A stretch of 40,552 nt of DNA from Spirochaetota bacterium (lineage in GTDB: Bacteria; Spirochaetota; Spirochaetia; Treponematales; Rectinemataceae), in NCBI GenBank assembly GCA_029778945.1, contig JAKPBN010000202.1:1-40552 (forward strand), in the 5' to 3' direction. The notes below the pieces were generated by a model that saw only the letters and a list, made by a program, of their open reading frames with translations, was not told where the DNA came from and searched no databases. Positions within the stretch are counted from its first letter, which is position 1. Each line of letters starts with the position of its first letter. Shown here piece after piece: positions 1-40,552 of this stretch. Made by a program: the position numbers and the translations under genes.

Positions 1-174
1 AGCCTGACCTGCTTTACGGCGGTCTTTATCGCCTCCTATGCCTTGAGCGGCCATGGGCTAGCCTCCTTTGTGGTGGCCTTCTTTGCGACCATCACCGAGG
101 CCCTACCCCTCAAGGATTTCGACAACCTGGTCTTGCCCTTCGTCTCAGGATTCCTGGCGCTTATTCTTCTCTAG
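1..174 (+). CDS. C-terminal fragment of a dolichol/polyprenol kinase-like (SEC59/COG0170) membrane protein
   Basis: An open frame enters from the left edge and ends at TAG 172-174, giving 57 visible residues. They contain EALPLKDFDNLVLPF between two hydrophobic stretches. The E-A-x-P-x-K-x-x-D-N-L-x-x-P pattern near the C-terminus is typical of the integral-membrane CTP-dependent dolichol/phytol/diacylglycerol kinase and CDP-diglyceride synthase-like family. These enzymes phosphorylate or activate lipid alcohols at the cytoplasmic membrane. The start and most of the catalytic part lie outside the window, so the substrate cannot be assigned. A strong hairpin terminator follows 22 bp after the stop, so this is the last gene of its transcript. 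Confidence 0.7.
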   Translation, partial: SLTCFTAVFIASYALSGHGLASFVVAFFATITEALPLKDFDNLVLPFVSGFLALILL

Positions 175-196
175 CCTTAGCCGTTCCTGAATTGAA

Positions 197-230
197 AGCC
201 CTTTCGGCATGCCGAAGGGGCTTTTTGTTT
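197..230 (+). terminator. Rho-independent terminator
   Basis: A 12-bp stem (197-208 with 211-222, one G-T wobble) around the palindrome centre CATG is followed by TTTTTGTTT. It lies directly after the lipid-kinase-like gene and serves rightward transcription. Confidence 0.85.
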
Positions 231-258
231 GAAGAGATAAGAGGGGAAAGAGGGAAAG

Positions 259-284
259 CGCGCAAAGGCGCTAAGGCGCAGAGG
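259..284 (+). repeat. Octamer-type intergenic repeat, copy 1
   Basis: Three tandem octamers (CGCAAAGG, CGCTAAGG, CGCAGAGG) lie between two convergent genes, just before the stop of the leftward membrane protein gene. They fit the unit CRCWRAGR seen in three other convergent gaps of this window (16.4, 27.9 and 35.2 kb). Confidence 0.65.
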
Positions 285-290
285 GGCCGG

Positions 291-1118
291 CTACTGCCAC
301 AGGTAATACGCGTGGAGGCGGGAGATAAACAGCCAGGAACCCAAAACCAGAAGAAGGGTCCCCAGGGCAAGGGTCGGCGGATACCAGCTAGCCAGGAGCA
401 AGAGCTGCCCGACCAAGGCTGAGCAAGCCCCCAGGGACACGATCCTATAGGATTTTTCCCCGCTGGAGAACGAGGCGTAGAAAAGATTGGCCACTACGCC
501 CAGCCCTGCCAGCACCGCCAGGCCCAAAGAAAGGCTAGCGTATCCCGAACGAAGCATGAGACTGGCCTCGTAGCTCCCCGTGTCAAAGGGGATGGCCTGG
601 GCCAGGGAAAAGCCGGCGACAAAGATAACCCCCAGGGCCGAGCCAAGCTTCTCGTTCCGGAAACTCGCGGCGTGGAGTCCGGCCGCAAAAAAGCAGAGAA
701 GGCCCAGGATGCGGGCCCCATAGACCACGCGGGCCGCCAGGATGATCCAAGGCTCAGGATAGGCCCCGGAGGCAAAGCGAAAGACCAGGAGGCGGCCGGA
801 TTCGCAAGCCAGGGACAGGACCCAGAAGGAAAAGAAAAAGATCTCCGGCGAGACAGTCTTGCGAAAGGACAGGAGGATGTAGCCTAGGCAGAGGGCCGAG
901 AAGAGGCAGAGGACGAGGACGGCCGCCGCCGAGGAGGCCGGGGAGCTGACCCGCAGGCCAAGGATGGATGCCACCTTGAAGGCACCCGCGGCCTTTAGAA
1001 AGCCCGGACCACCCTTGGCGGCGAGGATAGGCAGGCTGAGGAGGACGGCCCCGGCAAAGAGGGCCACGGCCAGCACAAAGAGGAGCCAGTAGATCCGTCG
1101 TCTTGATGCGATAGTCAC
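291..1118 (-). CDS. Multi-pass membrane protein of unknown function
   Basis: The 275-residue product is almost entirely hydrophobic, with about eight membrane segments (roughly residues 10-33, 62-84, 91-112, 125-147, 157-175, 191-215, 226-245 and 249-266) and short, weakly charged loops. I recognise no family and see no catalytic motif. The start is GTG at 1118. No Shine-Dalgarno precedes it, but a TATGCT -10-like hexamer ends 6 nt upstream, so the mRNA may be leaderless. It is divergent from the DUF2259 gene and convergent with the upstream lipid-kinase-like gene. A sensor or transporter role would be a guess. Confidence 0.7.
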   Translation of the reverse strand: MTIASRRRIYWLLFVLAVALFAGAVLLSLPILAAKGGPGFLKAAGAFKVASILGLRVSSPASSAAAVLVLCLFSALCLGYILLSFRKTVSPEIFFFSFWVLSLACESGRLLVFRFASGAYPEPWIILAARVVYGARILGLLCFFAAGLHAASFRNEKLGSALGVIFVAGFSLAQAIPFDTGSYEASLMLRSGYASLSLGLAVLAGLGVVANLFYASFSSGEKSYRIVSLGACSALVGQLLLLASWYPPTLALGTLLLVLGSWLFISRLHAYYLWQ

Positions 1119-1124
1119 GGACTT

Positions 1125-1153
1125 AGCATATCCGGGCCTGCGGGCTTTGAGAA
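1125..1153 (-). promoter_or_regulatory. Possible promoter for the 291-1118 gene (leaderless type)
   Basis: On the minus strand, TATGCT (1130-1125) is preceded after 17 bp by a weak TTCTCA (1153-1148). The hexamer ends 6 nt before the GTG start. The -35 match is poor, so this is tentative. Confidence 0.35.
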
Positions 1154-1230
1154 GCTCATCCCGGGCGCAGGGGAAAGGTTTGCGTCAAGGATGGGCGGGG
1201 CCTGGCCGATATTCACCCTAGGAGTCCTAC

Positions 1231-1926
1231 ATGATTAAGCGAAGCCTTCTTGCGGTCTTGGCCGCCCTCCTCATCCTCGTCCCTGCCGCGGCAGGGGACA
1301 TAGCGACCTTCGTGAATCTGGGTTTCTCCGGCGATTCCGCCTACTTTATGTTTGGCCAATACGGTCTGGACTCCGCGACAGGCAAGCCCTATGCCGAGAC
1401 CTACCTCGTCAACACCAAGAAGAACGACTTTGTGCCCAAGGGCGTGAGCCGAAAGCTCTACGATGCCCGGATCGAGGCTGGCCAGGACCTCTCGGGGGCC
1501 CTCTTCTCACTCTACCGGGAGGCCCTCCCCCTGGCGACAAGCTGCAAGATAGATCCCCTGGCCTCGGGCCGCCTTCTCTATGTCCTCCTTGATGGAGAGG
1601 AGCCTCCGGCCACCCTCTCCTTCCGGGATTTCCGGACCGAGGCGGCCTATGATGTGGCCCTCCAGAAAAGCGTCGCCGAGGCCAAGGACGGGGGCGTGAC
1701 CTCCTCTTTTGGCCTGACGGTGGCCCTCACGGCCAAGGATGGCTCGACCAAGCGGGTCACCGGCGGCAACGCGGACATAAAGCGCGCCGGGGTCAAGGAC
1801 TATGTGGTCCGCCGGATCATCATTGCCCCGGATGAGAAGACCCTCGTGCTCATCATCGAAAAAAGGCTTGCCCAGAAGGGCGATCAGGCCGTACGCTACA
1901 TGGTGGAGACGATCAAGCTTCCCTAG
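1231..1926 (+). CDS. Secreted DUF2259 family protein
   Basis: The 231-residue protein has a clear signal peptide (residues 1-22, Lys-Arg then a hydrophobic core ending PAAAG). The mature start reads GDIATFVNLGFSGDSAYFMF, followed by QYGLDS. This GD-x-A-x-FVNLGFS...FMFGQYG pattern is what I know from the DUF2259 'predicted secreted protein' family, common in Treponema and relatives. The function is unknown. The start is supported by AGGAG 7 nt upstream of ATG 1231. The gene stands alone: it is divergent from the membrane protein to its left and is followed by a strong terminator. The family call comes from motif recall, not a search. Confidence 0.75.
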   Translation: MIKRSLLAVLAALLILVPAAAGDIATFVNLGFSGDSAYFMFGQYGLDSATGKPYAETYLVNTKKNDFVPKGVSRKLYDARIEAGQDLSGALFSLYREALPLATSCKIDPLASGRLLYVLLDGEEPPATLSFRDFRTEAAYDVALQKSVAEAKDGGVTSSFGLTVALTAKDGSTKRVTGGNADIKRAGVKDYVVRRIIIAPDEKTLVLIIEKRLAQKGDQAVRYMVETIKLP

Positions 1927-1967
1927 AAAGTAGCCGGGACGGATGCTCCCCGTCCCTCTACTATATT

Positions 1968-1999
1968 GGACCTCCCATCCGGGGGGTCCTTGTTTTTTT
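1968..1999 (+). terminator. Rho-independent terminator after the DUF2259 gene
   Basis: A 9-bp stem (968-976 with 981-989 of the 1-kb block; one T-G wobble), 4-nt loop, then TTG and T7. The tract is on the plus strand only. A second small hairpin, GGGACGG/CCGTCCC, sits just upstream at 1936-1956. Confidence 0.85.
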
Positions 2000-2002
2000 G
2001 TC

Positions 2003-3028
2003 CTAGTCCGTGTCCCGCAGGGCCGAGAATTCGGCCCAGACCGGATAGTGGTCCGAGAGGGCCCGCTCGGTGCCCGCCGAGTCGGCCCCGCCCTCGCAGG
2101 CCGAGAGGTCCCAGAGGCTGCCGGGCCTGACCACTCCCCAGGCCCCGGTCCAGTCCTCCCTGAGGCTGGCGCTGGCCTCCATGCGGTCATAGGCCAGGCT
2201 GGCCGCCGCCACCGTGGTGTCGGCCTCGTTGGGGATAAGGGTCACATAACGCGCCTCGGGGAAGCCGGCCAGGGACTGGCCCGGACCCTCCGCATAGTAG
2301 GAGCCATCGGCGTTGAAGTCCCCGAGGCAGAGGACGTCGGCCTCCCCAAGGGAGGACGCCAGCTCGTCCATGGCCCGGGCCAGGGCCGGAACCTCGGCCT
2401 TGGCCAGTCCTGGCCTGGTATGGATGGTGAGGGCAAGGAAGTCGAGGGGCCGGTCCTTGACCTGGAAATAGGCCAGCAGTGGCCGGTAGGTAAAGGCTTC
2501 CCTGCCCTCATACAGCCCGGCCTTGGCCGCCGTCAGCTTATCCTGACGGTAGATAAAGGCATATTGGTCGCCTCGAACAAAGGCGTAGACCCCGGGACCG
2601 GCGTCCTCGTTGATCCGGGCGACAAAGGCCTCGAGGACAGCCTCGCAGGCCTCATCCCCCGCGGTCGAGGCGTTGGAGCCTACCTCTTGGACGGCTAGGA
2701 GGTCATAGGTCTGGGCGATCCGGGCAAGGATAGCCAGGGTGGCCGTGCGGGCCACCTTGGTCGACCCAAAGATGGCCAGGTTATAGCTGCCTACCCGGAT
2801 CGAGGCTAGCCCCGCGGCGCTGGCCGCAGGGGCGCCGGCCGCCGCCGCCGAGGCCGGGTCCGAGGCCGCGGCCGAGGAGGCTGAGGCGGCTCCTGGGGAA
2901 GCAGGAGCGGTCGGGATAGCCTGGGGGTCCCGGGCCTGCCAGGCGGGCAGGAAGAGAAAGGCCCCGGCGAGGCCGAGGGCCAGGACTAGGAGAACAGAAA
3001 CCAGGATGATGGCGTGGCGGCGCTGCAT
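2003..3028 (-). CDS. Membrane-anchored DNase I-fold endonuclease/exonuclease/phosphatase protein
   Basis: The 341-residue protein has an N-terminal hydrophobic anchor (7-27), an Ala/Ser/Pro-rich linker (36-75), then an endonuclease/exonuclease/phosphatase domain from IRVGSYNLAIFG to the C-terminus. The DNase I-type active-site set is visible: Glu115 (VQEVG), His203 (TIHTRP), Asp237 and Asn239 (GDFNADG), Asp281 (YDRM) and Asp326-His327 (SDHYPVW). It should therefore be a competent divalent-metal phosphodiesterase or nuclease acting outside the cytoplasmic membrane. It is the last gene of a leftward group; its ATG at 3028 lies 4 bp after the stop of the CAP-domain gene. The natural substrate (extracellular DNA, nucleotide or lipid phosphate) cannot be told apart here. 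Confidence 0.85.
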   Translation of the reverse strand: MQRRHAIILVSVLLVLALGLAGAFLFLPAWQARDPQAIPTAPASPGAASASSAAASDPASAAAAGAPAASAAGLASIRVGSYNLAIFGSTKVARTATLAILARIAQTYDLLAVQEVGSNASTAGDEACEAVLEAFVARINEDAGPGVYAFVRGDQYAFIYRQDKLTAAKAGLYEGREAFTYRPLLAYFQVKDRPLDFLALTIHTRPGLAKAEVPALARAMDELASSLGEADVLCLGDFNADGSYYAEGPGQSLAGFPEARYVTLIPNEADTTVAAASLAYDRMEASASLREDWTGAWGVVRPGSLWDLSACEGGADSAGTERALSDHYPVWAEFSALRDTD

Positions 3029-3032
3029 GGGC

Positions 3033-4160
3033 CTATTCTAGACCGGAAAAGTCCCAGGCGTAGACTAGGGCGCCTCGGTTTTTTGCCTCCGCCCCGGGAG
3101 CCAGGAAGAGGCCGATCTTCCTGAAATCCGGGCTAAAGACAGCCCGATAGCCCGGCCTGCCGGGAAGGCCATCCCCCACCAGGAGAAAGACCACAAGGCG
3201 CCGGGCCTCGGCTCCGCCTATCAGGGCGCTAGCCCCGGCCGTGCCCTTCCAGCTGCCCCGGGCCTCCAGGGTGGGGAAGAGGGCCTCGGCCCCGGCGCCG
3301 GCCTCAAACCAGGCCTTGGCCACCCCTGAAAGCCCCTGGCTCGCCTGGAGGGGCGGCAAGGGCTTCTGGCCTTCCAGGAGGGCTATGACCTCCTCGGCGG
3401 CGGCCAGGCCCTCCTTCAGGGGCAGGGCCTCCTCATTGGGGTACTCCAGCCGGGATGCCCTGATATGGACTTCATAGTCCCGCACATGGTCGATGTAGGC
3501 TCGGGGCGAGGCCCGGGCCAGGTTTAGCTCCCGCAGCAGCGCCTCCTCGGCAGGGCTCAGGAAGGATGTCGGATCTGAGGCCCCGGGAGGCCAGGCTTTC
3601 TGGAGGGCCCCAAGGAGGGCCTGGCCCTCGGTGCCCGCCCAATCGAAGTCCCCCTGGCGCAGGGCAAAGACCCTCCCCCCGGGTGCCACGAGGAGGGAGG
3701 CAGGCAGGGCGTCGATGCCGAGGCTGGAGACAAGGCCCCCGGAGGCGATCACGGGAAAGCCCAGGCCTAAGCCCCCCGCAGCCTTGGCAAGCTGGGCCGG
3801 CGAGGAGGGGGTCAGGGCCACAAGGCCCAGTTGGCCCTTCCAGGACCTGCGGGCTTCCTCCAGGGAGGCTAGGCCGGTCCTGGCAAGGCCGGGGTAGCGG
3901 GCATCAAAGATCCAGACCAGGCAGGCCTTGGCCTGGGGCAGCTCGGCCAGGGCATAGTCCCCCCCCTGGTCCAGGCCCTCGAGGCCGGCGCCAAGGCTCG
4001 GGCCCCGGGCAGTCCTGAAGCCCAGGCTGCCCAGGAAGAGGGGGTCGAGGGCCTCGGCTTCCCCAGCCTGGCCCTGGGCCTGGAGGCCCGGGGCGGAGAG
4101 GCCGAGGAGGCCCAGGCCCAGGAGAAGGGCCGGAAGCCAGGGACCCGGGCTCGCCCCCAT
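3033..4160 (-). CDS. Secreted thioredoxin-like/CAP (SCP) domain fusion protein
   Basis: I start at ATG 4160 (MGASPGPW), 8 bp after the upstream stop; a longer open frame to 4763 only shadows the upstream gene. The 375-residue product has a signal peptide (about 1-28). A thioredoxin-fold-like region follows (about 75-185, with the cis-Pro-like stretch LPASLLVAPGGRVF) that lacks any CxxC. The C-terminal CAP/SCP-like domain (about 203-370) opens with EEALLRELNLARASPRAYI and closes with VGDGLPGRPGYRAVFSPDF. In bacterial CAP proteins that last motif usually reads DG-x-x-x-RGHR; here the usual His is Tyr. Both modules are thus recognisable but lack their classic reactive residues, suggesting a binding or structural role. 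It sits between a membrane protein and a DNase I-fold protein in one apparent operon. Confidence 0.75.
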   Translation of the reverse strand: MGASPGPWLPALLLGLGLLGLSAPGLQAQGQAGEAEALDPLFLGSLGFRTARGPSLGAGLEGLDQGGDYALAELPQAKACLVWIFDARYPGLARTGLASLEEARRSWKGQLGLVALTPSSPAQLAKAAGGLGLGFPVIASGGLVSSLGIDALPASLLVAPGGRVFALRQGDFDWAGTEGQALLGALQKAWPPGASDPTSFLSPAEEALLRELNLARASPRAYIDHVRDYEVHIRASRLEYPNEEALPLKEGLAAAEEVIALLEGQKPLPPLQASQGLSGVAKAWFEAGAGAEALFPTLEARGSWKGTAGASALIGGAEARRLVVFLLVGDGLPGRPGYRAVFSPDFRKIGLFLAPGAEAKNRGALVYAWDFSGLE

Positions 4161-4168
4161 CCTGCGGC

Positions 4169-4819
4169 CTAGTAGCGCCAGCCCAGGAGGGCAGCCACCA
4201 GGTCGAGGACCAGGGCCAGGCACCAAGGACCCAGGGCCACGAGGAAGGCCGACCTCGTCGTCCTCCGCGTGACCGCGAGGATGGCCCAGGCAAAGAACCA
4301 GAAATACCCAATTAGGAAGACCGGGATGACTCCCAGGACGGTCCGGGACCAGAAGGGCCAGTCCCAGACAAGGAGGCCGGCCGCGTTGAGGACGCACTCC
4401 ACGGCCACGCAGACCACCGAGTAGAGGATGGCCCAGAACCAGGCCTCGGGGAGGCCGAGGACCCGGGCGCCGGGCCTGCGGGAGAGGCTGTGCCAGAAGA
4501 CAAAGCCCAGGAGGGCGAACATGAACATGATCTCGATGTTCCAGCCCACCGTGGTCCGCAGGGCCGTGGGTCCCGGGGCCGTCCAGAGGGCCGAGCGGCC
4601 CGAGAGGACAAGGAACCAGCCGTTCCAGGACTCGTTGAGGAAGTCGGCCCCAAAGACGGCCAGGGCGGCGATGATGCCTCCCCATTCCCCGGAGTCCCTC
4701 GAGGCCTTGAGCTCCCTGGTCCAGATGTAGAATACGATGGCCAGGAGGGGGATGATGTACCACTGCAGGCTGGCCAGGTCCCTGAGCCCCTGGAGGGCGC
4801 GAAGACTAGCTTCGGTCAC
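4169..4819 (-). CDS. Multi-pass membrane protein of unknown function
   Basis: 216 residues with about six membrane segments and an aromatic-rich first half (LQWYIIPLLAIVFYIWTREL, then FLNESWNGWFLVLSG). I do not recognise the family. The start is GTG 4819, supported by GGAGG 7 nt upstream. The stop lies 8 bp before the ATG of the CAP-domain gene, so these two and the DNase I-fold gene probably form one leftward operon. Conserved-looking polar residues inside membrane segments (Asn, Glu and Trp around NESWNGW) suggest more than a passive anchor, but no reaction can be proposed. Confidence 0.7.
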   Translation of the reverse strand: MTEASLRALQGLRDLASLQWYIIPLLAIVFYIWTRELKASRDSGEWGGIIAALAVFGADFLNESWNGWFLVLSGRSALWTAPGPTALRTTVGWNIEIMFMFALLGFVFWHSLSRRPGARVLGLPEAWFWAILYSVVCVAVECVLNAAGLLVWDWPFWSRTVLGVIPVFLIGYFWFFAWAILAVTRRTTRSAFLVALGPWCLALVLDLVAALLGWRY

Positions 4820-4931
4820 GGCATTGCCTCCGGATGTGAATAATCGCGTGGAGTCCTCACCGTGGCCCGGCGATTGCCCCGCAGGCCCAGTGTGGGCCGG
4901 GATTCCCCTGGGGTCAATCGCCCCTGGCCGC

Positions 4932-5315
4932 CTAGAGCCTGGCCCCCATCCCGATCACGATGCCGATGGCATAGGGGATGAGCCAGAAGCCCCAGACAAA
5001 GGTGGACAGGCGATGGAAGCCCCTGAGGGCCTTGGGGTCCTTCCGGAGGAGGACAATCGTCCCCCAGAGGGCATGAAAGAGCATGAGGACAATGGCGAGG
5101 GCCCCGGTGACGCCGTGGAGGTTGAGCTGGAATACCCCCCCGGACAGGCTGCCCATGAGGGTTGTGCCGGTGGTGTCGCAGGCAAAGCCCAGCCAGAAGA
5201 GGGCGAGGTGCCAGGGTTTGAGGACTCCGGCCCGCTTTTCCGACCAGACTCCCGTCGTGTAGAGGGCAAGGGCGGCGGTGATAAAGGCGATCGCGTAGAT
5301 GAGCATTGGTTTCAC
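4932..5315 (-). CDS. hsmA: HsmA family (TIGR03987) membrane protein
   Basis: 127 residues with four membrane helices. The sequence fits the HsmA/TIGR03987 family closely: YTTGVWSEKRAGVLKPWHL near the N-terminus, FDTTGTTLMG-type text (here ACDTTGTTLMGSL), LNLHGVTG, LFHALWGTIVLL and a terminal FWLIPYAIG. Family members are small inner-membrane proteins of poorly known function. The ATG at 5315 overlaps the stop of the MarR gene by 4 bp (ATGA), so the two are translationally coupled. The likely reading is a MarR repressor controlling its own operon and this protein, perhaps in response to a membrane-active compound. That last part is inference. Confidence 0.85.
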   Translation of the reverse strand: MKPMLIYAIAFITAALALYTTGVWSEKRAGVLKPWHLALFWLGFACDTTGTTLMGSLSGGVFQLNLHGVTGALAIVLMLFHALWGTIVLLRKDPKALRGFHRLSTFVWGFWLIPYAIGIVIGMGARL

Positions 5316-5818
5316 TCCTTTGACTGTGCGCCGGCCACTGGGGCCTTGCCGCGCAGGGCGGTGGCGATGGCGTCAAGGCCGCCCTCGATCCTCGAGAGCT
5401 CCTCGTCGCCGATGGCCGTGAAGGCCCGGGAAAAGCAGATGTCGATGGCCGACCGGGCCGCCAGGGCCCGGGCCGAGCCAGCTTCCGTGAAGGCCACGTG
5501 GACAAGCCTCTTGTCCTCGGCATCCCTCCGCCGGGCGACAATCCCCGAGGCCTCGAGGCGGTCGATGATGCCCGCCACCGTCGAGGGGCTGGCGTTCATC
5601 TCGCGCCCGAGCTCGGACATGGTCAGCTCGCCCTGGTGGGAGAGGATGCGGATGGCCGTGATCTGGGGGAGGGTAAAGCCGCTTGCGGCCAGCTCCTCGG
5701 TGATCGTCGCGTTGACTAGGGCGTTGATCTCCCGGACCAGGAGGGCGATCCTGAAGCCCGAGCGGTCGCGCGTACCCGCCGGGCTGGCAGAATTACTTCC
5801 TACACGAATGTTTCGCAT
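5312..5818 (-). CDS. MarR family transcriptional regulator
   Basis: A winged-helix MarR protein. The recognisable core runs from RIALLVREINALVNATI through LPQITAIRILSHQGELTMSE, LGREMNASPSTVAGIIDRLE (recognition helix) and the wing RRRDAEDKRLVHVAFTEAG. I place the start at ATG 5818 (MRNIRVG, 168 residues). The longer frame begins at TTG 5854, but that TTG is the first half of a near-perfect -35 box (TTGACG), so translation from there is unlikely. The -10 ends 7 nt before the chosen ATG and no Shine-Dalgarno is present, suggesting leaderless translation. The gene is coupled to hsmA by a 4-bp overlap. An imperfect palindrome covers the -10, consistent with autorepression. Confidence 0.85.
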   Translation of the reverse strand: MRNIRVGSNSASPAGTRDRSGFRIALLVREINALVNATITEELAASGFTLPQITAIRILSHQGELTMSELGREMNASPSTVAGIIDRLEASGIVARRRDAEDKRLVHVAFTEAGSARALAARSAIDICFSRAFTAIGDEELSRIEGGLDAIATALRGKAPVAGAQSKE

Positions 5819-5823
5819 ACAAA

Positions 5824-5839
5824 GTAATATATAGTTTAC
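5824..5839. promoter_or_regulatory. Candidate MarR operator
   Basis: An imperfect 16-bp palindrome with arms GTAA and TTAC around a TATA centre. It overlaps the -10 of the MarR-hsmA promoter, the usual place for an autorepressing MarR site. Confidence 0.45.
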
Positions 5840-5854
5840 CCGTCTTATCGTCAA
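5826..5854 (-). promoter_or_regulatory. Sigma-70 type promoter of the MarR-hsmA operon
   Basis: On the minus strand, TTGACG (5854-5849), a 17-bp spacer and TATATT (5831-5826). The predicted transcription start falls within 1-2 nt of ATG 5818. Confidence 0.75.
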
Positions 5855-5877
5855 GACCCAGAGCTCGAAATTAAAGA

Positions 5878-5907
5878 CCAGGCCCGGACAGGGAAGTCCG
5901 GGCCTGG
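5878..5907 (-). terminator. Terminator after ppk2
   Basis: A perfect 12-bp stem (CCAGGCCCGGAC with its complement) and 6-nt loop, followed on the minus strand by a weak T-rich tail (TCTTTAATTT). It separates ppk2 from the MarR promoter. Confidence 0.65.
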
Positions 5908-5976
5908 ATTAAAGCCTAGCTAATGGTTTTCATTACAAATACTTACAGGAGCAGGAGGATTCCCCTCCAAGGGATC

Positions 5977-6936
5977 TTACTTCCTCTTTTTCTTCTTGTC
6001 CTTGCCCGCCTTGCCTCCCTTCTCGCCCTTGGCGGCCTTGGGAAGGTCTGGGCCTGGGACGGAACCGCCCTCGGGAGAGTCCTCCCCGGCCTGGGCTTCC
6101 GGCTCGGCCCCCACCTTGGGAGCCTTGGCCTGCTTGGCGAAGGAACCCGGGTAGATCAGGGGCACCCACTTCTGGCTGTCGATAGGTGGCCGGGCGTACT
6201 TGCCCGCCTTCTGCCGGCCGGGCATCTCGATGGGCTCGGGGGTCAGGTCCTCGTAGGGCACGGACTTGAGGAGGTGGACAATCGTGTTGAGCCGGGCGCA
6301 GTACTTGTCGTCGGCGTCGACCACGTGCCAGGGGCTGTCGGGGATGTCGGAGAACTCGAACATCGCGTCCTTGGCACGGGAATAGTCCACCCAGCGGGAG
6401 CGGGCGGTCATGTCCATCGGGGAGAGCTTCCAGCGCTTGGCCGGGTCGGTGAGCCTGTCCCGGAACCGCGCCTCCTGGACATCGTCGCTGACGCTAAACC
6501 AGTACTTGAGAAGGATGATGCCTGAGCGGAGGAGCATGCGCTCGAACTCGGGGACGGAGCGGCCGAACTCCCGGTACTCCTCCTCGGTGCAGAAGCCCAT
6601 CACCCTCTCCACCCCGGCCCGGTTGTACCAGGACCGGTCAAAGAAGACCATCTCCCCGGCGGAGGGAAGTTGGGCGACATAGCGCTGGAAGTACCACTGG
6701 GTCCTCTCCTTCTCCGTGGGCACGGAGAGGGCCGCGATCCGGGCGTAGCGGGGGTTGAGGCCCCCGGTGATGGCCTTGATGACCCCGCCCTTTCCGGCGG
6801 CGTCCCGGCCCTCGAAGAGGGCCACGACCTTGAGGCCCTTGGCCTTGACCCATTCCTGGAGCTTGACCAGCTCGACGGTCAGGCGGTCGAGCTCGTCCAG
6901 GTAATCCTGCTTCCTCATGGCCGACTTGTCACCCAT
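5977..6936 (-). CDS. ppk2: Polyphosphate kinase 2 (PPK2, TIGR03707-like)
   Basis: A 319-residue PPK2 enzyme, which moves phosphate between polyphosphate and (d)NDP/NTP in the cytoplasm. Walker A is EGRDAAGKGG (about 42-51) and Walker B with its lid follows as FFDRSWYNRAGVERVMGF (Asp100). The other family blocks are present: PTEKERTQWYFQRYV, YWFSVSDDVQEARFRDR, WKLSPMDMTARSRW and WHVVDADDK. The domain ends near residue 250 at MPGRQ. The last 60 residues are a Lys/Gly/Glu-rich low-complexity tail that may bind the polyanion. The start at ATG 6936 is chosen because GGAGGAA lies 7 nt upstream; the frame stays open to 6984. The single-domain form fits class I PPK2, often ADP-specific. Confidence 0.93.
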   Translation of the reverse strand: MGDKSAMRKQDYLDELDRLTVELVKLQEWVKAKGLKVVALFEGRDAAGKGGVIKAITGGLNPRYARIAALSVPTEKERTQWYFQRYVAQLPSAGEMVFFDRSWYNRAGVERVMGFCTEEEYREFGRSVPEFERMLLRSGIILLKYWFSVSDDVQEARFRDRLTDPAKRWKLSPMDMTARSRWVDYSRAKDAMFEFSDIPDSPWHVVDADDKYCARLNTIVHLLKSVPYEDLTPEPIEMPGRQKAGKYARPPIDSQKWVPLIYPGSFAKQAKAPKVGAEPEAQAGEDSPEGGSVPGPDLPKAAKGEKGGKAGKDKKKKRK

Positions 6937-6993
6937 CCTGGATTCCTCCATAGAAAGTGTAAGCCGCCGGGGCCAGGAATGCACGGGCCTTTG

Positions 6994-8079
6994 CTAGCTT
7001 CGGGGGAGGGACTTCCGGTACTCGCTCGGGCTCATGCCCTTGATGCGGGAGAACTGGGCGTTGAAGACGGCCTTGGAGCCATAGCCAGCCTCCAGGGCCA
7101 GGTCGAGGAGGGTATCGTGGGGCCTCTGCCTCATCTGGGCGCAGACATAGTCTATGCGCAGGCCATTGAGCCAGGCGGGGAAGCTCGTGTTGAGGCTGGT
7201 GTTGAAGTACTTGGAGAGGCGATAGGCCGGCAGGCCCAGGCGGGAGGCCAGGCTGGCCAGGTCGAGGCTGGTGTCGAGGAAGACCGAGTCCTTTTCGACG
7301 AGGGCCGCCAGGCCCCGGCGGATCTCCTCGGCCTCGGCCTTGGACAGGAGGAGGGTCCGGGCATGGGATTCCCTGAGCTCCTGCCTGAGCTTGCCAAAGA
7401 CCTCGGGCTTGCGGGCCACAAAGAGGTAGCCCCCCAGGAGGAAGAACTCGAGGAGGGACTGACCCAGGCGGTAGAGGGGCTGCGAGGCCAGGATCGACCC
7501 CAGGCTTATCAGGGCCAGGATGAGGCCCGAGGCCGAGGCCCCGATGATGATGGCCTTGCCACCCAGGGACTTGGAGGGGAATTCCCTGAGCCTCCACCGG
7601 CCCATCCGGGAGGCCACGACGGACATGGCCAGGGGCCAGACGTAGATGGCCACCGAGACGATCATGTGGAAGAGGGGCAGGCTATCCCTGTCCTCCACGC
7701 TGGAGCCCAGGCTGGGCAGGCCAAGGATAGGGTCGAGCCAGGGGAGGAGGATCAGGAAGGCCGACCAGGCCAGGCCGATGCGGCGCACCCTGTCCCGGAC
7801 GCCCCGGACCCTCTCCCCGCCCTCGACATAGAGGGCCAGGTCAAAGAGGGATTGGCTCAGGACAAGGATGATGGCGATGATGATGGGATTGGCGACTTCC
7901 CAGGGCAGGTGGAAGAGGGGATCGATGGCGCTGAGGGTAAAGAGGATCCCCGAGGCAGCGAGGATGTGGGCGAGCTGGCGGAGGGCCGGGGATCGCCGGG
8001 AGCCGAGCATCAGCCCTAGGCCTGAGACGAGGAGGGCAAAGCCTGCGGAACCTCGGAAATACTCGTAGACGGCGTCCAC
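6994..8079 (-). CDS. AraC family regulator with N-terminal seven-helix membrane domain
   Basis: The N-terminal two thirds has about seven hydrophobic segments (ending FLLGGYLFVARKPEVFG). A short helical linker follows, then an AraC-type double helix-turn-helix of about 100 residues: SLDLASLASRLGLPAYRLSK for the first and LLDLALEAGYGSKAVFNAQF for the second, ending MSPSEYRKSLPRS. Membrane-bound AraC regulators of this plan sense a signal through the membrane part and bind DNA directly. The start is uncertain. GTG 8079 (VDAVYEYF, 361 residues) has a GAGGGTGG-like ribosome site; ATG 8148 has none, and the frame stays open to 8226. It lies just upstream of ppk2 on the same strand (57 bp gap) and could be co-transcribed with it. 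Its target is unknown. Confidence 0.8.
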   Translation of the reverse strand: MDAVYEYFRGSAGFALLVSGLGLMLGSRRSPALRQLAHILAASGILFTLSAIDPLFHLPWEVANPIIIAIILVLSQSLFDLALYVEGGERVRGVRDRVRRIGLAWSAFLILLPWLDPILGLPSLGSSVEDRDSLPLFHMIVSVAIYVWPLAMSVVASRMGRWRLREFPSKSLGGKAIIIGASASGLILALISLGSILASQPLYRLGQSLLEFFLLGGYLFVARKPEVFGKLRQELRESHARTLLLSKAEAEEIRRGLAALVEKDSVFLDTSLDLASLASRLGLPAYRLSKYFNTSLNTSFPAWLNGLRIDYVCAQMRQRPHDTLLDLALEAGYGSKAVFNAQFSRIKGMSPSEYRKSLPRS

Positions 8080-8675
8080 CCCACCACCCTCAACCTGGGC
8101 CCTGCCCAGGATTGGCCGACCAGACAAGGCCGGAAAGGCTCCACCCATACTCGGCGGGCAGAGGCACTTGAAAGGTAAGATATCGCAAAACAGGACGCCA
8201 GGGTCAGAAAAAGGTAAACAAGCCATGGTTTTACTGACCTAGCCGCAGAAAATCGGTCTAGCCGGAACTCCGGTGTGGGGTCGGCGCGCAAGAAAACGGG
8301 ATCAAGCGACAGCAAAGAGCCCAGCCGCACAGCGGGCGGTAGCTGAATGGAAAGCCGGATGGATGATTCGCGCGGGACAACTTTGAGGAGGGGGAACCGC
8401 AGTCCTTGAAGGCAATCGAGAGCTAAACCCCGTCCGGGTTTTTGGGGACCCTGGGGCGCGGCGGGCGGGGGGCGCCATGGATGGCGCCCCCGGAGGGGTG
8501 CAGAATGCGTATGCATTCTGCTACGTCATGGATGACGCAGGACCCGCCCCCCACGGCATTCGAAAGGTTCCTGTGAGTCCCTCGCGAAGCCACGCCTGGA
8601 ATGCCCTCCCCCCTTCCTCGAACCCGCCCTTTCGCGCTATCATTCGCCCCATCTTTCCATCCAGAGGTAGCCAAC
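8080..8675. other. Non-coding region between the AraC-type gene and proS
   Basis: About 600 bp with no credible gene. It holds a tract at 8296-8400 that recalls a decayed group II intron 3' end (weak), three consecutive hairpins at 8468-8537, and a possible -10 TATCAT at 8638-8643 for proS. I found no tRNA or T-box-like signature. A frame that crosses the hairpins runs out of frame into proS and is not believable as a gene. Confidence 0.6.
8468..8537. repeat. Three back-to-back hairpins
   Basis: Hairpin 1: 11-bp stem, 8468-8478 with 8481-8491, closing on GG. Hairpin 2: 9-bp stem, 8500-8508 with 8513-8521, loop GTAT. Hairpin 3: 6-bp stem, 8524-8529 with 8532-8537, closing on GG. All stems are perfect. 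Hairpins 1 and 3 share the core CATGGATG, exactly 51 nt apart. None is followed by a T tract, so they are not ordinary terminators. Confidence 0.75.
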
Positions 8676-10142
8676 ATGGCAGAGAAGATCACCCCCCGGA
8701 GCGTCGACTACTCCCAGTGGTACATCGACATCGTCCTCAACGCGAAGCTCGCGGACTACAGCCCCGTCAAGGGCTGCATGGTGGTCAGGCCTAGGGGCTA
8801 CGCGATCTGGGAGCGCATCCAGGCCGAGTTCGACAAGCGCTTCAAGGAGACCGGCCACCAGAACGCCTATTTCCCCATGCTCATCCCCATGAGCTTCCTC
8901 AAGAAAGAGGCCGAGCACGTCGAGGGCTTTGCCCCCGAGCTCGCAGTGGTCACCCATGGCGGCGGGGAGGAGCTCGACGAGCCCCTCGTGATCCGCCCCA
9001 CGAGCGAGACAATCATCTGGTCCAAGTACAAGGACTGGATCCAGTCCTGGCGGGACCTCCCCCTCCTCTACAACCAGTGGTGCTCGGTCCTCCGCTGGGA
9101 AAAGCGCACCCGGCTCTTTCTGCGCACGGCGGAATTCCTCTGGCAGGAGGGCCACACGGCCCACGAGACCGAAAAGGAAGCCGTCGAGGAGACGATGAAG
9201 ATGCTCGGGGTCTACAAGGAAGTGGCCGAGCGCCACCTCTGCCTCCCGGTGATCGCCGGGCGCAAGTCCGACGCGGAAAAATTCGCCGGCGCCGTGGCCA
9301 CCTACTGCATCGAGGCGATGATGCAGGACAAGAAGGCCCTCCAGGCCGGCACGAGCCACTTCCTGGGCCAGAACTTCGGCAAGGCCTTTGACGTCCAGTT
9401 CCAGAGCCGGGAGGGCAAGCTCGAGTACGCCTGGGCCACCTCCTGGGGCGTCTCCACCCGCCTCATCGGCGCCATCATCATGACCCACTCGGACGACAAG
9501 GGCCTTGTCCTCCCCCCCAGCCTGGCCCCCGAGCAGGCCGTCATAGTCCCCATCCTCAAGAAGGACACCGCCCCCGCCGTCCTGGCCTACTGCGAAAAAG
9601 TCCTTGCGGAGCTCAAGGCCGTGGGGGTCCGGGCCATCCTGGACGCCGACGATTCCCAGAGCCCGGGCTGGAAGTTCGCCCAGCACGAGATGAACGGAGT
9701 CCCCCTGCGGATCGAGATCGGACCCCGGGACATGGAGTCCGGCAAGGCCATGGTGGCGCGCCGGGACACCGGAGAGAAGGCCCCCTACGACGTGGCCGGC
9801 CTGCCCGCCACGGCCCTCGGCCTCCTGGACGCAATCCAGAAAAACCTCTACGACAAGGCCCTGGCCTTCCGCAAGGAAAACACCAAGCCCGTGTCGACCC
9901 GGGAGGAGCTCCTGGCCTTCTACGGAAAGGACAAGGGTGAGGACGCGGGCACCGCGGGGGCCATCGGCGGCTTTGCCGAAGGGGCCTGGTGCGGGAGCCG
10001 CGAGTGCGAGGCCCAGCTCAAGGCCGAGACCAAGGTGACGATCCGCTGCCTCCCCCTGGACAGCCAGGAGGGGGTCACGGGAAGCTGCTGCCTCTGCGGG
10101 GCTCCGGCGCGGCACCGGGCCGTGTTTGCCCGCAACTACTAA
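8676..10142 (+). CDS. proS: Prolyl-tRNA synthetase, short archaeal/eukaryotic-type
   Basis: A 488-residue class II synthetase that charges tRNA-Pro. It opens with [20 protein letters not shown] and has motif 2 around [20 protein letters not shown], followed by GHTAHET, and motif 3-like text [14 protein letters not shown]. The C-terminal extension has Cys pairs (WCGSRECE, then [13 protein letters not shown]) and ends in Tyr. This is the ProRS 'type 3' plan, with no editing insertion in the middle, rather than the long bacterial form. ATG 8676 follows AGAGGTAG; the frame is open upstream to 8601 but without a ribosome site. A lipoprotein gene starts 2 bp after the stop. Confidence 0.95.
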
Positions 10143-10144
10143 AG

Positions 10145-11314
10145 TTGAGCGTCCAGGCGCTCCGGGATTCTAGCGCCCCTTCGAGGGCCCGTGCCGCGGC
10201 ATGGGCCCTCGGCCTGGGCGCCTTGCTCCTCGGAGTCGCGGGCCTTGGGGCCTGCGTCCCGAAAAAGGCCGCGCAGGCTTCCCCGCCGGAATTTCCCTTT
10301 GTCCTAAAGGGCCAGGTCGACCTGATCCTTGGGCAGGAGGGCCTCGTGGCCCTTCCCAAGGGCTCGGCCCCCAGCCTGGAGCCGGGACTCCAGGCCTCCC
10401 TGGCTCCCCGGGTCGCGGCCCTCTCGGGCCTAGGGCCCAAGTCCAGCATCATCCTCGCGGCCCTTAACCGCCGGGGCCTGGGCCTCGTGGAAGTCGCCCC
10501 GGACCGGTCGGCCTTCAAGGTCCGCACGATCCCCCGGCCGGAGTTCGCGGGCCAGACCGTGGCCGCCCTCTGGCCCCGGGGCTCGTCCTGGCTCCTGGAG
10601 CTCTACCGGGATCCCTTTGTCAGGCCCGGCCAGGCCCGAAGCGACCAGGATCCCGAGCTGGCCACCATCTATCCCACCGGGGAGCTGACCGTCCTGCCCC
10701 GCCTGGGCCAGCGAGGGGAGGACCTCTTTGCCCTCTTCCCCGGCCCCAGGTCCCGGTGGTACGCCGAGTTCCGGATCGAGGGGGCCCTGGGCTCAAGGCT
10801 GCGCTACGCGAGCCTGGACAGCCCCGAGCCCGGCCCGGACGGCAAGGTCCAGGGCCTGGGGGAACTGCGGAAGGACCTCTTTGAGGCAAGCCTCGCCCCA
10901 CGGCCCCTGAGCGCCGCCCCGGCCACCCTGAGAAGGGCTGCCCAGGCGATTGTCTCCGGCCCCATCCTGGTCCGCGCCCTGGGCGAGGACGGCCGCGACG
11001 GCTTTTGGTTGAGCTCGGGCGCCGCCGAGGACGCCGCCGAGGCCTGGGCCTGGCTTGGCCTCGGTGAGGACTCGGCCCTGGTGATCCTGCGCTCGGGCCT
11101 GGGGGCCTGGGCCACCAAGGATGGCCTCTCCAGCTTCCAGCTCAGCCCGGCCCTGGCCGGGGCCGAATACGGCCCCGTGGTCGGGCTCTTTGCCGCCCCC
11201 GGAAGGCTCGGGCGGACCGTCCTGGCCTCGGCCTGGACCCTGGGCCAATTCCCCGAGGTCTCGGCCTCGGGCCTCAGCCTCCTCGCCCTCGAGCCCCAGG
11301 CCAAAAAACCCTAG
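10145..11314 (+). CDS. Lipoprotein of unknown function
   Basis: The 389-residue protein starts at TTG 10145, just after the proS stop; no ATG or GTG lies in frame before the signal sequence. A lipoprotein signal peptide (residues 1-36) ends in the lipobox GLGAC with Cys37. The mature part is rich in Leu, Ala, Gly and Pro with repeated short beta-like segments (SSWLLELYRDPF, RSRWYAEFRIEG), suggesting a beta-propeller-like fold. I recognise no family. The tight 2-bp junction suggests co-transcription with proS. Translation may depend on ribosomes finishing proS, as no strong Shine-Dalgarno is present. Confidence 0.75.
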   Translation: MSVQALRDSSAPSRARAAAWALGLGALLLGVAGLGACVPKKAAQASPPEFPFVLKGQVDLILGQEGLVALPKGSAPSLEPGLQASLAPRVAALSGLGPKSSIILAALNRRGLGLVEVAPDRSAFKVRTIPRPEFAGQTVAALWPRGSSWLLELYRDPFVRPGQARSDQDPELATIYPTGELTVLPRLGQRGEDLFALFPGPRSRWYAEFRIEGALGSRLRYASLDSPEPGPDGKVQGLGELRKDLFEASLAPRPLSAAPATLRRAAQAIVSGPILVRALGEDGRDGFWLSSGAAEDAAEAWAWLGLGEDSALVILRSGLGAWATKDGLSSFQLSPALAGAEYGPVVGLFAAPGRLGRTVLASAWTLGQFPEVSASGLSLLALEPQAKKP

Positions 11315-11359
11315 GACAGAAAGGGCGGCTTTGCGGGGCCCCGGGGGCCGAGGTATAGT

Positions 11360-12061
11360 ATGGGCATGACAAACCCCAGGCGGCTTTCCGTCCTCGCCGT
11401 CCTCCTCCTGGCCTCGGGCTGGGCTCTCTCCGCCCAGGCTCCCTCCGTTTTCTCCCGCCTGGGGTCCCCCCGGGACCTCAGCCTGGGCACAATAGGCATC
11501 CTCATCGCCAACAACGATCCCGGGACCGACAGCTCGGCCACCCACCTGACGGGCGGTTTATCCGCCACGGCGAGCTATCCCCTCGGCGACTCCCCGGTCC
11601 TCGACCTAAGGCCCAACCTGGTCCTCTGGCGGTCATGGTATTACTGGACTCTGGCGGGCAAGGCCGTGCCGGTGGGCGTGGAGGACAGGGATGTCTGGCT
11701 CCTGGGCATCCTCCTCGACCTTCCCCTGACCTTCCACAGGCCCCTGGGCAAGGACATGGAATACTCGGCGGGCCTGGGCCTCTGCCTCAACCTGAGGCTG
11801 GGCTTCAAGGCCGATGCGGCGGAAAGCGACGCGACAGTCGCCAAGATCAATTCCTACCTCTGGTCCTCGGCCCGCTTTATCATGCCGACCACCTCGGCGG
11901 GCCTCAGCCTGAGAATCAACGACAAGCTGAGCGGCAACTTGGGGATCAAGGTCTATTGGCCCGTGTACAACCTATGGGCAGGGGAAGGCCTGGGTTTCCT
12001 CGACCAGGCCATGGCGACCCTCAGCCTGTCCATCGGCTGGCGCCCGAAGGCCCGCGACTAG
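11360..12061 (+). CDS. Predicted outer-membrane beta-barrel protein
   Basis: 233 residues with a cleavable signal peptide (MGMTNPRRLSVLAVLLLASG, ending near ALSAQA at residue 26). Alternating hydrophobic/polar strands follow, typical of a small barrel (GGLSATASYPLG, YSAGLGLCLNLRLGF, SAGLSLRINDKLSGNLG, ending TLSLSIGW). The last strand precedes a short charged tail rather than a terminal Phe. The specific family is not recognised. ATG 11360 has GAGG about 8 nt upstream; ATG 11366 is an alternative. The stop overlaps the convergent kinase stop within the palindrome CTAG. Confidence 0.65.
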   Translation: MGMTNPRRLSVLAVLLLASGWALSAQAPSVFSRLGSPRDLSLGTIGILIANNDPGTDSSATHLTGGLSATASYPLGDSPVLDLRPNLVLWRSWYYWTLAGKAVPVGVEDRDVWLLGILLDLPLTFHRPLGKDMEYSAGLGLCLNLRLGFKADAAESDATVAKINSYLWSSARFIMPTTSAGLSLRINDKLSGNLGIKVYWPVYNLWAGEGLGFLDQAMATLSLSIGWRPKARD

Positions 12062-14010
12062 GCGAGGGGAAAGCTGGCCCGGGCCACGAGGCCGGGCCGG
12101 CCATCCTCAAAGGAAAGCTGGCCCCGGAGCTGCTTGACGAGGGCTCTCGTGATTGTCAGGCCGAGGCCGTCCCCCCGGCCCAGGGCGCCAAGGCCCGGGC
12201 CATAGTCCATGACCCTGAGCTCGGCCCGGGCTCCCGCGAGGGTGAAGCTCACCCTGGCCTGGCCCTCGGCCCGGCCCCCCAAGCCATGGACCGCGGCGTT
12301 GTTGAGAAGCTCCCGGAGGATTAGGCCCAGGGGCACGGCCACGTCGAGGGAGAGAGGAATGGCCTCGGCCTCGAGCTCGACGGTCAGGACTATCCCGTCC
12401 TGGCGGGACTCGTCCCTGATCTGGGAGCAGACAAGGCCAAAGTATTCCCGGCTGTCGATGCGCATGGACTCGGGGGTATCGGCGACCACGAGATAGGAGG
12501 CCGCCAGGGCCGCTATCCGGGACTGGACGGTGGAGAGGATCCTCTGGGCATACTCGGCCTCGACTCCCTTCTGGAGCTCGATCAGGCTGTCCAGGAACTG
12601 GAGATTGTTCTTGACCCGGTGGTGGAGCTCCCGGAGCAGGAGCTCCCGGTCGTCCAAGGCCGTCCTGAGCTCGACCTCATTGGCCTTGCGCTGGGTGATG
12701 TCCCGGAGGCTCACGACCACCGAGGTCGAGGGCGGGGAGGAGAGGGAGGCTAGGCCCACCTCGGCCAGGCGCACTTCCCCGCCGGCCCGCAGGTAGGTCC
12801 ACTCGAAGATGACGTCCTCCCCCAGGCGGGCCCGGCCAAAGTATTCCCTGGCCACCTCGACGCTCGGCCTGCCGTCGGCCTGGAGGGGGGGAGCGAAGTC
12901 CTCGGCCCTCCGGCCTAGGGCATCCAAGCCTCCCAGGCCAAAGACATCGACGGTCCTTTGGTTATAGCGGGCAATCCTATCCTCGCCGTCGATGATCACG
13001 ATAGCCTCGAAGGAAGCCTCGAAGATGGCCTCGAAGCGCGTCTCGGACTCGGTGAGCTCCCGCTCCCTCTCCACCACCCGCCTCGAGAGGGACAGGCGCT
13101 GGAGGACAAGCCTGCTCCGCCGCTTTTCCGAGTTGTAGATGAGGATGCCTCCCCAGACCAGGATGGCCGCGAGGATCATGTCGACAAGGGCGACAATAGT
13201 CCTCAGCCTCTCCACCTGGGCCAGGTCGCCCTTTAAGGCCTCCTGGCTATCGGCCTCGGCCACGGTAAAGAGGGCATTGCCCAGGGTAAAGCTCCGGGAG
13301 GACATATAGACGTACTTGGAGGCCCGGCCGCTGGGATCGACCACCGGAGCAGGGGTATTGGGCGGCCAGAGGACCCTCCCCTCGGAGGCGAGAAGGAAGG
13401 CCTCCCGGCCCTTGACCGACCTTAAGGGCAGGACATACTTGACGATCGAGTTGCGGAAGCCCACAGCCACGCCCAGGAGGCCCCGGCGCTCGGCGTCGAC
13501 CCTCACGGGCCAGAAGACCATGAAGTAGGGCTCGACTACCCCGGGCCCCGAGGATTCGACCAGGGGCCCCTCGAAGGAGGCCAGGCTGTTCCAGTTATGC
13601 AGGGAGGCCGCATCCAGGGCCGGGAGGGTCCCTATGCTCCCCTCCCGGACCGAGGCAAAACGCCGCTGGCCCGGGGCATCGTAGAAGACATAGGCCAGGG
13701 ACTCCTTGTAGGCATCGAGCTCCGTCCCCAGGAGGTCGGTCATGGAGGAGGGGCTTCGCTTGCCCTGGAGGAATTCCGGGAAGGAGTAGGAGGCCAGGAT
13801 AGAGCCCTCGTGGAGGATCTGCAGGAAGCCCGACTCCATCGCCGAGCGGGCCAGCTCGACCTGGAGGCTGCGGTTTGCGGCGGCAAAATCCGCATAGGAG
13901 CGGCGCGCAATGCGCTCCACCACAAACCAGGACGCGACCAGGAGGAGGGAGACGACGCCAGTCGCCACGATATATCGCCAAGGCGAGGGGCGACGGCCCA
14001 TGTCAGCCAT
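12058..14010 (-). CDS. Membrane sensor histidine kinase (extracytoplasmic sensor, PAS, HisKA_2, HATPase)
   Basis: 650 residues. Membrane helix 13-31, a large extracytoplasmic sensor region (about 32-268, Cache-like) and helix 271-292; a PAS domain (about 321-445) ending DITQRKANE; an H-box LLLRELHHRVKNNLQFLDSL with the phosphoacceptor at His463 or 464; then HATPase boxes ELLNNAAVH (567-575), DYGPGLG (602-608) and GDGLGL (613-618). This is the HisKA_2 layout, like two other kinases in the window. ATG 14010 lies 6 nt downstream of a strong -10 with no Shine-Dalgarno, so the mRNA looks leaderless; an internal ATG at 14001 is possible. It has no adjacent response regulator. It converges with the beta-barrel gene, both stops sharing CTAG. 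Confidence 0.9.
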   Translation of the reverse strand: MADMGRRPSPWRYIVATGVVSLLLVASWFVVERIARRSYADFAAANRSLQVELARSAMESGFLQILHEGSILASYSFPEFLQGKRSPSSMTDLLGTELDAYKESLAYVFYDAPGQRRFASVREGSIGTLPALDAASLHNWNSLASFEGPLVESSGPGVVEPYFMVFWPVRVDAERRGLLGVAVGFRNSIVKYVLPLRSVKGREAFLLASEGRVLWPPNTPAPVVDPSGRASKYVYMSSRSFTLGNALFTVAEADSQEALKGDLAQVERLRTIVALVDMILAAILVWGGILIYNSEKRRSRLVLQRLSLSRRVVERERELTESETRFEAIFEASFEAIVIIDGEDRIARYNQRTVDVFGLGGLDALGRRAEDFAPPLQADGRPSVEVAREYFGRARLGEDVIFEWTYLRAGGEVRLAEVGLASLSSPPSTSVVVSLRDITQRKANEVELRTALDDRELLLRELHHRVKNNLQFLDSLIELQKGVEAEYAQRILSTVQSRIAALAASYLVVADTPESMRIDSREYFGLVCSQIRDESRQDGIVLTVELEAEAIPLSLDVAVPLGLILRELLNNAAVHGLGGRAEGQARVSFTLAGARAELRVMDYGPGLGALGRGDGLGLTITRALVKQLRGQLSFEDGRPGLVARASFPLA

Positions 14011-14016
14011 GGCATG

Positions 14017-14045
14017 ATTCTAGCCCCAGGCCCCGGGGCGGTCAA
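14017..14045 (-). promoter_or_regulatory. Sigma-70 type promoter of the 650-residue histidine kinase
   Basis: On the minus strand, TTGACC (14045-14040), 17-bp spacer, TAGAAT (14022-14017). The -10 ends 6 nt before ATG 14010, so the predicted start of transcription falls on or next to the start codon. Confidence 0.75.
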
Positions 14046-14100
14046 GGCAAGGCCCCTCCCATGGTTGACCAAGGGCCTCCCGGGAGGCGAAAGTCGAGGC

Positions 14101-14892
14101 ATGCAGGAAAACCAGCCCTTGCCCGACCCGGAGGAAGTCCTCCTCCTGGGCGCCGACGCGGCCCGCATTGTCCTGGAGAGCGGAGCCGAGACCTACCGGG
14201 CCGAGGAGACCGCCCAGGCGGTCTGCTCCTCCCTGGGAGGGGTCGAGGCGGAATGCTTTGCCACCCCCACGGGGGTGATGCTCTCCTTTTTTGGCCTCGA
14301 CGGCCGGGTCAGGTCGATTGTCCGGAGGGTCTCGGCCCGGTCCATGAACCTGGAGCGGATAGCCAGGGTCAACGAGCTTTCCCGGAGCCTCTATGCCGGG
14401 CGCCTGGACTTCGAGGGCGCCGCGGCCGAACTGGGCCGGATCGAGCAGCTTACGGGCTATCCCCGGCCGGTCTCGGTCCTAGCGGCCGCGGCAGGGACCG
14501 GCTTCTTCACCCTGCTCTTCGGGGGTAGGTGGAACGATGCCCTCGTGGCCGCCGCCCTGGGGGCAGTCCTCTCCCGCCTTACCCGGGCCCTAGCCAGGCG
14601 GAGGATCTCGGACTTCTTCACCAACATCGTGGGAGGGGCCGCCACGGCCCTGGCCTGCCTCCTCGCGGGCCAGGCTGGCCTCGTCTCCAACCCCGACACG
14701 GCCATCATCGGCACGATCATGCTCCTCGTGCCCGGAGTGGCCATCACCAACGCGATACGCGACACCATAGCCGGGGACCTCGTGGCCGGAGTGGCCCGGG
14801 GAGCCGACGCCTTCATGTCGGCGGCGGCCATATCCATCGGGGCCGGGGCGGCCTTTGAGGCCTGGCGCCTCCTTGGGGGGGGTGGACTGTGA
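14101..14892 (+). CDS. Threonine/serine exporter family protein, ThrE N-half (PF06738-like)
   Basis: The 263-residue protein carries a cytoplasmic first half (LLLGADAARIVLESGAETYR, then AEE and VEAECFATPTGVMLSF) followed by five hydrophobic segments with LVPGVAITNAIRDTIAGDL. That is the N-terminal unit of ThrE-type amino-acid exporters, which in actinobacteria is fused to the partner encoded by the next gene. ATG 14101 is preceded by GGGAGG at a long spacing and GAGG closer in. The next gene overlaps it by 4 bp (GTGA), so the halves are made in a coupled way and should form one membrane exporter. The substrate cannot be read from the sequence. Confidence 0.88.
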   Translation: MQENQPLPDPEEVLLLGADAARIVLESGAETYRAEETAQAVCSSLGGVEAECFATPTGVMLSFFGLDGRVRSIVRRVSARSMNLERIARVNELSRSLYAGRLDFEGAAAELGRIEQLTGYPRPVSVLAAAAGTGFFTLLFGGRWNDALVAAALGAVLSRLTRALARRRISDFFTNIVGGAATALACLLAGQAGLVSNPDTAIIGTIMLLVPGVAITNAIRDTIAGDLVAGVARGADAFMSAAAISIGAGAAFEAWRLLGGGGL

Positions 14893-15344
14893 ACAATCCC
14901 ATAGAGCTGGTCTGGGCGGCCGCGGCCACCGTGGGCTTTGCCCTCCTCTTCGACCTCCGGCCCCGGGACATACCCCTGGCGGCGGTGGGCGCAACCCTGG
15001 GCTGGGGGGTCTATGCCGTGGCCAGGGACGCGGGCACGGGCACGGCCGCCTATTTCGCGGCCGCCACGGCGATCGGCCTCTGGGCCGAGATCTCGGGGGC
15101 CTTGGCCAAGCGGCCGGCCTCGATCTATATCGTCTGCGCCATCCTCCCCATAGTCCCGGGAGGAGGAATGTACCGGACGATGCTCGAGTCCGTCCGGGGC
15201 AACCTCATGGGAAGCCTCTCCGTGGGCTTTGAGACCCTCATGGCGGCGGGGGCCATCGCCGCGGGCCTCGCCGTGTCCAGCGCCATATCCCGCCTCCTGA
15301 GCCTCAAGGACCTGGCCCGGAGGATCCTCCCCAAGGACCGCTAG
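14889..15344 (+). CDS. Threonine/serine exporter family protein, ThrE C-half (PF12821-like)
   Basis: 151 residues with about four to five membrane helices. The key match is IYIVCAILPIVPGGGMYRTM, where PxVPGGGMY is the signature of the ThrE_2/DUF3815 unit. The start is GTG 14889, inside the stop of the upstream half-gene (GTGA overlap), which implies translational coupling and joint assembly. With the preceding gene it rebuilds the two halves of a ThrE exporter. A 73-bp gap separates it from the nucleoside hydrolase gene, which may be in the same transcript. Confidence 0.88.
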   Translation: MNNPIELVWAAAATVGFALLFDLRPRDIPLAAVGATLGWGVYAVARDAGTGTAAYFAAATAIGLWAEISGALAKRPASIYIVCAILPIVPGGGMYRTMLESVRGNLMGSLSVGFETLMAAGAIAAGLAVSSAISRLLSLKDLARRILPKDR

Positions 15345-15417
15345 GCTATACCAGCGCCGCCATACTGGCGCAGGCGGGGCCCTTGGGGCTAGACTCCCGG
15401 CGAGCAGGGGAGGAAGC

Positions 15418-16389
15418 ATGGGCAAGATAATCATAGACTGCGACCCGGGCCACGACGACGCCTTTGCGATCATGCTGGCCGTCAGGCACCTCGAGGTCCT
15501 GGGAATCACCACCGTGGGAGGCAACAGCCCCCTCGAGAAGACGACCCTCAACGCCCTCAAGATCCTTGAGGCCCTGGGCAGGGAGGACATCCCCGTCCAT
15601 GCCGGCCACGCCTGTCCCCTCGTCGTGCCCCTGGTGACGGCCCCCATGTTCCACGGGGAAAGCGGCCTCGACGGCCCCGTCCTCCCCCAGCCCCGCCGAG
15701 GCCCCGCCCAGGGCCATGGGGTCGACTTCCTCATCGACACTATCATGGCCCACCCGGACCTGAGCCTCGTGGCCACCGGCCCCCTGACCAATGTGGCCGC
15801 CGCCCTGGGCCGGGAGCCGCGCATCGCGTCCCGTCTCAAGGAGATAGCCCTCATGGGGGGCTCGGCCACCTATGGCAACTGGACACCCACCGCGGAGTTC
15901 AACATCTTTGTCGACCCCGAGGCGGCCTGGAAGGTCTTCGAGGCCGGGGTGCCCATCAAGATGTGCGGCCTCAACCTGACCCAGCAGGCCTGCGTCACCC
16001 CCCGGGAATTCACCCGCATAGCCGCGGTCCCGACCAGGACCGGCAAGCTCGCCGCCGAGCTGTTGACCTTCTTCATGGCCTCCTCGATCAAGGCCGCGGG
16101 GATCAAGGGCTGCGACCTCCACGATGCCCTGGCCGTCGCCTGGCTTATCAGGCCCGGCCTCATCACCTCTGCCCCCATGCATGTGACCGTCGAGCTCAAG
16201 GGCGAGTACACCCGGGGCATGACGGTCTGCGACTACCGCCACCTCCGCTCGGACAAGCCCGGAGTCGACCTGGCCCGCTCGGACTTTTACCCGCCCCGGG
16301 GGCGCAAGCCCAACGCCGAGGTGGGCCTCGAGCTCGACTTCGAGGGCTTTATAGATCTGCTGCTGGAGACCCTCGCTAGCCTGCCATAA
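15418..16389 (+). CDS. Inosine-uridine preferring nucleoside hydrolase family protein
   Basis: A 323-residue enzyme of the nucleoside hydrolase (IUNH) superfamily, which splits the N-glycosidic bond of ribonucleosides. The metal-binding signature is at the N-terminus (IIDCDPGHDDAFAIM; Asp7, Asp9, Asp13, Asp14), followed by TTVGGNSPLEKTTLNAL, LVATGPLTNVAAAL, the Gly/Asn-rich GGSATYGNWTPTAEFNIFVD and the late His-Asp of LHDALAVAW. All expected calcium and ribose ligands appear present, so it should be active; base preference is not predictable. ATG 15418 follows GGGGAGGAAGC. It is the last rightward gene before a repeat-rich convergent gap. Confidence 0.93.
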   Translation: MGKIIIDCDPGHDDAFAIMLAVRHLEVLGITTVGGNSPLEKTTLNALKILEALGREDIPVHAGHACPLVVPLVTAPMFHGESGLDGPVLPQPRRGPAQGHGVDFLIDTIMAHPDLSLVATGPLTNVAAALGREPRIASRLKEIALMGGSATYGNWTPTAEFNIFVDPEAAWKVFEAGVPIKMCGLNLTQQACVTPREFTRIAAVPTRTGKLAAELLTFFMASSIKAAGIKGCDLHDALAVAWLIRPGLITSAPMHVTVELKGEYTRGMTVCDYRHLRSDKPGVDLARSDFYPPRGRKPNAEVGLELDFEGFIDLLLETLASLP

Positions 16390-16401
16390 AAAAGGGGATG
16401 T

Positions 16402-16498
16402 GCCACAGAGCCGAGGGCCAATGCCCGAGGCCAAACGCTTCGCTATATCTTCGATTAGCGGAGCCGAAGGCGTAGCGTTAGGCACAGAGACACAGAGG
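16402..16498 (+). repeat. Octamer-type intergenic repeat, copy 2a, with a 70-nt insert
   Basis: The repeat begins GCCACAGAG (16402-16410), is interrupted by 70 nt (16411-16480), then continues GGCACAGAGACACAGAGG (481-498 of this block). The insert begins CCGAGGGCC and ends GCGTTA. It holds nested inverted repeats: AACGCT/AGCGTT (16434-16439 with 16474-16479), CGCTA/TAGCG (16441-16445 with 16456-16460) and GGGC/GCCC (16415-16418 with 16423-16426). A second insert with the same ends interrupts the copy at 35.4 kb. Confidence 0.7.
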
Positions 16499-16507
16499 TA
16501 GAGGAAA

Positions 16508-16534
16508 AAGGGGGAGTCAACTTGACTCCCCCTT
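16508..16534 (-). terminator. Rho-independent terminator of the M16 protease operon
   Basis: An 11-bp perfect stem (16508-16518 with 16524-16534) and 5-nt loop. The T tract (TTTTTCC) is on the minus strand; on the plus strand it is followed by GCGTTAG, so it serves leftward transcription. Confidence 0.8.
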
Positions 16535-16598
16535 GCGTTAGCTGATATGCGATGTCGACAATCCTATTTAGTTAGGATTTAATTTTCTTACTACTTGC

Positions 16599-16646
16599 TC
16601 TCTTACCCCTCCGTGTACCCCTCCGTGCCTCTGTGCCTCTGTGGCA
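16599..16646 (-). repeat. Octamer-type intergenic repeat, copy 2b (inverted)
   Basis: Read on the minus strand it begins TGCCACAGAGGCACAGAGG, followed by two CACGGAGGGGTA-like degenerate units. It is inverted relative to copy 2a, and the two flank the M16-operon terminator. It ends 9 bp before the M16 lipoprotein gene's stop. Confidence 0.65.
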
Positions 16647-16655
16647 ATCTCTTTT

Positions 16656-18170
16656 TCACTTGCCCAGCTTTTCGTAGTCAGCTGAGACTACCGGGACAAG
16701 GCCGTCCTTTGAGCTCAGGACCACCCAGGTGATGCCCTGGCCAAAAAGGTACTTGGCGGCCGCGGCCCGGACGCCCTCGGCGGTCACCGCATTGATCCGG
16801 TCCCGGTCGAGAAGCCAGGAGCGGCAGTCCCCGGTGCTGACCACGGACTGGGCGATCAGGCCCGCGACCGCGGAGTTGGTCTGGAGCTTCTCAAAATAGG
16901 CGTTCACATACTGGGCCTTGTAGACCTCGAGGGCTTCCTCGATCGTGGTCCTTGGCGCCGTGTCCTTGGCGGCGGCGGCCCCATGGCCCGAGGCCTCGGC
17001 CCCGGTGGCCAGGACCTTGCCCGCCGCGAACTCCGCGGCAGCCTCATCCACATAGGCCTTGACCTTGCCGGGCACATTGGTCTTGAAGAGGGTGATGGAC
17101 CCATAGTTGGCGGCGAAGCTCCGGATATAGGCCGAGGGCGAGTAGACAGCCCCGTGCTTGTCCCTGACCACATTGAAGAGGAGGTCGCTGAACATCTTCA
17201 TGGCCAGGTTAGTCGCCATAAAGTCGGGATCCGCCGGGGAGGGGGCGGCAAAATCACCCCGGACATAGGCCACGCCCTTGGTGGGGGCGTACTCGGCCTT
17301 GACGAGGCGGCTGGCCGGGGCGGGACTGAAGCGAGGCGGCTTGGCCCCGGGTCCGGCCTTGCGGTCGGCTATGCCGCCGAGGGCGGCCTCAAGGTCCTTC
17401 TGGAGGGCGCCGGGGTCAAAGTCCCCGGAGGCGACCACAAAGATGCGGTCCGCGGAGAATTTGGTGGCGTACCAGGCCTTGACCGCCTCGAGGCTGGCGG
17501 CCTCCAGGCTGGCCTTGGTGCCCTCCGCCGGGGGGGCATAGGGATGGCCGGCGAAGAACTCGGCGTTCATCGCCAGGCCCGTCCTCTGCCAGGGATCCTT
17601 CTCCCGGGACTGGAGGGCCAGCTTGGAGTCCGAGAGGACCTGGTCAAAGTCCTCCTGGGCAAAGGCCGGGGAGACCAGGGTGTTGGCCCAGATCGGGAGG
17701 AGGAGGGGAAAGTACTTGTCCAGGGAAGTCAGGCTATAGCTGGAGTAGTCCAGGGTGGCCCCGGCGCCCATGGAGGCCGAGGAGGAGTCCAGGAGGTCCT
17801 GGATGGTCTTGTAGTCATACTTGGTCCCGGCCCTGGCCATGGTCCTCAGGGCAAGGAGCTCCCAGCCGGAGGTCTCAGGGGTGGCGGCCGCCGAGCCGCC
17901 CCGGAGGACAAGGGAGAGATGGCGCACGGGGCTCGCGGGGTTGCGGCGGAGGACCACGGGTATGCCGTTGGAGAGGCTGAAGGTGGACAGGCTCGAAAGA
18001 CCTTCCTTGGCGTAGTCCGAGAGGCTCGAGGCCGATGGAAAGTTAGGCGACACCAAAGGCCCGGACAGCCCGGAGGCGGACTTGGCGGGGGCCGCGGCGG
18101 GGCCTCCGGCGCAGGAGAGGGCCAGGATCGCCAGGCCGAGGAGGCCCGCGACGGGGTTCTTCATGCTCAT
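16656..18170 (-). CDS. M16-type peptidase-fold lipoprotein, probably catalytically inactive
   Basis: The start is taken at ATG 18170, six nt after AGGAGG; several ATGs lie further upstream. The 504-residue product has a lipoprotein signal (LALSC, Cys20) and two M16 halves: FSLSNGIPVVLRRNPASPVR at the front and RIFVVASGDFDPGALQKDLE after about residue 240. Where active M16 enzymes carry HxxEH, it reads SGWELLALRTMARAG, so the zinc ligands are missing. This is the usual pattern for the non-catalytic partner of a heterodimeric M16 protease. Its gene starts 11 bp after the stop of the active M16 gene, so the two should be made together and pair at the cell envelope, the lipid anchor holding the complex. 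Confidence 0.88.
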   Translation of the reverse strand: MSMKNPVAGLLGLAILALSCAGGPAAAPAKSASGLSGPLVSPNFPSASSLSDYAKEGLSSLSTFSLSNGIPVVLRRNPASPVRHLSLVLRGGSAAATPETSGWELLALRTMARAGTKYDYKTIQDLLDSSSASMGAGATLDYSSYSLTSLDKYFPLLLPIWANTLVSPAFAQEDFDQVLSDSKLALQSREKDPWQRTGLAMNAEFFAGHPYAPPAEGTKASLEAASLEAVKAWYATKFSADRIFVVASGDFDPGALQKDLEAALGGIADRKAGPGAKPPRFSPAPASRLVKAEYAPTKGVAYVRGDFAAPSPADPDFMATNLAMKMFSDLLFNVVRDKHGAVYSPSAYIRSFAANYGSITLFKTNVPGKVKAYVDEAAAEFAAGKVLATGAEASGHGAAAAKDTAPRTTIEEALEVYKAQYVNAYFEKLQTNSAVAGLIAQSVVSTGDCRSWLLDRDRINAVTAEGVRAAAAKYLFGQGITWVVLSSKDGLVPVVSADYEKLGK

Positions 18171-18181
18171 CACCATCCTCC

Positions 18182-19660
18182 TCATCTCTGCCACCAGAAG
18201 GCGTTGTCCGGTCCCACCTCGACATAGCCCGAGGCCTTCTCGGCCTCGGCCATGCCCGGCTCGGAGGCGTGGAAGTCGCTCCGCAGGCGTACGGCCGTGG
18301 CGGAGTTGGCCGTGGACAGGTAGGCCTGGATCAGGGCCTTGATGTCGTCAAAGCCCACCTTGGAGCAGTTGGCCTCATAGCCCGTGAAATAGTCGGTTGT
18401 CGCGACGGCCCACCAGAAGGTCAAGACGTCGGTCGCGTAGCTCGAGGCCACCTCGGTGGACAGGAGGTTCTGGTCGATCAGCTTGGCCTTGGCCTTGGCC
18501 AGCTCGGAGGCGCCAAAATAGGCCGCGGGGTCCTTGGCGATCAGGGCGAACTCCTCTTTCACGGCCTTTTCCAGGGCCGCTACCCTGTCCAGGGTTGGTC
18601 CATCCTTGGCGGGGTCATCCAGGACGAGGTAGGTGGAGAAGTAGAAGGAGCCTCCGTCCCGGGAGGTGGGATAGGAAAAGTTGATGTACTCCGGGTCGTA
18701 GAGGCCCGGGACCTTTTCCATCAGGTCTTGCTTGAAGCGCCCCACCGGAGAGGAGAGGAGGAAGAGGAAGACATCGGAGGTATAGGTGTCCTTGGTCTGG
18801 CGCAACACATCGGGCCCACGCCAGCGGAACTGGACCTGGGCAACCCCTTCATAGAAGTCCTCGTCCGGGTAGAGTATGCGGACCCCGGCCGGATAGGCCC
18901 CTTGGGGAGGCTCGGCCACCAGGGGGGCGGCTCCGCCCTTCCAGTCCCCAAACCATTTCTCCGCCAGGGCAAAGGCGGCCTCGGGCTTGACGTCCCCGGC
19001 CACAAAGAGGGCCATGTTGCGGGGAACGTAGAATTGGGCCTTCATGGCCTCCAGCTGGGCGACGGTGGCGCCCTGGATTATGCGATCCGGGCCGTCGATG
19101 TTCTTGCGCCAGGGATAGGAGGCGAAGATCCGGGACTCAAAGGCGTTTTCCATAATCTGGTCGGGGTCGTTGTGGTAGCCCTGGATCTCGTTGAGGACCA
19201 CGTTCTTCTCGTTGGCGAGCTTTTCTTCGTCAAAGAGGGGCTTCTTGACGGCCCAGGACCAGAATTCCACGCCCTCCCCCAGCTTGTCCGAGGGGACGGT
19301 GATGTAATAGTTGATGTATTCCGTCCCGGTCGAGCCGTTCCAGTTCGCCACGCCCATGCGGTTAAGCGCCCCGGTGAAGGCGGCCTGGTTGGGATACTTC
19401 TCGTTGGCGGTGAACAGCATATGCTCGTAGAGGTGGAAGAGCCCCGCCGTCTCCTGGGTATGGGCTACGGCCCCGCCCCGAAAGGCGACGGAGACCGTGG
19501 CCAGGGGGACGGCGTGGTTCTCCACGACAAAGACCTCTAGGCCGTTGGCGAGGACCCGATGGGCTAGTCCACCCTTGGTCTGGGCCTGGAGGGGAAGGAC
19601 GGCGATAAGGGCCGCCGCGACGAGGAGGGGCACGAGGCCCCTGCGGAGACTGAGGTTCAT
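18182..19660 (-). CDS. M16 family zinc metalloprotease, active subunit, secreted
   Basis: 492 residues with a signal peptide (1-27, ending LPLQAQ). The inverted zinc motif is intact: HLYEH at 76-80, with the third ligand likely Glu158 (NEKNVVLNEI). Other family blocks are GLEVFVVENHAVPLATVSVA, NRMGVANWNGSTGTEYINYY and FYVPRNMALFVAGDVKPEAA. It should degrade peptides in the periplasm. ATG 19660 follows AAGGAGC. The next gene encodes the inactive M16 partner, 11 bp downstream; upstream, 9 bp away, is a thioredoxin-like gene, so a four-gene operon beginning with the lone receiver is likely. Confidence 0.93.
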   Translation of the reverse strand: MNLSLRRGLVPLLVAAALIAVLPLQAQTKGGLAHRVLANGLEVFVVENHAVPLATVSVAFRGGAVAHTQETAGLFHLYEHMLFTANEKYPNQAAFTGALNRMGVANWNGSTGTEYINYYITVPSDKLGEGVEFWSWAVKKPLFDEEKLANEKNVVLNEIQGYHNDPDQIMENAFESRIFASYPWRKNIDGPDRIIQGATVAQLEAMKAQFYVPRNMALFVAGDVKPEAAFALAEKWFGDWKGGAAPLVAEPPQGAYPAGVRILYPDEDFYEGVAQVQFRWRGPDVLRQTKDTYTSDVFLFLLSSPVGRFKQDLMEKVPGLYDPEYINFSYPTSRDGGSFYFSTYLVLDDPAKDGPTLDRVAALEKAVKEEFALIAKDPAAYFGASELAKAKAKLIDQNLLSTEVASSYATDVLTFWWAVATTDYFTGYEANCSKVGFDDIKALIQAYLSTANSATAVRLRSDFHASEPGMAEAEKASGYVEVGPDNAFWWQR

Positions 19661-19669
19661 GCTTGCTCC

Positions 19670-20032
19670 TTACAGGCCAAGGGCTCGGAGGAAACTCGAC
19701 TTGTCGAGGTAGTTGGAGGACCGGACAAATTCCCCATCCCGGTAATAGCGGACATAGGGAATCTCCCGGTTGCCGAAGCTGTCTTCCTTGAATTGCATAA
19801 AGGGCTCGAAGAAGGGCTCATTGTCGTACTCGACAAAGTAGACCGCGACCCCCGGGGTTTCGGCGACTGCCCCCAGCCAGGACCTCATCATGGTCCACTG
19901 GGGGCACCAACTCTGGGTCAGGACTATGGCGACCTTGGGGGCGGCCCCCCTAAGCGCCGACTCAAATTCGCCGCTGGCCATCGCGGCGGCGCACTGCTTC
20001 TCGGTCATCTTGCTCAACATAAGGAAGACCAT
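19670..20032 (-). CDS. Thioredoxin-like protein with a single active-site cysteine (WCPQW)
   Basis: About 120 residues if ATG 20032 is the start; the frame is open to TTG 20056 and other ATGs exist at 20020 and 20008. None has a good ribosome site. The core is a thioredoxin fold: VAIVLTQSWCPQWTMMRSWL, VAVYFVEYDNEPFF, then the cis-Pro strand REIPYVRYYRDGEFV. The active site reads WCPQW instead of WCxxC, so only Cys43 remains. It therefore cannot form the usual disulfide on its own and may act as a monothiol or peroxiredoxin/glutaredoxin-like protein. No signal peptide is evident, so it is probably cytoplasmic, unlike the M16 proteins encoded downstream. Confidence 0.78.
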   Translation of the reverse strand: MVFLMLSKMTEKQCAAAMASGEFESALRGAAPKVAIVLTQSWCPQWTMMRSWLGAVAETPGVAVYFVEYDNEPFFEPFMQFKEDSFGNREIPYVRYYRDGEFVRSSNYLDKSSFLRALGL

Positions 20033-20072
20033 ATCCCGGTCCGGCCCAGGAAGCAAGGACTTGAGGTTTTCC

Positions 20073-20453
20073 TCAGGGGCGAGCCAGGGCCTTTTCCACG
20101 CTCGCCTTGAGCCTGGACTCCTCCACGGGCTTCTCGAGGTAGTCCGCCGGCGAGGTGCCCCGGGCCCTGCTTTCCACGCCCTCCCCGGTGTAGGCGGTCA
20201 CATAGATCACCGGGACCTGGCTCACCATCCGCAGCCGGGAGACGGCATCAACCCCGTCTATGTAGCTCTTGAGGTGGATATCCATGATTATCAGGTCGGG
20301 CCGCCGGGACAGGACGGATCCCAGGACCTCGTCCCCGGAGGCGAGGACGGGGAGGACCTCGTAGCCGAGGCCCTCCAGGGTTTCCCGCATCTCGAGGGCC
20401 GAGATGGACTCGTCCTCCACGAGGAGGATGCGGGGCTTGCGCTGGCTTTCCAT
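20073..20453 (-). CDS. Single-domain response regulator (CheY-like receiver)
   Basis: 126 residues making up one receiver domain and nothing else. The acidic pocket is VEDE (12-15), the phosphoacceptor is Asp58 (LIIMDIHLKS), with Thr86 (YVTAYTG) and Lys108 (YLEKPV). With no output domain it must act by protein-protein contact or as a phosphate sink. It is divergent from a HisKA_2 histidine kinase 63 bp away, the likely partner. ATG 20453 has no Shine-Dalgarno; TACATT ends 7 nt upstream, suggesting a leaderless mRNA. The thioredoxin-like and M16 genes follow on the same strand. Confidence 0.9.
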   Translation of the reverse strand: MESQRKPRILLVEDESISALEMRETLEGLGYEVLPVLASGDEVLGSVLSRRPDLIIMDIHLKSYIDGVDAVSRLRMVSQVPVIYVTAYTGEGVESRARGTSPADYLEKPVEESRLKASVEKALARP

Positions 20454-20460
20454 GGAGGAA

Positions 20461-20493
20461 AATGTAGCACGTCCGCCAAGACGGCACTATACT
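20461..20493. promoter_or_regulatory. Divergent promoter region between receiver and histidine kinase genes
   Basis: Rightward: TATACT at 20488-20493, 24 nt before ATG 20517, with a weak TAGCAC -35 candidate at 20465-20470. Leftward: TACATT (20466-20461), 7 nt before ATG 20453. The -35 elements are weak, so activation may be needed. Confidence 0.45.
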
Positions 20494-20516
20494 GGGGCCG
20501 GAAAATCGGAGGTCCC

Positions 20517-21647
20517 ATGGAAACCGGCCCCAAGCGCCCCCTCTCCGTCCTGGATGGCTGGCTCGCCCGCCTCCACCGGAACCTGGTCCTGGGTCACCCC
20601 ATCTTGAGCCTCGTGGTCTCCTGGCTGGTCTATGCCGCCGCGGTCCTGGCTTTTGCGCCAAGCCTTGGGGTGACCAGCAACTATTTTGTGATCGTGCCTG
20701 TGGTGGTGGCGGCCCTGGCCTTCGCGCTTCCGGGAGGCATCCTGGCGGGAGCCCTGGGCCTGCCCTCAAACCTCCTCCTCTTTGCCATCCTGGGCCATCC
20801 CGAATGCTCTCCGGCCTCCAAGCTCGCGGCGGAATGCTCCGGACTCACCCTGGGGGTGGCCCTGGGCTTCCTGGCCGATTATTTCACCAAGTTCGAGGCC
20901 GAGCTCGAGCTCCGCATCGGCACCGAGGAGTCCCTGAGGCGGGCCATCCGGGAAAAAGAGGCTATCCTCCAGGAGCTCCACCACCGGGTCCGGAACAATC
21001 TCAATGTGATCAAGAGCATCATCCAGCTCCAGCGCCGCCGCTCCAGCGATCCCCACTTCCTCGCGGCCACGGATGAGCTCCTGGGCCGGGTCTTTGCGAT
21101 CGCCCTGGTCCATGACCGCCTCCACACCACAGATAAGGGTGAGGAGGTCGACGCCCGGGACTACCTTGAGGGCCTGGCCTCCAACGTGGTCCAGGCCCAG
21201 CTGGCCCTCGCCTGCGATCCCCGCATCGTCCTGGAGGTGCCCGAGCCCAAGCTGGGCCTGGACTCGGACTCGGCCTCGATCCTGGGCATGATAGCCAATG
21301 AGGCTATCACAAATTCGGCCAGGCATGCCTTTACCCCGGCGGTCCGGGATCCGGCCATCCTTGTGTCCCTCCGCCGGGAGGACGAGGAGCTTGTCTTGCG
21401 GGTTGAGGACAACGGCCAGGGCCTTGCCCAGGCCTGCCCCGAGGGCCTCGGACTCAAGATCATCCGGGTCCTCGCGGGGCAGCTGGACGGCCAGGTCAAT
21501 CTAGGGCCGCGCCGGGAAGCCAGGGCCGACCTGGGGGATTCCTCCCAGGCCGGCGAGCTGGCGGGAACGGTCCTGGAGCTCCGCCTGCCTAGGCCTCTCC
21601 CATATGGGGATAGGACCAGGCCACAGGGGGAGCCAGGTTCTCCTTGA
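20517..21647 (+). CDS. Membrane histidine kinase (HisKA_2, HATPase)
   Basis: 376 residues. The N-terminal part has about three to four membrane helices (about 25-120) with hardly any extracytoplasmic loop, resembling a MASE-like integral sensor. The H-box is AILQELHHRVRNNLNVIKSI (His155/156), then NEAITNSARHA (261-271), DNGQGLA (298-304) and GLGLK (310-314). Between G2 and the end is an unusual insertion (RREARADLGDSSQAGELAG). ATG 20517 has GGAGG 5 nt upstream. Its divergent neighbour is a single-domain receiver, the likely phosphotransfer partner. The last 59 bp overlap the 3' end of the P5C dehydrogenase gene on the other strand. Confidence 0.9.
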   Translation: METGPKRPLSVLDGWLARLHRNLVLGHPILSLVVSWLVYAAAVLAFAPSLGVTSNYFVIVPVVVAALAFALPGGILAGALGLPSNLLLFAILGHPECSPASKLAAECSGLTLGVALGFLADYFTKFEAELELRIGTEESLRRAIREKEAILQELHHRVRNNLNVIKSIIQLQRRRSSDPHFLAATDELLGRVFAIALVHDRLHTTDKGEEVDARDYLEGLASNVVQAQLALACDPRIVLEVPEPKLGLDSDSASILGMIANEAITNSARHAFTPAVRDPAILVSLRREDEELVLRVEDNGQGLAQACPEGLGLKIIRVLAGQLDGQVNLGPRREARADLGDSSQAGELAGTVLELRLPRPLPYGDRTRPQGEPGSP

Positions 21648-23220
21648 TCGCCCCGGCCGAGGCCCAGCGGAGCAGGTTGAGCATCGAGCCGGCCTTGTCG
21701 TTCGTGCCCGAGGCCCTGGCCCCGCCAAAGGGCTGCTTGCCCACGACGGCCCCGGTGGGCTTGTCGTTGACATAGAGGTTGCCCGCGGCGTTCCTCAAGG
21801 CGGCCAGGCCCCGGGTGATAGCCCGCCTGTCCCTGGCCCAGACCGCCCCGGTCAGGGCATAGGGCGAGGTGGAGTCCACCAGGCTATAGGCGGCATCCAT
21901 GTCGGAGTCATCGTAGACATAGGCGGTCAGGACGGGCCCAAAGAGCTCTTCCTCCATGGTCTCGTAGTGGGGATCCTCGGCCTGGATCAGGGTGGGCTGG
22001 ATGTAGAAGCCCTTGGACTTGTCGCAGCCACCTCCGGCCAGGATCTTGGCCTTGGGGGACTTCTTGGCCCTCTCGAGGTAGGCGGCGATCCCGTCGAAGG
22101 CGGCCTCGTCGATCACGGCGCCCATGAAGTTCCTGAAGTCCGTGATCTCCCCCTGGGGGATCTTGCCCATCTCCGCGGCCAGGCGGGGAAGGAAGGAAGG
22201 GGCCAGGGACTTGGGCACATAGAGCCTGGAGGCGGCCGAGCACTTCTGGCCCTGGTATTCCATCGAGCCCCGGAGGCAGGCCACGAGAAGGGCATCCACA
22301 TCGGCCGAGGGGTCGGCGAAGATAAAGTCCTTGCCCCCGGTCTCGCCCACGATGCGGGGATAGGACTTGTAGCGGGAAAGGCCCTCGGCTATCTGCCTCC
22401 AGAGGCTCTGGAAGACCGCGGTGGAGCCCGTGAAGTGCAGGCCCGCGAAGTCGGGGCTCGCGAGGACGCCCTTGGTGATGATGGAGCCCGGGCCGGGGAC
22501 AAAGTTGATCACCCCGGGGGGCAGGCCGGCCTCCTCGTAGATCTTGACGAGGATCCAGTTGGACAGGATCGAGGACGAGGCCGGCTTCCAGACCACGGTG
22601 TTGCCCATCATGGCCGGGGCCGTGGCCAGGTTGGCCGCTATCGAAGTGAAGTTAAAGGGCGTGACGGCGTAGACAAAGCCATCGAGGGGGCGGAAGGCCA
22701 GGCGGTTCCACTCGGCCTTGCCGCTCTCGGGCTGGTTGGAGTAGATCTCCTCCATGTAGACAGGGTTAAAGCGGAAAAAGTCCGCCACCTCGCAGACGGC
22801 GTCGATCTCGGCCTGGTAGGGGGTCTTGGACTGGCCCAGCATGCAGGCGGCGTCCAGGGCCATCCGGTACTTGCCCGTGACGAGCTCGGCCATCCTGAGG
22901 AAGACGGCGGCCCTCTCCTCCCAGGGCTGGGCCTCCCACTCGGCCTTGGCGGCCTTGGCGGCGGAGATGGCCATCTGGACCTCGGCCTCCCCGGCCAGGT
23001 GATACTGGCCCAGGACCTCGCCCTTGGCGTCGGGCCTGATGAGGGGGGCGGTCCGGCCTGTCCGGATCTCCTTGCCCCCGATGTAGAGGGGGATGTCCCA
23101 TTTGGTCTCCCGGATCCGGGCCAGCTCGGCCTTGAGGGCGGCCTTTTCCGGACTGCCCGGGGCAAAGCCAAGGATGGGCTCGTTGGCCGGCCTCGGTACC
23201 CGGGGAATCGAGTTGTTCAT
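21589..23220 (-). CDS. pruA: 1-pyrroline-5-carboxylate dehydrogenase (L-glutamate gamma-semialdehyde dehydrogenase)
   Basis: A 543-residue aldehyde dehydrogenase of the stand-alone P5CDH type (ALDH4A1/TIGR01236-like). It opens PRPANEPILGFAPGSPEKAA, followed by WDIPLYIGGKEIRTG, both typical of this subfamily. The catalytic residues are Glu293 (GETGGKDF) and Cys327 (EYQGQKCSAASRLY); NAD binding uses TPFNFTSIAANL, VVWKPAS and FTGSTAVF. It oxidises glutamate semialdehyde to glutamate with NAD+, in proline or arginine breakdown. No proline dehydrogenase lies in the window. ATG 23220 follows AAAAGGAG. Its 3' end overlaps the convergent kinase gene by 59 bp. Confidence 0.93.
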   Translation of the reverse strand: MNNSIPRVPRPANEPILGFAPGSPEKAALKAELARIRETKWDIPLYIGGKEIRTGRTAPLIRPDAKGEVLGQYHLAGEAEVQMAISAAKAAKAEWEAQPWEERAAVFLRMAELVTGKYRMALDAACMLGQSKTPYQAEIDAVCEVADFFRFNPVYMEEIYSNQPESGKAEWNRLAFRPLDGFVYAVTPFNFTSIAANLATAPAMMGNTVVWKPASSSILSNWILVKIYEEAGLPPGVINFVPGPGSIITKGVLASPDFAGLHFTGSTAVFQSLWRQIAEGLSRYKSYPRIVGETGGKDFIFADPSADVDALLVACLRGSMEYQGQKCSAASRLYVPKSLAPSFLPRLAAEMGKIPQGEITDFRNFMGAVIDEAAFDGIAAYLERAKKSPKAKILAGGGCDKSKGFYIQPTLIQAEDPHYETMEEELFGPVLTAYVYDDSDMDAAYSLVDSTSPYALTGAVWARDRRAITRGLAALRNAAGNLYVNDKPTGAVVGKQPFGGARASGTNDKAGSMLNLLRWASAGAIKENLAPPVAWSYPHMGEA

Positions 23221-23282
23221 GAGAGCTCCTTTTATGCCCTAGTGGTTCGTCATGGTGGGTGGCCCGGGCCTGGCGCCGGGGC

Positions 23283-23317
23283 AAGAAAAAGCCCCGGTCG
23301 CCAAGGACACCCGGGGC
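23283..23317 (-). terminator. Rho-independent terminator after the DUF438 gene
   Basis: A 7-bp GC stem (GCCCCGG, 23317-23311, with CCGGGGC, 23297-23291), 13-nt loop and a TTTTTCTT tail on the minus strand. It separates the DUF438/kinase operon from pruA. Confidence 0.8.
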
Positions 23318-23368
23318 CATTCTAGCATCGAAATCCGGCCTTGGGAGGGGCCAAAGGCTGAACTGCCC

Positions 23369-24718
23369 CTAGCTCGAGGCCAGGCGCTTTTCCCCGGTGA
23401 GGGAGGCCTTGTCCGTAAGGTCCTCGCTGGCCTCCAGGACCCCCAGGTAGTTCCCGGCCCCGTCCCGGACCGCAAAGTACTCGATATGGATCAGGCGGCC
23501 CTTCATCCGGATCCAAAAGGCCTCGGACTCCCGCCTTCCCTCCCGGAAATCCTCGATCAGGCCCAGGACCCTGGCCAGGCTCTCGTGGGGGTGGCAGTTC
23601 TTCACATCCCGGCCTATGACCGAGGGGGAGCGGGGAAAAACCCGGTGGGGGCCGTTGGAAAACCAGGCCACGCGGTTGTCCGGATCGATAAAGGTCATGT
23701 CCAGGTGGAGGCGCTTGAGGATGAGGTCGATCGCCTGGGGGCTTAGGGAGCCTGCGTCCAGGGGAATCGCGGCCCCGGACCCTCCCCCGAGGCTGGAAGG
23801 CGCCGCAGGAGCGGCGGGCCCGGTTCCCGAGCCCCCAAGGGCCATGAGGGCGGCAGACCAGCCCGAGGCGGCCGCGTCGAGCCAGGCCAGGTCAGTCTCC
23901 CTCAGAAGCCCCTTGCCCAGGGCCCTGGCCTCGGCATAGAGACTGGCCTGCTCGGCGGGCTTGAGAAGGCCGGACATCACGGGGTAGAGGATCCTCTCCT
24001 CCCGGAAAACCAGGGCCCGTAGGTCGAAAAAGAGCCTGCCCGACAATCTGCCAAGCTCCGGCCCGGAGTCCGGGCCCAGGCTCTCAAGGGCCTTCAGGGA
24101 AGCCCTCACGTCGTCATGGATAGACCACATGAGGGAGAGGCAGCGGTATTCCGGATAACGCGCCTCAAACCAGGGGAAGAGGACGTTCTCAAGGCGGGAA
24201 TAATGGTCCTCCAGGGGACGGAGGGCGGCCAGGCCCCGGCCCAGCTCGTCCCAGGCCCGGGCCTGGGCGGCCTGCCGCAGGGCTCCCCCCTCCAGGGCCG
24301 CCCTGCGGGCCTCGTCCACGCTCTCCGCGCCGCCCGGGGCCGTGAGAATGGCTATGGCCGGCCTCAGGGCATCGACCGCCTCGAGGGCCCGGCGGTTTTC
24401 TCGCAGAAGAAGGTCAAGGAAGGGCGAGGATGGGACGGGCTGGCCGGCCTCGAGGGGCTCCCGGCACAGGTGGAGGAGGCGGGTAACCCCGGGCTTTAGG
24501 GCCTCGAAGTCGTCGCCGGCGATAGCCTCGGCCACCAGGGCATCCACGGCGCCGATAATGTCCCCCGGCCCCAGGGCCCGGATCCGGGCGAGGGCGCCCT
24601 CGGCCTCGGCCTTGGGTAGGGGGCCGGCCACCAGGGCCCGCAGCAAGGCGGTGGCGAGGGCCTGGCCCTCCAGGCCTGGAAGAAAGCCCTTGCTTTCCTC
24701 CATCTCGAGTCCGTTCAT
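23369..24718 (-). CDS. DUF438-type protein with hemerythrin-like and C-terminal PAS domains
   Basis: 449 residues with the COG2461 plan: a helical DUF438 N-terminus (about 15-95), a hemerythrin-like bundle (about 98-290), an Ala/Gly/Pro linker, and a PAS domain (about 325-440) reading DMTFIDPDNRVAWFSNGPHR, then FPRSPSVIGRDVKNCHP and FWIRMKGRLIHIEYFAVRD. In the bundle I see His172 and Glu177 (DHYSRLENVLFPW), His201 (MWSIHDDVRASL) and Glu241 (FREERILYPV). The first-helix His usually found in a GHP motif is missing (PSSPFLDLLLREN), so the metal site may be altered. It is translationally coupled (4-bp overlap) to the upstream PAS histidine kinase, suggesting an oxygen/NO/redox-sensing pair. Confidence 0.85.
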   Translation of the reverse strand: MNGLEMEESKGFLPGLEGQALATALLRALVAGPLPKAEAEGALARIRALGPGDIIGAVDALVAEAIAGDDFEALKPGVTRLLHLCREPLEAGQPVPSSPFLDLLLRENRRALEAVDALRPAIAILTAPGGAESVDEARRAALEGGALRQAAQARAWDELGRGLAALRPLEDHYSRLENVLFPWFEARYPEYRCLSLMWSIHDDVRASLKALESLGPDSGPELGRLSGRLFFDLRALVFREERILYPVMSGLLKPAEQASLYAEARALGKGLLRETDLAWLDAAASGWSAALMALGGSGTGPAAPAAPSSLGGGSGAAIPLDAGSLSPQAIDLILKRLHLDMTFIDPDNRVAWFSNGPHRVFPRSPSVIGRDVKNCHPHESLARVLGLIEDFREGRRESEAFWIRMKGRLIHIEYFAVRDGAGNYLGVLEASEDLTDKASLTGEKRLASS

Positions 24719-26382
24719 GGCTTCTCCTTGTGTTGGCCAGGGGGGACCAGGGGAAAGTCGAGGAGCCAGCTGGCCCCGGGTCCGCCCCCGGCTTTTAGGC
24801 TTCCATGCAGCTGATCGGCGAGCATGCTTATCAGCTGGATCCCGAAGCCCTGGGTATCGCCCTGGTCGAGGCCAGGGGGCAGGCCGGGGCCATTGTCTCC
24901 GCAGGCCAGCTCCACCCGCCCGCCCCGGGACCGGACGGAGATCCCGATCCTCGGCTGGGCCACCTTCCCGAAGGCGTACTTCATCGAATTGGTGACTATC
25001 TCGTTGACAATTATGCCTATGGAGGAGAGCCGCTGGGCGTCGAGCCTCAGGTCCTCCAGGTCTAGGTCGAAGGCCACGGCCTGGCCCTGGGGGAAGACCG
25101 CGGTGATGCCCTTGACCAGGGAGGGCAGGTAGTCCCGGACCGAGAGGGCCTCGAAGTCCCCCACCCGATAGAGCCTCTCATATAGCTCGACCATCGCATG
25201 GAGGCGATTGTGGGCATCCATGAGGACCTCGTCGGGATCCCGCTTGCGGCCCTCCCCGGACTGGAGGGCGAGGAGGCTCATGGCCACGCTGAGGTTGTTC
25301 TTGACCCGGTGGTGGACTTCCCGGAGGAGGAGTTCCTTGTCCCGCAGCAACCCCGCGATCTTTTCCTCCTGGCGCTTCCGGGCGTCGATATCCGTGAGGA
25401 GGCCCAGGGAGGCGGGCCGGCCCTGCCAAAGGATGGCCGTCGCCGTGATGGATATCCAGAGGGGACTGCCGTCAGGGGCAAGGATCCGGAAGTCATAGGC
25501 CTCGGGGGCCACCTTCCCCGCCTCCCGGGCCAGGTGGTGGCCGAGCACGGCCTCCCGGTCCTCGGGCCAGATAAAGTCCGCAAAATGCTTGCCCACGAGG
25601 TCCTCGGCCCGGACTCCCACAAGGACCGCCATCCGGGAGTTGGCGAAGCGGAGGAGCCCGTCCTGGGCTATGACAATGGCCTCGCTGGCCTTCTCGACGA
25701 GGGTCCGGTACTTGTCCTCGCTTTCCCTCAGCACGGTGTCGCTATGCTCCTTGGACAGGAGCATAAAGCCCATCCCCCCCACGAGGAGGGAAATATGCTG
25801 GGGCACAAAGGCCAGGGTCTGGATCAGGGAGGGGGTGAGGATCCCCAGGGAGGAATCTCCCCCAAAGCCCCAGGCCGCCCGGAGGACCATGATGGCGGAA
25901 TAGACCAGGCTGGCCAGGGCGAAAAAGACATGGAGGCCTGTGCGTCCGGGCCTCCGGGCCAGCATGGCCAGGAAGAGGAGGCCGTAGATCAGCGCCGTGG
26001 CCAAGGAAGCCAGGCCGATGCGGCGGCCCGGGCTGCCTGCGACGGCCCAAAAAACCAGGATGAGGACGGCGATCATAGCCCCAAAGGGCAGGCGCCACCG
26101 GGTATCCCGGCCATCGGCCTCGCACAGGGCCAGGGCCTCCAGGCCAAAACCCAGGAAAAGGGAGGCGTTGGCCAGGTAGACGGAGAGGAGATCCGGGATC
26201 CTGCCCCGGGCCACGATAAGGGCCCAAGCCAGGGCCTGGAGAAATTTTGACAGGATGTAGAAGGCGTCCGGGGCCTTGGGCCCCAGGCGGGACCGATAGG
26301 CGAGCATTGCCGCCAGGGCGGCGAGGTTGCCCACAACGAGGAGACTGATCACTGTGCCTACGTCCAGTCTCAGGATTGCCAT
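24715..26382 (-). CDS. Membrane PAS histidine kinase (seven-helix N-terminus, PAS, HisKA_2, HATPase)
   Basis: 555 residues. About seven membrane helices span residues 8-210, followed by a PAS domain (221-336) with LVEKASEAIVIAQDGLLRFA and a DIDARKR exit. The H-box is LLLREVHHRVKNNLSVAMSL (His357/358), with N-box NEIVTNSMKYAFG (460-472), G1 DNGPGLP (496-502) and G2 QGFGIQL (511-517). ATG 26382 has AAGGGA upstream. The downstream DUF438/hemerythrin/PAS gene begins inside its stop codon (ATGA overlap), so the two are made together. No response regulator is adjacent. It is the third HisKA_2 kinase in the window. Confidence 0.9.
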   Translation of the reverse strand: MAILRLDVGTVISLLVVGNLAALAAMLAYRSRLGPKAPDAFYILSKFLQALAWALIVARGRIPDLLSVYLANASLFLGFGLEALALCEADGRDTRWRLPFGAMIAVLILVFWAVAGSPGRRIGLASLATALIYGLLFLAMLARRPGRTGLHVFFALASLVYSAIMVLRAAWGFGGDSSLGILTPSLIQTLAFVPQHISLLVGGMGFMLLSKEHSDTVLRESEDKYRTLVEKASEAIVIAQDGLLRFANSRMAVLVGVRAEDLVGKHFADFIWPEDREAVLGHHLAREAGKVAPEAYDFRILAPDGSPLWISITATAILWQGRPASLGLLTDIDARKRQEEKIAGLLRDKELLLREVHHRVKNNLSVAMSLLALQSGEGRKRDPDEVLMDAHNRLHAMVELYERLYRVGDFEALSVRDYLPSLVKGITAVFPQGQAVAFDLDLEDLRLDAQRLSSIGIIVNEIVTNSMKYAFGKVAQPRIGISVRSRGGRVELACGDNGPGLPPGLDQGDTQGFGIQLISMLADQLHGSLKAGGGPGASWLLDFPLVPPGQHKEKP

Positions 26383-26460
26383 CTGTTCCCTTTGCGTAAT
26401 CCGTCCTTCAACGATAGTGCGCAGGCCCCGGAAGCGCCAGGGGGCACGCGGAGCAAGGAC

Positions 26461-27882
26461 ATGCCTTGCCCAAGGGCCGGGAAAGTCGGGATACTGTCCT
26501 TCGTGAAAAGACTCCTATCCTCCCTGCCCGACCCCCGGGTGAGGAGGTCCCTCGGGGCTTCCGTCGCCGATGGCGCCCTCTGGGCCCTGATGTACGGCTT
26601 CTCCGAGTACTTTATCCTGCCCTTTGCGCTCTTTTTTGGGGCCAATGCCCTCCAGACCAGCCTGGTCCAGGGCATGGGCCAGCTCGGGGTGGCGATCGCC
26701 CAGCTGGTCGGGGCCACCCTGGTGGCCCGCTATGCCCGCCGCCGGCGCCTGTCCCGGATCACCGTGGCCTTCCACGCCGCAAGCTGGGCCGCGGTCTTCC
26801 TGGCGGCGGCCCTCACGGGCAATCCCTGGACTATCGTGGTCTTCTATTCCCTGGGCCTCTTTGTGGCCAACCTCTCGAGCCCGGGCTGGCTTTCCTGGAT
26901 GAACGACCTGGTCCCCATGGGCATCCGGGGGAGCTTCTGGGGCAAGCGCAACCTGATCCTGGGCCTGGTCCAGTTTGTGTCCATCGCCCTGGCCGGTCTG
27001 GCGCTCCGGGCGGCCCAGCCCCGGGGCCAGACCCTCCTGGCCTTCGGCATCCTCTTTGGCCTGGCGAGCCTCTGCCGGGGCGGAGGCGTCGTGGCCCTCG
27101 GCCTCCAGCATGAGCCCGCCATGGAGAGGGAAGCCCCCGGGACCAGGCAGGGCTTCCTGGCCTTCCTCTCGGGCCTCCCCGGGAACAACCTGGGCCGCTT
27201 TGTCCTGTTCTCGGTCCTGACCACCTTTTCCGTCAACCTCATGGGCCCGGTCCTCCCGGTCTATCTCCTCAAGTCCCTGGGCCTGGACTATTTTTCCTAC
27301 ACCGTAGTCACCATGGTCTCCATGGTCCTCTCCTTCCTGGCCATGGGCTACTGGGGTCCCCTCACCGACCGCTACGGCAACCGGCGCATTCTCCGGGTAA
27401 GCTCGGCGATGCTCTTCGTGTTCCCCCTGGGCTGGATCATCTCCCGATCGGTGCCGACAATGCTGGCCTTCCAGGTCTTGGCGGGCTTTGTCTGGGCCGG
27501 GGTAAACCTCTCCACGACCAACTATCTCTTTGACAGCGTGGAGCGGCCGAGGATGGCCTCGACCATGGCCAACTACAATGCCCTGAACAACATCTGCGCC
27601 TTCGCGGGCTCCCTCAGCGGGGGCATCCTGGCCACGGCCGTGGCCGGCCTCGACCTGCCCTTCCTCGCGCCCCGGAACCTGGAGATAATCTTCGCCCTCT
27701 CGGCGACCCTCCGCCTCCTTGTATACCTCACCCTGGGCAAGGGCTTCAAGGAAGTGCGAGAAGTCGAGCCCTCGCCCTCGGTTCGGGCCCTCTATATCTA
27801 CGGGCCCTTTATCAAAGTCACGGACTTTCTAAGGGCCTTGGGGGCGAGGGATAAAGATGGCGGTTCCAGCCCGGGACCCTGA
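26461..27882 (+). CDS. Major facilitator superfamily transporter
   Basis: About 473 residues with twelve predicted membrane helices in two halves. The A-motif-like loop is best seen in the second half (GYWGPLTDRYGNRRILRVSS), with WLSWMNDLVPMGIRGSFWGK between helices of the first half. The pattern resembles uncharacterised MFS proteins of spirochaetes and clostridia; substrate unknown. ATG 26461 is chosen with AAGGA just upstream; GTG 26503 (VKRLLSSLPDP) is also plausible and would remove a Pro/Gly-rich leader. It is divergent from the PAS kinase (78 bp) and converges with uxaC across a repeat-filled gap. Confidence 0.85.
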   Translation: MPCPRAGKVGILSFVKRLLSSLPDPRVRRSLGASVADGALWALMYGFSEYFILPFALFFGANALQTSLVQGMGQLGVAIAQLVGATLVARYARRRRLSRITVAFHAASWAAVFLAAALTGNPWTIVVFYSLGLFVANLSSPGWLSWMNDLVPMGIRGSFWGKRNLILGLVQFVSIALAGLALRAAQPRGQTLLAFGILFGLASLCRGGGVVALGLQHEPAMEREAPGTRQGFLAFLSGLPGNNLGRFVLFSVLTTFSVNLMGPVLPVYLLKSLGLDYFSYTVVTMVSMVLSFLAMGYWGPLTDRYGNRRILRVSSAMLFVFPLGWIISRSVPTMLAFQVLAGFVWAGVNLSTTNYLFDSVERPRMASTMANYNALNNICAFAGSLSGGILATAVAGLDLPFLAPRNLEIIFALSATLRLLVYLTLGKGFKEVREVEPSPSVRALYIYGPFIKVTDFLRALGARDKDGGSSPGP

Positions 27883-27918
27883 GGTTTTGCGGCCCAGGGA
27901 AAGCAAGGGAAAAAAGAA

Positions 27919-27941
27919 TTTCGCGCTAAGACGCAAAGTGG
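27919..27941 (+). repeat. Octamer-type intergenic repeat, copy 3a
   Basis: TTCGCGCTAAGACGCAAAGT is a CGC-rich version of the octamer family; a related AGACGCAAAAG follows at about 27948. It lies 37 bp after the MFS stop. Confidence 0.6.
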
Positions 27942-28035
27942 ATCAAGAGACGCAAAAGAATTCCGAGGGTAAGGGATAAAGAAACATTTGGAATATCCCC
28001 GAAGCTAATTACCTTACTATTAGCCCTATTCTTAG

Positions 28036-28062
28036 CTTTGCGACTCTGCGCCTTTGCGCGAA
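28036..28062 (-). repeat. Octamer-type intergenic repeat, copy 3b (inverted)
   Basis: Read on the minus strand it begins TTCGCGCAAAGGCGCAGAGT and continues CGCAAAG. It is inverted relative to copies 3a and 3c, so the pair can fold back across the 27.9-28.1 kb gap. The rest of that gap is AT-richer sequence with no gene. Confidence 0.6.
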
Positions 28063-28088
28063 TCTCTTACTCTTTTTACGAGGAGAAA

Positions 28089-28112
28089 TTTCGCGCAAAG
28101 ACACAAAGTGGC
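28089..28112 (+). repeat. Octamer-type intergenic repeat, copy 3c
   Basis: TTCGCGCAAAGACACAAAGT closely matches copy 3a and ends directly at the uxaC stop codon (28113-28115 on the minus strand). It mixes the CGC and CAC versions of the unit, linking the two subtypes. Confidence 0.6.
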
Positions 28113-29546
28113 TCAGGCCCCGGGCAATCCAAAATAGCCTTTTGCGTTGTCGTAGGAGATGGCCCGGACCAGGGTTCCCAGCTCCTCGAAATCCGGAGGC
28201 ACCCTGCCCTCCTCCATCCAGGTCCCGAGGAGTCCGCAGAGTATTCTCCGGAAGTACTCGTGCCTAGGAAAGGAAAGGAAGGACCTGGAGTCGGTGAGCA
28301 TGCCCACAAAGCGCCCCAGGAGGCCCAGGTTGGCCAGGGCTTTTAGCTGAAGCTCCATCCCGTCGATGTGGTCATTGAACCACCAGGCCGAGCCCAGCTG
28401 GAGCTTGCCCGCCACCTGGCCGTCCTGGAAGCAGCCCATCACCGAGGCCAGGACCTCGTAGTCATGGGCGTTGAGGGAATAGAGGACTGTCTTGGGCAGG
28501 AGGGACTCGGCCTCGAGGGCGTCCAGGAAGACCGCAAGTCCCCGGGCGGAGATGGAATCGCCCACCGCGTCATAGCCCGTGTCCGGGCCGAGCTTGGCGA
28601 ACATCCGGGAGTTCAGGTTGCGGATGGCGGCGAAATGGAGCTGCATGGTCCAGCCCCGCCGGGCGTCCATCCGCCCCACCTCGAGGAGGAGACCCGTCTT
28701 GAGGGCCGCGGCCTCGTCGGCGGCGAGGGCCTCTCCCCGGAAGGCCTTGTCAAAGGCCGCCTGGACCTGGGCCTCGGGGACGAGGCTAGCCAGGGGCTGG
28801 ACGAGGGCATGGTCCGAGAGGCGGGCGCCTAGGGTGTGGAAGAAGGCGTGGCGCTTTTCTAGGGCCGCCACGAGGCCAGCATAGGTCCTGATCTCGAGGC
28901 CCGCGGCCTGGCCGAGCTTGCCCAGGTAGGCCTTCCAGGCCAGGGGGTCCTCCACGGCCAGGGCCTTGTCCGGCCTGTAGGTGGGGGCCATCACGGGCCA
29001 GGCCGCGGCGGCCTCGCCCCCGGCCAGGCGGGCCGCGGCATAGGAGGCATGGTGCTCGAGACTGTCCGCGGGGTCGTCGGTGGTGCATACCACCTTGACC
29101 TTCATGCGGGCCAGGAGGTCCCGGGCGCCAAAGTCAGGGCCGGCTATACGGGCATTGCAGGCTTCCCAGATGGCCGGGGCCGTCCTCTCGGACAGGGCCT
29201 CGGCGATGCCAAAGTAGCGCCGGAGCTCGAGGTGGGTCCAGTGGTGCAGGGGATTGCCCACGAGGAGGGGAACGGTGCGGGCCCAGGCGTCAAAGGTCCG
29301 GCGGTCCGCGGGATGGCCGGTGATGTCCGCCTCGGGCACGCCGTTGGCCCTCATGGCCCTCCACTTGTAGTGGTCTCCCCCGAGCCAGGCCTGGGCGATG
29401 CTCGCAAAGCGGCTATTGGCCGCGATGTCGGCCGGAGGCAGGTGGCAGTGGTAGTCGATGATCGGGGCGGCCCGGGCATAGTCCTCAAAAAGCCTGATGG
29501 CGGCCTCATTGGGCAGGAGGAAATCCTCGCCGATAAAGTCCTTCAT
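28113..29546 (-). CDS. uxaC: Glucuronate isomerase (uronate isomerase)
   Basis: A 477-residue amidohydrolase-fold enzyme that converts D-glucuronate to D-fructuronate or D-galacturonate to D-tagaturonate. It starts KDFIGEDFLLPNEAAIRLFE and has the metal-proximal DYHCHLPP (His33, His35), the DPADSLEHHA block and the C-terminal RSFLSFPRHEYFRRILCGLL. Length and blocks match the family. Its ATG (29546) overlaps the uxaA stop by 4 bp. It is the last gene of the kdgK-kdgF-kduI-kduD-uxaA-uxaC operon although it catalyses an early step. A repeat element abuts its stop codon. Confidence 0.96.
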   Translation of the reverse strand: MKDFIGEDFLLPNEAAIRLFEDYARAAPIIDYHCHLPPADIAANSRFASIAQAWLGGDHYKWRAMRANGVPEADITGHPADRRTFDAWARTVPLLVGNPLHHWTHLELRRYFGIAEALSERTAPAIWEACNARIAGPDFGARDLLARMKVKVVCTTDDPADSLEHHASYAAARLAGGEAAAAWPVMAPTYRPDKALAVEDPLAWKAYLGKLGQAAGLEIRTYAGLVAALEKRHAFFHTLGARLSDHALVQPLASLVPEAQVQAAFDKAFRGEALAADEAAALKTGLLLEVGRMDARRGWTMQLHFAAIRNLNSRMFAKLGPDTGYDAVGDSISARGLAVFLDALEAESLLPKTVLYSLNAHDYEVLASVMGCFQDGQVAGKLQLGSAWWFNDHIDGMELQLKALANLGLLGRFVGMLTDSRSFLSFPRHEYFRRILCGLLGTWMEEGRVPPDFEELGTLVRAISYDNAKGYFGLPGA

Positions 29547-31072
29547 AGGGTGACTCCTTCCTTGAATATGGCTATGCCCCGGTGGCCCGCCAGCTCGGCC
29601 TTGGTCGGCCTGCCCTCGGCCACGGCGATGATGTGGCGCAACAGCTCGAGGGAGAGGGCCTCGAAGCCGGCCCCCCCCAGGATCGGTCCTGAGTCAAAGT
29701 CGATCCAGCCCGGCTTGCGGCCCGCCAGGGAGGAGTTGGACGATATCTTTATAGTTGGAACGGGAGCCCCAAAGGGGGTGCCCCGGCCGGTGGTGAACAG
29801 CACGATATGGGCCCCAGCCGCCGAAAGGGCGGTCGAGGACACAAGGTCGTTGCCGGGACCTGAGACGAGGTGGAGTCCGGCCGCCCGGGAAGCCCCCCCA
29901 TAGGGCAGGATGCCCGCTATCGGGGAGGAGCCGGCCTTGCGCACGCAGCCCAGGGACTTCTCCTCCAGGGTCGTGATGCCCCCCTCCTTGTTGCCCGGGG
30001 AGGGGTTCTCGTAGACCGGCTGGCCATGGGAGCGGTAGTAGTCCTTGAAGCCCTCGATCATCCCCAGGGCCCCGTCCAGGACCGAGGCCGCGGAGGACCG
30101 CTCATAGATCTCGGCCTCGGCCCCGAACATCTCGGGCACCTCGCTCATGAAGGCCCCGCCCCCGGCGGCCATGAGGAGGTCGCAGGTCCGGCCCACGAGG
30201 GGGTTGGCGCTGATGCCCGAAAAGCCGTCCGAGCCCCCGCACTTGAGGCCCAGGCGCAGCTCCGACAAGGGAACGGGGACCCGCCGGTCGGCCGCGAGGA
30301 CGGCCTTGAGCTCTCCAAGGGCCTTCCGCCCCTCGGCCACCTCGTCCTCGACGTCCTGGAGGGGGATAAACCTCGTGCGCGCCGGATCGAAGTCGCCCAT
30401 CGCGGCCCGGAACTCCGGCAGGCGGTTGTTCTCGCAGCCCAGGGACAGGACAAGGACGGCCCCGGCGTTGGGGTGGGTCGCGAGGCGGGCCAGGATGGCG
30501 CGGGTGGCCTCGAGGTCGCCCCCGAGCTGGGAGCAGCCCAGGGGATGGGTGAGGGCGTGGGCCTCGAGGCCATAGTCCTCCCGCGCGATCCGGGCCATCC
30601 CTTCCGCGCTGCCGTTGACGCAGCCCACGGTGGGGATGATCCAGACCTCGTTGCGGATGCCCACCCGGCCATCCCGCCCCCGGTAGGCCAGGAAGGTCGG
30701 GGCTATGGCCGAAGCGGGATCCGCCAGCAGGCGAGCCAGGCCTTCCCTTTCGGGCCAGTGGGGGCCCAGGATGGGGAGCCTGCCCGGCCCCAAGGCGGTG
30801 TCGAGGCCCGAGGACAGGTTATGGGAATGGATCCAGGCCCCGGCCTTGATGTCCGCCGCGGCACGGCCTATGGTCCGGCCGTACTTGAAAACCTCGGCCC
30901 CCTGCTCGATGTCCCGAAGGGCCAGCTTGTGGCCCCGGGGTATGGCCTCGAGGCAGACGGGCCCCGGGCCCTCGGCGCTGCCCGTGAGCCAGGCCCTGGC
31001 CCCCGCCGGGATGTCCTCGACGGCCACGGCCACGGAATCGCCCGCCCTGAGCAGGATCAGCCTGGCTTCCAT
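29543..31072 (-). CDS. uxaA: Altronate dehydratase (UxaA family)
   Basis: A 509-residue enzyme of the UxaA/GarD family, predicted to dehydrate D-altronate to 2-keto-3-deoxy-D-gluconate. It has an N-terminal SAF domain (about 1-95, including HSHNLSSGLD) and the large catalytic part opening FLAYRGRDGRVGIRNEVWI, then THPLGCSQLGGD, SLGCENN, LGLKCGGSDGFSGISANP and IAGILPYGG; the Cys residues fit an iron-dependent site. I start at ATG 31072, 10 bp after the kduD stop; the frame remains open to 31228 over kduD. It is coupled to uxaC by a 4-bp overlap. Galactarate or other sugar-acid dehydratases share this fold, but the uxaC neighbour favours altronate. Confidence 0.92.
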   Translation of the reverse strand: MEARLILLRAGDSVAVAVEDIPAGARAWLTGSAEGPGPVCLEAIPRGHKLALRDIEQGAEVFKYGRTIGRAAADIKAGAWIHSHNLSSGLDTALGPGRLPILGPHWPEREGLARLLADPASAIAPTFLAYRGRDGRVGIRNEVWIIPTVGCVNGSAEGMARIAREDYGLEAHALTHPLGCSQLGGDLEATRAILARLATHPNAGAVLVLSLGCENNRLPEFRAAMGDFDPARTRFIPLQDVEDEVAEGRKALGELKAVLAADRRVPVPLSELRLGLKCGGSDGFSGISANPLVGRTCDLLMAAGGGAFMSEVPEMFGAEAEIYERSSAASVLDGALGMIEGFKDYYRSHGQPVYENPSPGNKEGGITTLEEKSLGCVRKAGSSPIAGILPYGGASRAAGLHLVSGPGNDLVSSTALSAAGAHIVLFTTGRGTPFGAPVPTIKISSNSSLAGRKPGWIDFDSGPILGGAGFEALSLELLRHIIAVAEGRPTKAELAGHRGIAIFKEGVTL

Positions 31073-31082
31073 GGGGATGCCG

Positions 31083-31853
31083 CTACCGGGCCAGCCAGCC
31101 GCCGTCGACGGCCAGGGTAAATCCGTTGACATAGTCCGAGGCGGGGGAGGCCAGGAAGACCACGGCGCCCGCCATATCCTCCGGCGAGCCCCAGCGGCCC
31201 GCGGGGATGCGGGAGAAGATCTCCGCACTCCGCTTCTCGTCGGCCCGGAGCTGAGTCGTGTTGTCTGTCACCATGTAGCCCGGGGCTATGGCGTTGACCT
31301 GGATGCCATGCTTGGCCCATTCGTTGCAGAGGAGCATGGTGAGATTCCTGACCCCGGCCTTGGAGGCGGTATAGGAGGGGACCCTGATGCCACCCTGGAA
31401 GGAGAGGAGGGAGGCGGTGTTGATGATCTTGCCCCCCCGGCCCTGGGCGATAAAGACCTTGCCCACGGCCTGGGAGAGGAAAAAGAGGGTCTTGAGGTTG
31501 ACCCCCATGACCTCGTCCCAGTCCCGCTCGGAGAAGTCCACGGAATCGGCCCGGCGTATCGTGCCCGCGTTGTTCACGAGGATGTCGATCCGCCCGTAGG
31601 CCTCCATGGCTGCCTTGACGATGCGCGGCACGGGCTCCGTGGTGACAAGATCGGCCTCCACGTGGACATAGCGCCGGCCCAGGGCCTTGACGGCGGCCTC
31701 GGTCTCCGGGGCGGCCGGGCCCGAGGACGAGCCCAGGATGTCGGCCCCCGCCTGGGCCAGGGCTAGGGCCATGGCCTGGCCCAGGCCCCGGGAGGCCCCG
31801 GTCACGATCGCCACCTTGCCGTCCAGCCGGAATCTATCCAGTATGCCTGCCAT
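31083..31853 (-). CDS. kduD: 2-dehydro-3-deoxy-D-gluconate 5-dehydrogenase (SDR family)
   Basis: A 256-residue classical short-chain dehydrogenase. The nucleotide motif is TGASRGLG (18-25) and the catalytic set Ser148, Tyr161, Lys165 (SYTASKAG). The KduD-type stretches LVNNAGTIRRADSVDFSERD, AIAPGYMVTDNT and the terminal VDGGWLAR support the specific call. It reduces 2,5-diketo-3-deoxygluconate (DKII) to KDG with NADH in the unsaturated-uronate route, using the product of KduI, whose gene lies 8 bp upstream. Some KduD enzymes also act on other keto-sugar acids, which could matter because no tagaturonate or fructuronate reductase gene is visible. Confidence 0.92.
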   Translation of the reverse strand: MAGILDRFRLDGKVAIVTGASRGLGQAMALALAQAGADILGSSSGPAAPETEAAVKALGRRYVHVEADLVTTEPVPRIVKAAMEAYGRIDILVNNAGTIRRADSVDFSERDWDEVMGVNLKTLFFLSQAVGKVFIAQGRGGKIINTASLLSFQGGIRVPSYTASKAGVRNLTMLLCNEWAKHGIQVNAIAPGYMVTDNTTQLRADEKRSAEIFSRIPAGRWGSPEDMAGAVVFLASPASDYVNGFTLAVDGGWLAR

Positions 31854-31861
31854 GCTTCCCC

Positions 31862-32698
31862 CTAGCGGAGCTCGGAGGGCTTGATGCCGTCCATGTCGTC
31901 AAAGGTCTGGTTTTCCCCGGCCATGCCCCAGATGAAGGAGTAGGGCCCCGTGCCCACCCCGGAGTGGATGGACCAGGAGGGGGAGATCACGCACTGCTCG
32001 TTGGACATCATGAGGTGGCGGGTCTCGTCGGGCCGGCCATGGAGGTGGATCACCCGGGTCTCGGGCGCCATGTCGAAGTAGAGGTAGACCTCCATGCGCC
32101 GCTCGTGGGTGTGGGGAGGGAAGGTGTTCCAGACCGAGCCTGGCTCGAGGATCGTGAGGCCCATGCAGAGCTGGCAGGACTCGCAGACCGCGGGGTGGAC
32201 ATACTGGCGTATGGTCCGCACGTTGCACGCCTCCGGGCTGCCCAGCTTGCGGGGGTTGGCCTTGGCCTCGGGGATCAGGACCGTGGGGCAGGTCCTGTGG
32301 GCGGGGCTGGACATGAGGTAGAATTTGGCGGGCTTGGCGGGGTCGTCGCTGGTGAAGGAGATGGCCTTCGTCCCCCGGCCCACATAAAGGCCCTCGCGCT
32401 TGCCGAGGCGGTACTTGATCCCGTCGGCCTCAACCGTCCCGGCATCGCCGATGTTGATCACCCCGAGCTCCCGGCGGTCCAGGAAATTCTCCGTCCCCAG
32501 CTCCTTGCCCCCCGTGAGGGCCAAGGGAGCGACCGTGGGGCAGGCTCCGCCAAAGATGACCCGGTCCGTGTGGGAATAGGTCAGCCTCAGCTCCCCGAGC
32601 CCAAAGACCCCTTCCACAAGGAAGCGGTCTCGGAGGGTCTCGGTGTCGTAGTACATCGCGTCCTCGGGGTCCTGGCCGTAGCGTATGTCCAAGTTCAT
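31862..32698 (-). CDS. kduI: 5-dehydro-4-deoxy-D-glucuronate isomerase (DKI isomerase)
   Basis: 278 residues, the usual length. The zinc ligands sit exactly at the numbering known for the E. coli enzyme: His196, His198 and Glu203 in FPPHTHERRMEVYLYF, and His245 in PSWSIHSGVG. The N-terminal blocks RYGQDPEDAMYYDTETLRDR and YSHTDRVIFGGACP are also standard. It isomerises 4-deoxy-L-threo-5-hexosulose uronate (DKI) to 2,5-diketo-3-deoxygluconate for KduD. Gene spacing is 9 bp from kdgF and 8 bp to kduD, within one operon. Confidence 0.96.
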   Translation of the reverse strand: MNLDIRYGQDPEDAMYYDTETLRDRFLVEGVFGLGELRLTYSHTDRVIFGGACPTVAPLALTGGKELGTENFLDRRELGVINIGDAGTVEADGIKYRLGKREGLYVGRGTKAISFTSDDPAKPAKFYLMSSPAHRTCPTVLIPEAKANPRKLGSPEACNVRTIRQYVHPAVCESCQLCMGLTILEPGSVWNTFPPHTHERRMEVYLYFDMAPETRVIHLHGRPDETRHLMMSNEQCVISPSWSIHSGVGTGPYSFIWGMAGENQTFDDMDGIKPSELR

Positions 32699-32707
32699 GG
32701 CAACTCC

Positions 32708-33046
32708 TTATTTCTTGAGAAAGTCTTCCCGCTGGGGGGTAAAGACGTCGAGGAGGCGGCCCTGCTCGAGGCAGGTGACTCCGTGCCTGACGCCTCCCGC
32801 GACATAGATAGTGTCGCCCACCCCGAGGGTGTAGCGCTCAAGGCCATGGCGGAATTCGAATTTGCCCTCCAGGCAGTAGGTGGCCTGCTCATGGGGGTGC
32901 TCATGGTCGGCCCCGACCGCCCCAGGGGCAAAGAGGACCTCGACCATCATCATCCGGCCGCCTCGGGCCCGGATCTTGCGGGTGACCTTGCCGGCCTCGA
33001 TGGTCTCCAGCTCGAGCTCGCGGTCGGGAAACAGGGTCTTGTCCAT
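32708..33046 (-). CDS. kdgF: KdgF-like cupin (unsaturated uronate to DKI)
   Basis: A 112-residue single-domain cupin. The metal ligands are visible as His48, His50 and Gln54 (GADHEHPHEQATYCLEG) and His88 (AGGVRHGVTCLE). KdgF proteins speed the ring opening of 4,5-unsaturated galacturonate or mannuronate to DKI, exactly the substrate of KduI encoded next. ATG 33046 has GGAGAG upstream; the frame remains open further into kdgK but without a ribosome site. The position between kdgK and kduI supports the role; a different sugar-acid cupin remains possible. Confidence 0.85.
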   Translation of the reverse strand: MDKTLFPDRELELETIEAGKVTRKIRARGGRMMMVEVLFAPGAVGADHEHPHEQATYCLEGKFEFRHGLERYTLGVGDTIYVAGGVRHGVTCLEQGRLLDVFTPQREDFLKK

Positions 33047-33065
33047 AGTCTCTCCTTTGTCCGGC

Positions 33066-34097
33066 CTAGCGGCTGACCCGGCCCGAGCCATCGCCCCCAA
33101 GCAGGCGCTCGACCTCGGCCCGGGTGGCCAGGTTGACGTCCCCGGGGATCGTGTGCTTGAGAGCCGAGGCGGCCACGGCGAACTCGAGGGCCCTAGCCTC
33201 GTCCTCCAGCTCAAGGAGGCCAAAGATCAGGCCCGCCGCGAAGGAATCCCCCCCGCCCACCCGGTCCACGATGTCGAGGATCTCGTACTGCCGGGAGATC
33301 CTGAAGCCCGAGGCTCCGAGCATGGCGGCCGACCAGCCATTGCGGTCCGCGGAGCGGCTTTCCCTCAGGGTTATGGCTATGACCTTAAGGCCGGGGAAAC
33401 TAGCCTTGGTCCGCTCCGCGAGCTTGCGGTAGGCATCGGCCTCGACCTCGCCCTTGCCGGGATCCGCCCCGGGAGCGGCTAGGCCCAGGCCCAGCTGGAT
33501 GTCCTCCTCGTTGGCGATGAGGACATCGGCGAGGGCCACGAGGCGGGACATCATCTGGGGCGCCTTGACCCCATAGTTCCAGAGCTTCTTGCGGTAGTTG
33601 AGGTCCACCGAGACCTTGGCTCCCGCCGCCCTGGCCGCGGCGGCCGCCTCGAGGCAGGCCTCGGCCGCCGACTGGGACAGGGCGGGGGTAATGCCCGTCA
33701 CATGGAACCAGTCGGCCCCCTGGAAGATAGCCTTCCAGTCAAAGTCCCCGGGCCCCACCTCGGCTATGGCCGAGCCCGCCCGGTCATAGACCACCTCAGA
33801 AGGCCGCATGTCCGAGCCCGTCTCCAGGAAGTAGATCCCGGCCCGGGTCCCCGAGCGCCGGACCTGGGAGACGTCGACCCCATAGGCCCTGACGGCCCGC
33901 AGGGCGGCCTCGCCCACGGGGTTGGCCGGGAGGGCCGTGACAAAAGAGGCCCGGGCGCCCAGAATGGAGAGGGAGACGGCGACATTGGCCTCCCCCCCGC
34001 CAAAGCTGGCCTCAAGGCTGGGGGACTGGAACAGCCTCTCCCTCTCGGGGGACTTGAGCCTGAGCATGATCTCGCCGAAGGTGACTACGTGTTTCAT
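33066..34097 (-). CDS. kdgK: 2-dehydro-3-deoxygluconokinase (PfkB family)
   Basis: A 343-residue ribokinase-fold enzyme that phosphorylates KDG to KDPG with ATP. It has GEIMLRLKSPERERLFQSPS at the front with the FGGGEANVAVSLSILGA substrate-binding block, and the catalytic loop VGGGDSFAAGLIFG, with Asp284 as base. The N-terminal LRL-x-P-x-x-x-R and GGxExNVA patterns are typical of KDG kinases. It is the first gene of the leftward uronate operon, with a well-formed promoter (TTGCAT-18-TAGAAT) whose predicted start is about 9 nt before ATG 34097; GAGG gives a modest ribosome site. Eda, which uses its product, is divergent across the shared control region. Confidence 0.95.
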   Translation of the reverse strand: MKHVVTFGEIMLRLKSPERERLFQSPSLEASFGGGEANVAVSLSILGARASFVTALPANPVGEAALRAVRAYGVDVSQVRRSGTRAGIYFLETGSDMRPSEVVYDRAGSAIAEVGPGDFDWKAIFQGADWFHVTGITPALSQSAAEACLEAAAAARAAGAKVSVDLNYRKKLWNYGVKAPQMMSRLVALADVLIANEEDIQLGLGLAAPGADPGKGEVEADAYRKLAERTKASFPGLKVIAITLRESRSADRNGWSAAMLGASGFRISRQYEILDIVDRVGGGDSFAAGLIFGLLELEDEARALEFAVAASALKHTIPGDVNLATRAEVERLLGGDGSGRVSR

Positions 34098-34112
34098 CGC
34101 TGACCTCGACCT

Positions 34113-34142
34113 ATTCTAACCCCGCCTGGGCCGGGAATGCAA
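34113..34142 (-). promoter_or_regulatory. Promoter of the kdgK-kdgF-kduI-kduD-uxaA-uxaC operon
   Basis: On the minus strand, TTGCAT (34142-34137), 18-bp spacer and TAGAAT (34118-34113). The candidate operator at 34151-34167 lies just upstream of the -35. Confidence 0.7.
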
Positions 34143-34150
34143 TCTTAATT

Positions 34151-34167
34151 ATGGAACGGTAGTCCAT
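34151..34167. promoter_or_regulatory. Candidate uronate operator, site 1
   Basis: Inverted arms ATGGA and TCCAT with a 7-bp spacer. Read on the minus strand its core is GGACTACCGTTCC, which matches 11 of 13 bases of the perfect palindrome in the dctP leader (38354-38366). It lies between the kdgK -35 and the eda -10, so one bound protein could control both directions. Confidence 0.55.
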
Positions 34168-34174
34168 TTTCATA

Positions 34175-34180
34175 TATGAT
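34175..34180 (+). promoter_or_regulatory. Likely -10 element of eda
   Basis: TATGAT, 28 nt before ATG 34209. The 17-bp-upstream hexamer is TGGAAC, a poor -35 that lies inside the candidate operator. Confidence 0.45.
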
Positions 34181-34208
34181 GCTAGTATCCAAAGGACAGG
34201 AGGCAGAC

Positions 34209-35168
34209 ATGGACGAGGTTTCCCGGCGCATTGGGGAGATTGGCATAGTACCGGTGGTCAAGCTCGAGGACAGCGCCGCGGCCGTCCCCCTGGGCAAGGC
34301 CCTCCTCGCCGGGGGCATACCCGTGGCCGAGGTCACCTTCCGGACCTCCGCCGCCCTGGAGTCCATAGCCGCCCTCAGCCGCGGCCTGCCCGAGGTCCTT
34401 GTCGGGGCCGGGACCGTGGTCAAGGCCGAGCAGGCCCGGGCCGCGATCGAGGCCGGAGCCCGCTTTGTGGTCTGTCCCGCCTGGGTGGACGAGGTGGTCG
34501 AGCTCTGCCTGGAGAAGGGCGTCCCGGTCCTGCCCGGAGTGTCGGGCCCCGACGGGGTTGCCCGGGGAGCCGCCCTGGGCCTGGAGATCCTCAAGTTCTT
34601 TCCCGCCGAGGCCTCGGGGGGCCTTGCCATGATCGACGCCCTGGCCGGCCCCTTTGGGGGAATCAAGTTTGTGCCCACCGGCGGGATAGACGCCTCCAAT
34701 GTCGGGGCCTGGGCCAGAAAGCCCTCCATTCATGCCGTGGGCGGATCCTGGATGGTCAGGCCCGAGGCGATAGCGGCGGCGGACTGGGCGGGCATCGAAA
34801 AGACCTGCCGGGAGGCCGTCCTGGCCCTCCACGGCTTCTCCTTCGGCCACCTGGGGATCAACAGCCCCGACGAGGCCTCGGGGGCCAAGACGGCCAAGCT
34901 CCTGTCCGAGCTCTTTGGCCTGAACCTCAAGGACGGCAACTCCTCCATCCTCGCCTCCGACGCCATCGAGGTGATGAAGAAGCCCTTCCTGGGCGAAAAG
35001 GGCCACATCGGGATCCGCTGCAACAACGCCGAGCGGGCCGTGGCCAGGTTCCGGGACCTGGGCATCGGCACAAGGCCAGAGACCCAGAAGATCGAAAAGG
35101 GCCGGCTCAAGGCCGTCTACCTCGATCTAGAGATAGCCGGCTTCGCCATACACCTCATGGGGCCATGA
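34209..35168 (+). CDS. eda: KDPG/KHG aldolase with C-terminal VOC-like domain
   Basis: 319 residues. Residues 1-210 form a KDPG aldolase that splits KDPG into pyruvate and glyceraldehyde-3-phosphate: Glu41 (VAEVTFRT), GAGTVVKAEQA and the Schiff-base Lys129 (EILKFFPAE), all where the family expects them. Residues about 212-319 (FGHLGINSPDEASGAKTAKL, then GNSSILASDAIEVMKKPF, GHIGIRCNNAERAVARFRDL and FAIHLM) look like one glyoxalase/VOC-type unit, an extension also known in clostridial and spirochaetal aldolases. Its role is unclear. ATG 34209 is set by AGGAGG 5 nt upstream; the frame starts earlier at 34176. It is divergent from kdgK and ends before a strong terminator. Confidence 0.92.
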   Translation: MDEVSRRIGEIGIVPVVKLEDSAAAVPLGKALLAGGIPVAEVTFRTSAALESIAALSRGLPEVLVGAGTVVKAEQARAAIEAGARFVVCPAWVDEVVELCLEKGVPVLPGVSGPDGVARGAALGLEILKFFPAEASGGLAMIDALAGPFGGIKFVPTGGIDASNVGAWARKPSIHAVGGSWMVRPEAIAAADWAGIEKTCREAVLALHGFSFGHLGINSPDEASGAKTAKLLSELFGLNLKDGNSSILASDAIEVMKKPFLGEKGHIGIRCNNAERAVARFRDLGIGTRPETQKIEKGRLKAVYLDLEIAGFAIHLMGP

Positions 35169-35175
35169 AGAGAAT

Positions 35176-35195
35176 GTGCCACAGAGACACAGAGG
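35176..35195 (+). repeat. Octamer-type intergenic repeat, copy 4a
   Basis: GTGCCACAGAGACACAGAGG begins 7 bp after the eda stop. It is near-identical to the uninterrupted form of copy 2a and pairs, in inverted orientation, with copy 4b at 35397-35443. Confidence 0.7.
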
Positions 35196-35327
35196 GGAGA
35201 GGCAAAAATCAAGGATTGAATAGGGATCAGAGGGTTCACTGCCCCTCGCCCTTAAATCACCTGCTATCAAAGAAAAGTCAGCTCTTAGCGGAAAAACACT
35301 GAGAAAAGCGGCCCCGCAGAGAATAGG

Positions 35328-35373
35328 AATAGGGATCAGCCTTGCTAGCAAGGTCCTGATCCCTATTTTTTTT
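35328..35373 (+). terminator. Rho-independent terminator after eda
   Basis: A perfect 12-bp outer stem (35328-35339 with 35356-35367) plus a 5-bp inner stem (CCTTG/CAAGG), ending in T8. One arm, GAATAGGGATCAG, also occurs as a direct copy at 35218-35230. It is on the plus strand only and lies 160 bp after the eda stop. Confidence 0.85.
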
Positions 35374-35396
35374 CTCTAATATTCTAACGCATCTTT

Positions 35397-35443
35397 CTCT
35401 GTGTCTCTGTGCCTAACACTTTGCTAGGCCTTCGGCTCTGTGG
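35397..35443 (-). repeat. Octamer-type intergenic repeat, copy 4b (inverted), with a 22-nt insert
   Basis: Read on the minus strand: GCCACAGAG, then a 22-nt insert (35435-35414) that begins CCGAAGGCC and ends GTGTTA, then GGCACAGAGACACAGAG. The insert lies at exactly the same repeat position as the 70-nt insert of copy 2a and shares both ends with it. The copy ends 17 bp before the dctM stop. Confidence 0.7.
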
Positions 35444-35460
35444 CCCAGTCCTATATTCTC

Positions 35461-36765
35461 CTATTTCACGAACTGGGGCAGCCACATGGTGAACTGGGGC
35501 ACATAGGTGATCAGGAGGAGAACCACGATCATCGCGAGGAAGAAGGGCATCATCGCCTTGGTCCCTGCCTTTACGCTGACCTTGCCTATCGCGCAGCCCA
35601 CAAAGAGGACAGTTCCCACCGGCGGGGTTAAGAGGCCCATCCCGGCGTTGAAGATCAGCACGAGGCCGAACTGGATGGGGTCCATCCCGAGCTTCATGCA
35701 GACCGGCAGGAGGATGGGGGTGAGGATGACGATCATGGGGGCCATGTCCATCGGTCCGCCCAGGAGGAGGAGGAGGACGTTGATCATGAGGAGGATCACG
35801 ATGGGGTTCGAGGAGATCTGGAGGAAGCCCTGGGTGATCAGGTCGGGCAGGCGGAGGATGGTCATCGCGTAGCCAAAGGCCCCGGAGGCGCCGATGAGGA
35901 AGAATACCATGAGGACGGTGCGGAAGGTGCGCACCAGGACAGGCCAGAGGTGCTTGGGCTTGAGCTCCCGATAGACCACAAAGCCCAGGAAGAAGGAGTA
36001 GACGACGGCCAGGGCTCCAGCCTCGGTGGCGGTCGCGAGGCCCGTGAGGATCGAGCCCAGGATGATCACCGCGGGGGTGAAGGAGAGGAGGCCGTTGAGG
36101 ATGATCATGGGGATCTTCCGGCGCTCGGTCGCGTCTCCCCGGGGGTACTTGTTCTTGATGCTGATGACCACGCCCACGGTGCACAAGGTCACGAGCAGGA
36201 GGAGGCCCGGGACTATGCCAGCCGCGAAGAGCTTGGCGATCGAGATGCCGCCGATCACGCTCGAGGCCACGATGGAGTAGAGGACGAGGTTGTGGCTGGG
36301 CGGGACGACGACCCCCTGGATGGCCGAGGAGATCGTGAGGCCCACGGCATACTCGGCGGGATAGCCCTTTTTCTTCATGATCGGGATCATCACGGAGCCG
36401 ATGGCCGAGGTGTCCGCGACCGCCGAGCCCGAGAGGTTGCCAAAAAGCATGCAGGCCACAGAGTTGACTATGGACAGGCCGCCCGGCCAGCGTCCCACAA
36501 AGACATTGGCAAAGTCGACAATGCGGTTGGCCAGGCCACCCGCGCCCAGGAGCTGGCCGGTCATGATAAAGAAGGGGATGGCCAGGAGGGAGAAGACGTT
36601 GATCCCCTGGATGATCTGCTGGGCCACGACGACGATGGGCATCTGGAGGTACCAGAGGGTGGCCATCGAGGAGATCGCGAGCACGAGGGCGACGGGGAAC
36701 CTCAGGAGGAGGAAGACCACAAAGGTCAGGCAGAGGATCCAGATGGCGACGGTGTTACTTGGCAT
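35461..36765 (-). CDS. dctM: TRAP transporter large permease subunit DctM
   Basis: A 434-residue protein with about twelve membrane helices. Family blocks include ALVLAISSMATLWYL, LLAIPFFIMTGQLLGAGGLA, GRWPGGLSIVNSVACMLFGN, the LSGSAVADTSAIGSVMIP ion-site segment, and LLLLGGPMDMAPMIVILTPI with LTPPVGTVLFVG in the second half. It forms the sodium-coupled channel of a tripartite uptake system with DctQ and DctP. Its ATG (36765) overlaps the dctQ stop by 11 bp. Genomic position next to kdg/kdu/uxa genes suggests an uronate or unsaturated uronate oligomer as substrate. Confidence 0.95.
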   Translation of the reverse strand: MPSNTVAIWILCLTFVVFLLLRFPVALVLAISSMATLWYLQMPIVVVAQQIIQGINVFSLLAIPFFIMTGQLLGAGGLANRIVDFANVFVGRWPGGLSIVNSVACMLFGNLSGSAVADTSAIGSVMIPIMKKKGYPAEYAVGLTISSAIQGVVVPPSHNLVLYSIVASSVIGGISIAKLFAAGIVPGLLLLVTLCTVGVVISIKNKYPRGDATERRKIPMIILNGLLSFTPAVIILGSILTGLATATEAGALAVVYSFFLGFVVYRELKPKHLWPVLVRTFRTVLMVFFLIGASGAFGYAMTILRLPDLITQGFLQISSNPIVILLMINVLLLLLGGPMDMAPMIVILTPILLPVCMKLGMDPIQFGLVLIFNAGMGLLTPPVGTVLFVGCAIGKVSVKAGTKAMMPFFLAMIVVLLLITYVPQFTMWLPQFVK

Positions 36766-37279
36766 CGCGGGTGATCTCCTCGTCGATCGAATGGTAGCGG
36801 CTGATGTCGAAGCCCAGGAACTGCAGGGCCGAGTAGGCGCAGGTGAGGACTCCGGTGATCGGCATGACGATGTATTGGAGCAGGTTGGGAAGATGGGTGG
36901 CCGCGAGGAAGGACCCCCGCATCATCATCGAGAAGTCCCAGCCGTAGATGACAAGGTAGAGGCCAAAGAGGAAGGTGCACGCGTCCACGAATTTGTCCAT
37001 CCAGTGGAGGACCTTCTTGGGCAGGTTGTCGAAGAGGTCCATGCCCAGATGGAGGCTCTCCCGGAAGCCGATCGCGATGCCGATAAAGGTGAACCAGGTC
37101 AGGAAGAGCAGGGTCATCTCCTCGGACCAGGAGGGAACGAAGCTGAAGAGCTTCCGGGTCAGGACGGCCATGAACACATTGAGGATCATGAGGACGAGGA
37201 GGGTGATGCAGAAGCCATCGACGAACTTGTCGATGACGAGGAAGAACCTGGTGATGCCGCTTTTCTTCTTGTCTGGCAT
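36755..37279 (-). CDS. dctQ: TRAP transporter small permease subunit DctQ
   Basis: 174 residues with four membrane helices. The DctQ signature is clear: VLTRKLFSFVPSWSEEMTLL, then FLTWFTFIGIAIGFRESLHL. It is the small partner of DctM and links it to the binding protein. ATG 37279 follows an AAGGAG-type site. It is downstream of dctP, separated by 83 bp that hold a GC-rich palindrome, and overlaps dctM by 11 bp. Confidence 0.93.
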   Translation of the reverse strand: MPDKKKSGITRFFLVIDKFVDGFCITLLVLMILNVFMAVLTRKLFSFVPSWSEEMTLLFLTWFTFIGIAIGFRESLHLGMDLFDNLPKKVLHWMDKFVDACTFLFGLYLVIYGWDFSMMMRGSFLAATHLPNLLQYIVMPITGVLTCAYSALQFLGFDISRYHSIDEEITRDAK

Positions 37280-37311
37280 GGGGACTCCTTCAAGACTGGA
37301 CAGACGGGCCA

Positions 37312-37325
37312 GGGCCGGCCGGCCC
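37312..37325 (-). promoter_or_regulatory. GC palindrome between dctP and dctQ
   Basis: A 14-bp palindrome, GGGCCGGCCGGCCC, in the dctP-dctQ gap, with no T tract. Such hairpins after a binding-protein gene often protect its mRNA and raise its amount over the permeases; that role is inferred here. Confidence 0.45.
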
Positions 37326-37362
37326 CCGCAGCGGAGGACGGCCGGATGGCCCGCAGGGAGGA

Positions 37363-38340
37363 TTACTTCTTGGGGCGGGCGGCGTCAATGGCCTTGATGG
37401 TCTCGGCAAAGGCGGGGGACTCGGTGGCCACGAGCTGCTTGACGGCGTTCTTGAAGGGGGTCTTGTCCGGGACCGGCACGATGATCTCGCCCTCGGCGAC
37501 GATCTTCTTCGTGGCCTCGATGACATAGGCGTCCCACTTGGCCCTCTGGAAGGCGATGGTCTCCTTGGCGGCCTTGCGGAAGGCGGCCTGGTCGGTGGCG
37601 GACAGCCTGTCCCAGGCGGCCTTGTTCATGAAGAGGACCTCGGGGAGGCGGAGGTGCTCGTCGAGCATGTAGTACTTGGCGACCTGGTAATGGTTGAAGG
37701 AGATGAGGGAGGGGGCGTTGTTCTCGGCGCCGTCGATGACTCCGGTCTGGACGGCGGAGAAGACCTGGCCGGCGCCCATGGGCACGGCGGAGGCGCCCAT
37801 GGCCTCGACCATCTTGACGAGGAGGTTGTTGGGCATGACCCGGAACTTGTGCCCCTTGAGATCGGCGATGGAGTTCAGGGGATAGTTGGCGTAGAAGGAG
37901 CGGGCGCCGCCATCGTACCAGCAGAGGCCCACGAAGCCCGAGGGGGCCAGGTCGGCGAGCATCTTGTCGCCGTAGGGGCTGAGGAGGAAGTTCCACATAT
38001 GGTCGGCGGAGTCAAAGAGGTAGGGAAGGCTGAAGACGTTGAGCTGGGCATTGAAGGAGCCGAGGGCGCCGGAGGATACCCGGGCGATCTGGATGGCGCC
38101 GATCTTGACCTGCTCGATCACGACCTTCTCGTCCCCGGAGATCTGTCCGCCCGGATAGATGTCGAGCTTGAACTTGCCGTTGGTGTAGAGATTGACCAGG
38201 CGGGCGAATTCCTCGTCCGCGAGCTCGGTGGGATAGCCCTGGGGATGGATCTCCGCCAGCTTAAGGACAGTCTGGGCGACGGCGCCCGAGAGGGCGACGG
38301 CGATGACCAGGGCCGCGACCAGGATACGCTTCAGTTTCAT
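37363..38340 (-). CDS. dctP: TRAP transporter solute-binding protein DctP
   Basis: A 325-residue secreted protein: signal peptide 1-23 (ending SGAVAQ), then the DctP domain beginning VLKLAEIHPQGYPTELADEE. The ligand-contact regions are DLKGHKFRVMPNNLLVKMVE, with the Arg that binds the substrate carboxylate, and VIDGAENNAPSLISFNHYQV. It delivers a carboxylated solute, likely an uronate, to DctQM. I use ATG 38340 (MKLKRILV), 4 nt after GGAGG; the open frame to 38394 contains the operator and cannot be coding. First gene of the TRAP operon. Confidence 0.95.
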   Translation of the reverse strand: MKLKRILVAALVIAVALSGAVAQTVLKLAEIHPQGYPTELADEEFARLVNLYTNGKFKLDIYPGGQISGDEKVVIEQVKIGAIQIARVSSGALGSFNAQLNVFSLPYLFDSADHMWNFLLSPYGDKMLADLAPSGFVGLCWYDGGARSFYANYPLNSIADLKGHKFRVMPNNLLVKMVEAMGASAVPMGAGQVFSAVQTGVIDGAENNAPSLISFNHYQVAKYYMLDEHLRLPEVLFMNKAAWDRLSATDQAAFRKAAKETIAFQRAKWDAYVIEATKKIVAEGEIIVPVPDKTPFKNAVKQLVATESPAFAETIKAIDAARPKK

Positions 38341-38353
38341 GATACCTCCATTT

Positions 38354-38366
38354 GGAACACCGTTCC
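38354..38366. promoter_or_regulatory. Candidate uronate operator, site 2
   Basis: A perfect palindrome, GGAAC-ACC-GTTCC, in the dctP leader between promoter and ribosome site. It matches site 1 at 11 of 13 positions. TGGAAC-N3-GTTCCA type sites are typical of IclR-family regulators, but no such regulator gene is in the window. Confidence 0.6.
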
Positions 38367-38394
38367 GCTTTTCGCGGACGGCGACGGGAGGCAT

Positions 38395-38423
38395 CCTATA
38401 CCCGCCGGGAAAGCCGTGGTCGA
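38395..38423 (-). promoter_or_regulatory. Possible promoter of dctPQM
   Basis: On the minus strand, TCGACC (38423-38418), 17-bp spacer, TATAGG (38400-38395), about 55 nt before the dctP start. Moderate matches to both boxes; the operator lies about 30 bp downstream. Confidence 0.45.
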
Positions 38424-38465
38424 GGACTTATATGCTTTTTCCGGTACTCTGATGCGGTGCCGGCC

Positions 38466-39464
38466 CTATTGGACGGCCTTGATCCTCGCCACGATGGCCC
38501 TGATGTCCTTGGGCTGGCTCTCGTAGACCTTGGCGGCCAGGGCCTTCCAGGCCCCGGGGCTCGTGGGCTCGATAAAGGAGATGCCGCTCTTGGCCACGGT
38601 CTCCGCGGAGTCCTTCTCGTACTGCCTCCAGGCCGCCCTCTGGAATTCGACCACGTCCTCGGCGGCCTTGGCCACCAGGGCCAGGTCGGAGGCGGAAAGA
38701 ACGGCGAGGCTCCTCTGGGAGCCCACGAGCATCTCGGGGATCCGGCTATGCCGGGTTAGGGTATAGTAGCCGGCGAGCCTGTAGTGGAGGGAGGTGAGGT
38801 AGGTGGGCAGATTGTTCTCCGCCCCGTCGACCCGGCCGGTCTCCAGGGCCGAATAGGTTTCCCCAAAGGCGAGGGGGAGGGGCCGGGCCCCAAAGGCCGC
38901 CACGATGTCCGCCATGAGCTGGCTCTCCTGGACCCTCACCCGGAGGCCCGCCAGGTCTGCGGGGCTGCGGACGGGGCGCCGGGAGTTGTAGAAGGACCGG
39001 GCTCCGGCCTCGAAGAAGCAGAGGCCCACAAAGCCCGCCGACTTTACCGAGGCCAGGAGCTCCCGGCCCACATCCCCCCTGAGGACCCGCCACATGTGGG
39101 CCTCATCCTTGTAAAGGTAGGGCATCTCCAGGGCCACCAGGGGCGGCACATAGCTGGCCACGGCGGTCAGGGATACCCTGGCGATGTCTATGGCCCCGAA
39201 CTGGAGCTGCTCCAGCACGGATATCTCCTGGCCCAGGACCGAGCCGGAGAAAACCGCGATCTTGATCCTGCCCCCCGAGCGCTCGGAGACGAGGCGGGCG
39301 AACTCATAGTCGGCCATGGTCGTCGGATGGTCGTCGGGGTGGAGCTCGGCCAGGCGGAGACGGATAGGGCCGGCTCCCGGGGCAGCCTGGGCAAAAGCCG
39401 CTCCGGCGAGGCCCAGGGAAAGGGCCAGGACCACCCAAGGGAATCGACAATGTCCCAACCTCAT
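38466..39464 (-). CDS. Second DctP-like solute-binding protein, not linked to permease genes
   Basis: 332 residues: signal peptide (1-26, ending AAFAQ), then a full DctP domain similar to the neighbour (RLAELHPDDHPTTMADYEFA; DLAGLRVRVQESQLMADIV; RVDGAENNLPTYLTSLHYRL). The Arg and GAENN ligand residues are kept. Its ATG lies inside the stop of the YesN-type regulator gene (4-bp overlap), so regulator and binding protein are made together. It is followed by the promoter of the real dctPQM operon and not by its own permease. It may feed the same DctQM, or present ligand to a sensor kinase whose gene would lie upstream, outside the window. Confidence 0.9.
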   Translation of the reverse strand: MRLGHCRFPWVVLALSLGLAGAAFAQAAPGAGPIRLRLAELHPDDHPTTMADYEFARLVSERSGGRIKIAVFSGSVLGQEISVLEQLQFGAIDIARVSLTAVASYVPPLVALEMPYLYKDEAHMWRVLRGDVGRELLASVKSAGFVGLCFFEAGARSFYNSRRPVRSPADLAGLRVRVQESQLMADIVAAFGARPLPLAFGETYSALETGRVDGAENNLPTYLTSLHYRLAGYYTLTRHSRIPEMLVGSQRSLAVLSASDLALVAKAAEDVVEFQRAAWRQYEKDSAETVAKSGISFIEPTSPGAWKALAAKVYESQPKDIRAIVARIKAVQ

Positions 39465-40552
39465 TCCAAAACCTCCCCGGCCTGGCCCCGCCGGCTGCCA
39501 TCCCGATACTCGGCCGGACTGGTACCGGCAAAGCGCTTGAACACCCGGGCAAAATAGGCCGGATCCCGAAAGCCGACCAGGACGGCCACTTCCTTGACAC
39601 TGACCGAAGCCGCGGAGAGATAGGCCTTGGCCCTTTCCACCCGGATCCGCGCCAGGCAGTCCGCGAAGCCCATCCCCGTCCGCCGGGCCAGGAGGCGCGA
39701 GAGATGGGAGGGGGAAACCCCCACGAGGCCGGCCACGTTCTCCAGGGAGAGGTCCTCCGCAAGCCTTTCCTCGATCAGGGCGAGGGCCCCCTGGGCCGCC
39801 CGGTCGTGGAGGAGGCCGTCCCTCGCTAGAGCCTCCCCGGCCTGGCCCGGGGCCACGGGGGCCGCCAGGGGCGCCAGGACCACCCTCCGCCCCTTGCCGG
39901 CGACGGACACCGCCGAGGCCGCGGCCCGGGCCAGGTTGGCCGGCCCCGGCAGGCCCGAGCCCTGGGGGCCGGCGGCAAAGGCGGCCCCGGCCAGGACCGA
40001 GAGCCCTAGATCGTTGCGCAAGGCCTCCAGGACGGACTCGGCGCAGCCCAGAACGAGGTCGCGCAACGCGAGCTCGTCCAGGGCCTGGCCGGACCTGGCC
40101 AGGACGAGGCAGAGGGCCCGGTCCTGGCCGGCCCCGGCCAGGGCCTCGAGGCCCCGGAGGGCAAAGCAGCGCTCAAGGGCAGCCGCCCCCGCCCTGAGGG
40201 AAGCCGTGCCAGGGCCCTCGGCCGGGGCATCGGCCCAGCGCAGGGCCAGGGCCGCCACGACGGGACCCCGGTCCCCGGAGAGGGCGCCATAGCGCCCCAG
40301 GCCCTCCTCGGGAACCCTGGACTGGGCCAGCTCGGTCCTCAGGGACTCCGCAAGCCACTGGGCCAGGCCGGCGGCGGCGCACGAGGCCGCGGCGCCGCCC
40401 TGGCCCGGCCCTCGCCGGCCCAGGGCCCGCTCCAGGGCCGCCAGGACCGCGGGCTCCGAGGCGGGCTTGAGGAGCAAGTCCTCGACCCTGAGCCTCAGGG
40501 CCGAGCGGGCATCGTCACAGCGCTCGTGGGCGGTGAGGAAGACCAGGGGAAG
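39461..40552 (-). CDS. YesN/AraC-type response regulator, N-terminus beyond the window
   Basis: The frame is open to the right edge, giving 363 visible residues. The first about 45 are the end of a receiver domain (LPLVFLTAHERCDD, then LRVEDLLLKPAS, with the conserved Lys-Pro). A long Ala/Leu/Gly-rich middle region follows, then a C-terminal AraC double helix-turn-helix: LSLENVAGLVGVSPSHLSRL and SVKEVAVLVGFRDPAYFARV, ending GTSPAEYRDGS. The apparent start at 40477 is an internal TTG. The phosphoacceptor Asp is not in view. Coupled to the second DctP gene by a 4-bp overlap, it probably controls uronate uptake or catabolism together with a histidine kinase encoded further right. Confidence 0.9.
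   Translation of the reverse strand, partial: LPLVFLTAHERCDDARSALRLRVEDLLLKPASEPAVLAALERALGRRGPGQGGAAASCAAAGLAQWLAESLRTELAQSRVPEEGLGRYGALSGDRGPVVAALALRWADAPAEGPGTASLRAGAAALERCFALRGLEALAGAGQDRALCLVLARSGQALDELALRDLVLGCAESVLEALRNDLGLSVLAGAAFAAGPQGSGLPGPANLARAAASAVSVAGKGRRVVLAPLAAPVAPGQAGEALARDGLLHDRAAQGALALIEERLAEDLSLENVAGLVGVSPSHLSRLLARRTGMGFADCLARIRVERAKAYLSAASVSVKEVAVLVGFRDPAYFARVFKRFAGTSPAEYRDGSRRGQAGEVLE

Follow-up and report, generated by a model that had tools for sequence, protein, structure and literature searches.

The window analysed here is a stretch of 40,552 bp from a Spirochaetota bacterium of the family Rectinemataceae; its right-hand part contains genes for uronate catabolism, a TRAP transporter and part of a two-component system. 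Below, G000 designates the genome of the window itself and G001 a sister species of the same genus. Promoter positions are predictions based on sequence and conservation. The features are as follows:

28113–29546, − strand: uxaC, uronate isomerase (NCBIfam NF002794, 568 bits, cut-off 387)
29543–31072, − strand: uxaA, altronate/galactarate dehydratase family (Pfam GD_AH domains)
31083–31853, − strand: kduD (NCBIfam TIGR01832, 390 bits, cut-off 339)
31862–32698, − strand: kduI (NCBIfam NF002091, 417 bits, cut-off 250)
32708–33046, − strand: small cupin-like protein (ORF kept in relatives' clusters)
33066–34097, − strand: kdgK, PfkB-family 2-keto-3-deoxygluconate kinase (Pfam PF00294)
34113–34142, − strand: putative kdgK promoter, TTGCAT-N18-TAGAAT (from sequence; similar arrangement readable in G001)
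34149–34169, no strand assigned: predicted operator 1, TTATGGAACGGTAGTCCATTT, kdgK/eda divergent region (matrix rank 1; conserved at eda of relatives)
34162–34188, + strand: putative eda promoter, −35 inside operator 1, −10 TAGTAT at 34183–34188
34209–35168, + strand: eda, KDPG aldolase (Pfam PF01081, residues 7–198)
35461–36765, − strand: dctM, TRAP large membrane subunit (Pfam PF06808)
36755–37279, − strand: dctQ, TRAP small membrane subunit (Pfam PF04290)
37363–38340, − strand: dctP, TRAP solute-binding protein (Pfam PF03480)
38350–38370, no strand assigned: predicted operator 2, ATTTGGAACACCGTTCCGCTT, dctP leader (matrix rank 2; same place in G001)
38395–38423, − strand: putative dctP promoter, TCGACC-N17-TATAGG, upstream of operator 2 (from sequence; TAGGAT-like block kept in a five-genome alignment)
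38432–38454, − strand: conserved block CATCAGARTACCGGRAAWAGCAT, upstream of the dctP promoter (alignment of five dctP upstream regions)
38466–39464, − strand: dctP2, second TRAP-type binding protein, beside the two-component genes (Pfam PF03480)
39461–40552, − strand: AraC-type response regulator, truncated where the contig ends (HTH_18; the receiver domain is on contig C240)

At its C-terminus, Eda is extended by about 110 aa, for which Pfam gives no match, and the Eda proteins of many relatives share this extension.

The initial annotation had described two related palindromes, at dctP and between kdgK and eda, with no further two-armed copy in the window, and had attributed them to one repressor. 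The sequences and coordinates proved correct: GGAACACCGTTCC (+ strand, 38354–38366) is a perfect palindrome with arms of 5 + 5 nt and a 3-nt centre, located within operator 2, which is centred 20 nt upstream of the dctP start codon; GGACTACCGTTCC, on the − strand of 34153–34165, is identical to it at 11 of 13 positions and is extended by ATGGA/TCCAT arms (34151–34167). As strings alone, the two are statistically ordinary. The 13-mer occurs in the window at chance level (13 matches with up to three mismatches; 13.2 expected), and its symmetric form shows no excess (6 matches; 12.7 expected). Since these counts are unremarkable, a decision required comparison with relatives, and the significance of the palindromes comes from their position and conservation.

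We located eda in 119 relatives and found the same 21-bp palindrome upstream of it in nine relatives, which span the order from the genus of the window, through its family, to three further families. These operators include TTTTGGAACACTAGTCCATTT (G001), TTTTGGAACCTCGTTCCATTT (G016), ATTTGGAACGATGGTCCATTT (G002), TATTGAAACCTTGTTCCATTT (G087) and TTTTGAAACACTGTTTCATTT (G116), as well as those of four more relatives; sites of the kdgK/eda type are also present in many named spirochaete genomes. A matrix trained only on the eda operators of the nine relatives, with the window left out, ranked operator 1 first (25.2 bits) and operator 2 second (19.5 bits) in the window, while the third match reached 6.9 bits, in line with the reported absence of further two-armed copies; the best match in 60 simulated windows scored 17.0 bits. 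The same matrix gave a match of 24.5 bits directly before a gene for a GH28 polygalacturonase in another relative (G046; L059:4901–4921), which suggests that the regulon of relatives includes pectin genes. When the wider TRAP family was searched, the dctP operator was present in G000 and G001 only; it was absent in G003, G007 and G016, although their DctP proteins are 81–85% identical. The conservation that had been expected of both sites was thus found across four families for the kdgK/eda site and only within the genus for the dctP site. By this comparison, the predicted kdgK/eda operator is old and the predicted dctP operator is restricted to the genus.

Whole-genome scanning with IUPAC patterns indicated that the motif is restricted to a small set of genes in G000 (4.07 Mb). 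The bare pattern TGGAACNNNGTTCCA occurred at background level (49 places with up to two mismatches vs. 70 in the control), so A/T flanks are needed in the pattern. With these flanks, WWWTGGAACNNNGTTCCAWWW matched exactly four places at up to two mismatches, whereas the reversed control pattern matched one; across four genomes together, the forward and reversed patterns matched 14 and 2 places, respectively. Two of the four places are the operators in the window, and the other two are on a 5.9-kb contig (C240), one before uxaB (tagaturonate reductase) and one directly before a gene of the IclR family. A scan of this kind had been proposed as a check of the common-repressor reading, and all four matches indeed fall at uronate genes, uronate-type TRAP uptake genes or the IclR-family gene. 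In G001, the same four sites are found inside one 12-kb stretch with the contiguous order uxaC-uxaA-kduD-kduI-cupin-kdgK, operator, eda, dctMQP with operator, dctP2, response regulator, histidine kinase, operator, uxaB, and iclR with operator. Two further matches were not counted as support, one located inside a gene of G001 (C86:2008) and one adjoining an uncharacterised gene and a beta-helix protein in G002 (C24:22114). Site centres at −20, −50 and −62 from the gene starts are within the usual IclR zone (−20 to −80). The predicted regulon also takes in uxaB and the regulator gene, on the neighbouring contig outside the window. C240 overlaps the right end of the window by 434 bp at 95.6% DNA identity (window 40119–40552; L050 5425–5858), which fits adjoining contigs with strain differences in a draft assembly; as the identity is only 95.6%, the iclR/uxaB contig may come from a co-binned strain.

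The IclR-family gene (G000:C240:1305–2087) is located next to uxaB and encodes a protein with a clear IclR effector domain (PF01614, 192.7 bits; cut-off 24). Its best NCBIfam model is KdgR (NF011671), at 234.7 bits, as compared to 134 bits on the IclR equivalog model; this score is below the KdgR equivalog cut-off of 275, so that the protein lies outside KdgR as strictly curated, although it probably works like KdgR. Other spirochaete and Propionivibrio members scored 217–259 bits on the KdgR model. The best PDB sequence match is E. coli KdgR, and the spirochaete protein is about 42% identical to KdgR of Providencia. Among 30 eda loci, the eda operator was present in all 10 genomes with this IclR protein (at least 50% identity) and in none of the 20 without it (these genomes are related and do not represent independent trials); leave-one-out operator scores were 21–27 bits with the protein and 7.3 bits or less without it. 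The 80 IclR loci of named genomes contained 67 sites, as compared to 1 in simulated copies, and many of the 67 adjoin eda/kdgK, uxaA/uxaB, kduI-kduD or TRAP genes; in many spirochaetes, the regulator gene itself is inside the uronate cluster. No site was found near the other two clear IclR-family genes of G000 (C255 and C307). The assignment to an IclR-type regulator made in the initial annotation is borne out and can be narrowed to a KdgR-like protein by NCBIfam, PDB and motif evidence. Matrix ranks, genome-wide restriction and co-occurrence likewise support one regulator, presumably a repressor, over the kdgK, eda and dctP units; both palindromes are, very probably, operators of a single KdgR-type IclR-family repressor encoded on C240.

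The positions of the sites relative to predicted promoters are as initially described, i.e., upstream of the kdgK −35, over the eda −35 and downstream of the dctP promoter. About 6 bp lie between operator 1 and the putative kdgK −35 downstream of it (TTGCAT, 34142–34137; −10 TAGAAT, 34118–34113), and the 3′ half of the operator covers the putative eda −35. The eda −10 is weak in the window, with TATGAT at 34175–34180 as an alternative, and the distance from the operator to the −10 is 13 nt in the window and the sister species and 15–16 nt in most other relatives. Operator 2 is 3′ of the putative dctP promoter, between the start site and the ribosome-binding site; at uxaB, the operator follows the likely −10, and at iclR, it immediately precedes the start codon. 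This geometry fits repression, with either sign possible at kdgK, where a site upstream of the −35 is a less usual place for repression. The IclR protein might bind all sites and yet activate, or have a dual role, at kdgK, since the family includes activators and dual regulators (PMC8222616); however, the eda, dctP, uxaB and iclR sites are on or 3′ of core promoter elements and KdgR relatives repress, and we regard this variant, which does not exclude the repressor reading, as unlikely.

DctP links the predicted regulon to uptake. Its best PDB matches are 4xfe, 4ovr, 4x8r and 4n8y (E values of 4e-74 to 3e-69), among which 4N8Y and 4X8R are galacturonate-bound and glucuronate-bound TRAP binding proteins, respectively (PMC11668362). 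DctP thus resembles uronate-bound TRAP proteins, as do the hexuronate TRAP transporters UxuPQM, so uronate uptake is likely, with a hexuronate as the likely substrate of dctPQM; unlike UxuPQM, the system described here is linked to dctP2 and a histidine kinase/response regulator pair. A TRAP system of G002, more distantly related, and one in a Holophagaceae genome also carry sites, and TRAP genes seem to have come under the KdgR-like regulator more than once. The dctP palindrome could instead be a chance or decayed match, with a true KdgR-type operator only at kdgK/eda and uptake not co-regulated with breakdown, as its absence at dctP of G003, G007 and G016 and the chance-level 13-mer counts would allow. 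This is improbable, given that operator 2 scored higher than the best simulated window, is kept at the same place in G001 and is one of only two places in the genome with no or one mismatch to TGGAACNNNGTTCCA, and that other TRAP genes carry the site.

The order dctP-dctP2-response regulator-histidine kinase is kept in G001, G003, G007 and G016. In five genomes, dctP2 is beside the histidine kinase and AraC-type response regulator genes (window 38466–40552; L050 3669–5856); DctP2 may be the outside sensor of this two-component system. The CATCAGARTACCGGRAAWAGCAT block is kept in G000, G001, G003, G007 and G016, both with and without the operator, and is a candidate site of the adjacent response regulator. 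This response regulator, or a UxuR of the GntR or LacI type, might in principle bind the palindromes in place of the IclR protein, as other bacteria control their uronate genes by regulators of the GntR or LacI families (PMC5507952, PMC3750489). Such a regulator is highly improbable: the motif tracks the IclR protein, matches the known KdgR box and occurs in front of the IclR gene itself, the other IclR loci of G000 are without it, and the candidate block of the response regulator is a different sequence. Control of translation by an RNA hairpin at the dctP palindrome is still less credible; although the G000 leader RNA (38325–38392) folds better than shuffles (z −3.1) with its ribosome-binding site paired, the best fold leaves the palindrome arms unpaired with each other, and the special fold is not kept in G001 (z −0.2), where the DNA motif is.

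A KdgR-like IclR-family repressor is also consistent with known systems. The window sites fit IclR group 2, in the same register as the group-2 consensus TGRAACAN1-2TGTTYCA (PMC8222616) and the Dickeya KdgR box AAATGAAACAnTGTTTCATTT (PMC5559549); relatives carry TTTTGAAACACTGTTTCATTT and similar boxes, of which the window sites are GC-shifted versions. As in the gammaproteobacterial KdgR regulon (Dickeya, Yersinia, E. coli), an IclR-family regulator and a 21-bp box in the same register are found, and the gene content (kdgK, eda, kduI, kduD and uxa genes) is that of a KdgR regulon; eda, kdgK and kduD are controlled there too (PMC6958661). By contrast, the sites usually have GGAAC/GTTCC arms in the high-GC family of the window, uxaB and the TRAP transporter join the regulon, the KdgM porin and KdgT were not seen among the targets, and autoregulatory sites are present in several genomes. 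In Providencia, where the protein is KdgR by the NCBIfam cut-off, the site is between kdgR and kdgK. The predicted KdgR of Thermotoga maritima is likewise of the IclR family and tied to uronate use through uxaC (PMC3750489), but its regulon lacks kdgK and kdgA, whereas here these KDG genes carry the best conserved site. The E. coli IclR operator TGGAAATNATTTCCA shares the half-site type TGGAA/TTCCA (PMC8222616) but serves different target genes.

Regulators 64–68% identical to the spirochaete protein were found in Rhodocyclaceae and Holophagaceae, with the operator and kduI-kduD clusters (L150–L153, L156–L159). In a quick-search tree of 105 regulators, the Rhodocyclaceae-type and Holophagaceae proteins nest inside the spirochaete family of the window (SH-aLRT 96–98), which suggests that the regulator was transferred between phyla together with its operators. 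A wider proposal, which in our judgement could equally prove right or wrong, is that uronate use in Spirochaetales is generally regulated by a KdgR-like clade separate from the KdgR of enterobacteria, which has captured TRAP transporters more than once and has spread, together with its operators, to Rhodocyclaceae and Holophagaceae; dctPQM in the genus of the window would be doubly controlled, by KdgR-like repression through an internal metabolite and by probable activation through a two-component system in which a TRAP-type binding protein senses the outside.

Without uronate, the repressor would occupy operator 1, over the eda −35 and close upstream of the kdgK −35, as well as operator 2 in the dctPQM leader, early in the transcript, the uxaB promoter and its own promoter. 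Once a hexuronate enters and the pathway makes 2-keto-3-deoxygluconate, the repressor would probably be released, so that uptake (dctPQM) and breakdown (uxaC-uxaB-uxaA, kduI-kduD, kdgK and eda) would be induced together; this effector is carried over by analogy from KdgR (PMC5559549). The mechanism is already known, and what is new is the group of hosts, the link to TRAP uptake and the broader distribution; the presence of a KdgR-type switch across spirochaetes seems new as well, and spirochaetes are not mentioned in a broad survey of IclR-family motifs (0 occurrences in PMC8222616). Uronate use in spirochaetes is now assigned a regulator together with its operator and target genes, a TRAP transporter has gained a predicted substrate (hexuronate), and the matrix is ready for use in annotating the pectin and uronate genes of uncultured spirochaetes.
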